The position numbers and the translations under genes are program-made. DNA of 64,000 nucleotides, taken from the NCBI GenBank assembly GCA_016795105.1, contig JAEUIH010000002.1, positions 1 through 64,000 of the forward strand. The letters are read 5' to 3'. The DNA is from Planctomyces sp. (GTDB lineage Bacteria; Planctomycetota; Planctomycetia; Planctomycetales; Planctomycetaceae). Below, piece by piece: positions 1 to 64,000 of this stretch (the stretch's first letter is position 1; each line of letters starts with the position of its first letter). The notes beneath the pieces are model-generated. The model was not told where the DNA came from, made no database searches, and saw only the letters and a list, made by a program, of their open reading frames with translations.

Positions 1-425
1 AGAATCTGGCCCGCCAGCCCGTCGACTCGTCCATCTGCCGCATCGACCATCATCGCCGTGTGCAGGAAGAACCCTCGCCCCGAACCGTTTCCTGTCCGAC
101 CAAGCCCTGTGGCCTTACGGTTACGACCATAGTCAATTTCCGTGGTATCGTTGATGATCAGTTTGACAGAGCCGACTTCGCAACCTTCGCGAACCTGTCG
201 GCAATGTGGCGCGATGATGCCATCAAAAGTGACATCTTCCTCATTGAACAATCGATACGCGGCTTTGCAGTCGCCCCACGATTCCGTTTGTTCCGGAGTA
301 CTTCCGTCCGGTCTGGCGGCAATGTCCTGAGCCAGCCGGACCAGGCGTCGATTCCTCCTCTCGTCACCCAGTTCACAGGGTCCAAATGTTGTTTCCGCCC
401 ATTCCTTTGTTTCCAGAATGACCAT
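1..425 (-). CDS. IS4-family (Tn5/IS50-like) transposase, N-terminal part, cut by window edge
   Basis: Translating the minus strand from the ATG at 425 gives an open frame of about 141 codons to the window edge. It starts MVILETKEWAETTFGPCEL and contains LGDERRNRRLVRLAQ, ESWGDCKAAYRLFNEEDV, NDTTEIDYG and a Gly/Arg-rich stretch ending GRGFFLHTAMMV. These match in order the N-terminal DNA-binding domain (W-A, LGD-RR, S-AA-RF) and the first catalytic Asp (DTTxxDY) of Tn5-type IS4 transposases, as known for that family. A strong Shine-Dalgarno (GGGAGGA) lies about 8 nt upstream. The second Asp, the YREK motif and the C-terminus lie outside the window. No terminal inverted repeat can be recognised with only one end visible, so whether the element is intact is unknown. 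Confidence 0.85.
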   Translation of the reverse strand, partial: MVILETKEWAETTFGPCELGDERRNRRLVRLAQDIAARPDGSTPEQTESWGDCKAAYRLFNEEDVTFDGIIAPHCRQVREGCEVGSVKLIINDTTEIDYGRNRKATGLGRTGNGSGRGFFLHTAMMVDAADGRVDGLAGQI

Positions 426-650
426 CACAGAGTCCTCCCTGCGCCGTTCGGAAGATTCAGCTGAACCTGCCAAACTCATCTCCGTGATCACTACCGCATG
501 CCAGGCCGCCGAGGTCTCTCTGCGAACATCCCATGGCCGGTGCATCACGTTGATTACCTACCAACGCAAAGATTGGGCCAATCAATTTTCCCAGCATTTC
601 CCGAAGAAATCTCTACCTGCTCGTTGCAAGATTTACAAAGAATGTGGGTA
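426..650. other. Non-coding stretch between transposase start and repeat array
   Basis: I see no supportable gene. It should hold the transposase promoter and one end of the insertion sequence. Only the ribosome binding site just above position 425 is clear. Confidence 0.4.
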
Positions 651-1279
651 ACACTCAGGCATTCCTGCCCGTCCACGCGCTGGTTCGAGTACAGCCATTG
701 CGCCATGACGAGGTATTGGTGTAGGCGGCGCGGCGGGGATGTGCTCAAATGTAGGATGGGCATTCCTGCCCGTCCGCGCGCTGGTTCGAGTACAGCCACT
801 GCGCCATGACGAGGTACTGATGTAGGCGACGCTGCAGGGATGTGCTCAAATGTAGGATGGGCATTCCTGCCCGTCCACGCGCTGGTTCAAGTACAGCCAT
901 TGCGCTATGACGAGGTATTGGTGTAGCCGGCGCTGCAGGGATGTGCTCGGGCAGGAATGCCCAAGCTACGATTTGTCCGCGCGCTGGTTCGAGTACAGCC
1001 ACTGAGCCATGACGAGGTATTGGTGTAGGCGACGCTGCGGGGATGTGCTCGGGCAGGAATGCCCAAGCTACGATTTGTCCGCGCGCTGGTTCAAGTACAG
1101 CCACTGCGCCATGACGAGGTATTGATGTAGGCGACGCGGCAGGGATGTGCTCGGGCAGGAATGCCCAAGCTACGATTTGTCCGCGCGCTGGTTCAAGTAC
1201 AGCCACAGCGCCATGACGAGGTATTGATGCAGGCGGCGCTGCGGGGATGTGCTCGGGCAGGAATGCCCAAGCTACTCAA
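651..1279. repeat. Tandem array of six 101-102 bp units with GTAG-hairpin (REP-like) cores
   Basis: The marker CTGGTTC recurs at 680, 781, 882, 984, 1086 and 1188, giving periods of 101, 101, 102, 102 and 102 bp. Each unit carries a palindromic core. In the first three the core reads GGGCATTCCTGCCC (near 657, at 758 and at 859), two of them behind GTAGGAT. In the rest it is inverted, GGGCAGGAATGCCC followed by AAGCTAC (949, 1051, 1153, 1255). The spacer, with CCATGACGAGGTATTG, keeps one orientation throughout, so the hairpin module was flipped or exchanged inside an otherwise direct repeat. The array ends at the stop codon of the membrane protein gene starting at 1280. No protein is encoded here. 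Confidence 0.9.
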
Positions 1280-1675
1280 TCAGTTGCGGCTGTCATCGTC
1301 GAAACTTCCTTCGAAGTCGTCGTCGAAGCCATCATCAAGAGTTTCATCATCGAACAGCTGTTCGCCGTCATCCTCAGGAGCCTCTTCATCATCAGAGTCA
1401 TCATGTTTTGTGGGGTTGAATGTCTCCCCAGGCCCCAATGCAGTTGCTCCGGCACCCGCGGCTGCAAAACCTGCTGCCGGATAGAGCAGTCCAACAAGAA
1501 CCGGGCTGACGGCGACAACAGCGGCAAGGAGGCCGGCGACGACATTAATTCCCCACAGCATACCAGTCCACTGGTTCGCGTAGCCCTGAAAACCGGCCAT
1601 GACGAGGACAGCGACAAGTGCAGCTGCCGGGAGTGCGGCAACGATGGAGATCAGCAAAACCTGCTTTTTGGACAT
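1280..1675 (-). CDS. Small membrane protein with acidic C-terminal tail
   Basis: The protein is 131 aa from MSKKQVLLISIVAALPAAAL. I chose this start, not one 14 residues upstream, because it places a Lys pair directly before the first hydrophobic segment. Two membrane segments are visible: about residues 5-26, and about 40-78 with Ala/Val/Gly-rich character that may be one or two helices. The last 45 residues are almost entirely Asp/Glu/Ser (DDSDDEEAPEDDGEQ, then repeated D-D-F/G), a highly charged soluble tail that could bind cations or basic partners. I recognise no family. The stop codon abuts the REP-like array downstream, which may act on transcript ends or stability. Confidence 0.65.
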   Translation of the reverse strand: MSKKQVLLISIVAALPAAALVAVLVMAGFQGYANQWTGMLWGINVVAGLLAAVVAVSPVLVGLLYPAAGFAAAGAGATALGPGETFNPTKHDDSDDEEAPEDDGEQLFDDETLDDGFDDDFEGSFDDDSRN

Positions 1676-1867
1676 TGACTTGGTCTCACATTTTGCGCGT
1701 GAAACGCGCCCTCGCACCGGGACGAAAACTCTGCTTTTTCAGCATTCAACTTATCGTCATCGTAAAATCACGTGTTCAGTGCTCGCAACAATCCATCCCA
1801 GACTTTGCGTTTTTTAACGGGGACTGTCGATTTTTCCGATTATTCGGGTGCTTTTGCGGAGTCAAAG

Positions 1868-2383
1868 TCAGGATTTGATCTCGAAAATCGCCTCAACTTC
1901 GACCGCCGCACCGGTCGGCAGAGCAGCAAAGCCCAGGGCGCTCCGAGCATGATAGCCGTCGCCGTCCTTGCCAAATAGCTCATGCAGCAGGTCTGAAGTA
2001 CCGTTAATCACAAGGTGCTGGTCAGTAAAGTCAGGCGCTGAATACACGCAACCCAGCACTTTGAGGACTCGTAGATTGTCGAGCGTTCCGTGCGCGTTGA
2101 AAACAGATCGCAGAATCTTTCGCGCACAGTCCTTCGCTGCCTCGTATCCCTGCTCAACTGAGACATTTTTCCCAAGAACCCCCTTCAACTCACTCACGTG
2201 ACCTGAGGTGATCAGCAGGTTGCCTGTTCGAATGCACAGATTCAAATACCCCGGTTGCTGGGGTTCGAAACAGATTCCGAGTTCTCGAGCGCGTTGGGTG
2301 GGTGAGTTCACGGCAGGTCCTGACTGGCTGGTATGCAGATGTTCGATGATGTCCGGGAATCCGTTGCTGAATTCGCAGTTCAT
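1868..2383 (-). CDS. RidA/YjgF-family protein
   Basis: 171 aa with the RidA (YjgF/YER057c/UK114) fold signature. LNLCIRTGNLLITSGHVS corresponds to the strand that carries the active-site wall, and the C-terminal ARSALGFAALPTGAAVEVEAIFEI is the diagnostic family ending. RidA members deaminate reactive enamine/imine intermediates from PLP enzymes. The catalytic Arg of canonical RidA lies in a PxRS motif near the C-terminus, here HARSALG, so the Arg is present without the usual Pro. The protein is longer than the usual 125-130 aa because of about 25 extra N-terminal residues. That suggests the larger planctomycete/proteobacterial subgroup, whose substrate is unknown. It is divergent from the next gene. 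Confidence 0.85.
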   Translation of the reverse strand: MNCEFSNGFPDIIEHLHTSQSGPAVNSPTQRARELGICFEPQQPGYLNLCIRTGNLLITSGHVSELKGVLGKNVSVEQGYEAAKDCARKILRSVFNAHGTLDNLRVLKVLGCVYSAPDFTDQHLVINGTSDLLHELFGKDGDGYHARSALGFAALPTGAAVEVEAIFEIKS

Positions 2384-2546
2384 CTGGAAATCGGTGTATC
2401 CTGAAAGTGCCTTTTACGAGGATCGGACTCAACCTTCAAGTGAGTCAATACAGGCAGGCAATCATCGGTCTGTATGCGGGGATTCCTGCACCTAGGTCTT
2501 TTGTTCTTGCTTTCCCCTATCCTTGAGGCTCTCATGCGTTTTTCCC

Positions 2547-3650
2547 ATGTCCGCCGGCGTACACGGTCAAGTCGTAAATCGACTGTTTCACCCGAAAATT
2601 CGGAGTCCTGCTGTGTTTCGATCTATGATCTGTGGAACTCTCATCGCTGTCTGTATTGGGTTTAATTGTCAACCTGCCGCAGCTGGAAAACGAAAGGCCT
2701 GTGCTCCTCGCGTCAATTGCCTGTCACCGTTTTGGTACAATGAAAGTTCCCAGACAGCTTGTCGTCCGTGCGTTCCGGTGACGCGCTGTTGTCCGCCTTG
2801 TGCGAGTGTGCCCTATTCGGACAAAGAACCCACTTCAGGCGAGGGTGTGGTTCCACAACCGAATGCAGAACTGTGTCCGACCACGAAACTTGCTCAGATT
2901 CCAATCGGAATTCCAGGGACCGGAGGTGCAACTACCGTCTGCGTCTGGGAACTCACAAACTGCAAGAACAACCCCGTCACCTACGCAGGAATGGTCTACG
3001 CCAATTGCAATGGAGCTGAATGTAACTGCGTTGGAGGGGCATGTGTGGCCCCTTCGCCCCCAAGCCTGGAACTCGGTACTGGTACGATGCTCGTTGATGA
3101 AACGTTTGCATTCGCTGGTGCTCGTTCGCAGGACTACTTGTTCGCTGAGCTTAAAGAGCCACTGGAAGATGAACGGAATCGTCCGAAGACCGTTCGAAGT
3201 AACAAGAAAGTGTTTTCGTTCGAAATCCCTCTGTATAAAACGATGATTCCGGGCTCAGTCGGAGAGATCATGCCCGATTGGGGCGTGAAACTTTGGAGGG
3301 TCAAGTACGTGAAGGCTCTTGAGGTTCGTGGTGAAGGAGGCTCGCAATACTTTGCCCTGTATAAGATCTTCCGTGACAACGACCGTGCTGATGCTGGTGA
3401 ACGGGATGTGCCTGGGGATCTCTACATCGGCATCCGCACTTCTGACCTCAGCGGTGTCAGGGAATTGCCGGGCGGACTGCAGTTGATCGAAGCGACATCT
3501 CCTCAGGTCAGGAAGCTTGACGCGAACAATAACTGCATAGTGCGCGAAATCGCGGTTCAGGTACCCGTCAAGAAGCTGATCTCGGGCAATGAAAAGGAAG
3601 AAACGCGTCTGAAGTGGTTTCATCTGTACGGGTCAGAATACGCGCCATAG
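2547..3650 (+). CDS. Cys-rich secreted protein, planctomycete hypothetical
   Basis: About 367 aa. The hydrophobic stretch ICGTLIAVCIGF followed by QPAAAG is a plausible signal peptide, so the mature protein is probably exported. The reading frame is open upstream to a TTG at 2523. ATG 2547, GTG 2613 and ATG 2625 are all possible starts, and the later two give a more typical signal length. The first 150 mature residues are rich in Cys in pairs and CxxC-like spacing (CRPCVPVTRCCPPCASV, then NCNGAECNCVGGAC), which suggests disulfides or metal binding. The C-terminal half is a mixed alpha/beta region without recognisable motif. Its function is unknown. Confidence 0.7.
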   Translation: MSAGVHGQVVNRLFHPKIRSPAVFRSMICGTLIAVCIGFNCQPAAAGKRKACAPRVNCLSPFWYNESSQTACRPCVPVTRCCPPCASVPYSDKEPTSGEGVVPQPNAELCPTTKLAQIPIGIPGTGGATTVCVWELTNCKNNPVTYAGMVYANCNGAECNCVGGACVAPSPPSLELGTGTMLVDETFAFAGARSQDYLFAELKEPLEDERNRPKTVRSNKKVFSFEIPLYKTMIPGSVGEIMPDWGVKLWRVKYVKALEVRGEGGSQYFALYKIFRDNDRADAGERDVPGDLYIGIRTSDLSGVRELPGGLQLIEATSPQVRKLDANNNCIVREIAVQVPVKKLISGNEKEETRLKWFHLYGSEYAP

Positions 3651-3736
3651 TTGTATTGTCTTCTGAAAGGCGCGTTCTTCCGTTGCCAGCGTTCAAATGT
3701 GACGACTTCTTAAACGCCATCAGTCGCAAAAGGTAA

Positions 3737-5914
3737 CTAGTCGACAGCCCTCACCATCCTCCAGCCAATCCGGCTGTATGTGGTGAGGGCATCGATGTCA
3801 GCAGCAGGGAATGGCGCCAGCAGTCGCTGTCGGGGATTGACGAATTGAGCTGCGACGCCGGATGCCAGCCAATCGGATGGTGCACCGCGAACCTCAATCA
3901 AAGTCGGGATTCGAGCAAGTTCCTCCGCCCCTGCGTGGGACCTTCGATCTTCAGGGAACCGGGTTGGAAAGAGCAGGACGTAACTGAGGCCCGGCGAATC
4001 TGTGTATTCGGCAACACTTGAACACAGGTTGCGGATTCCGGAGGGCGTTGTGTCGGATGTGACCGCCTTGATGGACAGGATACTCCAGTTCTCAGGCTGC
4101 TCGATCGGAGGTGTATTGCCCGTTGAGTACGGTGCAGAGCCGCCGAGTGTGGCAAGGTACTCCCATTCTATGCAAGTTGGTAAACGCCCACCGGCCAGTT
4201 CGCAGTACAAAATGGCAACATCAATCGGATAGCCGGAAACCGGCGTGTCATCGGAGATCATTGAGCGATCGCCGAACCGCGAATTGATTTCTGATAGATA
4301 TGTGCCCGTCAAAGTCGACAATTTGAAGGGCTGATTCAACACCTTGCGGAACACTTCGTAGCTGACTTCGTTGACGCCTGCCTCAAAATCGCCGACGGTC
4401 TGTGGGTGTCGCCGAGCCATTGCTGTGTCATTTTCTATTCCCGCTTCAAACTGTCCACCTTTCACATTGACCATCGACTCTGCAACGTCCTGATCTGCAA
4501 ACAGGCGAAATGGCTGAAGCATTACGACACCGTCTTTCACCGACCATGCACGGTGAGGATAGTAGGGGTCCCCTTCGCCTGAAGACGGCAGCTCCGGGAT
4601 CGTTCGCCAGACTTCATGAAAGCGTCCTGCCTCATCTCGTCCTTCAATACGATAGAGGCCTGGTGTCACGTATACACGCTGTCCTGAATTCGAGATTGCC
4701 TGAAAGCCAGATTCATGAGGAACCCGCAGTACATCGTTGTATCTCACAAATCGAAGCGAGGCGTCTCCATTTTCTGTGGCAATAACAACAGGGACAGTTC
4801 CCGCTGGAGGACGCACCATCATCATGATGGCGCTGACAACTGCAGCCACAGTCACGAGAGTCGCGGCAAAGCTGACTCGATTTCGACGAATCAGCTTCCA
4901 GCACTGCTCCGGTACGCTCACCGGGCGCGCAAGAATAGGCTTGCCATCAAGAAAATTCTGAAGATCATCGGCCATGGCTGCCGCGGACTCGTAACGCTGA
5001 AGTGGGTCCTTTCGCAAAGCCTTCAGGCAGATGGTCTCCAAGTCACGCGGAATGCTGCGTTTCAGACTCCGAGGAGACGGAGGATCTTCTGTGATGATTC
5101 GGTATAAAACCGTTCGTGAATTCGTTGCCACAAACGGACGATGTCCGGTCAGAAGTTCAAACAGGATCACGCCCATCGCAAATATGTCCGTGCGATTCGT
5201 GAGATGCTTGTTGTCACCGCGCGCCTGTTCGGGAGACATATAAGGGATGGTACCGACGACCTTGCCGGTTTGAGTGACGGTCGTTTCGCCGGCCTGATCG
5301 CGGCGCGCGAGTCCAAAGTCAGCGATCAGAGGTGTACCATCGGAACCAATCAGGATGTTGCCCGGCTTTAAGTCTCTGTGAATGATTCCCTGATTGTGGA
5401 ATACTTCAATCGCCCTGAGCAGCGGAATCAAAAACTCCGCCGCCTCACGCTCAGTCATTGGCCGCATCTGAAGCCGCTCTCGCAGCGTGACTCCGTCGAT
5501 GTACTGCGAAGCGATGTAGAACGAGTCATCGAATTTTCCAACTTCGAAGACTGTGACGACATGCGGATTGGTGATCTTCGCTGCCATGCGGGCTTCGCGA
5601 AGGAACTGCAGACGCTGATCGGCCGTTACCGCTCCCGTTCGAGGAAGTTTCAGGGCAACGTGACGCAGTAATTCTGTATCCCATGCCTTATAGACCGTTC
5701 CATAAGTCCCCTCGCCCAGCACCTGTTCGAGTACAAACTGGCCGACTTGTCTGCCAGGTTCCATCGATGCCGTCGTGGCACTATTCTCGGCAAGACTAAA
5801 CTGACTATTGCAGGATGGGCAAGTGACTGCATCCAGGGTCTTGTCGTCATCTTTTAGATCAAGTCGATCCGGAATGTGGACTGGCTGGTGACAGTTTGGG
5901 CATCGGAAATGCAT
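3737..5914 (-). CDS. Ser/Thr protein kinase with N-terminal zinc ribbon and C-terminal FGE-sulfatase-like domain
   Basis: 725 aa from MHFRCPNCHQPVHIPD. An upstream start 32 codons earlier is possible, but this one places the zinc ribbon at the N-terminus as usual for the group, with a GCAGGA box upstream. Order of parts: two CPxC pairs (residues about 5-8 and 32-35), a kinase domain (about 60-325) with glycine loop GEGTYGTV, VAIK-type Lys in HVALKLP, HRDLKPGN, DFG in ADFGLA and the APE-type YMSPEQARG, one membrane helix (about 345-363), then an extracytoplasmic region. Its last about 230 residues resemble formylglycine-generating enzyme (GGRLPTCIEWEYLA, GIRNLCSSVAEYTDS, YSRIGWRMVRA). This layout suggests a transmembrane sensor kinase. 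The FGE module is probably a binding domain, since catalytic Cys residues are not evident. Confidence 0.92.
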   Translation of the reverse strand: MHFRCPNCHQPVHIPDRLDLKDDDKTLDAVTCPSCNSQFSLAENSATTASMEPGRQVGQFVLEQVLGEGTYGTVYKAWDTELLRHVALKLPRTGAVTADQRLQFLREARMAAKITNPHVVTVFEVGKFDDSFYIASQYIDGVTLRERLQMRPMTEREAAEFLIPLLRAIEVFHNQGIIHRDLKPGNILIGSDGTPLIADFGLARRDQAGETTVTQTGKVVGTIPYMSPEQARGDNKHLTNRTDIFAMGVILFELLTGHRPFVATNSRTVLYRIITEDPPSPRSLKRSIPRDLETICLKALRKDPLQRYESAAAMADDLQNFLDGKPILARPVSVPEQCWKLIRRNRVSFAATLVTVAAVVSAIMMMVRPPAGTVPVVIATENGDASLRFVRYNDVLRVPHESGFQAISNSGQRVYVTPGLYRIEGRDEAGRFHEVWRTIPELPSSGEGDPYYPHRAWSVKDGVVMLQPFRLFADQDVAESMVNVKGGQFEAGIENDTAMARRHPQTVGDFEAGVNEVSYEVFRKVLNQPFKLSTLTGTYLSEINSRFGDRSMISDDTPVSGYPIDVAILYCELAGGRLPTCIEWEYLATLGGSAPYSTGNTPPIEQPENWSILSIKAVTSDTTPSGIRNLCSSVAEYTDSPGLSYVLLFPTRFPEDRRSHAGAEELARIPTLIEVRGAPSDWLASGVAAQFVNPRQRLLAPFPAADIDALTTYSRIGWRMVRAVD

Positions 5915-6047
5915 GTTTGGCCACGTCCTGCAGAATTCTCTGAGTCCGTCATTGTCGACCGACTGGGCAAAGCTCCTTAGGTAGTTTAATGGATGCACAC
6001 CAGAAATCAACTTGTTGCCTGCATGGTCAATCGTATGCAGGAGCAGT

Positions 6048-7229
6048 CTACAGTATCAACATGGCATCCCCATAACTAAAGAATCGATATCGCTCACGGA
6101 CTGCTTCACGATAAGCCTTCATGATCAGGTCATATCCTGCGAGTGCGGCAACAAGGACAATCAGGGTGGAACCCGGAAGGTGGAAGTTCGTGAGGAGGCA
6201 GTCAACAACCTGAAACTGAAATCCCGGTCGGATGAAGAGGTTTGTTCGCCCTGACCATGGCTGAATTTGTCTGCTGGCGGCGTCCATTTGTGCAGGAGAC
6301 TCCGAGGTTGTTCCGGATACTCTGGATGCGGATTCAAGCGTGCGCACGCTGGTGGTGCCAACGGCCAGCAGCCTTCCTCCTGATCTCCGAGCTGACTGAA
6401 TCCGCGAACACACATCATCTGTTAATCGACACCACTCGTCATGCATCTGATGTTCCGAGAGTCGGCTGACGGTCACGGGACGAAATGTACCGATTCCAAC
6501 ATGAAGTGTGACGTGAGCCAGTTCCGCACCGGCCAACTGGCACTGTTCAAGAAGTTCCGGCGTAAAATGCAATCCGGCAGTTGGAGCAGCGATCGCGCCT
6601 GGCTCCGAGGCAAACTGTGTCTGGTACCGGTCCTGATCATCTGCGTCTGCCAGCTTTCTTCCCATATATGGCGGAAGCGGCAGGCTGCCGAACTGTTCGA
6701 GCACTTCAAATGCGGAGCCGACGCCGGAGGAGCCGACGCCTGCAGTGCTGGCTCCGGATGGTCGCACAATCCAGCTGCCATCTGATTGCTTCCGAATCAG
6801 TGTCAGGGTCATCGACGGTTGCATTTGTCCGACGACTTCGGTGGGCTCGTAGGGAGCCACAACTCGGATGTCTTCCCCGGGAAGAAGCCGCCCTCGTGTT
6901 TCACACAGTATGTGCCAGTCGCCATCACGGGTTTCTTCGATAAACAGGCCTTCCCACTTACCACCTGTTGAACTTCGGACACCAAACATCCGGGCCGGAA
7001 CAACTTTCGTGTTGTTGAAAACCATCAGGTCCCCGGGGTTCAGAAACTGAGGAAGGTCTGAAATCCGACGATGCGCAATTGTGCCGGCTTTGCGGTCCAC
7101 CACCATGAGGCGAGAACCGTCACGTCGTTCCGCAGGACGTGATGCGATCAGTTCAGGCGGTAAATCGTATTGCCACGCCATCAAATCGTCGAGATCCGGC
7201 GTAATGTAATCAGTCGAGTCCAAAACCAT
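6048..7229 (-). CDS. queA: tRNA preQ1(34) S-adenosylmethionine ribosyltransferase-isomerase
   Basis: QueA transfers and rearranges the ribosyl group of SAM onto preQ1 at the wobble base of tRNA, making epoxyqueuosine in the cytoplasm. The 393-aa product has the full set of family blocks: YDLPPELIASRPAERRDGSR near the N-terminus, NNTKVVPARMFG, RYQTQFASEPGAIAAPTAGLHF, the HVTLHVGIGTFRPV block, GTTSVRTLES, and the ending TNLFIRPGFQF ... LLTNFHLPGSTL followed by YRFFSYGDAMLI. It is slightly longer than the roughly 350-aa enterobacterial enzyme because of inserts near residues 165 and 310. It is transcribed divergently from the glycosyltransferase gene. No other queuosine gene is visible here. Confidence 0.97.
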   Translation of the reverse strand: MVLDSTDYITPDLDDLMAWQYDLPPELIASRPAERRDGSRLMVVDRKAGTIAHRRISDLPQFLNPGDLMVFNNTKVVPARMFGVRSSTGGKWEGLFIEETRDGDWHILCETRGRLLPGEDIRVVAPYEPTEVVGQMQPSMTLTLIRKQSDGSWIVRPSGASTAGVGSSGVGSAFEVLEQFGSLPLPPYMGRKLADADDQDRYQTQFASEPGAIAAPTAGLHFTPELLEQCQLAGAELAHVTLHVGIGTFRPVTVSRLSEHQMHDEWCRLTDDVCSRIQSARRSGGRLLAVGTTSVRTLESASRVSGTTSESPAQMDAASRQIQPWSGRTNLFIRPGFQFQVVDCLLTNFHLPGSTLIVLVAALAGYDLIMKAYREAVRERYRFFSYGDAMLIL

Positions 7230-7320
7230 GGTTCCTTCACGCTATCCTGTCAGCGAACTCGGATTCGCTCCGTCCCAAACCTGACGATCGTAGGCAAACA
7301 CTCCTGATTCGGCCATCGAA

Positions 7321-8469
7321 ATGCAGCCTGTTGCACCACATCATGACTCAGAACCTGGTGGTTCGCAGCGTACAGATGGACGTCTGAAGATCCTGATGGC
7401 GATTACTGAGCTTGATGCCGGAGGCGCAGAACGTGCGTTTGTTCGAGTCGCAAAGGGTTTGAGTGAACGCGGGTATCAGATTGAAGTGGTGAGCCTTCGC
7501 GACGCTGGTGTGCTCGCCGACGAATTGAGACAGTCTTCAATTCCCGTTCATGCTCTGAAGTGCAGTCGCATGAGTCCCATGTCCATCCTGCGGCTAATTC
7601 CTCATTTGCGGAGGTTTCAACCGGATTTGGTGCTCTCGTTTCTTCATGAAGCAAATCTCGCGACTCGACTTGCCGCTGCAATATGCCGAATTCCTGTGGT
7701 GATTTCCGGAATTCGAGTCGCAGATCGACGTTGTTTCGTTCGCTGGACCGAACTGCTGACATCAGGATTTGTGACACACTATGTGGCCGTCAGCCAAAAT
7801 GTCGCCCGAATCCACGCTCAGCTTAGCAACGTTCCTCTCGAACGCTTTACGGTGATCTACAATGGTGTCGAACCGGCCAGCGTGGCATTGCGGCCAGTTT
7901 CGCGGTCGGACCTGCAGATTCCCGACGGGAATCGTGTCATCTTGTTCGCAGGCCGTCTGGTCGAACAAAAGGCCCCCATGGATCTTCTGAAAGCGTTTCT
8001 GGCCTTGCCAGACGATCAAAAAAAGAGCGTTTCTCTGGTATTCGTTGGCGATGGGCCACTCAAGTCAAAAATCGAATCGTTCATCGCCTCGAACCAATTG
8101 AAGACAATGGTTCGCCTGATCGGCTGGCGGGCCGACCTTGCATCGATCATGAAAGCCTCGGATGTTCTTGTTCTGCCTTCCTACTGGGAGGGTGTTCCGA
8201 ACGTTCTCCTCGAGGCCATGTCGATCGGGTTGCCGGTCATCGCTTCGCGTGTCGATGGAACCTCCGAAGTGATTGATGATGGCGTCACTGGAACCCTGTT
8301 TGCTGCCGGCAATATTTCGGAACTCACCAGCCGACTTGAAGAGTTTTTGCTTCATCCAGAGCACTCTGCGGTGTTGGCGGTTGCTGCGCAAAGTGTTTGT
8401 GATAAACACTTTACGTGGCAGCATTGCGTAGACGGATTTCAGCGATTGGTCCAACAGTTGAGTCGATGA
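7321..8469 (+). CDS. Glycosyltransferase family 4 (GT-B) protein
   Basis: 382 aa. After about 22 polar residues comes the N-terminal Rossmann domain opening KILMAITELDAGGAERAFVRVAKGL, where GGAE is the acceptor-side loop of GT4 enzymes. The C-terminal domain carries ILFAGRLVEQKAP, VGDGPLKSKIE, VLPSYWEGVPNVLLEAM and the E-x7-E type motif that binds the nucleotide-sugar phosphates (EGVPNVLLEA). No membrane segment is evident, so it acts at the cytoplasmic face. The sugar and acceptor cannot be told from sequence. Such enzymes build lipopolysaccharide, capsule or exopolysaccharide. It sits alone between queA and the division cluster. Confidence 0.9.
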   Translation: MQPVAPHHDSEPGGSQRTDGRLKILMAITELDAGGAERAFVRVAKGLSERGYQIEVVSLRDAGVLADELRQSSIPVHALKCSRMSPMSILRLIPHLRRFQPDLVLSFLHEANLATRLAAAICRIPVVISGIRVADRRCFVRWTELLTSGFVTHYVAVSQNVARIHAQLSNVPLERFTVIYNGVEPASVALRPVSRSDLQIPDGNRVILFAGRLVEQKAPMDLLKAFLALPDDQKKSVSLVFVGDGPLKSKIESFIASNQLKTMVRLIGWRADLASIMKASDVLVLPSYWEGVPNVLLEAMSIGLPVIASRVDGTSEVIDDGVTGTLFAAGNISELTSRLEEFLLHPEHSAVLAVAAQSVCDKHFTWQHCVDGFQRLVQQLSR

Positions 8470-8592
8470 GCTGCGACGCAGAACGTCCTCGATAGATGAA
8501 ATCCAAAAATGTGAAAATCGCCAATCCGTTGTCAGCAAACAACCTGCGCCGATTCCCGTTGTTGCCGATCTCCGACACCGCATCACTGTCGC

Positions 8593-8620
8593 TTGACGGA
8601 TCTCAGAGTGCCATTAAATT
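8593..8620 (+). promoter_or_regulatory. Candidate promoter of mraZ
   Basis: TTGACG at 8593-8598 is a good -35 box. TAAATT at 8615-8620, 16 bp downstream, is an acceptable -10 (4 of 6 consensus bases). The MraZ-box array starts 10 bp further on, so a bound repressor would sit at the initiation region. Confidence 0.5.
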
Positions 8621-8629
8621 CCCTCTCAG

Positions 8630-8664
8630 TGGTGAGTTGTGGGGAGTTGTGGGGCGAAAGGGAA
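8630..8664 (+). promoter_or_regulatory. MraZ-box operator upstream of mraZ
   Basis: Direct repeats TGGTG (8630), TGGGG (8640) and TGGGG (8650) start exactly 10 bp apart, each separated by a 5-bp spacer (AGTTG twice, then CGAAA). A weaker GGGAA follows at 8660. MraZ is known from E. coli to repress its own operon by binding TGGGN repeats spaced by 5 nt, so this is a textbook autoregulatory operator. It lies between the candidate promoter and the mraZ start. Confidence 0.8.
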
Positions 8665-8712
8665 TCGCGAAACGGGAGTTTGGCAGAACGGTTGTTTGAA
8701 AGAACCGCGAGC

Positions 8713-9168
8713 ATGGCCCTCACTGGAACCTTTGACCGAATTTTGGATGACAAGCTTCGTCTTGCACTTCCAAAACCGCTTCGGGATGGGTTTTCGGAGG
8801 TCGATGCGACGGAATTCTGTCTGGCCCCCGGGAATGAAGGTTGCCTGTCCTTATATTCCACCACCGGGTTTGATCAGTTGGCCACCAGGCTTGCTGGAAT
8901 ACCGACCGGAAAAGTTGATGTCAGGAATTTTCTGCGTTTGTTTTACTCACAAGCGGAGCGAGTTCTCCTGGATAAACAATTTCGAATTCGGGTGCCAGAT
9001 CGGCTGGTAAAGCTTGCCGGGCTTACCCATGATGTTGTGTTAATCGGCGTGCATGATCACGTCGAAATCTGGGATAAAGGACGATGGGATTCGTTCCTGA
9101 CCCAGAATCAATCGCAGTTTGATGCGCTAACTTCTCAGGCTCTGGATTTCCAGTTCCCAGGCGAATAG
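8713..9168 (+). CDS. mraZ: Transcriptional regulator MraZ
   Basis: 151 aa from MALTGTFDRILDDKLRLALP. A longer in-frame version starting at 8593 would read through the promoter and operator, so the start at 8713 is preferred. MraZ forms a ring of paired AbrB-like SpoVT half-domains. Both copies are visible: LTGTFDRILDDKLRLALPKPLR at the N-terminus and VLLDKQFRIRVPDRLVKLAGL in the second half, each with the conserved D-x-x-x-R-x-x-x-P core. It is the usual first gene of the dcw division and cell wall cluster and represses that cluster. The next cluster gene, rsmH, is an unusually distant 881 bp away. Confidence 0.95.
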   Translation: MALTGTFDRILDDKLRLALPKPLRDGFSEVDATEFCLAPGNEGCLSLYSTTGFDQLATRLAGIPTGKVDVRNFLRLFYSQAERVLLDKQFRIRVPDRLVKLAGLTHDVVLIGVHDHVEIWDKGRWDSFLTQNQSQFDALTSQALDFQFPGE

Positions 9169-10049
9169 TCATTTTCAAACTGTTAGTGACGCGGGTCTCC
9201 AGGGATGGACGATCCGTTAAGTGTGGAATCTGCCGCTGGCTTTACCGGGCTTCGCGGAAGTTTTGACGGTGCATGGATGCGAATCGTCCTTAACCAGACC
9301 TTCGGCAACGAAGGTCAAAGGCTCTCTGCTCCTGCGATCCGGCATGGATGCCGGTAGGAGCAGGGAGCCGTTTGGTTAGGGAATCAACCGCCGGCCGGCG
9401 ACAATTGCCGATGCCTTAACTGCACATGCCCTTGCGATTTAGCTTCTTCGCGGAATGGGAGCATTCGGAACATCGCGCCGCCAGCGTGATTGGTGACCAC
9501 GGAAGACACTGAGTTCACGGAAGCCCCAGTTTCGCCTCAATCCGCCGCAACTCACTGTTTAAAATCTTTGCGGCTCGAAAAGAATTCAACTGTTAGTAGT
9601 ATGAAAGAGCACATTCGGGTACTTCTGCGATTAATCCGTCGCTTCCGCGTCTTTCGTGGCCAAAGCGCCAACTCTGACTGCGGTTCGAACAAAGCCCCAA
9701 TGTGTTCTCGTATGGCAAGAGAATGAGGGCAGAAGAATGCCGGACTCTACCATTCTCCTGCTGCCATTCTCCTGCCATACCCCGAACTCCTGACACCCGG
9801 AGATTCTTTCGTGTGGTTCGTGTCTTTCGTGGTCAATGTGAACCACCCAGGCCTGCTGAATGCTGCAGATTGCGCCATTTATCAGAAACCGGCATCCTGA
9901 ATCGGTCTTTGCGCAAATGGTGCCGGTTCATTAGAATGACGGACCCTTCCACCGGACGTTTCTTCTTCCGGAGATGTGCCTCGACGAGTCATCCCTCTCG
10001 AAGAGTGTTTCCACTCGATCAGTCAACCCTGTCGTACTTGGTTCATCCC
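9169..10049. other. 880-bp non-coding spacer splitting mraZ from rsmH, with degenerate CACGAA-type repeats
   Basis: I find no supportable gene. Besides the folded element at 9287-9382, the spacer holds degenerate copies of a short ACCACGAAAGACACGAA-like motif: plus orientation at 9496-9523, inverted at 9646-9660 and 9808-9839. CATTCTCCTGC is also repeated near 9750-9776. An open frame (from 9702) in phase with rsmH covers part of it, but its Arg/Ser/Pro-rich translation has no family resemblance. The spacer looks like accumulated repeat debris inserted in what is normally a compact operon. Confidence 0.6.
9287..9382 (+). other. Predicted three-way-junction structured element (RNA or DNA)
   Basis: Hand folding gives P1, 10 bp, 9287-9296 paired with 9373-9382 (CCTTAACCA against TGGTTAGGG, one G-U pair). 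P2 is a perfect 8-bp stem, 9297-9316, closed by a GCAA tetraloop (GACCTTCG / CGAAGGTC). P3 is a 14-bp stem, 9320-9333 with 9356-9369 (one wobble), topped after an internal loop by CCGGCAT / ATGCCGG. Junction linkers are 0, 3 (AAA) and 3 (GTT) nt. The compact junction and GNRA-type tetraloop suggest a folded RNA. A mobile palindromic repeat is the main alternative. GCATGGATGC occurs both at 9271 and in the P3 apex, allowing a competing pairing. No known class is recognised. Confidence 0.5.
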
Positions 10050-10973
10050 ATGTCTTCTGCTGTCAACCGCCCAGTTCATGTGCCGGTGATGCCTCGTGAG
10101 GTCATCCAGTGGCTCAGGATCCAGCCGGGCCAGACTGTCATGGACGGAACTCTGGGCGCTGCCGGCCACAGTCGGTTGATTCTGAAGGCACTGAATGGAA
10201 CCGGACGTCTGATTGGTTTCGATCGAGACCCGATGATGCTGGCATATGCTGAGCAAAATCTTCGGCAGGAGCCGTTGTCAGATTCGATACAGCTCAGTCT
10301 CATTCACGCAAGCTACGCAGAATCCCGAGAGCGGCTTGCGGAGCGTTCGATTGCTGGAGTTGATCGAATACTACTGGATCTGGGACTTTCATCCGACCAG
10401 TTGTCGGATCAGGGGCGCGGGTTTGGATTTGATGCGGGTGGCCCGCTGGACATGAGATTCGACATCAGCAGGGGACGTCCAGCGTCAGAGCTCCTGGCAA
10501 AGACCAGTCAGGAAGAGCTGACCAGTATTTTTGAGACATATGGAGAAGAGCCTGCGTCTCGACAGATTGCCGCAGAAATTGTCCGTCGACGGCAAACAGG
10601 CCAGCTCATTTCGACAGCTGAACAACTTGAAGAGGTGATTCTGAGCACTCTTCGTCATTCTCGTGACGGCAGTGGCAGGAATCCGGCCACGAAGGTGTTT
10701 CAGGCTCTGAGGATTGCGGTGAATCAGGAACTTGATCACGTCGAACGCATGTTCGACGAAGTCCTTCCGGCGATTCTGAATCCCGGAGGGATCGTAGTAG
10801 TACTCACCTTTCATTCACTGGAAGATCGAATCGTCAAGAACGCATTCAAAGGATTGCAGGGATGGCAGATACTGACAAAGACACCAGTCGAAGCGTCTCC
10901 GGCGGAGATTCGCCTGAACCCACGGTCGAGGTCAGCGAAACTCCGAGCCGCTCAGAAGCATTCCGTGCCCTGA
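10050..10973 (+). CDS. rsmH: 16S rRNA (cytosine(1402)-N4)-methyltransferase
   Basis: 307 aa from MSSAVNRPVHVPVMPREVIQ. RsmH methylates N4 of C1402 in 16S rRNA. Family blocks are all present: HVPVMPREVI, the SAM-binding DGTLGAAGHSRLIL and IGFDRDPMML, LLDLGLSSDQLSDQGRGFGF with DMRFD, ASRQIAAEIVRRR, TKVFQALRIAVNQEL, VVLTFHSLEDRIVK and the C-terminal NPRSRSAKLRAA. The upstream in-phase extension to 9702 is not homologous and was dropped. It belongs to the dcw cluster. Its last 112 nt overlap the start of the LysM gene in another frame, and the RsmH-specific ending is intact there, so rsmH is complete. Confidence 0.97.
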   Translation: MSSAVNRPVHVPVMPREVIQWLRIQPGQTVMDGTLGAAGHSRLILKALNGTGRLIGFDRDPMMLAYAEQNLRQEPLSDSIQLSLIHASYAESRERLAERSIAGVDRILLDLGLSSDQLSDQGRGFGFDAGGPLDMRFDISRGRPASELLAKTSQEELTSIFETYGEEPASRQIAAEIVRRRQTGQLISTAEQLEEVILSTLRHSRDGSGRNPATKVFQALRIAVNQELDHVERMFDEVLPAILNPGGIVVVLTFHSLEDRIVKNAFKGLQGWQILTKTPVEASPAEIRLNPRSRSAKLRAAQKHSVP

Positions 10974-12655
10974 TCAGCCGTGGAGTACAAACTTCGCAAT
11001 CGCGGATGACTCTCGAAACACGGCTGGGGATCATTACGATCACGATCCTCGTGTTCACGTTTGGCTTTTTGATCTATCGCAAGGTAGAAGTCCATCAGCA
11101 GCGCATCGCAGCCCAGATTCCGTCCCAGCAGGAAACCGACGCTCCGGAAGATGAACTCCTGAAACAAGCGCTCGCTAAGAATGCTGAGCGATCAGTCGAC
11201 GGTTTCCCGAGCAATTCCGGCACAGAAGATGTATTCGTTGCAGATTCTGTGATGCCGGCCGCCGCAGGTACTCTGAGTGAAGGTGACTCAACACCGAATT
11301 TCTCTCAACCCGAATTTCCGCCAACTCTGGCAATGGGGAATGGGTTTGACGAACCAGCAGTGGGAAGTCAGATGTCTGAACCGGAATTTGAAGCGGATGG
11401 GACCGAGCCTTCTGCGTCTCCATTTCCATCAGAACAACATGATCAACCGGCGGGTGCTTTTACTGAGTCCGGAATGAGTCGGTCGACTGAAGTTGAATCT
11501 GCATTTCTCATTGCCTCTTCTTCAGATTCAGCACCAGCAGACTTCTCTTCGGCGAGCGATCCTTCCGCCAATCCGTCTTCGGCGTCCCATGACGTTCCGG
11601 CTGAAGATTCGCCACAGTCTGAGCTGCCAGGGGTGAATTTTGAGCAGACTGAAGCGCCGGGATTGGCGTTTTCAGTGCCACCTGCTGCAACGGAAGGTAC
11701 CGATGTTGAGAACGGAGTGGCTGGACAATCGGAAACACTGGAAGACGCCGCTTCCGAAACAACACAACCCGTCCTGATCGCAATGCTCGACCCAAAACCT
11801 CAGGAAAATCCGTTCGGAACAACTGAGCCGCAGCTACCGGAATTGTCGTCGGCTCCTGCATCGGAACCGAGTTTTCCGCCGGAGTTTGGTTCTTCGGATT
11901 CAACAGAGACTCATCAGGCCGGGAGCCCATTCGGTGACACACCGGAAATTGAAGTTCCTGAACCATCTGGTGGCGTGGAGGCATTTGCGGATCCTCCGAC
12001 TCTGAATGCTGTACCCGCAGATGGGTTGGCAAGTGACCCTTTCACAAGTGCTCAGGCGCCTCAGTTCCCTTCGCAGTCTTCCACGACTCAAGATCAACCG
12101 AGGCGGACAATTTTTCCGGCGGTTGCGACAGGGCCTGACGGGAAGTTCAGTTTGGCTGCCTTCAATTATCAGAACAATGTGCCTGCACCGATTGATGATG
12201 GAAATACATACGACATACACGTCGTACAGGAAGGCGACAATTACTCGCGGATTTCAAAACGCATTTACGGCACATCAAGGTACTTTTCTGCACTGGCTGT
12301 GTTCAATCAGCATCGAATTTCCGATCCGAAGAAGATGCGTCCTGGCATGAAGATCATCGTGCCTCCGGCCAGTCTCCTTGAGGAACGATACCCTCAGCTA
12401 TTCGTCGAAGCCTCCGGGCCTCGGGAAAAGGCAGCGCCGGGTTTCTTCCTGACCGAGACTGGTTCACCGGCGTATCGAGTGGGACAAAGAGAGACTCTCT
12501 CAGAGATCTCGGAACGGTATCTTGGTCGCTCTTCTCGCTGGATTGAGATCCTGCGGCTTAATCAGAATGTTCTGCAGGATCCGAACAAACTGAAGCCTGG
12601 AACAGTTCTTTCACTTCCTGAAGACGCCGTGGAAGTGAATGTGTCTCCTCAATGA
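10862..12655 (+). CDS. Membrane-anchored LysM-domain protein of the division cluster
   Basis: 597 aa from the ATG at 10862, which has AAGGA 8 nt upstream. An alternative ATG at 11006 begins right before the membrane segment and would reduce the overlap with rsmH from 112 nt to none. One hydrophobic helix (LGIITITILVFTFGFLIY, about residues 55-73) follows a positive-inside stretch, so most of the protein is periplasmic. A long low-complexity Ser/Glu/Pro/Ala region (about 90-420) leads to two LysM domains: about 450-505 (VVQEGDNYSRISKRIYG ... MRPGMKIIVPP) and about 540-592 (RETLSEISERYLG ... LKPGTVLSLPE). LysM binds N-acetylglucosamine polymers, so it probably tethers the membrane to peptidoglycan near the division enzymes. 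Confidence 0.85.
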   Translation: MADTDKDTSRSVSGGDSPEPTVEVSETPSRSEAFRALISRGVQTSQSRMTLETRLGIITITILVFTFGFLIYRKVEVHQQRIAAQIPSQQETDAPEDELLKQALAKNAERSVDGFPSNSGTEDVFVADSVMPAAAGTLSEGDSTPNFSQPEFPPTLAMGNGFDEPAVGSQMSEPEFEADGTEPSASPFPSEQHDQPAGAFTESGMSRSTEVESAFLIASSSDSAPADFSSASDPSANPSSASHDVPAEDSPQSELPGVNFEQTEAPGLAFSVPPAATEGTDVENGVAGQSETLEDAASETTQPVLIAMLDPKPQENPFGTTEPQLPELSSAPASEPSFPPEFGSSDSTETHQAGSPFGDTPEIEVPEPSGGVEAFADPPTLNAVPADGLASDPFTSAQAPQFPSQSSTTQDQPRRTIFPAVATGPDGKFSLAAFNYQNNVPAPIDDGNTYDIHVVQEGDNYSRISKRIYGTSRYFSALAVFNQHRISDPKKMRPGMKIIVPPASLLEERYPQLFVEASGPREKAAPGFFLTETGSPAYRVGQRETLSEISERYLGRSSRWIEILRLNQNVLQDPNKLKPGTVLSLPEDAVEVNVSPQ

Positions 12656-12693
12656 TGAATTGCCGATAACCGCAACAGCGGCTTGCGCTCCGC

Positions 12694-13122
12694 ATGGATC
12701 GCTCCTGCGCTGGCCAGACATCCTCACCGAATTTTTTCGCAGGAATTGGCTGGGCTGGAGATCTTGTTGTGTTCTTTCGTTTCTCGGCGGCACTCATCCT
12801 GATCGTCATGGTTTCCATGACCAGCGTGATGATTGAAAAGCGTACGCTGGAGTTGCGCCGTCAGATCAGCCGTCAGTACTACCACACGGACCTCCTGATT
12901 GAACTTCAGGTTCGGTTGAGGCTGGAAACTCAGACTCTGACTGCCCCCTCGCAACTGGCGGATTTACCGAGGACTCACCAGAACATCGATCAGGGAAATC
13001 AACGGGCACGATCCACTTCCGGACCGGAGAGAACCGAGCGGGGAAAGTCTGAGGAGGTTTCCGGACCTCGACTGCCACTGTTGCGATTTCAGGAACCGTT
13101 TCGACCGGAGGGCATCGACTGA
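12694..13122 (+). CDS. Short FtsL-like bitopic protein
   Basis: 142 aa with one membrane helix (about residues 30-46, FSAALILIVMVSMTSVMI). It is followed by a charged, probably coiled-coil stretch (EKRTLELRRQISRQYYHTDLLIELQVRLRLETQTL) and a disordered tail. This topology and the position directly before ftsI are those of FtsL, which couples FtsQB to FtsWI. Sequence similarity to FtsL is always weak, so the call rests on layout. Its TGA overlaps the ATG of ftsI by one base, implying translational coupling. The start is uncertain: 12694 is the first ATG, with a weak ribosome site. Confidence 0.6.
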   Translation: MDRSCAGQTSSPNFFAGIGWAGDLVVFFRFSAALILIVMVSMTSVMIEKRTLELRRQISRQYYHTDLLIELQVRLRLETQTLTAPSQLADLPRTHQNIDQGNQRARSTSGPERTERGKSEEVSGPRLPLLRFQEPFRPEGID

Positions 13123-14954
13123 TGAACGTCGAGCAGCCTCTGTCCTCGAATCTCTGCACTTCGAACATGAATCCTCCTTCTTTGTGGCGGGTTCGAATTC
13201 TGGCGTTTCTGATGTTCGCCGGCTGGATTGCAATGCTGGGACGCCTGATCCATATTCAGGGATCGCAGCGTGAGCTGATGAATCATCGGGTTGCGCGGCA
13301 GAGCACATTTCGTGAAGTCATTCCGGCTCGTCCGGGAGAGATCCTCGACCGAAATGGCTATGTACTGGCGATGACGGTGACTCGTGATAGCCTCTATGCA
13401 ATTCCGGATGCGATTGAGGAGCCGTGGGACTTTGCATGGAAGGTCAGTTCAGTCCTGGACGTCAACGCAGACGAGCTTTATAAGCGTTTGACAGAGAATT
13501 CTGACAAACAGTTTTTGTGGATTCGCAGGCGAATCACGGATCAGCAGCTTCAGGCATTTCAACAGCTTGATTTTCCTCGGCGAACCTGGGGAATTCGACG
13601 CGAGTATCTTCGGCAGTATCCACAGGGCGCATCGGCGGCTCATGTACTCGGTGTTCGAGATATCGACAACGTTGGGCGGGGCGGACTGGAGGAGAGTCTT
13701 CAACAGGTCATTCGAGGCGAAGATGGAACCCGAGTGATGACTCGGGATGCTCGCGGTATTGTAATTGAAGTTGCCGCAGAGCGTTCTCAGGCTCCACAAC
13801 ACGGACGCAGCATCATGACAACCATTGATCTGCTGACTCAGATCGAGACTGAACGTCAGATGGATCAGCTGGTTCAGGACTGGAAACCGAAAGGTGCATG
13901 CGCGATTGTGATTCGGCCGGAAGATGGTCAGGTGTTTGCTATGGTTTCGCGGCCTGCGTTTGATCCAAACCTGCTGCGAGACGTTGCTCCGGAAGCCTGG
14001 AAGAACCTTGCTGTCTCTGCTGTTTTCGAGCCGGGTTCCACATTCAAGCCATTCGTAACCGGGTGGGCACTTCAGCATGACATGATCCAAAAGGATGAGG
14101 TTATTAATTGTGCATGGGGCCGATATCGGATGGGGAAACGCACACTGAATGACCACCACGCATACGGTGATCTGAATATTGAAGACATCCTCGTAAAGTC
14201 CAGTAACATCGGAATGGCGCGAATTGCGGAGCGGATGAAGCTTCAGGGGTTGTATGAGGCGACTGTCTCGTTCGGATTCGGAAGAACGACCGGTATCGAA
14301 CTGCCTGGAGAACTTCCTGGCATCCTGCGTCCACTGTCGCGCTGGGATGATTACTCGCTGGGTTCCGTTCCGATGGGTCAGGAACTGGCTGTGACACCAC
14401 TTCAGCTGATCACTGCGCATGCAGCGCTGGCCAATGGTGGCAGGCTGGTCCGTCCGCACCTTCTTACCGATGTGTCAAATTCCGGAGTGATTGCGTCTCC
14501 GGATGCTCGTGACTATTCATCGGCCGTTTTCAATTCGGGTTCCGCATCTCGTGTCGAATCTGATTTACTCGATGGCAGCGTTTGTGACTGGCTTGTCCAG
14601 GGCCCGATGCGGCAAGTTGTGGAACGTGGGACCGGAAAAACGGCTCGGATCAAGGGGTTGAGTGTCTTCGGAAAAACAGGGACAGCACAGAAGCTTGATC
14701 CCCAAACCGGCACATACTCGGACTCCGCATGGGTATTGTCATTCGTTTGCGGAGCCCCGGCCGAGAATCCTCAGGCACTGGTGCTTGTGATGGTGGATGA
14801 ACCTACTGTTCCGGGTTCACATTATGGTGGTACGATTGCTGCACCCACAGCATCCGCAATTCTCAGGTTTGCAGTCGATCGTATGAATCGTCTGTCACCC
14901 GCTGAATCCAGTCCTCAGTCTGCCGACTCGGGCCGTTCGTCACTCCGCGAATAG
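13122..14954 (+). CDS. ftsI: Peptidoglycan transpeptidase, class B PBP (FtsI/PBP3 type)
   Basis: 610 aa. It has an N-terminal membrane anchor (about residues 25-45), then the class B dimerisation domain opening with IPARPGEILDRNGYVLA. The transpeptidase domain shows the nucleophile motif S-T-F-K in EPGSTFKPF (Ser near 305), SSN in VKSSNIGMA (near 359) and KTG in FGKTGTAQK (near 518). The enzyme cross-links peptide stems in the periplasm during septal synthesis. No PASTA domain is visible. It is the last gene of the mraZ-rsmH-LysM-ftsL-like run. Its final 40 nt overlap the 3' end of mobA on the other strand. Confidence 0.94.
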   Translation: MNVEQPLSSNLCTSNMNPPSLWRVRILAFLMFAGWIAMLGRLIHIQGSQRELMNHRVARQSTFREVIPARPGEILDRNGYVLAMTVTRDSLYAIPDAIEEPWDFAWKVSSVLDVNADELYKRLTENSDKQFLWIRRRITDQQLQAFQQLDFPRRTWGIRREYLRQYPQGASAAHVLGVRDIDNVGRGGLEESLQQVIRGEDGTRVMTRDARGIVIEVAAERSQAPQHGRSIMTTIDLLTQIETERQMDQLVQDWKPKGACAIVIRPEDGQVFAMVSRPAFDPNLLRDVAPEAWKNLAVSAVFEPGSTFKPFVTGWALQHDMIQKDEVINCAWGRYRMGKRTLNDHHAYGDLNIEDILVKSSNIGMARIAERMKLQGLYEATVSFGFGRTTGIELPGELPGILRPLSRWDDYSLGSVPMGQELAVTPLQLITAHAALANGGRLVRPHLLTDVSNSGVIASPDARDYSSAVFNSGSASRVESDLLDGSVCDWLVQGPMRQVVERGTGKTARIKGLSVFGKTGTAQKLDPQTGTYSDSAWVLSFVCGAPAENPQALVLVMVDEPTVPGSHYGGTIAAPTASAILRFAVDRMNRLSPAESSPQSADSGRSSLRE

Positions 14955-15586
14955 CCTGCATCCAGAAGTGCTGAATGATAGTCTTCCGGTGTGTTCATGT
15001 TGCGAAAGCTGTTGAGTTCGGCATCAACGGATTTGAGTTCTTCCACGGAGATGATTCGTGCCGGGCGACAATCAAACAGTCGTCGCGGTCGTCGTTCTCC
15101 TTCTGCAAGCAGGGAGGAAATTGTCTCCAGAACGCAGGTGCGATATACGGCTGTCAGGGGATGCAGGAACTTGTTGTCTCGCGGAACAACGATATCCACG
15201 GATGAATCTGCAGCATGTCCCTGAGAATCCACTTCAATCTGTGAAAACAGGTATTTGATCAATCGTGGCTCCAGCAGAGGAACATCGCAGCTGGTTACAA
15301 ACACGACATCGGACAAGTCCTGTTGAGTGCGGAGTCCAGCTTCCAGCCCGGCAAGCGGGCCTTCATACGGACGTTCATCTCGTGTGATGAGCACGGATTC
15401 CGAAAGAACGGGTAGAGACTGCTCTGAAGCGGCCACCACCACGATTCGTTCTGCGGGAACCACTGTCCCCACAATTCTGACAACGCGCTGGAGCATGAGT
15501 TCATTGCCAAATGGTAACATGGCTTTGTCGCGCCCCATCCGGCTGGATCTTCCACCACACAGAATCACGGCACCCTGACGACTCAC
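14915..15586 (-). CDS. mobA: Molybdenum cofactor guanylyltransferase (MobA-like)
   Basis: 223 aa from a GTG start. MobA joins GMP from GTP to molybdopterin, forming the guanine dinucleotide cofactor. The nucleotide-binding start AVILCGGRSSRMGRDKAMLPFG is the family signature (GG-SxRMGxDK). ERPYEGPLAGLEAGL, FVTSCDVPLLEP, HPLTAVYR and the ending FRNMNTPEDY are the other expected blocks. It is slightly longer than the typical 190-200 aa enzyme. The next gene, on the plus strand, encodes a protein related to a subunit of a molybdenum/tungsten enzyme complex, so the pairing may be functional. It overlaps ftsI tail to tail by 40 nt. Confidence 0.92.
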   Translation of the reverse strand: MSRQGAVILCGGRSSRMGRDKAMLPFGNELMLQRVVRIVGTVVPAERIVVVAASEQSLPVLSESVLITRDERPYEGPLAGLEAGLRTQQDLSDVVFVTSCDVPLLEPRLIKYLFSQIEVDSQGHAADSSVDIVVPRDNKFLHPLTAVYRTCVLETISSLLAEGERRPRRLFDCRPARIISVEELKSVDAELNSFRNMNTPEDYHSALLDAGYSRSDERPESAD

Positions 15587-15760
15587 AGGACTGATTCCTT
15601 CGAAAAATGGGTAGAGGATGCAGAATTCAGGAAGTCAGGCCACATGAAACCCCGACTCATTCAAACGCGTACCTTGCATGAACGACGATTGTGGCTCACA
15701 ATTCGGAAAGCTGATGCCATCGGCTCACCGTCATCGTACACTTCAGAGAGAAGATAAGAA

Positions 15761-16591
15761 ATGGCTCTGGAAATCTGTTGCCAGCTGGAAACCACGATTC
15801 CGATTGAAATCGAGGGGTTAACTCCGGATTGGACACACGACAAAACTCTGTCTGAAATCGAGCGATTTGAGGTCTTTCATGGAAATCGCCGCATGCCGCT
15901 GGCGGAGATCTTTAAAGTCACCGGTGACCCGGCAGATCAGACAATTCGGTTTACGGGCCTGATGCAAAGCGTGCACTGGATTGGTGCGCACATGAAGAGC
16001 GGCTCTATTGAAGTGATTGGAGACACTGGTCGCCACGTCGGCAGCCAGATGTCGAATGGCCGGATTGAAGTCCACGGCAGCACAGGGGGCTGGACCGGGT
16101 CAGAGATGAAGGGCGGCTTTATTCATGTCCATGGAAATGCGGGTCATCTGACCGGGTCTGCATATCGAGGATCTTCCAAAGGCATGAAGGGAGGCACGAT
16201 TCTCGTGGATGGAAACGCGGGAAATGAAGTTGGCCTCTCAATGAGACGAGGACTGATTGCCATTGGTGGAAACGCAGGAGACATGACCGGGTTCAATATG
16301 ATTGCCGGCTCGATCCTGATTTTCGGCGAATGCGGTATCCGTCCCGGTGCCGGAATGCGTCGGGGGACGATCGCCTTGTTCGGTGCAAATCAACCGCCCT
16401 TACTCCCAACCTTTCGGCATGGAGCTGTCCTGAAATCAGAGATGCTCCGTATTATCCTGAGGACGATCGAGACACAGGGGATGAAGGTCGATCCGACTTA
16501 TGCTGACGCACTCTATGAATCGTGGCATGGCGATCAGGTTTCATCGGTTGGTCGAGGAGAAATTCTGCGTCGCCGCGTTGTGGCGGCATAA
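15761..16591 (+). CDS. fhcC: Formylmethanofuran dehydrogenase/formyltransferase complex subunit C-like
   Basis: 276 aa of parallel beta-helix type, with repeated G-x-G-x-x-G turns: GDTGRHVGSQMSNGRIEVHG, GNAGHLTGSAYRG, GNAGNEVGLSMRRG, GNAGDMTGFNMIAGSI. The last repeats and the ending with LPTFRHG are characteristic of FwdC/FmdC/FhcC. In bacteria with tetrahydromethanopterin-linked C1 metabolism, FhcABCD hydrolyses formyl-MFR analogues to formate. Planctomycetes are known to carry these genes. The A, B and D subunits are not in this window. A glutamate synthase alpha C-terminal (GXGXG) relative is the less likely alternative. It overlaps the glycosylase gene tail to tail by 58 nt. Confidence 0.88.
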   Translation: MALEICCQLETTIPIEIEGLTPDWTHDKTLSEIERFEVFHGNRRMPLAEIFKVTGDPADQTIRFTGLMQSVHWIGAHMKSGSIEVIGDTGRHVGSQMSNGRIEVHGSTGGWTGSEMKGGFIHVHGNAGHLTGSAYRGSSKGMKGGTILVDGNAGNEVGLSMRRGLIAIGGNAGDMTGFNMIAGSILIFGECGIRPGAGMRRGTIALFGANQPPLLPTFRHGAVLKSEMLRIILRTIETQGMKVDPTYADALYESWHGDQVSSVGRGEILRRRVVAA

Positions 16592-17208
16592 GGAACACTG
16601 ACACAGGGATGTCCAGCGATCAGGAATCTCCATGGTTTCTCGACGGCTCGTGTCAGGCCAATTCTTCGGTCTGCTAAGATCTTTGAAGCTGCAGCCTCTC
16701 TTTCATCGAATTCCGGGCCTCGCGGCAGAATGCATCGTCTGGCCTGCAGCAGGCATTTTCCGTGATCGTCTTTCCCAAGCCGAAGTGCCTGACCGATCCG
16801 TCCGGGGCCGGCACACAGGTCCTGGTTCTCTACATGGATACCTCGGCGATTTCGCATCGTCTCAAGGCCGGACAACGGCTCAAGCGCCCGGATGAGTACA
16901 ATTCCATCCAGTGCAAGCACATTCAGCATCCAGTGAATGCCGTAGTTCAGATAAACATAGGTTGTTCCGGGCGAATGACTTTCGAAGAAAGCTCTGGCGG
17001 TCGGACGGAACGACGTATGACAGGCTTCATCTCCATCGACCGCATACGCTTCAGTTTCGACGATCGTCCCTGAGACCTGATCCCAGACTAAAGTGCATCC
17101 AATCAGATCGCGGGCTACATCGAGGTGATGCCGAGCAAAGAAGTCGGCCCCCAGCCGATTCGAATCGGGGATGGGGGCCGACGAGTCCTGTCTTGATGCG
17201 GAAACCAT
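16534..17208 (-). CDS. DNA-3-methyladenine glycosylase, AAG/MPG family
   Basis: 224 aa. This cytoplasmic base-excision enzyme removes alkylated purines. The family pattern is clear: ARDLIGCTLVW, IVETEAYAVDGDEACHTS with the general-base Glu in VETEAY, then TTYVYLNYGIHWMLNVLA (the intercalating Tyr lies in YVYLNYG), RALEPLSGLETMRNRRG, the LCAGPGRIGQALRLG helix and, near the end, IGLTRAVEKPWRFLIAG. The typical N-terminal block (LGADFFARHHLDVARDLIG) follows about 15 extra residues. It lies convergent to fhcC and downstream of the oxidoreductase gene. Confidence 0.93.
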   Translation of the reverse strand: MVSASRQDSSAPIPDSNRLGADFFARHHLDVARDLIGCTLVWDQVSGTIVETEAYAVDGDEACHTSFRPTARAFFESHSPGTTYVYLNYGIHWMLNVLALDGIVLIRALEPLSGLETMRNRRGIHVENQDLCAGPGRIGQALRLGKDDHGKCLLQARRCILPRGPEFDEREAAASKILADRRIGLTRAVEKPWRFLIAGHPCVSVPYAATTRRRRISPRPTDET

Positions 17209-17223
17209 CGATCGGCTCTCTGA

Positions 17224-18552
17224 TCAGAGCCACTTTGGTTCCCAGCCTCGACGATACGGCTTCGTCAGTAACTGAGTCGCCGTGGCGTGATTGGTGACTT
17301 CCATTTTCTCTGCATCCCAGTTCAGCGTCTGGCCCTTCAGTCGGATCGCAATCACGCCCAGAAGCACTGTTTCAGTTAAAGGGCCTGCATAGTCGAAATT
17401 GGATCCTGTGGTTCCGTCACCAAGACATGCATGAGCCCAGCCAGTGTAATGGTTGAGCTCTTCCTGAACGGGGCCTTCGTAAGGTTTTGCCTGAGCATTT
17501 TCAAACAGCTGAGGTTCTCCGACATGAGGAATCACGAGAGAACCTTTGTCGCCCACGAGCACAGATCCGGAGGCTGGCAGTTCGTAACCAGTTGCCAGCC
17601 CGAGCCCGTCAAGGGATGGTTTTCGGCCGTCTCCGTCATGCCAGGTGACTTTCACTGGACCATTCGTAAATTCCGTCGCAGGAAACTGCCATTCGACAGC
17701 TGACCAAAGGCTCCAGACTTCCCGATTCAGTTCCGGTGCATCTGCCCGGACAGATGTTGGGGCCGTCAGTTTGAGGGCGTTAAACACAGGATCAAGAATG
17801 TGGCAGCCGAAGTCTCCAAGCTGACCGCTGCTGAAGTCCTGCCATGCTCGCCAGTTGAACGGATGATAAATTGATTCTTTGAAGGGACGTTCCGGGGCAA
17901 CTCCAAGCCATTCATTCCATTTGACATGCGGAGGAATCGGATCTGACCCGGCAGGACGATCTCCGACAAGCATCCATCCCATTTTGCCACTCTGCCAGGA
18001 CCGAACTTCAGTCACCTTTCCGATGACACCATCGTGAACGATCTGAACTGCAGTCCGATAAAACGGATGAGACTGAATTTGATTGCCCATCTGTGTGACA
18101 AGATTGTACTTCTGAGCGGCCATTCGAAGCTGACGTGCTTCATGAACAGTGTGGGTCAGCGGCTTTTGACAGTAAACATGCTTACCAAGCTGCATTGCAG
18201 GCAATGCAATAGGGGCATGCATATGGTCCGGTGTCGATACGATCACCGCATCAAACGAACTCGCGTCATCCAGCAACCGTCGCCAGTCCTGGTAGTGCTT
18301 TGATTTAGGATATGCTTCCGCCGCCCACCCGAAATGGTCCTTCGACTGATCAATATTACAGATCGCGACAACTTCAACTCGATCACTTGCCGCAACCTGC
18401 TGCAGGTCATCCCGTCCCTTTCCGCCAGTACCAATCGATGCAACTCTGAGACGCGAATTCACGTTGTTGGCCAGAGCCATGCCTGGAATCGCTGCTGCGG
18501 CACTGGCGATCACTGCACTTTGAAGAAGACGACGTCGGCTCAGTCTTGTCAT
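17224..18552 (-). CDS. Gfo/Idh/MocA-family oxidoreductase with Tat signal
   Basis: 442 aa. The N-terminus RLSRRRLLQSAVIASAAAAIPG is a twin-arginine signal, so the folded enzyme with bound NAD(P) is likely exported. The Rossmann domain starts LRVASIGTGGKGRDDLQQ and continues with ICNIDQ, VIVSTPDHMHAPIALPAMQLGKHVYCQKPLTHTVHEAR. The CQKPL stretch holds the EKP-like catalytic Lys motif. The C-terminal domain includes HVKWNEWLGVAP and WRAWQDFSSGQLGDFGCHILDP, common in the very large planctomycete set of these enzymes. They act on sugars or cyclitols, but the substrate is not predictable. It forms a same-strand pair with the kinase gene upstream. Confidence 0.92.
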   Translation of the reverse strand: MTRLSRRRLLQSAVIASAAAAIPGMALANNVNSRLRVASIGTGGKGRDDLQQVAASDRVEVVAICNIDQSKDHFGWAAEAYPKSKHYQDWRRLLDDASSFDAVIVSTPDHMHAPIALPAMQLGKHVYCQKPLTHTVHEARQLRMAAQKYNLVTQMGNQIQSHPFYRTAVQIVHDGVIGKVTEVRSWQSGKMGWMLVGDRPAGSDPIPPHVKWNEWLGVAPERPFKESIYHPFNWRAWQDFSSGQLGDFGCHILDPVFNALKLTAPTSVRADAPELNREVWSLWSAVEWQFPATEFTNGPVKVTWHDGDGRKPSLDGLGLATGYELPASGSVLVGDKGSLVIPHVGEPQLFENAQAKPYEGPVQEELNHYTGWAHACLGDGTTGSNFDYAGPLTETVLLGVIAIRLKGQTLNWDAEKMEVTNHATATQLLTKPYRRGWEPKWL

Positions 18553-18698
18553 TGGTTGGCTCCTGGGTGGGAAAAGTAGAACAGGCGGGACTTGTGTGCA
18601 GAAACAATAACCGCATCCATTTCATCTGGCAAACCCGTGACCCGTCTGGCGTTGCTCGAAGGCTGGACTGGCGTTGCGAGTGCCGCACGATCAGGGAT

Positions 18699-20954
18699 TT
18701 AGCGGATTTCAGGTGCCTTATCGTGAATGCCGGATTTCGAAATGATGGTCTCTCCAAACGCCGGAGTTGAAAGCTGAGGCCTTGCTCGAGAATTCGACGC
18801 ACTGGATGACGACAGAATGCCGACGGTTCGAGTCGATCCGGGCTGATTGAATGATGAAGCGGACCAGCACTGAGATGCCTCTTCTGACGACCATGGAGAC
18901 ACTCGACTACACGACTCCAGGAGTCCAATGACCTCGGAAGCGCTTGCCGGTCGTTGATCCGGCGATTTTTGGAGGCACTTCATCAGGACAGCTTCAAGTT
19001 CTGCTGAGACGGGCTGTCCAAGTCGTTCTGATGGAGGCTCGACTGCTCCGGACAAATGCTTCTGAAGGATCTCGATGACTGTCTGCCCTGAGAAGACAGC
19101 GGTCCCGGTCAACAGGAAATAGCCAACGGCACCCACAGCATAGAGATCGGTGCGAAGGTCCACAGTATCCGGCTGATTGATGGCTTCGGGAGAAAGATAT
19201 AACGGTGTTCCAGTGAGTGCACCTTCCGTAGTGATCCCAGCCTGACGACTTTCATCAACGGCTTTGACAAGTCCGAAGTCGAGCAGTTTTGCAAAGTCGA
19301 AGAGACCGGCGCGGCACGTCAGGATGATGTTTGCCGGCTTCACATCACGATGAATAAGTCCAATCGCATGTGCTTCTGCCAGAGAGCCGCAAATCTGCTT
19401 CAGGATATGGATTACTCTGCCTTCCGGAAGTGCTCCGTCCCGACGAACCAGATCTTCGAGGTTCACACCATCGAGGTATTCCATAGCATAATAGAAAATG
19501 CCTTCCGGCGTTGTTCCATAGTCGAACACTGCAATGGTGTTTGGATGAGTGAGCTTCGCGGTGAGTCGGACTTCACGTTCGAATCGTGCGATCGTCTGTT
19601 CATTCGTCTTCTTAGGATCCAGAAACTTGACTGCTGTTGGGCGATGGAGCATTGCATGATGCCCTCGATACACAACGCCCATGCCGCCTTCTCCGAGTTT
19701 TTCATCAAGCGTATACTGGCCGAGGCGTTTTGCCTCCAGAGCCACGCGTTGAGCAATCTTCTGTTGTCGGTCGAGTACAAACATGAATCCCCAGATTGCC
19801 ATCGAAGCAGCACCCAGTAATGCAAACAGTGCCCAGAACACTTTCTTGAGCAGGCTGATCACACGAAACGCTTCTGAAGTCTCCTGTTCAGCAATCAGGC
19901 CAATTTCATACTCCGACAGCCACATCCATGCACCGATCACATCGGCTCCGCGAAAGTCCCGATACCCATCGACATTGTGTCCGGTCTGATGTTCTGCAAG
20001 CTGTTGAGCCGCGAGCGTCAACGGCTGCTCCGATCGAGGCAGCGCGGGGCGGAGTCCGACAGTCATATCAACGCCAGGATCTCTCAGGGAAACGTTGAGG
20101 GGCGACGATTCTCGTTCAGTCAGCATTCCGATCTGTCGGAGCTGCTGGTCTGAACGACTTTCCGAAACGAGTTGACTCAGCCTGTTCACTACATATACGT
20201 CTCCCGTTTCTCCCAGCCTCGCAACCGCCACAAGTTGCGTGAACTCAGCCCTCGGCGGGATTCGCATCGCGAGCACGGCAATCACTTTGCCGTCTTTTCC
20301 ACGAATCGGTGACCAGGTGAACATCGTCGGCAGGCCTGCCCGAAGCTGACCCAGGTCATCCGGAAGCAGAATCAAACTGATTCGAGGAGCGGAAACAGTA
20401 TTCTTGCCGTCGAACGCCATCTCCACATACTTCAGATCAATCTCCGGAACAGGAACACTCACAAGTTCATTCTTGTCAGACCCAATGATTCGCCTCTTCG
20501 AATCGACGAGGAGCCATCCGCTGTATCCGGCAACTTCGCCGAACGGATCAAGCTGTGTTCGAAGGGCCGACTGGTAAGGTGACTGCAGCAATGCAAGCTG
20601 ATCTGCTTCGGGAGTCGCCGCAAACGTGACCAGCCCTTCAGCGTTTTGAATGAGCTCGGTATCGACTGTAATGGATGCGGTCACCGTTTCCTGCCTTGAC
20701 ATCCATTGTTGCAGCGCGGCTGCGTCGGTTCGAAGCAGTGATTCAAGGCTGGCGGCTAATTCAGCCTTCAAAGCCCGTTCAACCGCACCAAGAACAAGTG
20801 ATCCCATCAGGCCCAGAACCACGGCCACAACAATGGGCCATGTCCACATGGCCCTCCGCAGCCACTTCCCCGTGGACAGTGCCTTCTTCACCAGGCCTCG
20901 AGCGGACATGTGAAATGAATCACGAATCTTCGAGGAACTACCGGAGGCTTGCAT
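18699..20954 (-). CDS. Receptor-like Ser/Thr protein kinase with extracytoplasmic cache-type domain
   Basis: 751 aa. A first membrane helix (about residues 38-58) and a second (about 372-395) enclose a roughly 310-residue extracytoplasmic domain with dCACHE-like features (GYSGWLLVDSKRRIIGSD, then FTWSPIRGKDGKVIAVLAMRIP and LGETGDVYVVNR). The cytoplasmic kinase (about 412-680) has GEGGMGVVYRG, the Lys in PTAVKFLD, HRDVKPANI, DFG in KLLDFGLVKA and GTPLYLSPEAI. A Ser-rich tail of about 70 residues follows. Unlike most bacterial receptor kinases, the sensor precedes the kinase, as in two-component receptors. It probably senses a small molecule outside the cell. Confidence 0.93.
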   Translation of the reverse strand: MQASGSSSKIRDSFHMSARGLVKKALSTGKWLRRAMWTWPIVVAVVLGLMGSLVLGAVERALKAELAASLESLLRTDAAALQQWMSRQETVTASITVDTELIQNAEGLVTFAATPEADQLALLQSPYQSALRTQLDPFGEVAGYSGWLLVDSKRRIIGSDKNELVSVPVPEIDLKYVEMAFDGKNTVSAPRISLILLPDDLGQLRAGLPTMFTWSPIRGKDGKVIAVLAMRIPPRAEFTQLVAVARLGETGDVYVVNRLSQLVSESRSDQQLRQIGMLTERESSPLNVSLRDPGVDMTVGLRPALPRSEQPLTLAAQQLAEHQTGHNVDGYRDFRGADVIGAWMWLSEYEIGLIAEQETSEAFRVISLLKKVFWALFALLGAASMAIWGFMFVLDRQQKIAQRVALEAKRLGQYTLDEKLGEGGMGVVYRGHHAMLHRPTAVKFLDPKKTNEQTIARFEREVRLTAKLTHPNTIAVFDYGTTPEGIFYYAMEYLDGVNLEDLVRRDGALPEGRVIHILKQICGSLAEAHAIGLIHRDVKPANIILTCRAGLFDFAKLLDFGLVKAVDESRQAGITTEGALTGTPLYLSPEAINQPDTVDLRTDLYAVGAVGYFLLTGTAVFSGQTVIEILQKHLSGAVEPPSERLGQPVSAELEAVLMKCLQKSPDQRPASASEVIGLLESCSRVSPWSSEEASQCWSASSFNQPGSTRTVGILSSSSASNSRARPQLSTPAFGETIISKSGIHDKAPEIR

Positions 20955-21015
20955 GCGTCATCCAGAATGATTTTTCATGAACAGTTCGCTTTGACTCGCG
21001 AACGGTATCAAAACG

Positions 21016-22188
21016 CTATTTTGAAAGAAGAGAAGTCACAAGACCAAGTACATCATCGTTTCGTCTGGCATTTTGTTCAAGCAGGTCCGTTCGGCCGGCT
21101 TCCACACAACATGTGCTGAACGAAAATCCGGAGGGGTCTTCAAGGCGGCTGAGGTGTTCGCCTCCAATTTCCAGCGCCTGTTCCAGTCGTCCAATTCGCT
21201 GTCCGAGATCGATCAGGACGAATGCAATCAACCGCTGATCGGGCGCGTCCGGTTCGTTCCGCAAACGATCGACAAAATAGGCGAACGCCTGATCGGTATC
21301 GTGTCCGGCAAGTGCATTCAGGAAATGGAGACTCGCTGTGTAGTAGTCATCAAACGGGACATCAGCCGGATACCGAAGCTGAGAACTCAGGTTGCCCCCA
21401 TACACTGCCAGTTCCCGTGCCAGTTCAAGTTCGGAGTCTCCGTGTCGCAGGTGTCGAGCAAACCCGACAGTGGCATGCAGGTGTGACACATCGATGTGGT
21501 AGTTGCCGCCTTCGAACACAGACACACCTCCCAACAACATAGCAGCAATTGATGTTCCATCGGGAACTGAACCACCGCGTGCTGTGACATCTCGAGCCAG
21601 TGAATACTGCAGGTCGGTGTAGAGGTGTTTCACCATAATCGCAGCAGCGCGGCGACGTTCGTCCTGCGTCATCTGTGGCATGAGTTGGCTCATGGCTGTG
21701 ATTGTGTTGCAGGTACCATGGGTCTTGAGCAGGAATTCCAGACCACGAACAACATGAGCGCCTTCGTACAATGCGAGGTTCAGGATTTCGTCAAATGCAG
21801 TATCTGGCTCAGCAGGAATCTGGACGGCTTCAATTGCACGACGAACCGGCTCAGGTTCTCCAATTGTCCGAAAGTAGGCCCATGCGTCAGCGAGCCGACC
21901 GTCATCCAGAAAATGCTGACCAACTTTGCGAGCTGCTGCCATGTACGCAGATCGAAACGCCTGCTCGGCATCCGCCGGAACATCTGCCAGCGATGTAGGC
22001 TTTGTGACCGGCAGATGCAGACCCACTCTGACTCGAATCAGCAGGGCATCAAAAAGACGGTGGTAGTCTTTCTGGATCAGCAACGTTGATTCCAGCGCGT
22101 CCAGAACATCTGATGCGGAAAGATCTCCGGAAACAGAATCATAACCACGATCCCGGAGTGACTTTTCGAAAACTTCAATTGTCGACAT
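21016..22188 (-). CDS. Conserved alpha-helical hypothetical protein
   Basis: 390 aa from MSTIEVFEKSLRDRGYDSV. A longer frame to 22290 overlaps the PSP1 gene and was not used. No signal peptide or membrane segment is seen. The sequence is mostly amphipathic helix with patterns suggestive of TPR-like repeats (DGRLADAWAYFRTIGEPEPVRRAIEA and near the end IGRLEQALEIGGEHLSRLED). A His-containing stretch GGNYHIDVSHLHATVGFARHL may bind metal. I do not recognise a named family. It follows the PSP1 gene closely on the same strand and is probably co-transcribed with it. Confidence 0.7.
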   Translation of the reverse strand: MSTIEVFEKSLRDRGYDSVSGDLSASDVLDALESTLLIQKDYHRLFDALLIRVRVGLHLPVTKPTSLADVPADAEQAFRSAYMAAARKVGQHFLDDGRLADAWAYFRTIGEPEPVRRAIEAVQIPAEPDTAFDEILNLALYEGAHVVRGLEFLLKTHGTCNTITAMSQLMPQMTQDERRRAAAIMVKHLYTDLQYSLARDVTARGGSVPDGTSIAAMLLGGVSVFEGGNYHIDVSHLHATVGFARHLRHGDSELELARELAVYGGNLSSQLRYPADVPFDDYYTASLHFLNALAGHDTDQAFAYFVDRLRNEPDAPDQRLIAFVLIDLGQRIGRLEQALEIGGEHLSRLEDPSGFSFSTCCVEAGRTDLLEQNARRNDDVLGLVTSLLSK

Positions 22189-22232
22189 CACAAACCAATC
22201 TATGAGCAGTAATCCACAGAACGAGTGGAGAA

Positions 22233-22889
22233 TCAATGATGATGATGGTTGCCACCTTCGGTTGAACATCCACAGGAACCGGTTCCGCAACCGCCTCCGG
22301 TCTTCCCTGTCACAACCCCTTCGGCGCTGACAGGCTGGACATGTACGATTCCAAATCCCCCAGCGGCCGCGAGCAGAGCCATTCGAGTTGTTTCTGCTCC
22401 TCGGTCATTCAGCACATAGAAGATTCGCTGGCGATCGAGGGTCCACTCGAGATCAATCAGCTCCAGCTGGAGTTTCCATGTCCCGACTCTCTGGATCCAT
22501 GCGGAAAACTCACCGGCCGCTTCCCGTTGAACCTGAGTTGCATCGGCTTCATCGGAAGCAGTGGCGAGACGCACAGCTTCACCGGTCCATTCTTCGTTCT
22601 CGGGAATTCGAACATTTTGGAGTACCGTGGCAATTTCAAGGCCGCGGTCGGTACGCACCACGATCCGGTCACCACGAGACCAGGCAGGGTGCTCTGAAAC
22701 AAATCGGGCCACTTGTGGAACGGCACCGTATCGAGCCAAAACACAACTTTGCCATACCGGCTGAACAACCTCGCTGACCTGAGTCGACTGACTCTGTGAC
22801 GTCAGACCGGAAGCCGACGATGAATCTGAGAACGTCTCGCGAATCAATGGAGCACTCCGGATGTTTAGGGAAGGCGGGTTCGTAAGCAC
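22233..22889 (-). CDS. PSP1-domain protein with Cys/His-rich C-terminal tail
   Basis: 218 aa from a GTG start. No in-frame ATG precedes the conserved part. The region VLARYGAVPQVARFVSE through FYVLNDRGAETTRMALLAAAGGFG corresponds to the PSP1 C-terminal domain (as in B. subtilis YaaT/RicT), although the domain is shorter and more divergent than in RicT. The first about 45 residues are low-complexity Ser/Gln. The tail GGGCGTGSCGCSTEGGNHHHH contains three Cys and four consecutive His, a likely metal site. The gene below it on the strand starts 44 bp later. Confidence 0.7.
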   Translation of the reverse strand: MLTNPPSLNIRSAPLIRETFSDSSSASGLTSQSQSTQVSEVVQPVWQSCVLARYGAVPQVARFVSEHPAWSRGDRIVVRTDRGLEIATVLQNVRIPENEEWTGEAVRLATASDEADATQVQREAAGEFSAWIQRVGTWKLQLELIDLEWTLDRQRIFYVLNDRGAETTRMALLAAAGGFGIVHVQPVSAEGVVTGKTGGGCGTGSCGCSTEGGNHHHH

Positions 22890-22944
22890 ATCAAATTCAC
22901 GCCTTACGTTTGAACCACGCTGAACTTAAAGGAGCCGCAGTCTA

Positions 22945-23544
22945 CTATTGATAGATGACAACGAGAAACACGACCGCTTCACTACGCGAGGAATTTGCAA
23001 TTTCGTGCGGAACGTCGGCTCTGTAGCTTGCTGAATCGCCCCGATTCAGTTCCGTTGTCTCATCTGCGGAGGTGACTCGAACCCTGCCCTTCTGGACCGT
23101 CAGGAACTCTCGAGTCTTCTCAAAATGCGCGGCGGATCGAAGAACACCCCCCGGGTTCAACAGAAGTTCATAAAACTCGACGTCTTTCTCCAGATGCAGC
23201 GGCGAAAGTGTCCGGATGGAGCAATTCTCATCGGACCGAAAAATGTGAGTACGATCCTCCGCACGAATGATCTCAATATTGTGTACCGGAGCGGCTTGTT
23301 CAACCAGGTCGGCCACTGACATTCCCAGAGCAGTGGCGATCTTGACGGTCACTGCCAGTGTTGGATTGGCCTGTTCGCGTTCAATTTGGCTCAGCATCGA
23401 ACGGCTGACACCGGATGCCTGCGAAAGCGTATCCAGTGACCATCCTCGCTGCCGTCTGAGATCGTGAATTCTGCGACAAACGTGCCGACTGACATCTTCT
23501 GCTGATGCACCGGCAGCCAGTTCGGATTCCGGACGCTTCTTCAT
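22945..23544 (-). CDS. XRE-family transcriptional regulator with C-terminal cupin domain
   Basis: 199 aa. The N-terminal helix-turn-helix (about residues 22-78) reads RIHDLRRQRGWSLDTLSQASGVSRSMLSQIEREQANPTLAVTVKIATALG, the classic XRE pattern. After a linker, a cupin_2 beta-barrel (about 120-195) contains GGVLRSAAHFEKTREFLTVQKGRVRV and DSASYRADVPHEI. Such HTH-cupin proteins sense small metabolites and often control the adjacent catabolic operon. The gene is divergent from tdh-kbl, with a 136-bp shared regulatory region carrying palindromes, so control of threonine degradation is the simplest reading. Confidence 0.9.
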   Translation of the reverse strand: MKKRPESELAAGASAEDVSRHVCRRIHDLRRQRGWSLDTLSQASGVSRSMLSQIEREQANPTLAVTVKIATALGMSVADLVEQAAPVHNIEIIRAEDRTHIFRSDENCSIRTLSPLHLEKDVEFYELLLNPGGVLRSAAHFEKTREFLTVQKGRVRVTSADETTELNRGDSASYRADVPHEIANSSRSEAVVFLVVIYQ

Positions 23545-23569
23545 AGGGATTCTGGCCTGAAAATAAATT

Positions 23570-23642
23570 CCACTATACTGGATATCATGTCTTGCAAACC
23601 GTACGTCGATATTCTACTATATCGAACAGAGTTTCCAGTATA
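23570..23642. promoter_or_regulatory. Candidate operator region between the XRE-cupin regulator and tdh
   Basis: Three symmetric sites are seen. CCACTATACTGG at 23570-23581 has dyad symmetry CCA-N-TATA-N-TGG and overlaps a -10-like TATACT. TCGATAT, six bases, ATATCGA at 23606-23625 is a perfect 7-bp inverted repeat. TCCAGTATA at 23634-23642 is the inverted copy of TATACTGGA at 23574-23582, exactly 60 bp away. This arrangement could bind the divergently encoded regulator and affect both promoters. Confidence 0.5.
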
Positions 23643-23680
23643 CGCAAATCAGGCAATCATTCCAGCGGAAGTGAACCAAG

Positions 23681-24718
23681 ATGAAGGCGCTCGTAAAACG
23701 GCATGCGGAAAAGGGATTGTGGCTGGAGGACGTTCCGGAGCCCAAAGTGGGGCTGAACGATGTCCTGATTAAAGTCGATCGCACTGGAATCTGCGGGACA
23801 GACGTCCACATTTATGAGTGGGACGCGTGGGCTCGAAAGACAATTCCGGTCCCAATGGTCGTGGGGCACGAATTTGTGGGTGAGGTCGTGGAGGTCGGTG
23901 CCAATGTGTCCGACTTTCATCCGGGAGAAATTGTCAGTGGTGAAGGGCATGTTGTGTGCGGAAGGTGCCGCAACTGCCTGGCTGGTCGTCGCCATCTGTG
24001 CGCACATACACAGGGGATTGGTGTCAATCGTCCTGGTGCATTTGCGGAGTACATATCACTTCCGATGACCAATGTCTGGCATCATGCGGACGATATCAAC
24101 CGGGACATTGCATCGATTTTTGATCCGTTTGGGAATGCGGTTCACACGGCTCTGGCGTTTCCTGTGCTGGGTGAAGACGTTCTCATCACCGGGGCCGGTC
24201 CAATCGGACTCATGGCTACAGCGATTGCCCGCCACGCTGGTGCACGATTTGTGGTAGTCACGGACGTCAATCCGTGGCGACTGGATCTCGCCCGAAAGAT
24301 GGGAGCAACTCGAGCAGTGGATGTTCGTAAGGAGAGTCTTGCCGATGTCCAGAAAGAGCTGGGGATGGTCGAAGGATTTGATGTTGGCATGGAAATGTCT
24401 GGCAATCCATCAGCGTTCCGGGACATGCTGAAGAACATGTGCCACGGGGGCAAAATTGCAATGTTGGGGATTCCATCAGAAGAAATTGCCATCGACTGGA
24501 ATCTGGTTGTTTTCAACATGCTGACAATTCATGGGATCTACGGTCGAGAAATGTATGAAACGTGGTACAAAATGACGGTCATGCTTCAGAGTGGTCTTGA
24601 TATCAGCCCCGTCATTACACACCGACTCCACTTCACGGAGTTTGAAGACGGGTTTGCGGCAATGCGATCAGGCCAGTCGGGCAAAGTGATTCTTAACTGG
24701 AAGACAGGAACACCCTGA
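23681..24718 (+). CDS. tdh: L-threonine 3-dehydrogenase
   Basis: 345 aa, zinc-dependent medium-chain dehydrogenase. Tdh oxidises L-threonine with NAD to 2-amino-3-ketobutyrate. Family marks: catalytic zinc Cys in [23 protein letters not shown], structural-zinc cysteines in [46 protein letters not shown], the Rossmann [18 protein letters not shown] and EMSGNPSAF. The assignment is certain because its stop (TGA) overlaps the ATG of kbl, the next enzyme of the pathway, by one base. The upstream palindromic region and divergent XRE-cupin gene suggest substrate-responsive control. Confidence 0.97.
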
Positions 24719-25902
24719 TGTCATCATTTCTGGAACGAATTGAAACTGAGTTGAACTCGATTCGTGAACAGGGACTCTTTAAGTCCGAGCGTACGATCGA
24801 TTCACCGCAGAACGCGGACATTCGGCTGCAGGATCAGAAGGAGGTTCTGAACCTGTGCGCTAACAACTACCTCGGTCTGGCCGACCATCCGGAGATTCTT
24901 AAGGCAGCTCATGATGGCCTTGATCGCTGGGGCTACGGTATGGCATCCGTTCGCTTTATCTGTGGGACTCAAACCGTCCACAGGCAACTCGAACAGAAGC
25001 TCAGCACGTTCCTTGGCACAGAGGACACCATTCTTTATAGCTCCTGTTTCGACGCCAATGGTGGGTTGTTTGAAACGCTGCTGGGAGAGCAGGATGCGAT
25101 TATTTCTGATCAGTTGAATCATGCCAGCATTATCGACGGCGTTCGTTTGTGTAAGGCTCAGCGATTCCGTTATCGCAACAATGACATGGCAGATCTTGAG
25201 ACACAGCTGAAAGCAGCATCCGCCTGTCGACATCGGCTGATCGCTACTGACGGCGTGTTCTCCATGGATGGATATCTGGCGAAACTTCCGGAGATTTGTG
25301 AACTGGCTGATCGCTATGACGCTCAGGTCATGGTTGATGATTCCCATGCAGTGGGCTTCATGGGTCCGAACGGCAGGGGGACTCACGAACACTTCGACGT
25401 GATGGACCGAGTTGACATCATTACCGGCACACTTGGCAAAGCGCTTGGCGGAGCCAGTGGAGGATATACGAGTGGCCGCAAGCCGGTGATTGATCTGCTG
25501 CGCCAACGATCTCGGCCGTACCTGTTTTCGAACACGCTTGCTCCGCCAATCGCTGCGGCATCACTTCGAACGCTGGAACTGATTTCCGAGTCGGATCAGC
25601 TTCGCAGGCAGCTGCATGAGAACACTGCGTGGTTTCGGGAAGCGATGTCACAGACAGGCTATCGAATCCTGCCAGGTGTTCATCCGATTGTGCCGGTCAT
25701 GCTTGGAGACGCAGCATTGGCGACCCAACTCTCCACAGCGTTGCTTGCTCGGGGATTGTATGTCGTCGGGTTCTCATTCCCTGTCGTACCCCGAGGAGAG
25801 GCACGAATTCGCACCCAGATGTCAGCCGCCCATTCGCGAAGTCACCTCGAACATGCCGTTGACGCATTTCGCACCGCCGGCAGGGAACTCGGAATTGTCT
25901 GA
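24718..25902 (+). CDS. kbl: Glycine C-acetyltransferase (2-amino-3-ketobutyrate CoA ligase)
   Basis: 394 aa PLP enzyme of the alpha-oxoamine synthase family. It splits 2-amino-3-ketobutyrate with CoA into glycine and acetyl-CoA, so tdh-kbl together turn threonine into glycine plus acetyl-CoA. Visible marks are [75 protein letters not shown] and the PLP Lys in [15 protein letters not shown]. The strict CANNYLGL and SVRFICGTQ blocks are those of Kbl and not of 8-amino-7-oxononanoate synthase, and the coupled tdh confirms this. Confidence 0.97.
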
Positions 25903-26032
25903 TTTTTCGTCGGGGGCACTCAAATCCGGCCAAATTCGGAAAAATCAGGCCCGAACAGTCAGGGATTTCCGTTCAACAGCCTGTTAGAAGTCCTGTGGCG
26001 AACCGTCTTAAGATCAGCTGTAAAGGCTGGTT

Positions 26033-26572
26033 ATGCAGAAACAAACTGCCGATTCGGGTGAAGAACTCGGTCGGAAATCCTTTATCGAAGAATTCTACCG
26101 TGAGCACTCTCGGGAGCTGTGGGCGCTGTTCTATGCGCAGTGCAGTGATCCCGACAGAGCGTATGATGCGGTTCAGGAATCATTCCTGAAGTTCTTTGAT
26201 CACAAGGGAGAACCGATCCGGGATCCGAGGGCATGGTTGCTGCGGGTCGGCCAGAACTGGTTGCGGGATGTTGCTCGCAAGAAGGTGAATTCCAGTCGAC
26301 AATTAGTGTCGATGGACGAATTTGCCGGCCAGCCTGATTCAGCGGGTTCAATGCTGGAGAAATTTGAGCAGCAAACTCAGATTCGAAGTGCATTGAAGGA
26401 AATGAACGAAGACGACCGGAAGGTGTTGGTGATGAAGTACGCACTCGACTGGTCAACAGCAAAAATTGCGGCTGCAATGGATTCCAATGCAGCAGCAGTG
26501 GATATGAGACTGTCACGAGCAAGACGCCGTCTGGCAGAAATCCTGGTTGAGCGAGGCTTCAAAAATGAATAG
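26033..26572 (+). CDS. ECF-type RNA polymerase sigma factor
   Basis: 179 aa. Region 2 is visible at about 20-90 (FYREHSRELWALFYAQCSDPDRAYDAVQESFLKFF, then PRAWLLRVGQNWLRDVARKK). Region 4 lies at about 115-172 (LKEMNEDDRKVLVMKYALDWSTAKIAAAMDSNAAAVDMRLSRARRRLAEIL). The linker between them is short, as in sigma factors of the extracytoplasmic-function group. The following small membrane-protein gene overlaps it by 8 nt, which is the usual place for an anti-sigma factor. The gene is 130 bp downstream of kbl, with no clear terminator seen, so it may have its own promoter. Confidence 0.93.
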   Translation: MQKQTADSGEELGRKSFIEEFYREHSRELWALFYAQCSDPDRAYDAVQESFLKFFDHKGEPIRDPRAWLLRVGQNWLRDVARKKVNSSRQLVSMDEFAGQPDSAGSMLEKFEQQTQIRSALKEMNEDDRKVLVMKYALDWSTAKIAAAMDSNAAAVDMRLSRARRRLAEILVERGFKNE

Positions 26573-26981
26573 TTCGTCTGTGAATCAGAATGCTGAGGGA
26601 ATGATTCCCAGTGACGACCAGATGGATCAGTTGCTGCGAACGTTTTTTGATCGTGAAGTCCCCGCAGATCTCGACTCTGTTGTGATTCCGGCAGCGATTC
26701 TAAAGGGTCCGGATCTGACAATAGTCGCCACACATGGGGCTCACGCATCAGTAAGCAGAAATTCCCGTGGACCAGTTGTGGTCAGTGTGATCGTCGCTCT
26801 GGCCGCCTGCGTGATCGCGGCCGTCGCTCTTGGCCCTCAGTCTGCCGTATCGCCGAACACAGAGTCTACAATGCCTGTGAGCGCTCAGGGCAAAGGTTCA
26901 GATTCTGCGATTGGCGATGACCGAACATCTCTCGAAGAAATTGATGCGATCGAAATTAAAGGCTCATCGTCTAATCGATAA
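26565..26981 (+). CDS. Small membrane protein coupled to the ECF sigma factor, candidate anti-sigma
   Basis: 138 aa from MNSSSVNQNAEG. This ATG overlaps the sigma gene's stop (ATGAATAG), so the two are translationally coupled. The first about 65 residues are soluble and acidic (DDQMDQLLRTFFDREVPADLD), followed by one membrane helix (about 70-92, VVVSVIVALAACVIAAVAL) and a Ser-rich outside tail. The topology is that of a membrane-bound anti-sigma factor, but no zinc-binding HxxxCxxC motif is present. The call is therefore from context. Its last 11 nt overlap the stop of the DUF1553 gene on the other strand. Confidence 0.65.
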   Translation: MNSSSVNQNAEGMIPSDDQMDQLLRTFFDREVPADLDSVVIPAAILKGPDLTIVATHGAHASVSRNSRGPVVVSVIVALAACVIAAVALGPQSAVSPNTESTMPVSAQGKGSDSAIGDDRTSLEEIDAIEIKGSSSNR

Positions 26982-29808
26982 ACAGAAATTCGTTGCTGTT
27001 AAAGATCGCTCTGCAGAACGCCTGAATTCCCTCCTCCTCGATGAATGCTGTTGCCTCGTGAGTCTCTTCTGATTCCGGATGTCTTCCAAACGCGAGCATC
27101 CAGGCGAGTTCCACCTGATCCTTCCGGCTTCCCGGGCGTTCAGCTTCCAGGCGTTTCGCAAAGATTTCGACCTGCTGCAGTGTGAAACTGCTGTTGAACA
27201 GATTTAGTGCCTGAAGAGGTGTGGTTGACCGACTTCTGGCTGCGACTGAAGTTGAAGCGTCCGGGCAATCAAACAATCCAAAGACGCTGTCCTGTTCCTG
27301 ACGAACCTTGGTCATGTAGATCATCCTGCGCCATTCTGTCGGCCCGTACGACTTTCGTGGGAAATAATGTCGAACGTTCTCCAGATCCACATCGAACGCA
27401 CTATACCCCGGCCCACCAACCGAACGATCCAGAACTCCACTCACGGAGAGGATGCTGTCACGGATCGGTTCTGCTTCCAGTCGACGAGGCGGAAAACGCC
27501 ACCAGTATTGAGTTCCGGCATCGATAGCTAAAGCATCTTCTCGAGGTACGCTGCTTTGCTGCCATGTCGAAGAGTTCAGAATCAGCCGATGAATGTGCTT
27601 GAGCGACCAGTTGTTGTCCATCAGTTCAGCGGCCAGCCAGTCCAGCAGTTCCGGATGAGTTGGAGCAACTCCGGCGACACCAAAATCTCCCGGAGTGGCA
27701 ACGAGTCCCTTTCCAAAATGGAATTGCCATAGTCGATTGCAGATGACTCGTGCTGTCAGTGGATTCTCATTCGAAGCTACCCAGTTCGCAAAGGCAAGGC
27801 GACGCTCTGATTCCGGAGCATTGTTCGTGAGGCCAAGTGTACCAAGGACTGTAATCGTTTCAGGAGCGACTTCTTCCCGCTTTGCAAGCGGATCTCCGCG
27901 AAACAAACGATGAGTTGGTTCCGGCTGTTCGAATGTGCCGGCATACACCAGATTCATTGCTTCCAGATTCCTGATTGACTGCTCCACTGCGGAAAGACGA
28001 CGAATCTTCTGTTCAACTGTGGCCCGTTCGTTCTCTGCGAGTGAATCCAGCTGATACTCTGTAACTGCTGATTCGTTTCCCATCGGCGGCCGTGCTGCGG
28101 ATGAGGCAACTTCGGTCCATGTTTCTCCATTGACGGACAGTTCAAAGACATATTCCGTTGCAAGACGATCTGCAAAGGCGCCGTCTCGATCGCGGCCCCA
28201 TCGAATTCGATCGATCTTCTGTAGATCAGGCCACGCGATTGTCACAGTACCTTTGCCTTGCTGGTTTGAGATCCAGCTTTTTGAGTTCCCGTAGATCCCG
28301 TCATTGATATGAGCGAGCTGATGAATCGGATAACCCTGCAGATCACCGGAACTTGTCGGAACTCCGCCCGCTGCGGCAAGTGCGACATTAGTTTCGCCTG
28401 AGAAGACTTCAAGTTCGTCGACACATGGTTCAGAGCTGTTCGTTTGTCGAATCGTAAATCGCACAAATCGAGCTTCGGTGGAAGAGAATTGCTCCTCATT
28501 CATCTTCGGTGTTAGTGCAGGACGCGTGAATACAGGACCTTTAACGTATGGACGCAGTTCGTCTTCCATGCGAATCTTCTCTGTGCGCAGAGACGCAAGT
28601 TCCTGAGAACGCTGCTCTGTTGCAGGAATAGCACGATCTCCGTGACGGACTCCCGCAAACACTGCCTGCAGACCGTAGTAGTCCTTCTGTGATATTGGAT
28701 CAAACTTGTGATTGTGGCAGCGCGCACAGCCGACAGTCAGTCCCACAAACACGCTGCTCGTAGTGGAGATCATGTCATCGAGTTCATTCTGTCGCTGCAT
28801 GAGTGTCAGATTGATATCCGGGCTCTTGACAATGTCATACGGGCCTGCAACGAGATAACCGGTCGCTTCCGGCACTCCAATGCTGTCTCCTGCCAGTTGT
28901 TCACGCAGAAACTGGTGATAGGGTTTATCTTCATTGAGTGAGCGGATTACATAGTCCCTGTAGGGCCACGCATTGGGCCGTTCTCGATTCGTTTCGAACC
29001 CGGTTGTCTCCGCGAAACGCACAAGGTCCAGCCAGTATCGAGACCAGCGTTCACCATAGTGTGGACTTTCGAGAACCTGTTCCACCAGCAGTTGCCATGT
29101 TTCTGGTGTGTCATCCTCGGCTAAGGCCGCCTGCATTTCTTCAGGTGTTGGCGGCAGGCCCAGGACGTCGAGATATAACCGACGCACTCGCTGGCGTTTC
29201 GGTGCGACTGGGTTCGGCGAAAGCTGATGCGTTCTGAGGGACTCTTGAATCCACACATCGACGCCATTTTCAGCTTTTGCAGACTCCGCGACAGCGGCAT
29301 TTTTGATAACGGGCAGTTGAGGTCTGATGACAGGCTGAAATGACCAGTGCGTAATTGTTTGATCGGGATTCTCACGCTGACCAAATTCACCCGGCCACTC
29401 AGCACCTTCGTCAATCCAGCGAATCAGCAGGCTCACTTCTTCAGTCGAAAGTCGATCTTCAGGCTCCGGAGGCATCGCCTTGCCGGACGAATCTTTCCCC
29501 AAGACCAGCTGAATCAGGTGACTCTCAGCACTTTTTAACTCCACAATTGCAGGCTCGCCTGAATCTCCCCCCTTGAGCAGTGACCACTTTCGGTCGACTC
29601 TCAGGTGACTCTCCTGAGTCTCCGGACCGTGACACCCAAGACACTTCAATTCCAATAGAGGCTTGATCTGAGTCTGGTAGTCGACCTTCTCCGCAGCCGG
29701 CAGCACATTCAGCGCAGAACCGACTGCGAGAACGATCATGATACCGAGCATCATAAACCGTACTCGAACCGCAGTGGGCGCATCGGTTTGAGAAGATAAG
29801 TTGGTCAT
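26971..29808 (-). CDS. Planctomycete cytochrome C / DUF1549 / DUF1553 protein
   Basis: 945 aa from MTNLSSQTDAPTAVRVRF. A frame 40 codons longer would overlap the GspF gene. An N-terminal hydrophobic segment (about 18-38) should export the protein. A c-type heme site CLGCH (residues 56-60) opens the PSCyt1 domain. DUF1549 follows, with YGERWSRYWLDLVRFAETTG and LAGDSIG. A discoidin-like domain is inserted in the middle (RFVRFTIRQTNSSEPCVDELEVFSG to ATEYVFELSVNGETW). The C-terminal DUF1553 starts NPLTARVICNRLWQFHFGKG and ends near SNEFLFI. This fusion is a hallmark of the phylum. Its biochemical role is not settled, although redox-coupled polysaccharide breakdown has been proposed. Confidence 0.93.
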   Translation of the reverse strand: MTNLSSQTDAPTAVRVRFMMLGIMIVLAVGSALNVLPAAEKVDYQTQIKPLLELKCLGCHGPETQESHLRVDRKWSLLKGGDSGEPAIVELKSAESHLIQLVLGKDSSGKAMPPEPEDRLSTEEVSLLIRWIDEGAEWPGEFGQRENPDQTITHWSFQPVIRPQLPVIKNAAVAESAKAENGVDVWIQESLRTHQLSPNPVAPKRQRVRRLYLDVLGLPPTPEEMQAALAEDDTPETWQLLVEQVLESPHYGERWSRYWLDLVRFAETTGFETNRERPNAWPYRDYVIRSLNEDKPYHQFLREQLAGDSIGVPEATGYLVAGPYDIVKSPDINLTLMQRQNELDDMISTTSSVFVGLTVGCARCHNHKFDPISQKDYYGLQAVFAGVRHGDRAIPATEQRSQELASLRTEKIRMEDELRPYVKGPVFTRPALTPKMNEEQFSSTEARFVRFTIRQTNSSEPCVDELEVFSGETNVALAAAGGVPTSSGDLQGYPIHQLAHINDGIYGNSKSWISNQQGKGTVTIAWPDLQKIDRIRWGRDRDGAFADRLATEYVFELSVNGETWTEVASSAARPPMGNESAVTEYQLDSLAENERATVEQKIRRLSAVEQSIRNLEAMNLVYAGTFEQPEPTHRLFRGDPLAKREEVAPETITVLGTLGLTNNAPESERRLAFANWVASNENPLTARVICNRLWQFHFGKGLVATPGDFGVAGVAPTHPELLDWLAAELMDNNWSLKHIHRLILNSSTWQQSSVPREDALAIDAGTQYWWRFPPRRLEAEPIRDSILSVSGVLDRSVGGPGYSAFDVDLENVRHYFPRKSYGPTEWRRMIYMTKVRQEQDSVFGLFDCPDASTSVAARSRSTTPLQALNLFNSSFTLQQVEIFAKRLEAERPGSRKDQVELAWMLAFGRHPESEETHEATAFIEEEGIQAFCRAIFNSNEFLFID

Positions 29809-29836
29809 CGGAACACTCACAAGATTCAAGAAAGTT

Positions 29837-30901
29837 TCAAACATTTGTCGCATCAACTGCGTCCTGCAGCATGCCCGCGTAGATGAACACAATTCTGAAG
29901 ATGAAGAAGATGATGAATGCAGCAACACACAGCCAGACAGTGGCGCCGATAATTCGAGTCAGCCGAGACATCGCCCGCATCGCATCATCTTCGAATACGG
30001 CACTCATTCGTTCAAGCTGTTCCGGGACAGTCCCCGTCTGTTCGGCGGTTTCGACGTATTGCAGAAATTGAACCGGGAACAGTTTGGACGCTGCGAGAGA
30101 ATCCGTCAGGGTTTCGCCAGCATTCAGTTCATCCCAGATCAATGGTTCTGCCATGACAAATGCACCGTTGCCGGTTGCCTTCAGGCTGCTGTTGAGTGAC
30201 GGTTTGATGGACATACCAGCTTTTTGTGCCAAAGAAAAGCACCATGAAAAGCGAGCGATCGCAAACGACTTCATACAGGTACCAATCACCGGCAACTGAA
30301 TGAACACCGGATGCAGGGCCATCTGTGCGGCCAGGTTCTGATTGATGAACTTCCAGCCAAAGAAAGTTCCTGCCATCAGAGCAAATGCGGATCCGTACCA
30401 GATCATAGCACCTTTGGGACCTGACAGACCAATGCCGAGCAGACTTGCCGGATCGAAGTCTCCAGAGCCTGGGAGAATCCCGAGAATCAGAATGAGCAGC
30501 CCGATGACACCCACCGCACCAACGAGATTAAACATCGGCCATGCCAGGGCCGCTCGAAGATCGCGTGACTGTCGGATTCTTGAGTCGTAATATTTGGCAA
30601 GAGCAGCAAAGACTTCGGGCGCCGAGCCGGTCGTCTCACCAACGTGAATCAGGTCCCGAAAGAGCGGAGGAAACAAGCGTCCCTGCGATTCGAAGGCTTC
30701 CGTGAGTGTTTGCCCTCCGGCCACTGATCGAGTCACCCCATCAACCGCAGCGGGCATACGTGAATCAGGCGACTGCCGTCCCGAAGTCTTCAGTGACTTG
30801 CGTATATCGACACCGGCTTCGAGCATTTGAGCCATCGACCGGCTGAACGCAGATAACGCCGCCCACGAGAGTTCAGGGTTTCGCAGCATGAAGTCGCTCA
30901 C
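29837..30901 (-). CDS. Type II secretion system F-family inner membrane protein
   Basis: 354 aa, from a GTG at 30901 (an ATG four codons later is also possible). It contains the two repeated GspF/PilC cytoplasmic domains. The first reads FSRSMAQMLEAGVDIRKSL to LIHVGETTGSAPEVFAALAKYY. The second reads FSWCFSLAQKAGMSIKPSL to YVETAEQTGTVPEQLERMS, where the VGETTG / VETAEQTG blocks are diagnostic. Three membrane segments are seen (about 125-150, 170-190, 320-345). Such proteins form the platform of type II secretion or type IV pili. It stands alone without GspE or GspG and lies 28 bp upstream of the DUF1553 gene on the same strand. Confidence 0.9.
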   Translation of the reverse strand: MSDFMLRNPELSWAALSAFSRSMAQMLEAGVDIRKSLKTSGRQSPDSRMPAAVDGVTRSVAGGQTLTEAFESQGRLFPPLFRDLIHVGETTGSAPEVFAALAKYYDSRIRQSRDLRAALAWPMFNLVGAVGVIGLLILILGILPGSGDFDPASLLGIGLSGPKGAMIWYGSAFALMAGTFFGWKFINQNLAAQMALHPVFIQLPVIGTCMKSFAIARFSWCFSLAQKAGMSIKPSLNSSLKATGNGAFVMAEPLIWDELNAGETLTDSLAASKLFPVQFLQYVETAEQTGTVPEQLERMSAVFEDDAMRAMSRLTRIIGATVWLCVAAFIIFFIFRIVFIYAGMLQDAVDATNV

Positions 30902-31064
30902 ATCCGGTCTGGTTGTCTTTGTCGCTCATGAATCTTGATCGCCTTCCCCGCGGGTTGCAACGAAACCGCCGAAACCGTCGTTTGTTTCAATTGAAGACTA
31001 CCACGAAAGAGGTCTCAAGTCCTCTGATTTGTCTGTGAATGTTCCGGGGGATTCTCTGGCGATT

Positions 31065-31688
31065 TCAAAGAGGTTCATCCAAATCCGCAAATGGCAGAGT
31101 CGGTGACGAACGCTCAGCCATTCCTGCTTTGAAGTGCAGGCGACAAACGGACACATAGCTTTCGTTACCTCCGACTTTAATCTGTTCTCCGGATCGGACC
31201 GGGATCCCATGTGCATCGAGCCTCAACACCATCGTGGCTTTTCGCCCACAGTGACATACGGTTTTGATTTCGGTGAGCACGTCTGCCCAGGCCAGAAGAT
31301 ACTGACTTCCTTCAAACAGGTTCCCCTGAAAATCAGTTCTCAAGCCATAGGCAAGCACCGGGACCCCGATTCGATCTGCAATTTCACCCAGTTCGAACAC
31401 CTGCTTCTTCGTCAGGAACTGAGCTTCATCCACGAAGACACAGGCGATTGGATGTTCATCGTGGTGACGTCGGCAGACTTCCAGAAGCGAATCATGAGTT
31501 TCAAACGTAACAGCGTCAGCATGAAGGCCGATCCGAGAGGCAATTCTGCCAATGCCGTCACGAGTATTCAGATGCGGCGTCAGAAGCAGCGGCTTCATCC
31601 CGCGTTCCTCATAATTGTACGCAGCCTGAAGCAGTGTGGTTGATTTGCCGGCGTTCATCGCTGAGTAATAAAAATAGAGTTTTGCCAT
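31065..31688 (-). CDS. tdk: Thymidine kinase
   Basis: 207 aa, type II bacterial thymidine kinase of the salvage pathway (dTMP from thymidine and ATP). The P-loop is [13 protein letters not shown]. The Walker-B type [36 protein letters not shown] and the zinc-binding [14 protein letters not shown] are the family's blocks, and [13 protein letters not shown] supplies the remaining zinc Cys/His. It is the last gene of a compact run (cytochrome protein, larB, vsr, yjbQ, tdk) and starts 5 bp after the yjbQ stop. Confidence 0.97.
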
Positions 31689-31693
31689 GAAGT

Positions 31694-32125
31694 TTAGTTT
31701 TCAAATTCTCCCTGAAGTGTCGCAATCAGACGTCGCCGTCCACCTCGATTTCGATGCTCACAGAGATAGATACCCTGCCAGATACCTGTCAAAAGTCTGC
31801 CGTTGGAAACGGGTATTGATACAGATGTCGATGTCAAAGCAGACTTCACATGTGCAGGCATATCATCCGGCCCTTCACACGTGTGCTGCCATGGCCAGGA
31901 TTCGGGAGCCAGTCGATCGAGTGCCATACCGAGGTCCCGTGGTACATCCGGATCGGCATTTTCGTTGATTGTCAGCGATGCTGACGTGTGCTGGATAAAC
32001 ACATGCAGCAATCCCACTCTGCACTTTCTGAGATGAGGGATGGCGTCCAGAACATGAGAAGTGATCAGATGACATCCACGTCGAAATTCCGGAAGTACAA
32101 TTTCCGTCTGATTCCATTCACTCAT
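31694..32125 (-). CDS. YjbQ family protein (UPF0047, secondary thiamine-phosphate synthase enzyme)
   Basis: 143 aa from [17 protein letters not shown]. An ATG three codons earlier is 2 nt from the AAGGA box and so less likely; this start is 11 nt away. Family blocks: [74 protein letters not shown]. The HTSAS and GTWQGIYL-like signatures are unmistakable. YjbQ homologues show weak thiamine-phosphate synthase activity in E. coli, but their true role is open. The start overlaps the end of vsr by 8 nt. Confidence 0.92.
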
Positions 32126-32546
32126 CGGCGACATGTTCCTTGAGAAATCGTTCCAGTCTTGGGATCAGAATGTGATCGACATCTTTTGTCCAGCACTCCC
32201 AGACAACAAGTACGTCCCATCCCAGAGCCTTGAGTGATGCGCGATTTCTTCGATCTCTGGCAACGTTCCCTTTGCGTTTCTTCTGCCAGAATTCTGTATT
32301 CGTTGCCGGGATCACTCGCCCGTATCGGCACTGATGCATATGCCAGAAGCACCCATGCACGAAGATGATCCGCCCGCGGGAGGGCATCACGATATCCGGC
32401 TTTCCAGGCAGGTCGCTCTGATGAAGTCGAAATCGACATCCCATACGGTGCACCACAGACCGAACGATCAGCTCCGGCTTCGTATGGGCACAACGGATTC
32501 GTGACATATTGAAGGATCGTTGCTCGGCGGTATGTACGTCAGTCAT
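32118..32546 (-). CDS. vsr: Very short patch repair (Vsr) endonuclease
   Basis: 142 aa. Vsr nicks next to T:G mismatches made by deamination of 5-methylcytosine. Visible family blocks are RSFNMSRIRCAHTKPELIVRS, FRLHQSDLPGKPDIVMPSRG with the catalytic Asp in PDIV, IIFVHGCFWHMHQCRYGRVIPATNTEFW with the zinc-binding His/Cys cluster, and NRASLKALGWDVLVVWECW. The usual partner, a cytosine-C5 methyltransferase, is not in the window, so this copy is orphan here. It shares a 4-nt overlap (ATGA) with larB and overlaps yjbQ, so it is embedded in a housekeeping operon and not in a restriction locus. Confidence 0.96.
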   Translation of the reverse strand: MTDVHTAEQRSFNMSRIRCAHTKPELIVRSVVHRMGCRFRLHQSDLPGKPDIVMPSRGRIIFVHGCFWHMHQCRYGRVIPATNTEFWQKKRKGNVARDRRNRASLKALGWDVLVVWECWTKDVDHILIPRLERFLKEHVADE

Positions 32547-33250
32547 TTAGATCGCTGTCCGGCAGCTGCACGCGTCGCGATCAAACCTGCAACATAGCCT
32601 CCCTTAAATCCGGCATCGATGTTGACAGCGACTACATTTGAGGCACAACAAGTGACCATAGACAGCAATGCTGTCACTCCCTGAAATGATGCTCCATATC
32701 CGACCGATGTTGGAACCCCGATGACTGGACATGGAACATAACCTCCAACAACCGAGGGAAGTGCGGCCTCCATTCCTGCAACACAGACAATAGCGACGGC
32801 TGTCTGGAGGCGGGGGATGTGTCGAATCAGTCTGTGAGGACCCGCAACTCCGACATCCTGAATTAACTCACAGTCAACTTTCATCCAGTGAAGCGTCTCC
32901 ATTGCTTCCTCAGCAACAGGGCGATCACTGCTTCCCGCAGTGACGACATAGACCGGTCCGGCGGAGACCGCATTCTCGAGGGAACTCTGGCCACTCAACG
33001 CAGAATCCGCTGAGGGTGCTCTGAGTCGAAACGTCCTCGCGACTGCATTATGGACTCCGTGAGGAAAATGAGTCGCCAGCAGTTCGGCCGCTTCCACTGA
33101 CAATCGTGTGACGAGACTATCCTGCCCATTTGCCTGTTGCCGTTCAAACAGTCGCAGGATCAAATCCGCCGGTTTTCCTTCGCCATAGATGACCTCAGGA
33201 AATCCACAGCGGGACTGACGGTTTAAATCCAGATCCGCATCTTCCGACAT
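32543..33250 (-). CDS. larB: Nickel pincer cofactor biosynthesis protein LarB
   Basis: 235 aa, related to PurE. LarB carboxylates nicotinic acid adenine dinucleotide and hydrolyses it, the first step to the nickel pincer nucleotide cofactor of lactate racemase. The start block [33 protein letters not shown] and the PurE-like core [81 protein letters not shown]-like end leave no doubt. LarC, LarE and LarA are not visible nearby. It starts 9 bp after the cytochrome gene's stop. Confidence 0.95.
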   Translation of the reverse strand: [235 protein letters not shown]

Positions 33251-33259
33251 TGAGATAAC

Positions 33260-35155
33260 CTATTTCACGACCTTCTTCAGACCAGCAGCCTCTGCAGCCG
33301 GGACGGGATCCTCAAACGGAAGTGCATTCATGAATTCCACGAGGTCGTTAATTTCGGATTCACTGAGATCACTCGTCCTGCCATGCTGATCGCTCTTGTT
33401 CCAGGTCGTCAGAACTTCCTTCAGGGTGGCTGCTTTCCCGTGATGGAGGTACGGGGCTGATCGATACAAACCGAGAAGAGTGGGCGTATCATATTCTGGT
33501 GCCATTTTTTCGGACGGATCATCGTTTCCGGTTCCGACATTGTGTCGCACAATCTGGTCAGTCGGCATCGGCTGCGAATCTGCATAGAAAGGCCCGGAGT
33601 GGCACTTCGCGCATCCGGTTCGGTCCGACAGGAACAGCTTTTGTCCTCGAACAGCGGACTCGCTCAGACCATTCTTCGAATGCGGACTCAATGTAAACTG
33701 GTGCGAATTTGTATAAGCGGCAAGTGCATCCAGCATTTCGCTGCGACCACTGATCGGGTCGGCAAGTGCTTCCGGCAACTGTCCCTTCAAGAGGCCCTGT
33801 CCCTGCATCAGAGGACCACGAATCGTGTGTTCGAAATCCTGCACTTCATCACGATCGGCGGACCAGTGAACCGGATGTGTAAAGGCAAGACCTGTCATTG
33901 GCTGTGTCTGACGCAGGCCTTCCGGCTGCTGCCAGGTTCGCCCATCGGAATCGCCGTCAGGATGACAGCTGGAACATGAAATCCAGTTTCGTGATGACAA
34001 AGGCTGAAGAGCGGAATAAAACAACTTTTTGCCGAGAAGAACTTCCTCGCCCAGAGGATTCTCCGTAACGGTGCAACGTCCAGCAATCTCACCTGATTTT
34101 GTACTGTAACCGACCAGTTCAAAGTCGAGTGCATTATAGACAATGAACATTGCGTCATCCGGAGTGACACGAACGGCTCGAGGATTGTTGCCAAGTCTCA
34201 AAGCTGCTTCATAGTCCAACTCAACATAGTCATCGCCCCTGACTTTCCCAACAAACAAGTCATTTGTGCCCGAAAACACGACATAGACTCGCTGACCGTC
34301 TCCAGACACTGCACATTCCCATGGATTTGCGGTGACTCGAGCCCCGCGAAATGAGTCCATTGGGACTCGAATTCTTTGTCCGTTCTTTTCCCCGTTCAGA
34401 GTGACTACACCGACATAAGGGAAGATGGACCCGGTTCCCTGAATCGCATTGACGCGTGATCGAATGTGTGTCACATACGCCTTGCGATCATCGGGTGACA
34501 GCGTCACCTGACGGCACAAATTGTCTGTCGACGCGGCTTCCACGGTTCGCAATAACTTTCCATCCTGAGTTGAAAGCTCTTTCAGATTTGCAGTCAGGTA
34601 TTCTGTCACGAACAGTGACTCACCGTTTCGGCTGATGGCCAGGCCTCGAAGCATTTTTCCTGCGGGCCATGTTGATTTAATGGTCCAGTCTTCTGTGGAG
34701 ATGGCCAGGACTTGTCCCGGGTATTCCAGAGTGACGTACACGGTTTTTGCATTCGGATGTGGAACAACAGCATACGGTTCGTCAAAGACTTCAACTCTCT
34801 GCACAATCTTCTGTTCTGATGAATCAATCACAACTACCGAATCGTCTCCGTAGACACAGCAGACGAGCAATCCGGTTCCGGGAATCCATGCAACACCTTC
34901 GGGATGGAGGCCAACCGGGACTTCAGCCAGTTTCCTGAATTCAGGCAGAGACACAATCGTGACTGTTCCGCTGTCGCGGTTCGAACACGCAGCAAGCGTG
35001 CCGGAATCGTGAATTGCGAGCAGACTGTTTGACCGGTTGTCGGCCCTTGCTGATGGGGCCAGAACCAGGCCGCACGCGAGAGTGAGGATCAGGGCACGTA
35101 TGAAACTGTAGTGTGTCTGCCCGATGAAAGAACTGACCAGCGTCCAATGCGTCAT
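33260..35155 (-). CDS. Secreted beta-propeller / di-heme cytochrome c peroxidase-like protein
   Basis: 631 aa. A hydrophobic N-terminal stretch (about residues 18-34, ALILTLACGLVLAPS, cut at SARA-DN) targets it outside. Residues about 45-375 are YVTN/NHL-like beta-propeller repeats (VTIVSLPEFRKLAEVPVGLHPEGVAW, YAVVPHPNAKTVYVTLEYPGQVLAI, ITRNGE-type blades). The C-terminal about 240 residues contain two heme motifs, CSSCHPDG and CAKCHSGPF, and the peroxidase-type ending TPTLLGLYRSAPYLHHGKAATLKEVLTTWN. This is the MauG/CcpA di-heme class. It is the first gene of the five-gene run ending at tdk. Confidence 0.9.
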   Translation of the reverse strand: MTHWTLVSSFIGQTHYSFIRALILTLACGLVLAPSARADNRSNSLLAIHDSGTLAACSNRDSGTVTIVSLPEFRKLAEVPVGLHPEGVAWIPGTGLLVCCVYGDDSVVVIDSSEQKIVQRVEVFDEPYAVVPHPNAKTVYVTLEYPGQVLAISTEDWTIKSTWPAGKMLRGLAISRNGESLFVTEYLTANLKELSTQDGKLLRTVEAASTDNLCRQVTLSPDDRKAYVTHIRSRVNAIQGTGSIFPYVGVVTLNGEKNGQRIRVPMDSFRGARVTANPWECAVSGDGQRVYVVFSGTNDLFVGKVRGDDYVELDYEAALRLGNNPRAVRVTPDDAMFIVYNALDFELVGYSTKSGEIAGRCTVTENPLGEEVLLGKKLFYSALQPLSSRNWISCSSCHPDGDSDGRTWQQPEGLRQTQPMTGLAFTHPVHWSADRDEVQDFEHTIRGPLMQGQGLLKGQLPEALADPISGRSEMLDALAAYTNSHQFTLSPHSKNGLSESAVRGQKLFLSDRTGCAKCHSGPFYADSQPMPTDQIVRHNVGTGNDDPSEKMAPEYDTPTLLGLYRSAPYLHHGKAATLKEVLTTWNKSDQHGRTSDLSESEINDLVEFMNALPFEDPVPAAEAAGLKKVVK

Positions 35156-35305
35156 CGCAATGAGCCTTCTGTTTTCTGTAAACCGTTCTGATTTGCCTCA
35201 GGATCGATCACAGAATAACAGATTTGATCCTCAAACGCACTACTCCCACATCAATTCACTCGCTGAACGATTGATGACGTGGCTGTGCAGTGGCTCGCGA
35301 TCAGA

Positions 35306-36742
35306 CTATCGGACGACGGCCTCGAACGTGATTGTGCCTTTGGTGTGACCCTTCAGAGGCTTCTCAAGCGTAAAGGTCAGAATCTGACTGCCTTCACCGT
35401 TTGGTTCAATTGTGATTTCCCCAGGGTGGTCCGGGTCGTGGCTTGCGCTATCCGTAACGTAGTTCAGGCGAGGAGTCAGGTTGTCCACAATTCGCACGTC
35501 ATAGACATCGAAGTCCCCGACATTCTCGAACTGGATTGTAAACGTGACAATATCCCCGATCTGAGCTGTTCCTCGATCAGCAAGCTTGACAATTCTGAGG
35601 TCGCCCTTCGTTTCGCGTTCGTCTTCGATTCCGATGACAGCCTGAACGCGAATCTGAGATGTCACATCCTGACCGGCGGTTGTGGATCCCTTCATCAGCG
35701 GGAATTCGTTTCGACTCCAGGCAATCGCATTCTGGCGACCCTGAGCGATTTCGAAGATCTGCTGATGCTGCATCGTATTTGGTATGAAAGTTCCAACGCC
35801 CTGCTGACCACTGTCCGCCTTGCGATTCTCCTGCGGACGATCAGTTCCAATGGAAGCCGATGGTGGTACCGAAGTGTCAACGCCATCAGGTTTGTGTCGA
35901 GTCTCAACACCGACGATCGCGTCTTCCTTCACACTGGCGGCGGCTTTCTGACCAGACTTAAGATTTCCGGTTCCGCGAGATTCCTTCGCACCGGCCGCTT
36001 TGTCGACCTTCACGCCGGACTCAAGACCGGCAACCGTTCGAATACTGCCGAATCGTGGCGCATAGACGGCAACTCGATTGGAAGGCTTCCTCTTCTGAAC
36101 GCCGGTATGGTCCACGAATTCTGCGATGGTGTCCTCAGTTTCGAGCCCCTGAAGTTCGCCGACCTTTGTATGCACCGGATATCCGCGATCGCCACCGTCA
36201 AACAGGTATTCGTCGGGAAACATATCAGCAAGTGGTGACGCCGCCACAGTCTCCATTTGATTCGTGGGGCATCCCAAAAGTGTCCGAGGAGCAGCCTGGG
36301 TAAAGCTGGTCTTGAGGATCCCGCTGGATGTTTCAATGGAACCATAATTGCTAAATGAGACTGTGCCGGCAGATTCATCGGCGGGTAGTTGAGTCAATTG
36401 ATACTCGGCTGCTTCGAATGGGTTTGGGGAGATGGGCGGCTGAGCTCGCAGCTGCGACATGTGAAACTGACCATCCGCGGGGTATTGTGCTTCTGTTCGA
36501 GTTCCTTCCGACGTTTGAGAGTCGGGATAAACAGTCCCTGGATACTCGGCCTGCACGGCTCTTGTCTCCGGATGCAGACGACTTTCAAGCTCATGCGGGG
36601 ATGGAGGTGCAAAGACCTGATCCCGAGCCGGTGAAAACCCGCAGCCGCTCGACAACATCAGCGTGGTGGCCGCAGACAGAATGCCGACTGCGGGTTGACG
36701 CAGCCAGGACTGAATCTGTTTCTTCGCTGATGCACTCAACAT
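35306..36742 (-). CDS. Lipoprotein with C-terminal DUF11 domain
   Basis: 478 aa from MLSASAKKQIQSWLRQP. A longer frame to 36793 adds 17 residues before this start. A hydrophobic segment ends in TTLMLSSGCGFSP, a lipobox, so the protein is probably attached to a membrane. The middle (about 35-360) is low-complexity and probably disordered. Residues about 385-478 form a DUF11/CARDB-like beta domain (GDLRIVKLADRGTAQIGDIVTFTIQFENVGDFDVYDVRIVDNLTPRLNYV). DUF11 modules are common in planctomycete surface proteins. Two secreted proteins follow on the same strand with small gaps. Confidence 0.85.
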   Translation of the reverse strand: MLSASAKKQIQSWLRQPAVGILSAATTLMLSSGCGFSPARDQVFAPPSPHELESRLHPETRAVQAEYPGTVYPDSQTSEGTRTEAQYPADGQFHMSQLRAQPPISPNPFEAAEYQLTQLPADESAGTVSFSNYGSIETSSGILKTSFTQAAPRTLLGCPTNQMETVAASPLADMFPDEYLFDGGDRGYPVHTKVGELQGLETEDTIAEFVDHTGVQKRKPSNRVAVYAPRFGSIRTVAGLESGVKVDKAAGAKESRGTGNLKSGQKAAASVKEDAIVGVETRHKPDGVDTSVPPSASIGTDRPQENRKADSGQQGVGTFIPNTMQHQQIFEIAQGRQNAIAWSRNEFPLMKGSTTAGQDVTSQIRVQAVIGIEDERETKGDLRIVKLADRGTAQIGDIVTFTIQFENVGDFDVYDVRIVDNLTPRLNYVTDSASHDPDHPGEITIEPNGEGSQILTFTLEKPLKGHTKGTITFEAVVR

Positions 36743-36817
36743 GGGTCTGCTTTCTCTGAATTCAATCGATGAAGACTTCCGGCCGAATTCCATTTCCGGA
36801 GCGTAGATTAACCAGAC

Positions 36818-37570
36818 TTAACGAGCTGCGACTCCCGCAGCACCGGAATCCAGTCGCAGGCGAGCGGTTGCATTTCCGGCAGCAACAGGGGCAGCGGGAA
36901 AATCAAGTGCTCCGCCAGTACCAAAGAACATCGGTGGAACGTTCGGGCCAGTAGGAATACGGCCTCCGACTCGAACAATCAACATCGGTCTGCCCAGTCG
37001 GTCGGCTTCCTGGAGAGCATTGTCTCGGTTCGCAATTGACTGAGGCACATCCCGCCGAAGCGGATCGTATCCGGCAGCAAGCTGCGGTTGTTCAAGATAG
37101 ATGACTCGCGTTACCATTTGGCCTGAAAGTGCGAGGCGAATGTCGTCAGCCGTCAGAACCACCGGGATGGGATAGTCGTGTTCCCGACCAACTGGTGGGT
37201 GCAGGTGATCGAGGATTTCCACTGAAGGATAAACTTCCATTCCAGGGAACTCGGGCATGTCTGCAACTCTCAGTCGATACCAGTGTCCGGCATTGACGGA
37301 GAACTGAGCCGGAGACGCCAGAATCGCGGCTGGTTCGGGGGAAGCAGAATACACAGAGACGCTTCCCTCGGTCGGCAGTTCGATCCGGATTGGCTGAAGC
37401 CATGTCGGATCATACTTGTGGATTGTATTCATCCACGCAGCGGCCTGCCCGGGAGGCATTCGGTGATTCAGAGGATGGTAACCGGGATCCTGCGCCTTGA
37501 CAGGCGAGCTCATCCCGAACACTCCACTTGCAATCAGCCACAAACAAACTGACTTGAATAACCGTTTCAT
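36818..37570 (-). CDS. Secreted planctomycete protein, paralogue of the next gene
   Basis: 250 aa. It has a signal peptide (KRLFKSVCLWLIASGVFGMSSPVKA, cut before QDP). The core (about 88-205) reads WYRLRVADMPEFPGMEVYPSVEILD, YPIPVVLTADDIRLALSGQMVTRVIYLEQPQLA and ALQEADRLGRPMLIVRVGG. It aligns segment by segment with the product of the gene at 37682-38845, so the two are tandem paralogues. No enzymatic motif is seen. The Gly/Ala-rich C-terminus is low complexity. Export and co-location with a DUF11 lipoprotein suggest a cell-surface or envelope role. The function is unknown. Confidence 0.8.
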   Translation of the reverse strand: MKRLFKSVCLWLIASGVFGMSSPVKAQDPGYHPLNHRMPPGQAAAWMNTIHKYDPTWLQPIRIELPTEGSVSVYSASPEPAAILASPAQFSVNAGHWYRLRVADMPEFPGMEVYPSVEILDHLHPPVGREHDYPIPVVLTADDIRLALSGQMVTRVIYLEQPQLAAGYDPLRRDVPQSIANRDNALQEADRLGRPMLIVRVGGRIPTGPNVPPMFFGTGGALDFPAAPVAAGNATARLRLDSGAAGVAAR

Positions 37571-37681
37571 GAATACATCCTGTTCACGAAAAGAGGGCGA
37601 ATCAGAGCAGAATGCCCCGAGTCGCCCCCGTTTGGTAACAAGTTATCGACGAGGAAGCGGAATCACGAGCATTCCCGACGA

Positions 37682-38845
37682 TCAGAACCCTTGCATAAAT
37701 GGTCCCGAGGACTGTGGGTGAGCCACTTCGCCGGGGCCATGCACTGGATGGGTTTCTTTATACTGAATGTGACGAACAGGTTCCGGAATTCCATAACCCG
37801 GATCGTGTTCGACGTCGATCAGCATGTGATCAACAGGCTTTGGCATACGGTTGTCGCTCAGGTTGCGAATCGTGTGTGACTGAAGTCCTGCTGGTCCGCC
37901 CAGTGGCAGATGTGGAGGACCAACCAGTCCGATTGGTGTTCCCGTCATTGGCATACCCCAGGCTGGGGTTGGGCCCATTCCGGCAACGGGCATAATTGGC
38001 TGACCTGGCATTCCACCACCAGCGGCAATCATGGCTCCTGGTACACCCTGAACGTCTGATGGGATCATTGCCATTGGCATTGGAGGAGCATACTGACCTG
38101 CATCTCCGTCCAGAACCGTGTAGTTCACAGGCTGAACGTTTCCATTGACGTCTGTTCCCTGATTCTGGTCCAGCATTCGCTTGTTGCCGACTCGCAGAAC
38201 AGCCATGATCGTTCCCATCTTCTCGGCCTGATGAATCGGGTCGATACCTGGGTCCAGGTTGGTTGAAGTGATGGTGTCCACACCAGCGATTGCTCGTGCC
38301 TGGAACTGTGGGTCCGGCAGATAAATCACCTTGGTCACCATGTTGTGGCTGCGAACGTGCTCGAGGTCTTCATCTGTGATTTCGACCGGAACCGTGTTGT
38401 GAGCCAGATAAGAGAGCGTGTTCGGGTGAGCAGACCGAACTTCCAGCGTTGGATACAACTGCTCGCCCTGCCATCCGTCACCAGGAATGCTGGACAGAAC
38501 CAGCTGGTAAACGGCTGACTGAGGGAAGTCGGCTCGACCAGGCATCACCACCTGATCCAGCATCAGAGCTCCACCATTGACCCAGCCTACGGAAATTCCG
38601 CCCGGACCAAGGAACATGACCTGTGTTGACATGTTCGCCGGAGCTGGCATCATGCCGGCACCGGGTTGGGCCAGCATTCCGAGCACTCCCGGTCCAGGTC
38701 CATCCACCATCGGCCCCGGATGCTGCATCATGGCAGCCGGAGGGGCGATGTATTCATCGGTTTTTAACACACTCTGGCCGTCCACGCCGGCGCAGCCCAT
38801 GCAGACGACCGCGAGGGCGCCAAGTCCCAGAAAGTAATATCTCAT
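37682..38845 (-). CDS. Met/Gly/Pro-rich lipoprotein, paralogue of the previous gene
   Basis: 387 aa from MRYYFLGLGALAVVCMGCAG, with AAGGAAGGGG upstream. The longer frame to 38929 lacks a ribosome site. CMGC looks like a lipobox (M-G-C). The core VYQLVLSSIPGDGWQGEQLYPTLEV, VPVEITDEDLEHVRSHNMVTKVIYLPDPQFQ and HQAEKMGTIMAVLRVGNK matches the preceding gene's protein. It is flanked by Met-Gly-Pro-rich segments (PGPGVLGMLAQPGAGMMPAP, and AGGGMPGQPIMPVAGMGP). The low-complexity regions resemble the Met/Gly region of the BON protein near 55 kb. The function is unknown. Confidence 0.8.
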   Translation of the reverse strand: MRYYFLGLGALAVVCMGCAGVDGQSVLKTDEYIAPPAAMMQHPGPMVDGPGPGVLGMLAQPGAGMMPAPANMSTQVMFLGPGGISVGWVNGGALMLDQVVMPGRADFPQSAVYQLVLSSIPGDGWQGEQLYPTLEVRSAHPNTLSYLAHNTVPVEITDEDLEHVRSHNMVTKVIYLPDPQFQARAIAGVDTITSTNLDPGIDPIHQAEKMGTIMAVLRVGNKRMLDQNQGTDVNGNVQPVNYTVLDGDAGQYAPPMPMAMIPSDVQGVPGAMIAAGGGMPGQPIMPVAGMGPTPAWGMPMTGTPIGLVGPPHLPLGGPAGLQSHTIRNLSDNRMPKPVDHMLIDVEHDPGYGIPEPVRHIQYKETHPVHGPGEVAHPQSSGPFMQGF

Positions 38846-39171
38846 CGCATCCCCTTCCTTGTGCTGCTGAGTGATTCCGCCAACAGCTTCCCGTCTGATA
38901 TCCGTACCTAACCGAAAAGGAACAAACATTGTCCCGACTCAAATCCTGATTGCCGTCGACCCCTGCTGGGTGTCTTCGCTACAATCCGGGTCTGAACCCC
39001 GTTTGGCCGACGTTTTTCCACTGTTTTCTTATGTCCTGCCAGTTTCCGTCACTTTGCGTTTCCGCTCGGTCTTCGCAGAATGTCCAATGGACAGAAGAAT
39101 CTGTCGGTTCTTCTCTTGTTTGATCGGGTGGTTACGACTCGAATCTTTGGCAAATCCGATAAAATCCGAAC
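38846..39171. other. Divergent intergenic region
   Basis: This holds the ribosome site and promoter of the minus-strand lipoprotein and of the plus-strand LolA-like gene. A GATAAAAT sequence near 39157-39164 is a possible -10 for the latter. No gene or structured repeat is evident. Confidence 0.4.
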
Positions 39172-40245
39172 ATGAATTACAAACCGCAAACTTTGACAGC
39201 CCTGCTGATTGTCTCGGGAATCGCTTATTCCGGGTTCACCGCCTCGGTATTTACTCGCTCGGCTATGGCGGCAATCGCCGATGAAGCTGCCGCTCCGGCA
39301 AACGCTGCTGGTCAAGAGACGGCTCCAGCCACACCTGCTGCTGGTCAGGAGGCAGCGCCGGCTGCCGGTGAATCCCCGGATCCGACGGTTCCGGCGGCTC
39401 AGGATGTCCTGACACAAGTCCGATCCAAACTGGAGAGCGTCGATTCTCTGAAATGTTCTGTCCAGGAAACCGCAATACTCTCTGGAATGAAGTTTGCCGC
39501 TTACGGCAACTACGTTCAGGCATCCGGAAATCGAGTGCGGCTTGAATTTCAGATCTTTCCGTCTCTCAGTGCAAAGGCCACTGACGGAACTCCAAAAATT
39601 GATTCAGACGTGAAGACTCCGGATCCAAAGACATCGTCTGGTCAACTACTTCAGGTGAGTACTGGTTCGATTCTTTATTCTGAATGGAAGAATGGTCCCA
39701 TCGTCCGCGTCACTCGCAGGAATCTCGCAGACATCTTCAAAGCGGCTGGTGAAACGACCAATTACGACGCCACACGCGCTGTTCAGGATCTTGGTGTCGG
39801 TGGTCTGACAGGCCTGATTGCTCGTCTGCAGTCAACAATGGACTTCGCCATGGTGAAACGCGAAAACCACGGTGGCGTCGAATTGCTCGTTCTGACGGGC
39901 CGCTGGACTTCAAAGGTACGCAAAGAAATCTTTCGCATCGAAGACGACATTCAGGTGATCCCCGAAGACTTTGTTCCTGAGTATGCCAGACTCTATATCG
40001 ATTCGCAGACCATGCTGCCCAGACGTCTTCAGTACCTGAAGCGAGGACCGGATCCGAGTCAGAAGATTGTTCGTCCGATTGTGACTCTGGATTTTCGTCA
40101 GATTGTGCTGAATGAAGCCGTTGCTGATGAGTTATTCTCCTACAAGGCCCCGGATGATGTGCAGGAAGAAGACATTACCGAACAGACCATCAAGAACATG
40201 CAGATGCTGACTCAGCCGAAGACCGAAACTCCCAAAACACCATGA
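39172..40245 (+). CDS. LolA-like outer-membrane lipoprotein carrier-fold protein
   Basis: 357 aa with a signal segment (about 8-32). A Pro/Ala/Glu-rich linker (about 35-75) precedes a beta-rich domain opening DVLTQVRSKLESVDSLKCSVQETAILSGMKFAAYGNYVQASGNRVRLEF, as LolA/LppX fold proteins begin. It continues with GVELLVLTGRWTSKVRK and the structural DTQTMLPRRLQYLKRG-type hairpin. This group is usually annotated as DUF1571 or LolA-like in planctomycetes. It may carry hydrophobic ligands across the periplasm. It lies 10 bp upstream of a VWA gene and is probably cotranscribed. Confidence 0.75.
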   Translation: MNYKPQTLTALLIVSGIAYSGFTASVFTRSAMAAIADEAAAPANAAGQETAPATPAAGQEAAPAAGESPDPTVPAAQDVLTQVRSKLESVDSLKCSVQETAILSGMKFAAYGNYVQASGNRVRLEFQIFPSLSAKATDGTPKIDSDVKTPDPKTSSGQLLQVSTGSILYSEWKNGPIVRVTRRNLADIFKAAGETTNYDATRAVQDLGVGGLTGLIARLQSTMDFAMVKRENHGGVELLVLTGRWTSKVRKEIFRIEDDIQVIPEDFVPEYARLYIDSQTMLPRRLQYLKRGPDPSQKIVRPIVTLDFRQIVLNEAVADELFSYKAPDDVQEEDITEQTIKNMQMLTQPKTETPKTP

Positions 40246-40255
40246 GGCAAGAACC

Positions 40256-41323
40256 ATGGAAGGCCCTGGAGAGTTGTCGCCGGAACAATGGTCATGGAAG
40301 TCGCTGTTGCCGAGTACCACCGGATCAGTGCTGATTCATGTGCTAGTATTCGTGGCATTGAGTTTTTCGTTCCGTGGGTGCCAGAAAAGTGCTCCTGGCG
40401 TCTCCGGAGGAGCCGAATTCCGGACCGTCGGTCTTGTCGTTGTTGAGAGCGAGGGGCTGTCGGATGGCGATGGATCGTCCGACGGACTTCCGATGGAATC
40501 TCCTGAAGACGCCCGTGAGAATCCCTCTGAAGATGAACAGAGTGAGACAACAGCAGAGTCTGTTCCGACGGCGGCGCCCTCACTGAATGAGCTTGTGTCG
40601 CCGTTGCGGTCTCCTGGCACGGACACCAATGATGCGACAAATTCGGAACTGCCCAGTGTCATCGGTGCCGGTTCACCGTTGTCGGGACTCCCTGCCGGCA
40701 CATCCGGGGCAACGTCCGATCTGATTCGGGCAAATCCAGCGGCCGGCGGGGCAGCTCAGTCGGGCGGGGCTCAGAAAGTGCCGGGTCAGACAACCTTCAT
40801 GAACATCGCCGACACTGGGCGCAGTTTTGTTTATGTTGTTGATGTGTCGTCGAGTATGACGGAAGGAAATCGACTCCAGATCGCAAAAAGCCAACTCAAG
40901 GCCAGCCTTCGGCTGCTTCAGCCAAATCAGTTCTTTCAGGTGGTCTTCTACAGTGAACCGCCCACAACCCGACTCCGACTTCGCGGGCGTGCCGCTCAGG
41001 ACATGTACCCCGCGACTGAAGTCAATCTGTTGCTCGCAGAACGGGAGATCGATCGTGTTGAAGCACAAAATGGGACAGAACACAGGTCCGCCCTGATTGA
41101 CGCTCTGAGTCTTGCACCGGATGTGATTTACTTCCTGACGGATGGCAGAGAACCTGCGCTATCGCCCGCTGAATTGTCAGAAGTTAAGCGTCTGACAGGT
41201 AAGACAACAATCCATGTCATCGAATTCGGAAACGGTGCACTCAGCTCCCGCACAACCAGCTGGCTCGAAAAACTGGCCCGGCAGTCAAACGGTGAATACA
41301 GAGAGTTCGTCGTCCGCGAATGA
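40256..41323 (+). CDS. Membrane-anchored von Willebrand factor A domain protein
   Basis: 355 aa. One membrane helix (about 22-40, GSVLIHVLVFVALSFSF) is followed by a long acidic Ser/Pro-rich stretch (about 45-185). A VWA domain (about 190-350) opens SFVYVVDVSSSMTEGNRLQIAKSQLKASL, with the metal-dependent adhesion motif D-x-S-x-S intact, a downstream Thr in FLTDGREPAL, and the ending IHVIEFGN. It probably binds partners through Mg2+/Mn2+ at the cell surface or periplasm. The stop is 8 bp before a REP-like cloverleaf repeat. Confidence 0.88.
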   Translation: MEGPGELSPEQWSWKSLLPSTTGSVLIHVLVFVALSFSFRGCQKSAPGVSGGAEFRTVGLVVVESEGLSDGDGSSDGLPMESPEDARENPSEDEQSETTAESVPTAAPSLNELVSPLRSPGTDTNDATNSELPSVIGAGSPLSGLPAGTSGATSDLIRANPAAGGAAQSGGAQKVPGQTTFMNIADTGRSFVYVVDVSSSMTEGNRLQIAKSQLKASLRLLQPNQFFQVVFYSEPPTTRLRLRGRAAQDMYPATEVNLLLAEREIDRVEAQNGTEHRSALIDALSLAPDVIYFLTDGREPALSPAELSEVKRLTGKTTIHVIEFGNGALSSRTTSWLEKLARQSNGEYREFVVRE

Positions 41324-41330
41324 GTCTGGC

Positions 41331-41415
41331 AAAAGTAGCAGGCACATTCCATGTGCCGTCCGCAACACACTGATTACGCATTGCGGACGGCATTCGGAGA
41401 ATGCCTGCTACTTTT
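41331..41415. repeat. Cloverleaf-forming REP/BIME-like element, copy A
   Basis: The 85-bp element is entirely made of stems. The ends AAAAGTAGCA and TGCTACTTTT pair (10 bp). Between them lie hairpins GGCACAT-TCC-ATGTGCC (41341-41357), GTCCGCAA ... TTGCGGAC (41358-41365 with 41381-41388, 15-nt loop) and GGCATTC-GGA-GAATGCC (41389-41405), with no unpaired base between the stems. It thus contains two GTAG-hairpin units facing each other. Left of it ends the VWA gene, right of it (4 bp) ends the DUF4256 gene. Confidence 0.9.
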
Positions 41416-41418
41416 ACG

Positions 41419-42006
41419 CTATTCACTGTTGTTGCCGACTCTGAGTAATCCGCGGAATCCGCGTACGGCATAGTATGACTGCGCGCCGTTGTGATAAACA
41501 AACACAGTGCCATAGCGAAAGTCGCCAAACAAGGCACCGCCGAGGCGACGAATTTCCGGTGGCGTCCAAAGCCAACTGGAGGTTTTGGAGTCGAATGTCC
41601 CAAGTGTCTGCAGCGTGCGATAGTCGTCTACTGTCAACAATTCGATCCCCATCGCTGCCGCCATCTCAACAGCACTGTTCTCCGGTCGATGCTCCTTCCT
41701 GGATTCGAGTCCCTGCTGGTCGTAGCAAACGGAGCGTCGCCCAGGCGGGCTTTCAGCGGAACAGTCGCAGAAGATGATTTCGTTGGTCGTCCTGTCAAAT
41801 CCAGTCACATCGGGTTCACCACCCGTGGTCTCCATTTCACTCAGTGCTAGGAGCTTCTGGGGTTGTGTTTCAAGCCGAACCTGAATCTCCTTCCACTTCA
41901 GTCCTGCATGTCGATTCATGTTTTCTTCAAAACGTGTCTTCAGTACAGCGAGCATCTCGTTTCGCTGCGTTGTTGACAAAGTCTGCTTTTTCTTCTTCAT
42001 CGACAT
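41419..42006 (-). CDS. DUF4256 domain-containing protein
   Basis: 195 aa from the ATG at 42006 (a TTG just upstream and an ATG two codons later are other options). After a Lys-rich start, SEMETTGGEPDVTGFDRTTNEIIFCDCSAESPPGRRSVCYDQQGLESRKEH, TLGTFDSKTSSWLWTPPEIRRLGGALFGDFRYGTVFVYHNGAQSYYAVRGFRGLLRV are the blocks of DUF4256. The fold or activity of this family is not known to me. No signal or membrane segment is seen. The gene is flanked closely by two copies of the same cloverleaf repeat (4 bp from its stop, 34 bp from its start), so it may have arrived with them. No partner gene is evident. Confidence 0.93.
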   Translation of the reverse strand: MSMKKKKQTLSTTQRNEMLAVLKTRFEENMNRHAGLKWKEIQVRLETQPQKLLALSEMETTGGEPDVTGFDRTTNEIIFCDCSAESPPGRRSVCYDQQGLESRKEHRPENSAVEMAAAMGIELLTVDDYRTLQTLGTFDSKTSSWLWTPPEIRRLGGALFGDFRYGTVFVYHNGAQSYYAVRGFRGLLRVGNNSE

Positions 42007-42039
42007 CAAAAATCATAGATCGGAAGACGATGGGGTGTC

Positions 42040-42114
42040 AAAAGTAGCAGGCACATTCCATGTGCCGTCCGCAACGCACTGGCGGACGGCATTCGGAGAA
42101 TGCCTGCTACTTTT
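42040..42114. repeat. Cloverleaf-forming REP/BIME-like element, copy B
   Basis: 75 bp, the same terminal AAAAGTAGCA / TGCTACTTTT and the same two outer hairpins as copy A, in the same orientation. The central stem is shorter: GTCCGC pairs GCGGAC (42067-42072 with 42082-42087) around a 9-nt loop, so 10 bp of copy A's centre are absent while pairing is kept. The TAG inside its inverted GTAG end serves as the stop codon of the rhodanese gene (42107-42109). Confidence 0.9.
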
Positions 42115-42562
42115 CTTCGGCTTTTTCGAAGCCGAATTTTACGAGGGCTTCATAGCCGGATTTTAGTGGACGAATATCGTAGCCTTTATCTTTCAGTGCT
42201 TCTGCACATTTCAGAACACGCCCACCGGAACGACAATGCAAATATATGGTCTTGTCCTTCGGAAGCATTTTGAGAAACTCTTCGGGAATCATGCCATCTT
42301 TGATCTTACTGAGCGGCATCAGCCTGGCTTTGCTCAAATGGCCGGCATCCCATTCCATCTGTTCACGAACATCCAGCAGAATCGCCTCTTTGGCTTCTAT
42401 TCGGGATTGTACCTTCTCAAGCGAGTCAGTGGTATGACCTGCCTCGGTGAACTTTGGCATCTCGGTGTCTTCGGTCGACTTCTCTTCGAAGGCAGCAAGA
42501 GATCCGGACGCAAACACCGAAAGTCCGGCCATCATTCCTGCAATCATCAGCGACTTGAACAT
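42107..42562 (-). CDS. Secreted rhodanese-like domain protein
   Basis: 151 aa from MFKSLMIAGMMAGLSVFAS, giving a clean signal peptide cut near SLA-AFE. An upstream start 15 codons earlier is less likely. The single rhodanese domain covers about 55-148: VQSRIEAKEAILLDVREQMEWDAGHLSKARLMPLSKI, then the active loop HCRSGGRVLKCAEAL with the catalytic Cys in HCRSGG. Rhodaneses transfer sulfane sulfur through a persulfide. The exported single-domain type often acts in periplasmic sulfur or redox chemistry. Its stop codon is supplied by REP-like copy B, so the C-terminal EK may derive from the insertion. Confidence 0.9.
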   Translation of the reverse strand: MFKSLMIAGMMAGLSVFASGSLAAFEEKSTEDTEMPKFTEAGHTTDSLEKVQSRIEAKEAILLDVREQMEWDAGHLSKARLMPLSKIKDGMIPEEFLKMLPKDKTIYLHCRSGGRVLKCAEALKDKGYDIRPLKSGYEALVKFGFEKAEEK

Positions 42563-42607
42563 CCTTCTATTCCTTTCTGAGCAATGATCGAATGAATCAA
42601 AAAGCAC

Positions 42608-42639
42608 TCAGGCCCCGGAACGGTAGTTCCGGGGCCTGA
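42608..42639 (-). terminator. Rho-independent terminator
   Basis: TCAGGCCCCGGAAC (42608-42621) pairs perfectly with GTTCCGGGGCCTGA (42626-42639) across a GGTA loop. On the minus strand it is followed by a run of five T (complement of 42599-42603). It ends the transcript of the large heme protein gene. Confidence 0.9.
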
Positions 42640-42648
42640 CAACAAGAG

Positions 42649-45597
42649 TCACTCTGAAAGAGGAGCGTCCGTTCCTGTCACTTTCGCGACCTTGTTCGAT
42701 TTGAACATTTCATGGTCGGGATCGCCACCTGACTGGAGGTAAGCAACAAGATCGAGGATTTCCTCTTTGTTCAGGTTGTTCAACAGACCGGCGGGCATCA
42801 TGGAAGTTTTTGACACAAACGATTCTTCGATGTCAGACCGAGTAATCGTAGTCAGATTTCCTGGATCCAGCATGTTTTCGCTAACCATAATGTTTTCAGC
42901 ATTCAGATTGACGACTCGTCCAACAACCTGACGACCGCTCTCGAGAACGAAGATGCTGGCTTCATACTGATCAGAGACCACTTTGCTGGGTTCAATCAGG
43001 GCTTCGAGCATCGTTCGAGCATTGTAGCGTCGACCGACAGCCGTCAGTTCCGGCCCAACAATTCCGCCGTCTCCGGCAAATCGATGGCACTTGTAACAGG
43101 CCGTCACGGTAAACATCTTCCGTCCGTTTTCGAAGTTCCGTCCCTTCAGCCCGGCTTCAACGTCTCCCAACAGATCGTCCACTTTCCATTCACGGACAAA
43201 TGGCCGACTGGCTGCTTCTACCAGATTCTCTGCTGGCTTGGGTCGAGCATCCAGGACATCCTTCAATGCCAACTTATCCGCTTCAGAAAGGGTATCGATA
43301 GCTTCCTGTCGGATATTCTTAATGAATCCGGAGAACGAGTTCCCACCTCGGAAGTTGGTGGAATCGACAAACCACTGAAAGTACTCCGTTCGCTGTTCCA
43401 CGGTCCAGTGTTCTTTAAGCGCTCGCAGACACAGAGCATAGTGAATCTGCTCTTCCTGTGTCGTTGCAGCCTTCAACAATGCCACTGTCTTTCCGGCAAC
43501 CTGCGGATCGTTCAGATACACCAGCAGCGCACAGAGTTCTCGATTCAGACGCGTGCTTCTCGCGGGATATCCTGCATTAAGAATGGCGGCCACCTCTGCC
43601 GCAATCTGTTCAGACGGTCGTCCCATTCGAATAAACGACAACGAAAGGACTCGCAGAGCTGCCAGCTTCTGGTCTTCGGTAAGCGAGTTTCCATCGAGTT
43701 TCGCCAAAGACTCGAGCAGCCGCGGTTGAAGTGATCTGTTACCACAGCGAGCCAGTGCCAGTAGTGCATTGATGCGAGATTCGTTGCTTGTTTGTTCAGC
43801 CAGTGCACGTTCCGCCCATTTCTCAACCGGCTGATGTTCAACTGCTATTCTCGCTGCAAATCGAATGTGTCGGTCATTATGTCCAAGATACTTCCACGCC
43901 GTGTCCAGAGCATTTGCGGCATCTGGAGTATGCAGCGACTCCAGTTGACGTCTCAGTGTCCGCCATTCACTGCCTTTATCCCGGGCTACAGCAACGGGTG
44001 CCGTTGATTCGCTGCCGGTATACGTTACGCGATAAAGTCCGGACTGTGTTCTTCGTCCTCCGATCGTGAAATACATTGCCTGATCGAGAGGATTGATCAC
44101 AATGTCTGTGACGGGAAGTGGAGCCGCAGAAATAAATCGTTCGGCTTCCCCAACATATGTTGAGCCTGATGGTGTCATGTGCACTGCATAGATGACCCCA
44201 TAACTCCAGTCAGAAATGAACAGGCTCTTCTGGTACTTCGCCGGAAATTTTGCGCCTGTGCCGAACGCGATTCCGGTAGGAGACCCAGGGCCAATGTCGA
44301 CCACAGAGCCCAGACTGTCCGGATACCAAACCGGCCATTTGCCGGTTCCGGATCGCCACCCAAACTCTGCCCCACTTGAAACATGGTTGACTCGTGTTGG
44401 GCGATACCATGGTGATCCTACGTCCCACTCCATATCTGCATCATAGGTGAAGAGTTCACCCTCGCTGTTATATGCAATGTCGTATTCATTTCGAAAACCA
44501 CTTGCGAGCATCTCCCAGTTTTTGCCATCCGGGTCGACCTTTGCAATCCATCCACCAGGTGCCATGATGCCAACGGCGTGGCCACCTGCATCCCACATTC
44601 TGGGCAGTAGTTGGTCTTCATCCCAATTGCGAGGAACTCGCGAACTGCTGAAGTCAGTCGGTTTCGTATGATTTCCTGCACAGACAACAAGGGATTTCCG
44701 ATCAGGAGACAACAGAACCGCGTGAGGACCGTGTTCCCCGCCACCGTCAAGTTTTCTCAGGTGCTCAACGCTGTCATACTTGTCATCCGAATTCGTGTCG
44801 CGAACGCGATACAGACCCTGCTTTTCCGGATCACCACCGTTCACCATCACATACAGACTATCAAACGCACACAGCAATCCCTGGGCCATCCCGATTTCCA
44901 GGTCGATCGTTTCAATGGCGATCGGGTTGGTTGATCCTATGGCTGGAGGTGTGATTCGATACAGCTTGCTGTACTGGTCTGAAACCAGCAGACGCCCCTT
45001 CGGATCGTTGGTCATGGAAACCCATGATCCCATAGAATCTCCGGGCACTGAATAAAGAAGTTCGACCTTGAAGCCGTCCAGAAACTTCATGTCAGCAACG
45101 GGTGTCGCCTGAGGAACTGGTGGAGCTTCATCGCTCAGCACAATTGATTCAATCAACATCTCGCCCGGCTTTCCCATAGGGTCAACTCGCAGCGATGTGA
45201 CGGGGGAATCAGTTGTGAACCAAAGCTTGACGGATCGAAATTCGTTCCTGCTTCCGCTCAGTTCTCCCTGAACACTGCGTTCTTCTGATGTCCCCGGAGC
45301 AGCTTCAGTTGTCCAGAAGACCTGAATCGGGGTCTTTCCGGCCATGCGAGCTCGAATTTCAACCTGTTGCTGTCCAGCCCGACCTTTCACAGGTGCCGTC
45401 AGAAACGGATCATCTCCGGTTGCAACCACCTTGAGATGCCCATCTTCTATGGAAAGTTGCGTTTGATCATTTGGCTGCCAGCCGGTTGGTTCAGCATCGA
45501 AATCCCAGCGAGCAATCTCGTCGGCATGGACTGGCACCCACATCAATGCACACGCACTGAGCATGCAGGTGAGAAGTCTCAGGGGTCGTACTTTCAT
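42649..45597 (-). CDS. PVC-type heme-binding beta-propeller/HEAT protein
   Basis: 982 aa from MKVRPLRLLTCMLSACALMWVPVHA (signal peptide; GAAGAAG box upstream). A longer frame overlaps the next gene. An N-terminal carbohydrate-binding-like beta domain (about 25-155) is followed by a propeller of the membrane-bound dehydrogenase type (about 170-560: DFKVELLYSVPGDSMGSW-like opening, GEHGPHAVLLSPDRKSLVVCAGNHTKP, GFRNEYDIAYNSEGELFTYDADMEWDVGSPWYRPTRVNHV). HEAT-like helices follow (about 570-830), then a cytochrome c domain with CYKCH in MFTVTACYKCHRFAGDGGIVGPEL. The family is restricted to the PVC superphylum. It probably feeds electrons from a quinoprotein-like or sugar-oxidising reaction. Confidence 0.9.
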   Translation of the reverse strand: MKVRPLRLLTCMLSACALMWVPVHADEIARWDFDAEPTGWQPNDQTQLSIEDGHLKVVATGDDPFLTAPVKGRAGQQQVEIRARMAGKTPIQVFWTTEAAPGTSEERSVQGELSGSRNEFRSVKLWFTTDSPVTSLRVDPMGKPGEMLIESIVLSDEAPPVPQATPVADMKFLDGFKVELLYSVPGDSMGSWVSMTNDPKGRLLVSDQYSKLYRITPPAIGSTNPIAIETIDLEIGMAQGLLCAFDSLYVMVNGGDPEKQGLYRVRDTNSDDKYDSVEHLRKLDGGGEHGPHAVLLSPDRKSLVVCAGNHTKPTDFSSSRVPRNWDEDQLLPRMWDAGGHAVGIMAPGGWIAKVDPDGKNWEMLASGFRNEYDIAYNSEGELFTYDADMEWDVGSPWYRPTRVNHVSSGAEFGWRSGTGKWPVWYPDSLGSVVDIGPGSPTGIAFGTGAKFPAKYQKSLFISDWSYGVIYAVHMTPSGSTYVGEAERFISAAPLPVTDIVINPLDQAMYFTIGGRRTQSGLYRVTYTGSESTAPVAVARDKGSEWRTLRRQLESLHTPDAANALDTAWKYLGHNDRHIRFAARIAVEHQPVEKWAERALAEQTSNESRINALLALARCGNRSLQPRLLESLAKLDGNSLTEDQKLAALRVLSLSFIRMGRPSEQIAAEVAAILNAGYPARSTRLNRELCALLVYLNDPQVAGKTVALLKAATTQEEQIHYALCLRALKEHWTVEQRTEYFQWFVDSTNFRGGNSFSGFIKNIRQEAIDTLSEADKLALKDVLDARPKPAENLVEAASRPFVREWKVDDLLGDVEAGLKGRNFENGRKMFTVTACYKCHRFAGDGGIVGPELTAVGRRYNARTMLEALIEPSKVVSDQYEASIFVLESGRQVVGRVVNLNAENIMVSENMLDPGNLTTITRSDIEESFVSKTSMMPAGLLNNLNKEEILDLVAYLQSGGDPDHEMFKSNKVAKVTGTDAPLSE

Positions 45598-45679
45598 GTC
45601 TTCTTCGCCATAAAGTCTTGAGAAGTATTGGAACGCAAAGGCAGTTTGACCTGCCGGATCTAACGATTCAAGTAAGCCG

Positions 45680-48600
45680 TTATTCGACAATCAGCTTTAT
45701 CGGGGAACTCACATACAGGACTTCTCCCGTTGAACGAACCACACGCAGCGTCACAGTCGGTGTTTCTCCCGCGACGGCTTCCGCAGCAGCAGCCACTGTC
45801 AAATCAGCCATTGACTGTCCTGGTTCGCAGGCGACGGCGGAAGCTGTGACACCCTGAGGCAGCCCATCGAACACCAACTGTACGGGCTCGCCAAAAAGCG
45901 GATGCCTCTGAGCCGGGACCGTCAATACGGCCGTTGCTCCCTTCTTCACTCGCAGCTCCGCAGAAGGTGAAAGCTGGACAGCGTTTTCGACCAGCATTCG
46001 CACCGGAGCCGTCCATGCAGTCTGACCGGTCGGCTGAGCCAGCGGATGATGAACGAAGTCTGCTGAAACAATCGCTTCAATCACTGGCTCCGCAACATCC
46101 AGCGGCACATTGATCAACAAGCTCGCTGCGTCAGAACTGGCCGACACAAACTGAAATTCCGGTGCGCTGACTCCTGGCTTCTCCGGTGAATTTTGATCGG
46201 CAGGGTTTTGCTTCCTTGGGGCTTCCGTCGTCTGAAGCCGGAATCGGCTGAACGGGAGATGCTCCGGACGAATCGAATAGACTCGCAATGGAAGCGAAGC
46301 CGACATTCCTCGGAACAGAATCGGAGGAACACCGTTGATCGACACCGTCGATGTCAACTCATTCCCTGTCCCCGCCAGAATTTCGTCTCGTCGAAACGTG
46401 ATCTGAGATTCTCTGAGGTCATCAATCTGGATTTTCAGCTCTCTGGAGATGTTTGCTTCAAGTCCCTCCGTTCGGCCTTCAATTGTCAATCCACTGGCAG
46501 GGAGATCAGAATTTGACTGGGCGGCTCGACTTCGTGTCAGCAGCACGAAGAGATCCTGATTCGTATCGCTGGCCGCGATCACCTCAGGCTCAATCGTAAC
46601 ACCTGCAAGTCCTTTGACACTTAATCGGATCGGACCCGTGTACCGTGAATCCGCTGTCTGTCTTACTACACTCAATCTGAGAGGAGTGGAGCCATTTGCC
46701 GGAATTGCTACAAACTGATCTCGGGTTTGAATGGAAAATGATGGTCGATCAGTTCGACTCACATTGACACGATAGACACCAGACGGTGATCCTCGACCGG
46801 TGAATTCACGCACGAGCAGCTTCAGTTGAGTGACTCCGTCAGGCACTGTGAACGCAAAAGCAGGATCACTGGCACCTGAATCGCCGTTTGAAGAAGCAAC
46901 AACAGCCTCTCCGTTGTAGAGAATCATCTCAGGCCGGAGCGGGGAGGCGGAACTTCGAGCTCGACATTGAAAATACAGAGTCTGCTTAGCGGTGACTGTC
47001 AGAACGATCTGATCGGTTTGGCCAGGTTCTGAGATTCGGCCATGAATTGACAACGGCAGGTAGGGGGCCACAGTGAATGCCGCATCCACAGGAGCCGCAT
47101 CAAAGGTTCCTTCAATGGGTTCAACAACCTGAGGACCTGCATCGGACGACAGGCCGCCTAAAGGAACGACGGCTGCCCCGGACTCGACCAATATCTGATC
47201 TCCGGACGACTTCAGGACGATCGGATCAGACACACCGCCGGATCCCAATGTCCTGACCGTCCCTCCGACGGAAGTGAGAACTGGTGGAAATGCAGATGAA
47301 GTTCCGGGCAATTCTCCCAGTAGGAGTCGCCAGCTGCTGCCGCCAGGTGCTCGATACTGAAGGTCGTGAACTTCTGCGAAATACAGTCCGTCGGCAGGCA
47401 CCGTGAATGTGGCTCGCGCGTCCCCGGCGAGATCAGGCTGCTGCCACTGGACGGCTATTGGTCCGCCCTGCTGATTCTTGATCTCAACAACCGGGTCAAG
47501 CATCGAACCAATTCGCCGAGCTTCAACTTCTGCTGAAATCTTTTGACCTGCTTTCGCATGAAAGAAGACGCGCTTCTGCTCCGTTCCGGAAATCACACCG
47601 GAGACCGCAACCGGCAACGTTGTCAGTGGTGCCGCCTGGGTCACCTGCGACTCTGGGAGTTGAGTCAGACCATCAACGGAGATGACAAGGGGCTGACTTG
47701 TGCCACCGTTGGTCACGGCTCGCAAAAGATATCTGCCTGGAACTGTACCTGCCGGAACTTCGATCTGACATGTGATCCTCGATGAATCCACGTGATTTAC
47801 CATCGTCACCGGCCAAAGCGGCGATCCGATTCGAAGAGTCGCCCCGGTCAGATTTTGCCCCGTGATTTCGATGGAGTTCGCTTTTCCGATCTGAAGTCCC
47901 CGCTGAGAAATTGCACTGATGACTGGTGAGGCGATCACTGAAGCCGGGGTCGAAGAAACCTCAGCGGCAATTTGATCGGCCGCTGAACCCGCAGATTCTC
48001 GAAACAGCAGTGCGGCGTCAGCATCACTCAGTGCTTCGCTGAAAACATGAAATTCATCGCACGCGAGTTGAGTCAGTTCGCCACCAGCAAAGCTTCCGCC
48101 GATTGTGAGAGGCGTGTCACTCTGGCAGTTGGGCAATTGTACATCGTTCAACCACGCGTCATTGCCATCGACAATACCTCCGCTGACCGATCGCGCAACA
48201 ATGGGAGTCCCATTGATATAAAGACGAATGCGGATGTCATCCAGATCAGTGTCTGCATCAGTTCCGGGCGCATCGCCCTGTTGCCAGACTGCGGTCACAT
48301 GGACGCGGCGAAAACTCCCTATCGTGGAATGAGCGCTGTAAACTGCAGCCTTGTAGCCGGATCCATCGTTCACATATGCCTGAAAGACATCACCCGCCAA
48401 TGTATAGTTGATTCCAAAGTTGGTCTTGTTCGGCGCCGCAGGATGTCGCTTCGCAAACAGTCCATGATACGAATTATCGGAGAGCGGATGCAGGCTGGCG
48501 AACAATCCGGAAACGGTAACAGCTTCCGGACGATTGATATCTCCGCTGTTGACCACCGACACGATCTGCTGGGTGGTTGGCGTCAGTACCACTGCGTTTC

Positions 48601-48838
48601 CTCGGTCGGCTGAAAACGCAGCCCCAAGACTGCTGCCTCCCGCCGGAAGCGAAACAGCGTCAGGACCAGCCCCATTTTTTGCAGTATCTGCGGCGGTTCG
48701 CAAATCCCCCGCACGCACTGGATCATCGAATTGCAGACTCAGAACTGCTCGGTCGCGGACCTCTGCGGACGATGCAGCAGAGCCGCTGAACACCAGAACA
48801 GCAAACAGAATCGGCGCATATGCCACTGTATTTCGCAT
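45680..48838 (-). CDS. Giant secreted protein with LamG-like and repeated beta-sandwich domains
   Basis: 1052 aa from MRNTVAYAPILFAVLVFSGSAASSA (signal peptide). A LamG/concanavalin-like domain fills about 30-260 (SNSYHGLFAKRHPAA, GSFRRVHVTAVWQQGD, IRLYINGTPIVARS, ACDEFHVFSEALSDADAALLF). An IPT/TIG-type sheet (about 285-360, GLQIGKANSIEITGQNLTGATLRIG) is followed by pre-peptidase C-terminal-like domains (about 385-480: KRVFFHAKAGQKISAEVEARRIGSMLDPVVEI ... GLYFAEVHDLQYRAPGGSSWRLLLG; and about 575-680). The ending holds beta domains of unknown type. It probably binds polysaccharide at the cell surface. It lies 82 bp upstream of the heme protein gene on the same strand, so the pair is a likely operon. 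Confidence 0.85.
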   Translation of the reverse strand: MRNTVAYAPILFAVLVFSGSAASSAEVRDRAVLSLQFDDPVRAGDLRTAADTAKNGAGPDAVSLPAGGSSLGAAFSADRGNAVVLTPTTQQIVSVVNSGDINRPEAVTVSGLFASLHPLSDNSYHGLFAKRHPAAPNKTNFGINYTLAGDVFQAYVNDGSGYKAAVYSAHSTIGSFRRVHVTAVWQQGDAPGTDADTDLDDIRIRLYINGTPIVARSVSGGIVDGNDAWLNDVQLPNCQSDTPLTIGGSFAGGELTQLACDEFHVFSEALSDADAALLFRESAGSAADQIAAEVSSTPASVIASPVISAISQRGLQIGKANSIEITGQNLTGATLRIGSPLWPVTMVNHVDSSRITCQIEVPAGTVPGRYLLRAVTNGGTSQPLVISVDGLTQLPESQVTQAAPLTTLPVAVSGVISGTEQKRVFFHAKAGQKISAEVEARRIGSMLDPVVEIKNQQGGPIAVQWQQPDLAGDARATFTVPADGLYFAEVHDLQYRAPGGSSWRLLLGELPGTSSAFPPVLTSVGGTVRTLGSGGVSDPIVLKSSGDQILVESGAAVVPLGGLSSDAGPQVVEPIEGTFDAAPVDAAFTVAPYLPLSIHGRISEPGQTDQIVLTVTAKQTLYFQCRARSSASPLRPEMILYNGEAVVASSNGDSGASDPAFAFTVPDGVTQLKLLVREFTGRGSPSGVYRVNVSRTDRPSFSIQTRDQFVAIPANGSTPLRLSVVRQTADSRYTGPIRLSVKGLAGVTIEPEVIAASDTNQDLFVLLTRSRAAQSNSDLPASGLTIEGRTEGLEANISRELKIQIDDLRESQITFRRDEILAGTGNELTSTVSINGVPPILFRGMSASLPLRVYSIRPEHLPFSRFRLQTTEAPRKQNPADQNSPEKPGVSAPEFQFVSASSDAASLLINVPLDVAEPVIEAIVSADFVHHPLAQPTGQTAWTAPVRMLVENAVQLSPSAELRVKKGATAVLTVPAQRHPLFGEPVQLVFDGLPQGVTASAVACEPGQSMADLTVAAAAEAVAGETPTVTLRVVRSTGEVLYVSSPIKLIVE

Positions 48839-49276
48839 ACCGAATAGCACCCTTTTTCGAGGATTTTAGGGGTAGATCACAGTAGGAGGAGGGAAAAAGC
48901 AATCGGCGAGGCCGTTCATCGTGGCGTTTTTTCCTCGCCTCGGCAAGCGCACAGGCCCTAAGGGCAAGCCGAATCGAGATTAACGGTTAAAGAGGTTTTG
49001 ATTCTGCTTGACCCGACAGAATTCGGAGTTTTAGCATGGGGAATTGGATTTCGAGGGATGCGGCGACTGTTCCGGTTCGGTAAGCTGGAACCGTTTCGGC
49101 AGGCACGGGAAATGGAATTGGCAGTTCGATGCCTCCTAGTCCTTTGTCCTTTCGAAGTCTTTTGATCCCAATCGCCGATCTGAATGATGAGCTATATTGT
49201 CTTCCGAGGGTATTTCGCCCCTGGAGCGGATGTCAGACGGCAGTTCCTGAGTGAACGACGTGTCGGAGTTGTTTGA
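48839..49276. other. Divergent intergenic region
   Basis: No gene is supported. It holds a GGCGAGG (48905-48911) / CCTCGCC (48933-48939) inverted pair with a T-rich loop and, near 49009, a TTGACC that may be a -35 for the coiled-coil gene on the right. Confidence 0.4.
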
Positions 49277-50206
49277 ATGAGCACTCTCGGTAAGGTTTGT
49301 CTTGTCCTGACCATCCTTGCGCTGATCGGTGGGGCCATACTTGGCGGAATGCTGGGTGGCACTGCAAATTCGTGGGCCGTCAAACTTCGTGACGCCAAAG
49401 AAAAGTCAAAAAAAGAAATCGAGAGCGCTGAAAAATCCTACGCGGATTTGCGGGCTGCTGAAGCGGAACTGGCCCGCAAAAAGCTTGGATGGGGTTACGA
49501 ATGGACGTTTGCCGGTGACGGAAGTATTCAGATCACTCAGGCAACCGGAGAACTCACCATCCGTGGCCTCGGGAAAGCAAACGGCCTGACAGTTGGACAG
49601 ACAACGACAGAAAACGGCCAGCAGGTTCCGGTAATTCCAATTGTGCATGTCTTTGCACCGTCAAATGACAATACAAGCGTCGTCTATATTGGTGAATTTC
49701 GCGCCAACGTAAATCTCCTCGGCGACACAGATTGTGTTCTCGTTCCGACCTGGACACCGAACCCACAGGAAGTTGCAGGCTGGAACATGACTGGCATGGG
49801 AGCACGCCTTCGTTCAATCGTTCCGCCGACTGAACGTGCGGAGATTGATGGTCTCGTACAAACCATTATTCGAGGGATGAACAGTAGAAATCAGCTTGAC
49901 GCCAGCATCAAGAGCCAGACAGCTCTATATCAGGCGGCCGTTCAGCAGCGGGAAGTTCGTAAAGGTGAATTACTTGGCAACGAAGATGTTCCCCTGATTG
50001 AAGACCGCCCGGAATTTCGCATTGGGTTGTTGAAGGCTCTTGAGAATCTTGAAGAAGAACGAAACGGCGTTCAGGTGGCCGTTGATACATTACGGCGTAT
50101 GATTAAGACAGAAGCCGATAAGCGGTCGGAAACTCTGGGCCAGCTTCAGGAACTCGCTGAAAAACTTCCCGAACCCTCTTCGCGGGTTTCGAAGCGACAG
50201 GACTGA
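49277..50206 (+). CDS. Membrane-anchored coiled-coil protein, planctomycete hypothetical
   Basis: 309 aa. One membrane helix (about 5-28, LGKVCLVLTILALIGGAILGGMLGG) is followed by a coiled coil (about 38-70, DAKEKSKKEIESAEKSYADLRAAEAELARKK). A compact beta-rich segment with GWGYEWTFAGDGSIQI and EFRANVNLLGDTDCVLVPTW comes next. A second long coiled coil (about 225-300, NLEEERNGVQVAVDTLRRMIKTEADKRSETLGQLQELAEKL) ends it. The design recalls planctomycete envelope proteins of unknown role. The rhomboid gene follows 61 bp downstream on the same strand. Confidence 0.7.
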   Translation: MSTLGKVCLVLTILALIGGAILGGMLGGTANSWAVKLRDAKEKSKKEIESAEKSYADLRAAEAELARKKLGWGYEWTFAGDGSIQITQATGELTIRGLGKANGLTVGQTTTENGQQVPVIPIVHVFAPSNDNTSVVYIGEFRANVNLLGDTDCVLVPTWTPNPQEVAGWNMTGMGARLRSIVPPTERAEIDGLVQTIIRGMNSRNQLDASIKSQTALYQAAVQQREVRKGELLGNEDVPLIEDRPEFRIGLLKALENLEEERNGVQVAVDTLRRMIKTEADKRSETLGQLQELAEKLPEPSSRVSKRQD

Positions 50207-50267
50207 GAACTCTGCCTGTTCAAATCTGCGGCTGAACACCTGAGAGCGACAGAACGGATGGATCGCG

Positions 50268-51173
50268 ATGGGGATTGAGGACAGAGAGTACCTCCGAGAC
50301 GAAGATGGATATAGCGCCTATTCGGAACATGGTCCGCGCAGTGGTCCGACGTCGATTGTCACGAAGATCATTATTGTTACGGCAATCGTCTATCTGCTGC
50401 AGCTGTTTTCCATTGGCCCAAATGGCCAATCTCTTGTAACTTCCTGGCTCAAGTTGACCACCGCAGACCTGTTTCAACGGGGGCAAATCTGGCGAATCCT
50501 GACCTACGCGTTTTGCCACAGTGAACAGAGCCTGTTCCACATCCTGATGAATATGCTGGGGCTGCACTTCTTTGGCCGACCGCTTAGCCAGAGAATGGGG
50601 GATCGGGAATTCCTCTGGTTCTATTTGAGTTCTGCGGTCTTCGCCGGTATCTGCTCACTCGTGTTTTACCAGTTTGTGCAGACGTCGACATCGGTGATCG
50701 GAGCTTCAGGTGCCGTACTGGCAGTGTGCATGCTCTACGCGATGTTGTATCCCCGAAACATCATCTTACTGTTTGGTGTTCTCCCGATTGAGGCCAGATG
50801 GCTCGTGGCATTGTATGCAGCGTCTGACGCAATTCCGGTTGTTCTGGAACTCACAACCGGCCGGAAAACGTCCGGTGTTGCTCACTCTGCTCACCTTGGT
50901 GGCCTGCTGTTTGGGTTCCTGTACATGCGATGGAACATGCATCTGACGAGTTGGTGGGATCGATTCGCGAAGCGAATGAAGACCGCTCGACAGGTGAAGA
51001 AATCAAACCTTCGAGTTTACAGTCCGCCAAACCAACCCGAATCAGACCTCAGCGCCCAAATGGATGCGATCCTCGAGAAGATCAGTCAGAAAGGCGAAGC
51101 AAGCTTAACTGAAAAGGAACGAAATATCCTCAATCAGGCCAGCAAGCAACTGAGAAAGAATCGCGAAAAGTAG
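50268..51173 (+). CDS. Rhomboid-family intramembrane serine protease
   Basis: 301 aa with six predicted membrane segments between about 30 and 220. The Ser/His dyad is intact: Ser in SVIGASGAVLAVC (GxSG motif) and His in SAHLGGLLFGFLYMRW. The preceding segments contain WRILTYAFCHSEQSLFHILMNMLGLHFFG, the family's HxxxHxxxN region. Rhomboids cut membrane proteins within the bilayer. The C-terminal about 80 residues are cytoplasmic and helical (DLSAQMDAILEKISQKGEASLTEKERNILNQASKQL), matching a short DUF found after many planctomycete rhomboids. Confidence 0.95.
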   Translation: MGIEDREYLRDEDGYSAYSEHGPRSGPTSIVTKIIIVTAIVYLLQLFSIGPNGQSLVTSWLKLTTADLFQRGQIWRILTYAFCHSEQSLFHILMNMLGLHFFGRPLSQRMGDREFLWFYLSSAVFAGICSLVFYQFVQTSTSVIGASGAVLAVCMLYAMLYPRNIILLFGVLPIEARWLVALYAASDAIPVVLELTTGRKTSGVAHSAHLGGLLFGFLYMRWNMHLTSWWDRFAKRMKTARQVKKSNLRVYSPPNQPESDLSAQMDAILEKISQKGEASLTEKERNILNQASKQLRKNREK

Positions 51174-51194
51174 CGAGCATCGTGTCTGCAGGCA

Positions 51195-51494
51195 TCATCT
51201 GAGAACTGACGTGCAAATGTACGGAGTTCGATCCACAAGTGGCAGAACATAGGGCTGATAGACAGTCCTGAACCCGGTTGCAGTCCTGTGAACTTCCAGT
51301 GCTTCCTGAGAAGCCCAACGTTCAACAAGCACGAATGTGTCTGCGACAGACGAGGATTCATAGACCTCAAACCGCTCGCAGCCTGGCTCCGCAAGCGACA
51401 GTCGAGCCTGTTCTTTCAGAAGTTCACGCAGTCGTTCCATTGAGCTCCTTTCGTGAGCCTTCAGAACGACAATCAAATCCACTGCAGTGCTCAT
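51195..51494 (-). CDS. Antibiotic biosynthesis monooxygenase (ABM) domain protein
   Basis: 99 aa from MSTAVDLIVVLKAHERSS with AGAGG upstream. A longer frame starts 17 codons earlier without a clear site. The dimeric alpha+beta barrel motif is seen: IVVLKAHERSSMERLRELLKEQARLSLAEPGCERFEVYESSSVADTFVLVERWASQEALEVHRTA. ABM proteins include oxygenases for aromatic polyketides, heme-degrading enzymes and quinone-modifying ones, so substrate and role are open. It follows the FtsQ-like gene on the same strand by 57 bp. Confidence 0.9.
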   Translation of the reverse strand: MSTAVDLIVVLKAHERSSMERLRELLKEQARLSLAEPGCERFEVYESSSVADTFVLVERWASQEALEVHRTATGFRTVYQPYVLPLVDRTPYICTSVLR

Positions 51495-51551
51495 GCTTCG
51501 TGCCTCTTGAATCCATGCCTGATCAGTTGAGGGTTCAGGTTTCACTGGCGA

Positions 51552-52556
51552 TTAATTGAAGTTTCTGGTCTCACCAGATTCGGTTGCAAGTCGAGCTCGG
51601 CCGATACCGTTCCAGGGTCGAATATCGATTTCCCAGGGACCATGTTCAGCATCAAACCCACCGTAGTCATGAGAGTAATCGGCTAACCTCTGGATCTTCT
51701 GATCAACGGCCAGTTCTCCGGGATGAATCGTGGACGGTGAGCGGCCCCAGAGTATTTCAGACCCGCCAGTTGTCCTCAGCTGATACTCGAGTTGATCAGA
51801 CTCATCGTTCAACGCAACTCTGCGCGGCACAAGGATTGCTTCGAGTCCGAACTGCGTCCAGCGCGGTTGTGCGTCTGGCCCTGGCTGTAGAAGAACCGAA
51901 GCGAGTTCAGCGGCGCCATGCACTACAGGATCTCCCCATGGCTGACCAAGTCCTCCGGAGGGAACACTGGAAACGCGTTCAATGACCGGATATCGCTCGA
52001 TATCAGCAACTGTAAAATCTTCCGGAGGCAGCAGCACTCCGTGTTTGTCGATTGGATAATATCCGCCAAAGCCCTTCACCATGGCGACAGGTTCCCGGTA
52101 GATCACTTCCACCTGCAACCTCGCCGGAAATGTCTTCCGAACGTAACTCACGTTCTCAATCCATGGATGGGTATAGAAGGCAGCCGCAACTCGTTCGCTC
52201 AGAGTTTCGTCAAGCAGCGACTGAGACTCCCCAAATTCGGCTCGTGCAAATACCTGCCTGACGAGGTCGGGCGGCACACATCGTGGAGCCGGGTTGATCG
52301 TCACCTGATCCGGACCAACTCGATATTCCGGTCGATTATTCAGCGATGGCAGATGCCGTGAAATCACGGGCATGCAAACCCAGGCCGAGGCAAAGAGTGC
52401 CAGAAGAACCAACCGCCGAGGCCTCAGCCACTTTCGAAATGCAGACTTCCCTGAGGCTGCACTTGCTCCCGGCGCTGTACCGACAGCATTCTTCGGAAGA
52501 CACTCTGGCTCTGCCTTTTTTGCTTTTGGTTTGCGGCTTCCGGACCCTTTGGCCAT
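51552..52556 (-). CDS. FtsQ-like POTRA-domain cell division protein
   Basis: 334 aa. A basic cytoplasmic tail (about 1-48, with KGSGSRKPKAKKAEP) leads to one membrane helix (about 49-68). A POTRA-like region follows (about 85-165): LVRQVFARAEFGESQSLLDETLSERVAAAFYTHPWIENVSYVRKTFPARLQVEVIYREPVAMVK then PIDKHGVLL. The W-I-x-x-V-x-V-x-R-x-x-P-x-x-L-x-V-x-V-x-E-P pattern is that of FtsQ/DivIB. FtsQ with FtsL and FtsB recruits the septal synthesis machinery. It is about 38 kb from the dcw-like cluster, which is unusual, and no ftsA or ftsZ is visible. Confidence 0.82.
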   Translation of the reverse strand: MAKGSGSRKPKAKKAEPECLPKNAVGTAPGASAASGKSAFRKWLRPRRLVLLALFASAWVCMPVISRHLPSLNNRPEYRVGPDQVTINPAPRCVPPDLVRQVFARAEFGESQSLLDETLSERVAAAFYTHPWIENVSYVRKTFPARLQVEVIYREPVAMVKGFGGYYPIDKHGVLLPPEDFTVADIERYPVIERVSSVPSGGLGQPWGDPVVHGAAELASVLLQPGPDAQPRWTQFGLEAILVPRRVALNDESDQLEYQLRTTGGSEILWGRSPSTIHPGELAVDQKIQRLADYSHDYGGFDAEHGPWEIDIRPWNGIGRARLATESGETRNFN

Positions 52557-52751
52557 CCCAGTCGTTCCTTCGGGTTGAAACGGAATTCAATGGAATTACT
52601 ATGATCAGAGGATGATCAATCACCGCAAGTGTGCGCTCAGATGATCGCTGTGTTGATCCTTTCCGACGAAATCCCGACGTTTCAGACGTTCCCTGCACAA
52701 ACTCTGACGAACGAACCGATTTGGCAAACTCTGGCGCTTCCCCCATCGTCG

Positions 52752-52804
52752 TGGATCGCTCCGCGATCCATCATCCCCCATGGTAGCGGATCGCTCCGCG
52801 ATCC
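52752..52804. repeat. Paired GTAG/GTGG-hairpin repeats with TCC apex
   Basis: Two hairpins share TCC loops. TGGATCGC-TCC-GCGATCCA lies at 52752-52770. GGATCGC-TCC-GCGATCC lies at 52788-52804, preceded by GTAGC at 52783. The second carries the same GTAG leader as the 41 kb elements and the arrays. They lie in the 294-bp gap between the FtsQ-like gene start and the antiporter gene end. I see no gene in that gap. Confidence 0.85.
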
Positions 52805-52850
52805 ACCATCCCCGCCCCGTATGCCCGCCGGTGGGAGACAACTCTGCAAA

Positions 52851-54485
52851 CTACTTAGGATTCAGTTCAGTCTGAATCGCATCAGACAATGCTCTTCCTA
52901 CGGTCTGCTCGTCTCCCGTAACCACAGCCGCTCCGGCGTCGAGGAATTCTCGATGGTAGAGTTGATATCTGGATCGAACGATCACCGTTGCACCCGGGAT
53001 AAATGATCGAGCAAGCTTCAGGGCGGCGAGTGCTTCAGTGCGACTTGGAAGAGTGATCACCACGATTCTGGTTTGGGTCAGATCGAGATGTTCGTAGGTT
53101 TCACCATTTGTTGCATCGGCAATCAATCCCTGAAACCCAAAGGTCCGGGCGATTTCGATTCCTCGAGGACTCAAGTCCATGATCAGAACGTGATCGGCAT
53201 CGCCCACGAGTTTTGAAACAGAACCCTGTCCGGCAGGTCCGAATCCGATGACCAACACCGTACATGGAGGGTGGTGTCCTGAACTTTTGTCATTGCTGCC
53301 GGACTGGCCACCAAACCGATGAATCCATTGAATGACACGCGGAGCAACTCCAACCAACCATGGCGTGGCAAACAGCGTGACGATGGAAGCAGACACAATG
53401 GCAGAATAGGTTTGTTCATCAATCAACTGCCCCGCTCTGGCCTCGCTCCCAAGGACAAACGCAAATTCACCCACCTGACTGATGCACATTCCGGTGGCCA
53501 CTGCTGTTCCCGCAGGAACTCGAAACAGGACAAAGATCCCGAATACCAGGAGTGTCTTTACGGTAAGAATCAGGAGTGCGACACTCAGAACCAGCGGAAG
53601 ATTGCTCAACATCCATCCGGGGTCTGCAACCATTCCGACGGCGCCAAAAAACAAAGTCAGCAGCAGAATTCTGAGTGTTGAAACGTCACCTCGAATTTGT
53701 ACCGCGAACTGCGAACTTCCCAGAAACATTCCGGCGATGAAGGCGCCAAGAGCTGGGGAGAGTCCGGCAGCATGGGCCAGCCATGTAGCCCCCAAACCGA
53801 TGATGATTCCCAGCACCACTGTCAGTTCGCGATTCCGACTCACTGAGGGGCTGGAGAAGACTCTGACAATGACCTTGTTCAGAACAACATACAGAACCCC
53901 GATCACGCCGGTCGCCATTGTGGCAATTGTCAACAGCCGGAGCAGAATCTGCGGGAACGTTCCTCCCTGCGAAAGCAAAGGAATCAGGATTGCAAGCGGA
54001 ACAACAGCCATATCCTGGACCAGAAGCACGGCAATGGAGTTTCGGCCAAATGCAGAATCAATTTCACCCTGATCGACCAGTGTTCGCAGGACAGTTGCGG
54101 TGCTGCTCAGACACAACATGGCGCCAATCGCGATTGATGCAGTCACAGAAAAGCCAAAGCATAAACTGATTCCAAAGGCTGCGATCAGCGTGATGGCCAC
54201 CTGTGCTGCACCTGCAAGCAAAGTCAGCGATCCCAGGCCACGGACCCGCTGCCACGAGAATTCAAGACCGAGGCTGAACAGCAATAAGGCTACACCCAAC
54301 TCAGCAATGGCCTCAATTTGATCCTCGGCCTTAACCAGCGCAAGACTGCCCGGACCTCCAACAATCATCCCCGCCAGCAGATATCCAACAAGCGGACTCT
54401 GACGCAGCCATGCCATGACTGTACCGGCAATCAGACATGCCGCGAGAAGTAGTACGATTTGAAGGAGCAGATCCCACGAATTCAT
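52851..54485 (-). CDS. Cation:proton antiporter, KefB/CPA2 family with TrkA-N domain
   Basis: 544 aa from MNSWDLLLQIVLLLAACLIAG. A longer frame adds 21 residues without a site. Twelve or so membrane helices cover about 1-390: VGYLLAGMIVGGPG, LGVALLLFSLGLEFSW, AMLCLSSTATVLRTL (the conserved SSTA unwinding region), the HAAGLSPALGAFIAGMFLGSSQFAVQI block. The C-terminal TrkA-N (RCK) domain (about 415-535) opens CTVLVIGFGPAGQGSVSKLV with the Rossmann G-x-G-x-x-G. It exchanges K+ or Na+ for H+ under nucleotide control. A BON protein gene lies upstream on the same strand, separated by a terminator. Confidence 0.95.
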   Translation of the reverse strand: MNSWDLLLQIVLLLAACLIAGTVMAWLRQSPLVGYLLAGMIVGGPGSLALVKAEDQIEAIAELGVALLLFSLGLEFSWQRVRGLGSLTLLAGAAQVAITLIAAFGISLCFGFSVTASIAIGAMLCLSSTATVLRTLVDQGEIDSAFGRNSIAVLLVQDMAVVPLAILIPLLSQGGTFPQILLRLLTIATMATGVIGVLYVVLNKVIVRVFSSPSVSRNRELTVVLGIIIGLGATWLAHAAGLSPALGAFIAGMFLGSSQFAVQIRGDVSTLRILLLTLFFGAVGMVADPGWMLSNLPLVLSVALLILTVKTLLVFGIFVLFRVPAGTAVATGMCISQVGEFAFVLGSEARAGQLIDEQTYSAIVSASIVTLFATPWLVGVAPRVIQWIHRFGGQSGSNDKSSGHHPPCTVLVIGFGPAGQGSVSKLVGDADHVLIMDLSPRGIEIARTFGFQGLIADATNGETYEHLDLTQTRIVVITLPSRTEALAALKLARSFIPGATVIVRSRYQLYHREFLDAGAAVVTGDEQTVGRALSDAIQTELNPK

Positions 54486-54652
54486 GAACGACGTCCGTGC
54501 CAGCCAGTAAGGCATCCAAAAAACGACTCGCAAATGTGGAAAAAACAACCAACCTGGAGAGATTCGTTGGAGCGTCAGGCTGGCGAGCCTGCATTATTGC
54601 ATCTGGCGGAGATTCGAGTACCCGTTTTTTCGATCTTCCCGAAATGCAAAAA

Positions 54653-54684
54653 ACCCGCCTGATGTTGTGACACATCAGGCGGGT
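54653..54684 (-). terminator. Rho-independent terminator downstream of the BON gene
   Basis: ACCCGCCTGATGT (54653-54665) pairs perfectly with ACATCAGGCGGGT (54672-54684). On the minus strand the stem is followed by six or seven T. It lies 34 bp after the stop of the BON protein gene. Confidence 0.92.
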
Positions 54685-54718
54685 CGTTGAAAATTCAGCA
54701 GGTTGCGAGTCGAGCTGC

Positions 54719-55819
54719 TTACCAGTTCTTTGGGTTCAGAACCCAGTACCACTTGTCTTTTTCTTTGTTGAAGTTCAACTGCCAGTATCCATCGTCCCAC
54801 TCGAGGGAGACTTCACGCCATCCCAGTGGAACCTGTGGATATGGATAAAACGGTCCGATGTAAGGCCATGCACTGGCACTGTACTGAGTCGGATAGCTAA
54901 CCGCAGCCGAGTTTGGATACTGGGCGTAAGCTGGCCATGCATGACTTGGGAGATGTGGATTGGTGTAGCTGGCTGGAGATACGCCCATTGGTGTCGGGCC
55001 TCCCATACCTGGCTGCATCATTCCGGCAGGCATCATTGGGCCGCCCATTCCGGCGGGCATCATCCCTGGATGGCCACCCATCATTCCTGGATGTCCGCCC
55101 ATCATGGCCGGATTCGGGGCGAATGCTGTCTGGCTGACAGCTGGATTGACCTGAAGCTGATTCGAAACGCTTCGAACACCCGGGATTCGGGAGACGGTAT
55201 CACCAGCAGCCTGTCGCTGGTCAACCGTTGCAACCGACCCGCTCAGCGTGCAGGTGCCGTTTTTGTATTCGATGTTGACGTCATAACCAACAAGTCCCAT
55301 CTGAGACAATGCGGCACCGATCTGCTCGGCAACCTGCTGGTTGTTTGGTCCCTGCTGAACTGTTCCGCTGACTCGCTGAATCTGGCCTGATGCCGGAACT
55401 GCGGAATCTTCAAACGCAGCAGCTCGGCTGACCTGAGAACCAGTGGGTTCCTGTGAGGACGCCTGCTGAATTGCTCCTGATGGCACATAACGCAGGTTGT
55501 TTTCAACATGCATAATGCCAGGCACTGTGCTGGCAACCTGAGTCGCCAGTGCTCGATGACTTGCGTCTCGAACCTTACCGTCGAGAACAGCGACGCCGTC
55601 CTTGACTTCGATTTCAACGTCGTAGCCGTTCAGCTTTGCCGCCTTCAGAGCTCCGGCCACATCGTCGGCCAGCGCCTGGTTGCGTTGCTGCTGAGCCGCT
55701 GCTCCGCTAAACGGCAGACTCGGTTTCAAACCGCTGCCCAGGAATCCGTCCGCACTGGCGAAGGCAGGACACGCTGCCATCACTCCCAGCACGAGCAACC
55801 ATTTTCCGTACTTTCGCAT
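54719..55819 (-). CDS. Secreted protein with two BON domains and Met/Gly/His-rich linker
   Basis: 366 aa from MRKYGKWLLVLGVMAACPAFASA (signal peptide). The first BON domain (about 48-112) reads NQALADDVAGALKAAKLNGYDVEIEVKDGVAVLDGKVRDASHRALATQVASTVPGIMHVENNL. The second (about 160-222) reads NQQVAEQIGAALSQMGLVGYDVNIEYKNGTCTLSGSV. BON modules bind phospholipid or envelope surfaces. A repeated Met/Gly/His segment follows (NPAMMGGHPGMMGGHPGMM and GMGGPMMPAGMMQPGMGG, about 233-275), which could bind copper or other soft metals. The tail is aromatic (WREVSLEWDDGYWQLNF). Gene expression ends at the terminator below. Confidence 0.9.
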   Translation of the reverse strand: MRKYGKWLLVLGVMAACPAFASADGFLGSGLKPSLPFSGAAAQQQRNQALADDVAGALKAAKLNGYDVEIEVKDGVAVLDGKVRDASHRALATQVASTVPGIMHVENNLRYVPSGAIQQASSQEPTGSQVSRAAAFEDSAVPASGQIQRVSGTVQQGPNNQQVAEQIGAALSQMGLVGYDVNIEYKNGTCTLSGSVATVDQRQAAGDTVSRIPGVRSVSNQLQVNPAVSQTAFAPNPAMMGGHPGMMGGHPGMMPAGMGGPMMPAGMMQPGMGGPTPMGVSPASYTNPHLPSHAWPAYAQYPNSAAVSYPTQYSASAWPYIGPFYPYPQVPLGWREVSLEWDDGYWQLNFNKEKDKWYWVLNPKNW

Positions 55820-56044
55820 GAAAGCTCTCCTCCGTGAGATACCTTCCGTTCCGGACCGCACTCAAACTGCTGGGGAGCCGTCCCGGGTGGATTGTGAATC
55901 TGCCGAATTTTCAACCTGTGAATTTCCTGTTCACCATCCACATGGAAAGCGCAACAGGACAACACACTGCATTCATCGGTCCGGTAGTACCGTTTAGATA
56001 AACCTTTCTGTCTTTTTGGCGAATAACGATCCTGCCAATAGAAA

Positions 56045-56078
56045 GGGCCGACAATTCCGTCCCCGGAATTGTCGGCCC
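56045..56078 (-). terminator. Strong hairpin after the M16 protease gene, probable terminator
   Basis: GGGCCGACAATTCCG (56045-56059) pairs perfectly with CGGAATTGTCGGCCC (56064-56078) around TCCC. The T-tract on the minus-strand side is short (TTTC), so termination may be weak. The rest of the gap from 55820 to 56122 shows no gene. Confidence 0.75.
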
Positions 56079-56122
56079 ATCGAATCAATAGCGGCAGTTT
56101 CTGCCGATCGGTCACTCTTAAA

Positions 56123-58876
56123 TCAGTCTTTGAAATCCCCTGCTCGAACGATCAGCAGATTTTCCGGATCGACATACTTTGCAAACGCTGCTCGAATCTG
56201 ATCTCCGGTCAGCGATTCAATCTGTTTTTCACGTTCTGCCGACCACGCAAATGATCGATCGAGGTACAGGTTCGACAGCAACTGACCTGCAATCGCTCCG
56301 TCCCCGGTCCTGGAAAGCTTCTGCGCTTCCAGCCACGCCATCTTGGCATCCGCAAGCTCCTGTTCTGTCGGGCCATCCTTAATGAACAGGGTCAGTTCTT
56401 CAAACGCAGCTTTTTCGACAGCATCAATATTTACCGGATTTGTAATCGCGTTGATCGAAAATCGAGCGTCTGTTCCGACCGATGGAATCGAGACGGAAGA
56501 TGTGACTCCGTATGAAAGTCCTTCCTTCTGACGAATCCGATTGCCAAGCCGAGAAGACAAGGTACCGCCGCCAAGGATAAAGTTGCCAAGCTGCAGAGCA
56601 ACGGCATCCGGGTCCGAGTCGTTCATTGAGAACGTGGTCCCTACGAGGAACACGGCATTTGCTTTGTCGGGAGTCACAATATTCTCCCGAGCACCTGTCA
56701 CGTCGGTTTTCGCTTCACGATCGATGGCACGCCACTCGACGTCGCTCTTCCAGTTATGAAGGATCTCGGAAATCGCTGACATTGCCGCTTCCGGCTCGAA
56801 GTCTCCAACGATGGCAATTTCTCCGCGAGCCGCCGAAACCTGCTTTTCGTAGATCGCACGTACTTCTTCCAGTGTCACCTTCTGAGTCTCCTCCAGTGAC
56901 TCATCCATGCTTCGAACGTATCGAACATCACCCTTCGGGTAGCTCGATAGAGACTTTGAAAGGAGTTCCGAGGAAAGGGCTGCCGGATCGGTCTTCATCT
57001 CGGCCGTCCGAGCCGCAGTCCTCAACTTCATCTGCTCGAATTCCGATTCCGGAAACGCGGGTTCTCGCAGAATTTCGCCCAGCAGTCGTATGCCCTTCTC
57101 AAGCGAATCACGCTTTGCTTCAATGGAGAAAGACAGTCGCCCGGGAGACGCACCGCCCCCACCGCCGCCTCGACCACCTCTACGTCCGCCTCCGCCGCCA
57201 CCGCCAGAGATTTGAACGTCAAGGTTTGTCATCTCCTGCTGAAGAGCCTGCCGGTCGAGTCGTTTAGTGCCGGCCATCAGCATTGATGAAACCATCGCTG
57301 CGGCTGTGGTATGGCCCTTGAGCGACTCCTCGTTGCCATAGTGCAGTATCATGGACATTGAAACCGTTTCACCGCGATTCTTTTTCGGCAGGAGTGCGAT
57401 TCGCATTCCGTCCTGTTCAATAATCTTTGTTCGGGCGTCGAGGTTCTCCGGAGTCGGATCGAAGGCTTCTCCCGATGCCACCGCTTCTCCACCCTTGTAG
57501 TCTTTGACCACGTCCGCGATGGATTCGACAGACGGGATACTCAGCCGCTGCGGACTGTCCGCAGGAATAAATGTTCCAACAGTGCGGTTGTGTCGCTGGA
57601 AGTAAGTCTTTGCGACACGATTGACATCGTCTGCCGTCACTTTGGCAATGCGGTCTCTCTGAAGAAATAACAATCTCCAGTCACCCAGAGAGGATGACGA
57701 ACTCAGCGCTGATGACATCGAAGATGCGTTGGTAATCAATTGTTCAAAGTTTCGACGAGATCTCAGCTTTGCTCGTTCGACTTCTTCTGCTCCAAATGGA
57801 CTTGAACCAAGATCTTCCATGGTCTTCAGCAACAGGTCCTGCACTTCTTCCAGTTTTCCTTCAGCGGGCTGTGCTGAGACTGTAAACAGTCCGGGGTCAT
57901 GTGAGTTGTCGCCACGCGCGGAGGCACTTGTGGCAAGCTTGGTTTCCACAAGAACTGCTTCCAGTCGCCCCACTTTGGCTTCGGAGAGTACGCTGCCGAG
58001 AATACTCAGAGGAGCCCAGTCCTCATGGGCGGCTGCCGGCACATGATAAGCTGCAATCACCGAACCAATTGAACCAACTCGCCGCAGAATCACCTGACGT
58101 TCGCCGTCCTGCGGCGGCTCTTCCGTATAGGTTGCGTCCAGTCGCCGTTCCGGACGAGGGATACTGCCAAGGTACTTCAGGACCAGTTCCAGCGCCTTCG
58201 CTTCATCAAATTTTCCGGTCACAATCAGGACGACATTGTCCGGCTGATAGTACTTGCGATAGAAGGCCTGAAGGTTGTCAATGGGGACTCGCTCAATGTC
58301 GGAACGATTTCCGATCGTTGTCTTCCCATAGTTGTGCCATTCATACGCAGCCGCCATCACTCGCTGAAATAACACGCTCTCCGGACTGTTTTCTCCTCGC
58401 TCAAACTCGTTTCGAACGACCGTGAACTCAGACAGCAGGTCATCACGCGAGATATAGCTGTTGACCAGTCGATCAGATTCGAGTTGTATTGCGAATTCAA
58501 GGTTCTCATCAGTCGCCGGAAGCGTCTCAAAATAGTTGGTTCGGTCCTGGTTCGTTGTTCCGTTATAGTTCGCGCCATGGTCTCTAAGTGCTTTCGGAAC
58601 ATCCTCAAACGTCGGCGTGCCCTTAAAGACCAGGTGTTCCAGCAGGTGAGCCATCCCCGCCTCGCCATAGCCCTCATGGCGGGAGCCGACGAGGACCGTC
58701 ATGTTGACCGATATCGTGGGGCGTGAGGCATCCGGAAACAGGAGTACTCGCGCACCGTTGGAAAGCCGATACTCCGTCACACCTTCAACTGTGACGACCT
58801 TTTCCGGACTTTGAGCCCCGGCGAAGGGACTCCAGAGGCACGCTAGAAGCAGAAACGCTATCGACATTCGTATCAT
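56123..58876 (-). CDS. Periplasmic M16 zinc protease with duplicated domains
   Basis: 917 aa from MIRMSIAFLLLACLWSPFAGA (signal peptide). A zinc-binding HLLEH motif lies in GEAGMAHLLEHLVFKGTP, with the downstream Glu supplied by the VRNEFERGENSPE helix. The first M16 unit (about 35-440) has RKYYQPDNVVLIVTGKFDEAKA. The second (about 470-910) lacks the HxxEH motif, as usual for the scaffolding half, and contains EIAIVGDFEPEAAMSAI. A Gly/Arg-rich loop of about 20 residues (GGGGGGGRRGGRGGGGGG) is inserted in the second unit near residue 560. This is unusual and may be a flexible hinge or nucleic acid-binding insert. Confidence 0.95.
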   Translation of the reverse strand: MIRMSIAFLLLACLWSPFAGAQSPEKVVTVEGVTEYRLSNGARVLLFPDASRPTISVNMTVLVGSRHEGYGEAGMAHLLEHLVFKGTPTFEDVPKALRDHGANYNGTTNQDRTNYFETLPATDENLEFAIQLESDRLVNSYISRDDLLSEFTVVRNEFERGENSPESVLFQRVMAAAYEWHNYGKTTIGNRSDIERVPIDNLQAFYRKYYQPDNVVLIVTGKFDEAKALELVLKYLGSIPRPERRLDATYTEEPPQDGERQVILRRVGSIGSVIAAYHVPAAAHEDWAPLSILGSVLSEAKVGRLEAVLVETKLATSASARGDNSHDPGLFTVSAQPAEGKLEEVQDLLLKTMEDLGSSPFGAEEVERAKLRSRRNFEQLITNASSMSSALSSSSSLGDWRLLFLQRDRIAKVTADDVNRVAKTYFQRHNRTVGTFIPADSPQRLSIPSVESIADVVKDYKGGEAVASGEAFDPTPENLDARTKIIEQDGMRIALLPKKNRGETVSMSMILHYGNEESLKGHTTAAAMVSSMLMAGTKRLDRQALQQEMTNLDVQISGGGGGGGRRGGRGGGGGGASPGRLSFSIEAKRDSLEKGIRLLGEILREPAFPESEFEQMKLRTAARTAEMKTDPAALSSELLSKSLSSYPKGDVRYVRSMDESLEETQKVTLEEVRAIYEKQVSAARGEIAIVGDFEPEAAMSAISEILHNWKSDVEWRAIDREAKTDVTGARENIVTPDKANAVFLVGTTFSMNDSDPDAVALQLGNFILGGGTLSSRLGNRIRQKEGLSYGVTSSVSIPSVGTDARFSINAITNPVNIDAVEKAAFEELTLFIKDGPTEQELADAKMAWLEAQKLSRTGDGAIAGQLLSNLYLDRSFAWSAEREKQIESLTGDQIRAAFAKYVDPENLLIVRAGDFKD

Positions 58877-59024
58877 CAGGACGACTCCAAAGAATTGAGA
58901 CTGTGACCAGGCAGTCACCACAGTGCATCAATGGAGTCTACACGGAGAGATTGGTTTTCTCACTGCGCCCGCTGCCGCATTCCTGAAGAATCGATTTCCA
59001 GGGTGGCAGCCGTTCACCAGGGGC

Positions 59025-59468
59025 TTACCGCTCGCAGCTCATCAACACCGGCAGCAGTGCAATACGACTGCCAAAGTGCAGGACTGAAACCGCCTCGGTC
59101 AGGCAACCGCAGGCTTTCCCACAGCGTTCGAGTTCAGCATCTTCGAAACAGTTGGGGGAACTCCCATGCGGATAGGCGATCTCATGTGCGGGTGAAACGA
59201 TCCACAGATCAGTAACCGATGTCGTCTGCGGTGATTGAATCGCTGGTCGCGGAACGTCTGCTGGAATTGCAAGCGGTGGAGAAGCTACTGATGGACGTTG
59301 TATAAGCCTGATCGAAGACAACGCTCGAATCTCCGGCCCGGCTTGTTCGATCGCCCCGTCGCTATTTCGGAGTTCTCGCAAGGCATCCGCTGCCGCACTC
59401 TTGCTTGCAAGAGTCACATTCATGACCAAAGTCAAAACTGAGAGTCGCCAAATCGACAGAGCCAACAT
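59025..59468 (-). CDS. Small secreted hypothetical protein
   Basis: 147 aa. The N-terminus LALSIWRLSVLTLVMNVTLASKSAAADA is a plausible signal peptide, the rest Pro/Ala/Ser-rich with one Cys cluster (FEDAELERCGKACGCLTEA). No family is recognised. The open frame has the same strand as its neighbours, but I cannot exclude that it is not expressed. Confidence 0.5.
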   Translation of the reverse strand: MLALSIWRLSVLTLVMNVTLASKSAAADALRELRNSDGAIEQAGPEIRALSSIRLIQRPSVASPPLAIPADVPRPAIQSPQTTSVTDLWIVSPAHEIAYPHGSSPNCFEDAELERCGKACGCLTEAVSVLHFGSRIALLPVLMSCER

Positions 59469-59603
59469 GAGCAGTCCTCACAAACAACAACAAAGACGGT
59501 GCCTTTTCCCTGTCGGAAATCTCAGTTCCCCGCGTGCGAAAAAATTCAAAAGTTCCACCCAAAGCCCCCAAATCCAGAACGGTCATTCCTTGTCATCGCA
59601 AAT

Positions 59604-59869
59604 GTAGGATGGGGATTCCTCCCCGTCCCGCACTGGTCCGAGTTCCGCCGCAGCGCAGGGCGGCTCAAGTGTAGGATGGGGATTCCTCCCCGTCCCGCAC
59701 TGGTTCGAGTCCTGCCGCAGCGCAAGGCGGCTCAAGTGTAGGATGGGGATTCCTCCCCGTCCCGCACTGGTTCGAGTCCTGCCACGGCGCAGTGACGGCT
59801 CGGGCAGGAATGCCCAAGCTACGATCTGTCCCGCTGCGGCATAGCGACGAATCCTCGAGCTACGATTTC
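59604..59869. repeat. Tandem array of 67-bp units with GTAG-hairpin cores, plus inverted unit
   Basis: GTAGGAT starts at 59604, 59671 and 59738 (67-bp period), each followed by GGGGATTCCTCCCC and GTCCCGCACTGG. The third unit runs into an inverted copy GGGCAGGAATGCCC-AAGCTAC near 59801-59821 and a degenerate inverted copy ending GAGCTAC at about 59862. The array abuts the stop codon of the GH32 gene. Hairpin stem GGGG-A / T-CCCC replaces GGGC-A / T-GCCC of the 0.65-kb array, a two-sided change. Confidence 0.9.
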
Positions 59870-62275
59870 TCAATCAGGTTGCGATGCTGCCATCTTCCAT
59901 GACTGGAGTTTTGCAACGGTTGAATCACCTCCATGGGAAGCCACTGCCACGTGAGTAGCATCGCTGCGAGTTGGCCACACTCTTTGAGTGGCGCATTGTC
60001 GGGAGTTCACAAAAACTTCGAGCATGGAATGATCGAGGAAGACGCGAAGTTGAACGGGTTCACCTTCCCTGAGTGACACAGGTGCTTCCTGAGACGTGAC
60101 TCTTCTCTCGGCGTCCTTCGGATCATTTGGACGAGTAATGCACCACGATCGGTATCGGATTCGAGGATCGAGTGTCGAATCGCTGACATCGATGCGAATC
60201 GTCTGGGTTATTCGATCGAGGATGATCCGTGTTTGTTCCTGGGAATCGGGAGTTTGTCGAACTGTAACTTCGAACTGTTCTGCTGACATTGATGGCAGCT
60301 GCAGAGATAATTCCAGTGAATCCCCTTCAACCTGAGTCAGTTGAACTGACTTTCCATTGGCTACTTTCAGATTCTCTTCGCTGGTTTCGTTCCAGCGAAG
60401 TTTCTCAAGCTCGGGGGCTGGTTCAATCCGGATTCCTTCATCATCGACTGAAAGGATTCGCGGAAGACTCATCACGCCGCTCCATCCGCTTGCTGCCCGC
60501 ATTTGAGGCGTGCGTTCATCCATGCACCATGCCCAAAGAATCCTTCGACCGTAGTGATCCAGCAGAGTCTCGGGGGCAAAGAAGCCACCGCCAGGCCAGT
60601 TCATGCGAGCATGTGCCGTGGGTGAAAATTGTTGTCCATCCCATTCTCCCAGGAAGTATCGTGCGCCGCGACAGTGACTGATGCAGAGAAGCATGTGCTG
60701 GTTGCCCATGGGGAAGAAGTCAGGACAGGAGATGTCTTCCACCGGTTCACTCCATGAGTCATTCTTCATGAACGGGCCAATGTACTGCAGAGATGTCATT
60801 TCCGACCCGCGAAAGAGTGCAGGACGAGTGCCTCCAAAAACGGCAAAGTACAGATTGTCTTCGGTCCATCCATGAGGATCCCACGACTCATAGGTTCCGT
60901 GTTGCGGATCTCCGGGGCGAGGGATTGGCACAATCGGATTGGCGGAAGACTTCTTCCATTGAATCAGCCCATCGTCAACCGCCTCTGCAATGCTGTTACC
61001 GATGCCGACTCCATGATAGAGGATGGTGGGTGTACCACTTCGCGACACAAAAGCGTTGCCCGAGAAGATTCCTCGATCCGGATCATCAGGTGCCACATCA
61101 AGAGCAGTAGGATGGTGTTCCCAGTGGATCAGATCGATGCTGGAAGCATGTCCCCAGCAATGGACCGTTTGCGGTTCTTCTTTCTGAAACCGCTGAAAGA
61201 TGTAAAACAAATGGTATCGACCTTTCCACCAGATCGCTCCGTTGGGATCTCCCGGCATGATGTCACCCTCTTCCGGAACAAGAAAGTGATATCGCGGACG
61301 GTGATGGTCTGACTGAAATCGAGCTTTCAGTTCACGTGACTTGTTGACGATCTCCCATGTGGACTGCTGAGGAACTGGTGGCTGATAGTCCGCGAATTGA
61401 ATTCGCCGAGCGGCGACCGACGATTCACCCCCGCTCAGGTCCTTGATTTCGTCATCCGTGAGAGCACGCTGCCAAATGGCTGCGTGATCGATCAGTCCAG
61501 GAAAGCTGTCTTCTGCGGTTCCCTGATATGTGCCGGCTCCCACGGCAACCGGCTCGGAGTTTTCCGTTCGAAGTTTACCTCTGACAGACTGACTGTCGAG
61601 ATTGACACCATCAATAAAGAGTGTGAGAGAATTTCCGTCATATCGAGCAACAACATCGTGCCATTCTTCGAAGCCAACACGATCCAGATGAGCCATGACC
61701 TGGCCACCAAGTCCAGGCTGACCCTGAATCCCCAGTTCGAACCCAAGACGCATGAGTTCCGGCCCCTGTTCGAAGTCATGAGTAAAAAAATTGAAGACCA
61801 GTTGGTCGTGTCCACCACCCTTTGTGAATAATCCCCGAGTGGCCCAGAGAGCTCGATTGGAGATTTTGAGACGGATCAGCCATGTGAACTGATCTCCATC
61901 AAGCTGCAGTTCATTCGCACTTCCCTGACCGGCATCAAGGAATCCCCCCTGAAGCAAAGCCGCAAATCCGTCACCGCCCCGATTTATAGAAGCCTCACGA
62001 TCCTCATCAGTGACTGCGGTCCCCAACTGAATCCGTCCGTGTGAAGTGAGCGGGCTATTCACACCGGCAGAATCATCAAGTGTCTCCAGATGCCAGACTG
62101 CCAGAGCATCGCGAAACACGGACCTCGCTTTCGAACCGGGCTCCTGTCCCTGTGCTGAACTTGAACACCCTGCATCAGGAGAACCTGTCAGGACAAGGCA
62201 GGCAACACATCCACACAACAACGTCCGGAAAAGCTGAAATCGGAGATGCCTGATCGAAGCAATTCGGTTCGCCAT
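59870..62275 (-). CDS. Secreted glycoside hydrolase family 32 with LamG-like domain
   Basis: 801 aa from MANRIASIRHLRFQLFRTLLCG, whose hydrophobic segment runs to about residue 32. LVLTGSPDAGCSSSA could be a lipobox-like end. A LamG domain (about 50-280) has FTWLIRLKISNRALWATRGLF and LTLFIDGVNLDSQSV. GH32 (about 330-620) is shown by MPGDPNGAIWWKGRYHLFYIFQ (the WMNDPNG nucleophile motif, with Asp), ESWDPHGW (RDP-like) and EDISCPDFFPMG (EC motif with acid/base Glu). A beta-sandwich follows (about 640-790, ending FLDHSMLEVFVNSRQCATQRVW). GH32 enzymes split fructans, levan or sucrose. The nucleophile motif differs from consensus by Pro-Gly for Met-Asn. Confidence 0.94.
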   Translation of the reverse strand: MANRIASIRHLRFQLFRTLLCGCVACLVLTGSPDAGCSSSAQGQEPGSKARSVFRDALAVWHLETLDDSAGVNSPLTSHGRIQLGTAVTDEDREASINRGGDGFAALLQGGFLDAGQGSANELQLDGDQFTWLIRLKISNRALWATRGLFTKGGGHDQLVFNFFTHDFEQGPELMRLGFELGIQGQPGLGGQVMAHLDRVGFEEWHDVVARYDGNSLTLFIDGVNLDSQSVRGKLRTENSEPVAVGAGTYQGTAEDSFPGLIDHAAIWQRALTDDEIKDLSGGESSVAARRIQFADYQPPVPQQSTWEIVNKSRELKARFQSDHHRPRYHFLVPEEGDIMPGDPNGAIWWKGRYHLFYIFQRFQKEEPQTVHCWGHASSIDLIHWEHHPTALDVAPDDPDRGIFSGNAFVSRSGTPTILYHGVGIGNSIAEAVDDGLIQWKKSSANPIVPIPRPGDPQHGTYESWDPHGWTEDNLYFAVFGGTRPALFRGSEMTSLQYIGPFMKNDSWSEPVEDISCPDFFPMGNQHMLLCISHCRGARYFLGEWDGQQFSPTAHARMNWPGGGFFAPETLLDHYGRRILWAWCMDERTPQMRAASGWSGVMSLPRILSVDDEGIRIEPAPELEKLRWNETSEENLKVANGKSVQLTQVEGDSLELSLQLPSMSAEQFEVTVRQTPDSQEQTRIILDRITQTIRIDVSDSTLDPRIRYRSWCITRPNDPKDAERRVTSQEAPVSLREGEPVQLRVFLDHSMLEVFVNSRQCATQRVWPTRSDATHVAVASHGGDSTVAKLQSWKMAASQPD

Positions 62276-62513
62276 ACTCGTCTTCTCCCTGAATGCCACC
62301 TGACCTCATTGATTCTGTAATCCCGATCATCCGGCAGGAATGAGCGGTTGTGTTGCAGCACCAGCATAATCTGCCGACCGGGGAACGGGAAACCGCTCGG
62401 ACTACTGGTATTCCTCTCAGGAACCTCTGTGCTGTTTCCGCAGTGGGCATTGATCCTGACAAGCACCGACAGTTATCGTCCTGGAAACCGGATCGATCTG
62501 TCAGGAAGACGCC

Positions 62514-64000
62514 ATGTTCAACGCTTCGAAACTCCTGGTGACAACGATTGCAATCGTGTCCACGATACTGTCAGCCCTTGCGGTGCGCGACCGGTCGTTA
62601 CACGAACCCGCCAGTGCCATGGAGACGCGAAGCCCGTACTATGAGGCTGCATCTATCAATGGAGCTTCGCCCGTTCGTGTGTCGCGGTCGGCTGTGAGAC
62701 AGCCTGTCGAAATTCGGCAGGTCAGCAGCTCATATGGCAGCAGAATCCAAACGGCAAAACACTCAGTTGTCACGGCCACTGTCTCACGCATTGAACACAA
62801 CACTGCAGAGTTCACTTCCGCAGAATTGACCCATGCAGAATCAGGTCATGCAGAAGTCAATCAGCCTGAATTCAATGGTACTCGTTCGGGAAATCTGCAT
62901 CGAATCGGAGAAGCTCCGTATGCTGATCAGCGTGTGCTTAGGGAGATTCACGATCCGTTTATTCCGGTGCCACTTCCACGAACGATGTGGGCGTTTGCAA
63001 CGTCCGATGAATTCGCTCAGGTTCGCATCGGGACCCCGGTCGATGACGGGCCGATGATTGATCGCTCAATCACTCTGCGATACAGCGATCCGATCAATCT
63101 GCGAGCTATTCGAGCGATTGATCGAGATCATGCAGAACGACTATTCATGGAAGTCTCACGCCGGATCGACGAGCGGTCGTTGCGGCCAACAAGTTACGAC
63201 GTTCGAGTCCGTCGCGGACTGAGGAATCTCACGATTGCGCTCGACAACCCGAAGTTCGCTGAACAATTCTTTTCGAAAGAGACAACATTCAGAATTGACG
63301 CCTTTCGAAACTCGCTGTCCCGAACCGCAGATGCGATGGTGTGCAGAGATTTTTCGGATGCGGAGCAAATGCTGAGTCGAGTGATCGATGATGCGAGTCG
63401 AGCAGGAGTTTTGAGTCCCGGAGTTATCGGGGTCGAGTTTTCTGCCGCCAGCCTTGATACGCTCGATGAATATTCCGGTCTCGACCTCGCAGAGCCTGAG
63501 CCAGGGACCGGTGAGAGTTTCGAAATCCGGATGACAGGAGTCCTTGACGAAGAGATTACAGGGATTGGGGTTGAGGTGCGAGAGCATCCCGAAGGGATGG
63601 TCATTGTGCGGACACTTCGCGATGGTCCGGCCCGCGAAGCTGGAATCGAGCCTGGGGATATTGTCACTCAAATCGGCAGACAACCGATTGCGGGAATGAC
63701 ACTTGCCCAGATCGTGGATCTGATGCATGGCCCTGCAGGCAGTCGGCTTGAGATTGAAATTACACGACCTGGGTCCGAGTCAAAGAAGATGACACTGATA
63801 CGCCGCAGGATTCGAATGTGGACTGTCAACGACGCTCGCCTGCTGAATGGAACGCAGACAGCGTACTTCAGCCTGAGTCGATTTTCTCAGAGTACTGTAG
63901 ACGAGATCGATGAGACGTTAATTGACCTTCATGCACAAGGGATGACATCGCTGATTATTGACTTACGTGGCAACCCCGGTGGACTGTTATCTACCTGTGT
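62514..64000 (+). CDS. S41-family carboxyl-terminal processing peptidase with PDZ domain, cut by window edge
   Basis: Translating from the ATG at 62514 (AGGAAG 7 nt upstream) gives about 495 codons still open at the edge. A short hydrophobic N-terminus (KLLVTTIAIVSTILSALAV) directs export. A roughly 320-residue region of unknown type follows. A PDZ domain (about 350-430) reads GIGVEVREHPEGMVIVRTLRDGPAREAGIEPGDIVTQIGRQPIAGMTLAQIVDLM. The S41 core begins with TAYFSLSRFSQSTVDEIDETLIDL and LIIDLRGNPGGLL, the characteristic substrate-strand motif of CtpA/Tsp proteases. The catalytic Ser/Lys lie beyond the window. These proteases trim or degrade periplasmic proteins after PDZ binding of their C-termini. 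Confidence 0.88.
   Translation, partial: MFNASKLLVTTIAIVSTILSALAVRDRSLHEPASAMETRSPYYEAASINGASPVRVSRSAVRQPVEIRQVSSSYGSRIQTAKHSVVTATVSRIEHNTAEFTSAELTHAESGHAEVNQPEFNGTRSGNLHRIGEAPYADQRVLREIHDPFIPVPLPRTMWAFATSDEFAQVRIGTPVDDGPMIDRSITLRYSDPINLRAIRAIDRDHAERLFMEVSRRIDERSLRPTSYDVRVRRGLRNLTIALDNPKFAEQFFSKETTFRIDAFRNSLSRTADAMVCRDFSDAEQMLSRVIDDASRAGVLSPGVIGVEFSAASLDTLDEYSGLDLAEPEPGTGESFEIRMTGVLDEEITGIGVEVREHPEGMVIVRTLRDGPAREAGIEPGDIVTQIGRQPIAGMTLAQIVDLMHGPAGSRLEIEITRPGSESKKMTLIRRRIRMWTVNDARLLNGTQTAYFSLSRFSQSTVDEIDETLIDLHAQGMTSLIIDLRGNPGGLLSTC

Follow-up and report, generated by a model that had tools for sequence, protein, structure and literature searches.

The window analysed here, a stretch of 64,000 nt at the start of a Planctomyces sp. 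contig, contains a DUF4256 gene lying between two direct repeats, A and B, which raises the question of whether the gene arrived together with these repeats as a mobile cassette or whether the repeats settled beside it on their own account. We consider it likely, with a probability of roughly 85%, that A and B are independently inserted, RAYT-dispersed REPINs located at gene ends and that DUF4256 is a separate gene, probably acquired. This answer builds on a repeat family recognised by structure and copy number, a REP array at a RAYT-like gene, co-variation in the REP stem and the placement of sampled copies at gene ends. The features needed below are as follows.

40256 to 41323, plus strand: VWA (von Willebrand factor A domain) gene, preceding REPIN A
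41331 to 41415, plus strand: REPIN A, 85 nt (AAAA, REP arm, 19-nt spacer, inverted REP arm, TTTT)
41335 to 41363 (plus) and 41383 to 41411 (minus): REP arms of A, lying between the stop codons of the converging genes vwa and DUF4256
41419 to 42009, minus strand: DUF4256 gene (PF14066, E 6.3e-85), patchily distributed
42040 to 42114, plus strand: REPIN B, 75 nt (AAAA, REP arm, 9-nt spacer, inverted REP arm, TTTT)
42044 to 42072 (plus) and 42082 to 42110 (minus): REP arms of B, the minus-strand GTAG giving the rhodanese stop TAG (42107 to 42109)
42107 to 42607, minus strand: rhodanese gene, with its stop codon inside REPIN B
175 to 834 of contig C42 in the same genome (G000; loci L122 and L265): RAYT-like gene with HVH motif and Y1_Tnp domain

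The direct repeats flanking DUF4256 described in a sequence-only reading of this locus are real and lie at the positions it gave. They run in the same direction around the minus-strand gene, with 3 bp between the DUF4256 stop codon and the end of A and 33 bp between B and the DUF4256 ATG at 42006. The arms of A and B are identical, and their spacers are unlike (19 versus 9 nt). Folding energies are far below those of shuffled sequences (z of -9.2 for A and -7.7 for B, with none of 200 shuffles folding as well), and in both repeats the minimum-energy fold is a long interrupted hairpin, at -30.8 versus -27.3 kcal/mol for a four-way junction in A and -29.3 versus -25.8 kcal/mol in B. The four-way junction proposed earlier is a possible fold of both but, being 3.5 kcal/mol worse than the hairpin, not the one of minimum energy; and its base pairs take in 75 and 80% of the nucleotides, short of the nearly complete pairing that had been stated. 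On the minus strand ahead of DUF4256, a promoter-like site was identified at 42041 to 42012 (TTGACA, 18 nt, TATGAT; 11/12). The edge of REPIN B supplies the leading two bases of the -35 box. Shuffles give 1.5 such sites at the same threshold versus the 1 found, and the site may be due to chance.

Each repeat follows one plan, in which GTAG and CA are followed by a 7-bp stem with a TCC loop and by GTCCGC, then a spacer and the same unit inverted. The REP itself is 23 nt long, GTAG-tagged, with a 7-bp stem and a TCC loop. Two inverted, GTAG-tagged palindromic REPs, a feature of REPIN membership, are present, and A and B are, judged from their sequence, REPINs, that is, head-head dimers of GTAG-tagged REPs. 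Genome-wide, the arm-1 pattern with up to three mismatches was found at 342 places in 8.9 Mb (155 forward and 187 reverse), the reversed control of the pattern at 0 places in the same genome, and exact arms with an AAA edge at 61 and 83 places for the two halves of the pattern; high copy number and genome-wide dispersal, also features of membership, are present. The repeats do bracket the gene as the sequence-only reading noted, but with 342 arm-1 places in the genome the copies are not unique. Many REPIN copies are held in tandem arrays, in several of which the units are one base apart. In the doublets listed, the arms are inverted, the stem letters differ between the arms (heterodimers) and the spacers range from 9 to 59 nt. 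Among 137 distinct arm sites at the fetched loci, the three variable positions of the stem are fully paired in 134 and occur in eight versions, chiefly CAT/ATG, TTC/GAA, GAC/GTC and CTC/GAG, which indicates that the stem is maintained while its letters vary. Conserved arms together with a variable spacer and compensatory stem change, a further feature of membership, are thereby present.

The outer edges of REPINs in this genome mostly show AAA ahead of GTAG and TTT behind CTAC; this AAA edge may be a target preference or a part of the element, and the preference is partly built into the sample because loci were chosen by an A or AAA edge. Elsewhere in the window, a single GTAG-headed palindrome of other sequence, perhaps a chance occurrence, lies at 52783 (plus strand), six tandem copies of an approximately 101-nt repeat (identity to the first copy falling from 93 to 70%) occupy 658 to 1275, and a 67-nt repeat is present in three tandem copies at 59599 to 59799.

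A candidate enzyme for the dispersal of this family is encoded in the same genome. Nine Y1_Tnp matches were identified, eight of them above the cut-off and two of them pieces of one open frame. In the stretches read, the C42 gene alone among the nine has these REPs adjacent: a REPIN array abuts it, and the GTAG of the array is the stop codon of the gene. A genome RAYT flanked by the same REP, again a feature of membership, is present by domain and linkage. The translated protein carries an HVH motif and passes the Pfam Y1_Tnp cut-off (27.6 bits vs. 23), and it scores 63.6 of 80 bits against the NCBIfam equivalog NF047646 (REP_Tyr_transpos), below the curated cut-off; for this reason the name RAYT-like is used, based only on the domain and the linkage to REPs.

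Relatives of the C42 protein matched in 24 of 59 genomes, the own genome included, the best elsewhere being those of G011 (64% identity), G035 (59%), G051 (54%), G017 (48%) and G001 and G029 (both 47%). REPs with an identical GGCA...TGCC stem base flank the relatives in G011 and G051, and those in G035, G001 and G017 have beside them GTAG palindromes that agree in plan and in the TCC loop but differ in the stem (compare L267, L270 and L271); no GTAG palindrome was found near the relative in G029. RAYT relatives accompanied by REPs of matching plan fit a joint divergence of repeat and transposase, and TnpAREP and REP diverging together have been described in the available part of one report (PMC8266576). 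The pattern is uneven: G035, with a relative at 59% identity, yet has 0 places with the REP pattern of the own genome, and G009 and G054 have 32 and 22 REP matches and no C42 relative at E 0.001, a combination that argues against joint divergence of the repeat and its RAYT.

The placement of the copies points to gene ends. At 22 of 78 sampled outer edges, the TAG of GTAG closes an open frame that is 100 codons long or longer; the two remaining frames give 4 and 0 such cases (binomial P 1e-7). The sample comprises 49 clusters with flanks of at least 400 nt, at loci chosen for carrying A or AAA at the edge, and the count is of open frames, not proven genes. REPIN B is one of the 22, supplying the TAG stop of the rhodanese gene. 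The sequence-only reading was right that B lies beside the start of DUF4256, but the site is not cleanly intergenic, since the GTAG of B is the rhodanese stop codon. The rhodanese protein ends in ...GFEKAEEK at the TAG from B and that of congener G001 ends in ...GFEKAE, and the rhodanese of congener G002 extends eight residues beyond the end point of the G001 protein (after GFEKA and one more residue); with the G002 protein longer than that of G001, the comparison does not fix the native end of the own rhodanese. GTAG REP termini frequently supply the TAG stop of flanking ORFs, and a site between convergent stops, such as that of A, is one of the usual REP locations, according to the portion of the GTAG REP survey at hand (PMC3733652).

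Whether a close pair such as A and B is exceptional was assessed from the spacing of at least 126 clusters taken from listed sites, which undercount the family, under a chance model that spreads them evenly over 8.9 Mb and takes no account of where contigs end or genes lie, the A/B pair being counted among the observed. Two neighbouring REPIN pairs were observed at less than 1 kb (A/B is one) versus 1.18 expected (P 0.32), five versus 2.03 within 1.5 kb (P 0.05, borderline), six versus 3.78 within 2.5 kb, nine versus 6.36 within 4 kb and 12 versus 9.59 within 6 kb; P for limits wider than 1.5 kb ranges from 0.17 to 0.25 (0.25 at 6 kb). In this count, close REPIN pairs appear to lie near chance frequency, with the 1.5-kb limit approaching significance.

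These counts bear on the possibility that the whole segment from A through DUF4256 to B was moved as one unit by a RAYT acting on its two outer ends (left for A, right for B). As in a composite transposon, the gene indeed has a copy of the same element on either side: arms of the same types run in the same direction around one patchily distributed gene, and the junction between the vwa and rhodanese blocks is missing from the congener stretches read. Close pairs near chance frequency would speak against such capture, as does the tight position of both REPINs at gene ends, which they share with many of the family. In a comparison with 23 other CAT-first REPINs, the best match of the B spacer is A, at a marginal score, which would favour capture, but the spacer nearest to that of A is at another locus; on the same comparison, the idea that A was recently duplicated nearby to give B was dropped. 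The GC3 of DUF4256, at 0.594 the top of seven genes, would favour capture, but its excess is slight and the GC of the gene lies within the range of its neighbours. Finally, none of 83 DUF4256 loci elsewhere has a 15-mer common to both sides of the gene. Taken together, we regard movement as a unit as very unlikely. Hardly any probability attaches to the broader idea that a RAYT is able to move a host gene via the outermost REP ends and that REPIN pairs, serving as cassettes, aided the settling of DUF4256; among the matches listed in the literature on REPINs, RAYTs and passengers, no title suggests gene capture.

The flank comparison drew on 84 loci, namely those of 80 of the 445 DUF4256 relatives and of four further relatives, one of the 84 being dropped for short flanks. 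The absence of a common 15-mer from all 83 implies that DUF4256 occurs elsewhere without such repeats. No GTAG palindrome (perfect stem of at least 7, loop of 3 to 4) was found at the DUF4256 loci L113 to L116 either, and repeats around DUF4256 in other genomes were dropped as a candidate on these two results. The same bracketed unit was not found at a second site in the own genome or at the 83 loci elsewhere. With REPINs in high copy, pairs near chance, sites at gene ends and no such flanks at other DUF4256 loci, the suggestion that the gene moved with the repeats finds no support, and the alternative that the sequence-only reading had itself raised, insertion of repeats on each side of the gene, is the better fit.

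That DUF4256 moved in by some route is a different matter. The gene was found in five of 59 genomes searched, the own genome included (four of 58 relatives), and in none of three congeners, one of which is represented by a genome 66% complete; the own genome has one match. Scanning GTDB genomes yielded 445 confirmed relatives; the 80 retained are mostly Bacteroidota by title and include five planctomycete-labelled ones. A DUF4256 phylogeny, proposed in the earlier reading as a check, comprised 85 rows, including these 80 of 445 and the four planctomycete relatives; much of it is open, 49 of 82 inner branches being drawn so with bootstrap support not settled. The own gene pairs with an Ignavibacteria row (98/82); of the four planctomycete relatives, two are split from it at 99/97 and the other two at 86/86. 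Neither these four nor the five planctomycete-labelled rows provide its nearest neighbour, and three planctomycete-labelled rows stand in an open comb in the tree group around it. The sparse occurrence, the absence from congeners and the Ignavibacteria neighbour make the earlier proposal of an acquired gene plausible, and DUF4256 was probably acquired horizontally. Codon use, which had also been suggested as a check and was measured as GC and GC3, gave a divided answer: the GC of 0.525 is ordinary (0.475 to 0.564 in six neighbours), and the GC3 exceeds the 0.507 to 0.562 of the same six neighbours by a small margin. With GC within range and GC3 just above it, the acquisition need not be recent. 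DUF4256 is not named in the literature searched.

Congeners were compared at the neighbouring genes. The vwa genes of congeners are 51 to 57% identical to the own; the vwa block is kept in G001 and G003, G002 keeps vwa alone, and the rhodanese-cytochrome block is kept in G001 and G002. Vwa and rhodanese occur together in none of six congener stretches fetched, and no empty site was seen; beyond vwa the contig continues for just 3.1 kb in G002 and 1.9 kb in G003, and a rhodanese gene may lie further on in these two. The best rhodanese match of G003 is weak (E 7e-5). The open frames after vwa in G001 are unlike those in G003. GTAG palindromes at congener vwa or rhodanese genes were dropped as a candidate, none being present at L105 to L112 by the strict test (perfect stem of at least 7, loop of 3 to 4).

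Such a locus could have arisen if crossing-over between dispersed REPINs had joined a vwa region to a DUF4256-rhodanese region. Homologous recombination acts on repeats present in high copy, as the REPINs are, and G001 carries its vwa block on one contig and its rhodanese-cytochrome block on another, each bordered by other open frames. At 67 to 77 nt, however, the repeats are short for recombination, one REPIN at the joint would suffice, and the congeners are so distant that any old rearrangement would look alike. We consider this origin of the locus unlikely.

A local function of the repeats was likewise weighed, with A and B as structured RNA elements or terminators that are retained in place and not mobile. 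The arms are terminator-like on both strands, making up 4 of the 11 terminator-like sites found (2.7 expected from shuffles), and TTTT follows the hairpin. The hundreds of places with near-identical arms, the tandem arrays and the RAYT-like gene beside one of these arrays fit a dispersed element instead, termination could be a by-product, and within positions 40000 to 44000 no Rfam family matched at E up to 1, a result on which a known structured RNA was dropped as a candidate. Immobile elements of this kind seem highly improbable here.

In the preferred reading of independently inserted REPINs, a RAYT-like HUH tyrosine transposase from C42 would disperse REPINs in trans, via single-stranded, hairpin-forming intermediates. 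REPIN A would have inserted where vwa and DUF4256 converge, between their stops, independently of B, and B where the rhodanese gene ends, with its GTAG supplying the stop; DUF4256 would be a separate gene, probably of horizontal origin, lying between them. As a side effect, REPINs might act as hairpin terminators or form mRNA 3' ends, in keeping with the TTTT after the arms on both strands. A tempting claim of a mobile cassette is hereby replaced by a well-described type of element. Planctomycete RAYT relatives with REPs of one plan, some of them with other stems, would form a natural series for the study of how transposases read hairpins, a modest gain.

The closest likenesses are to three described systems, each compared through the part of the respective paper available. 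In Stenotrophomonas maltophilia (PMC8266576), the REP is likewise a 23-nt, GTAG-tagged perfect palindrome with a 3-nt loop; its stem is 8 bp, whereas the stem here is 7 bp with two more bases after GTAG. The REPINs of Pseudomonas fluorescens SBW25 (PMC3116915) similarly consist of two highly conserved inverted REPs with a less conserved spacer, and they share compensatory changes, tandem clusters and proximity to a RAYT; next-neighbour distances above 200 bp fit a random model in SBW25, and spacing is near chance here too. Different from SBW25, the REP sequence is another one, and the doublets have unequal stems and spacers of 9 to 59 nt. With the GTAG REP super-family (PMC3733652), the repeats have in common the GTAG tag, a short stem, a very short loop, head-head heterodimers, sites at gene ends and the supply of TAG; the placement goes by plan, the stem letters of the 24 published families lying outside the comparison. 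GTAG REP families have been reported in Planctomycetes in the same source, where R. baltica is named with several REP families.
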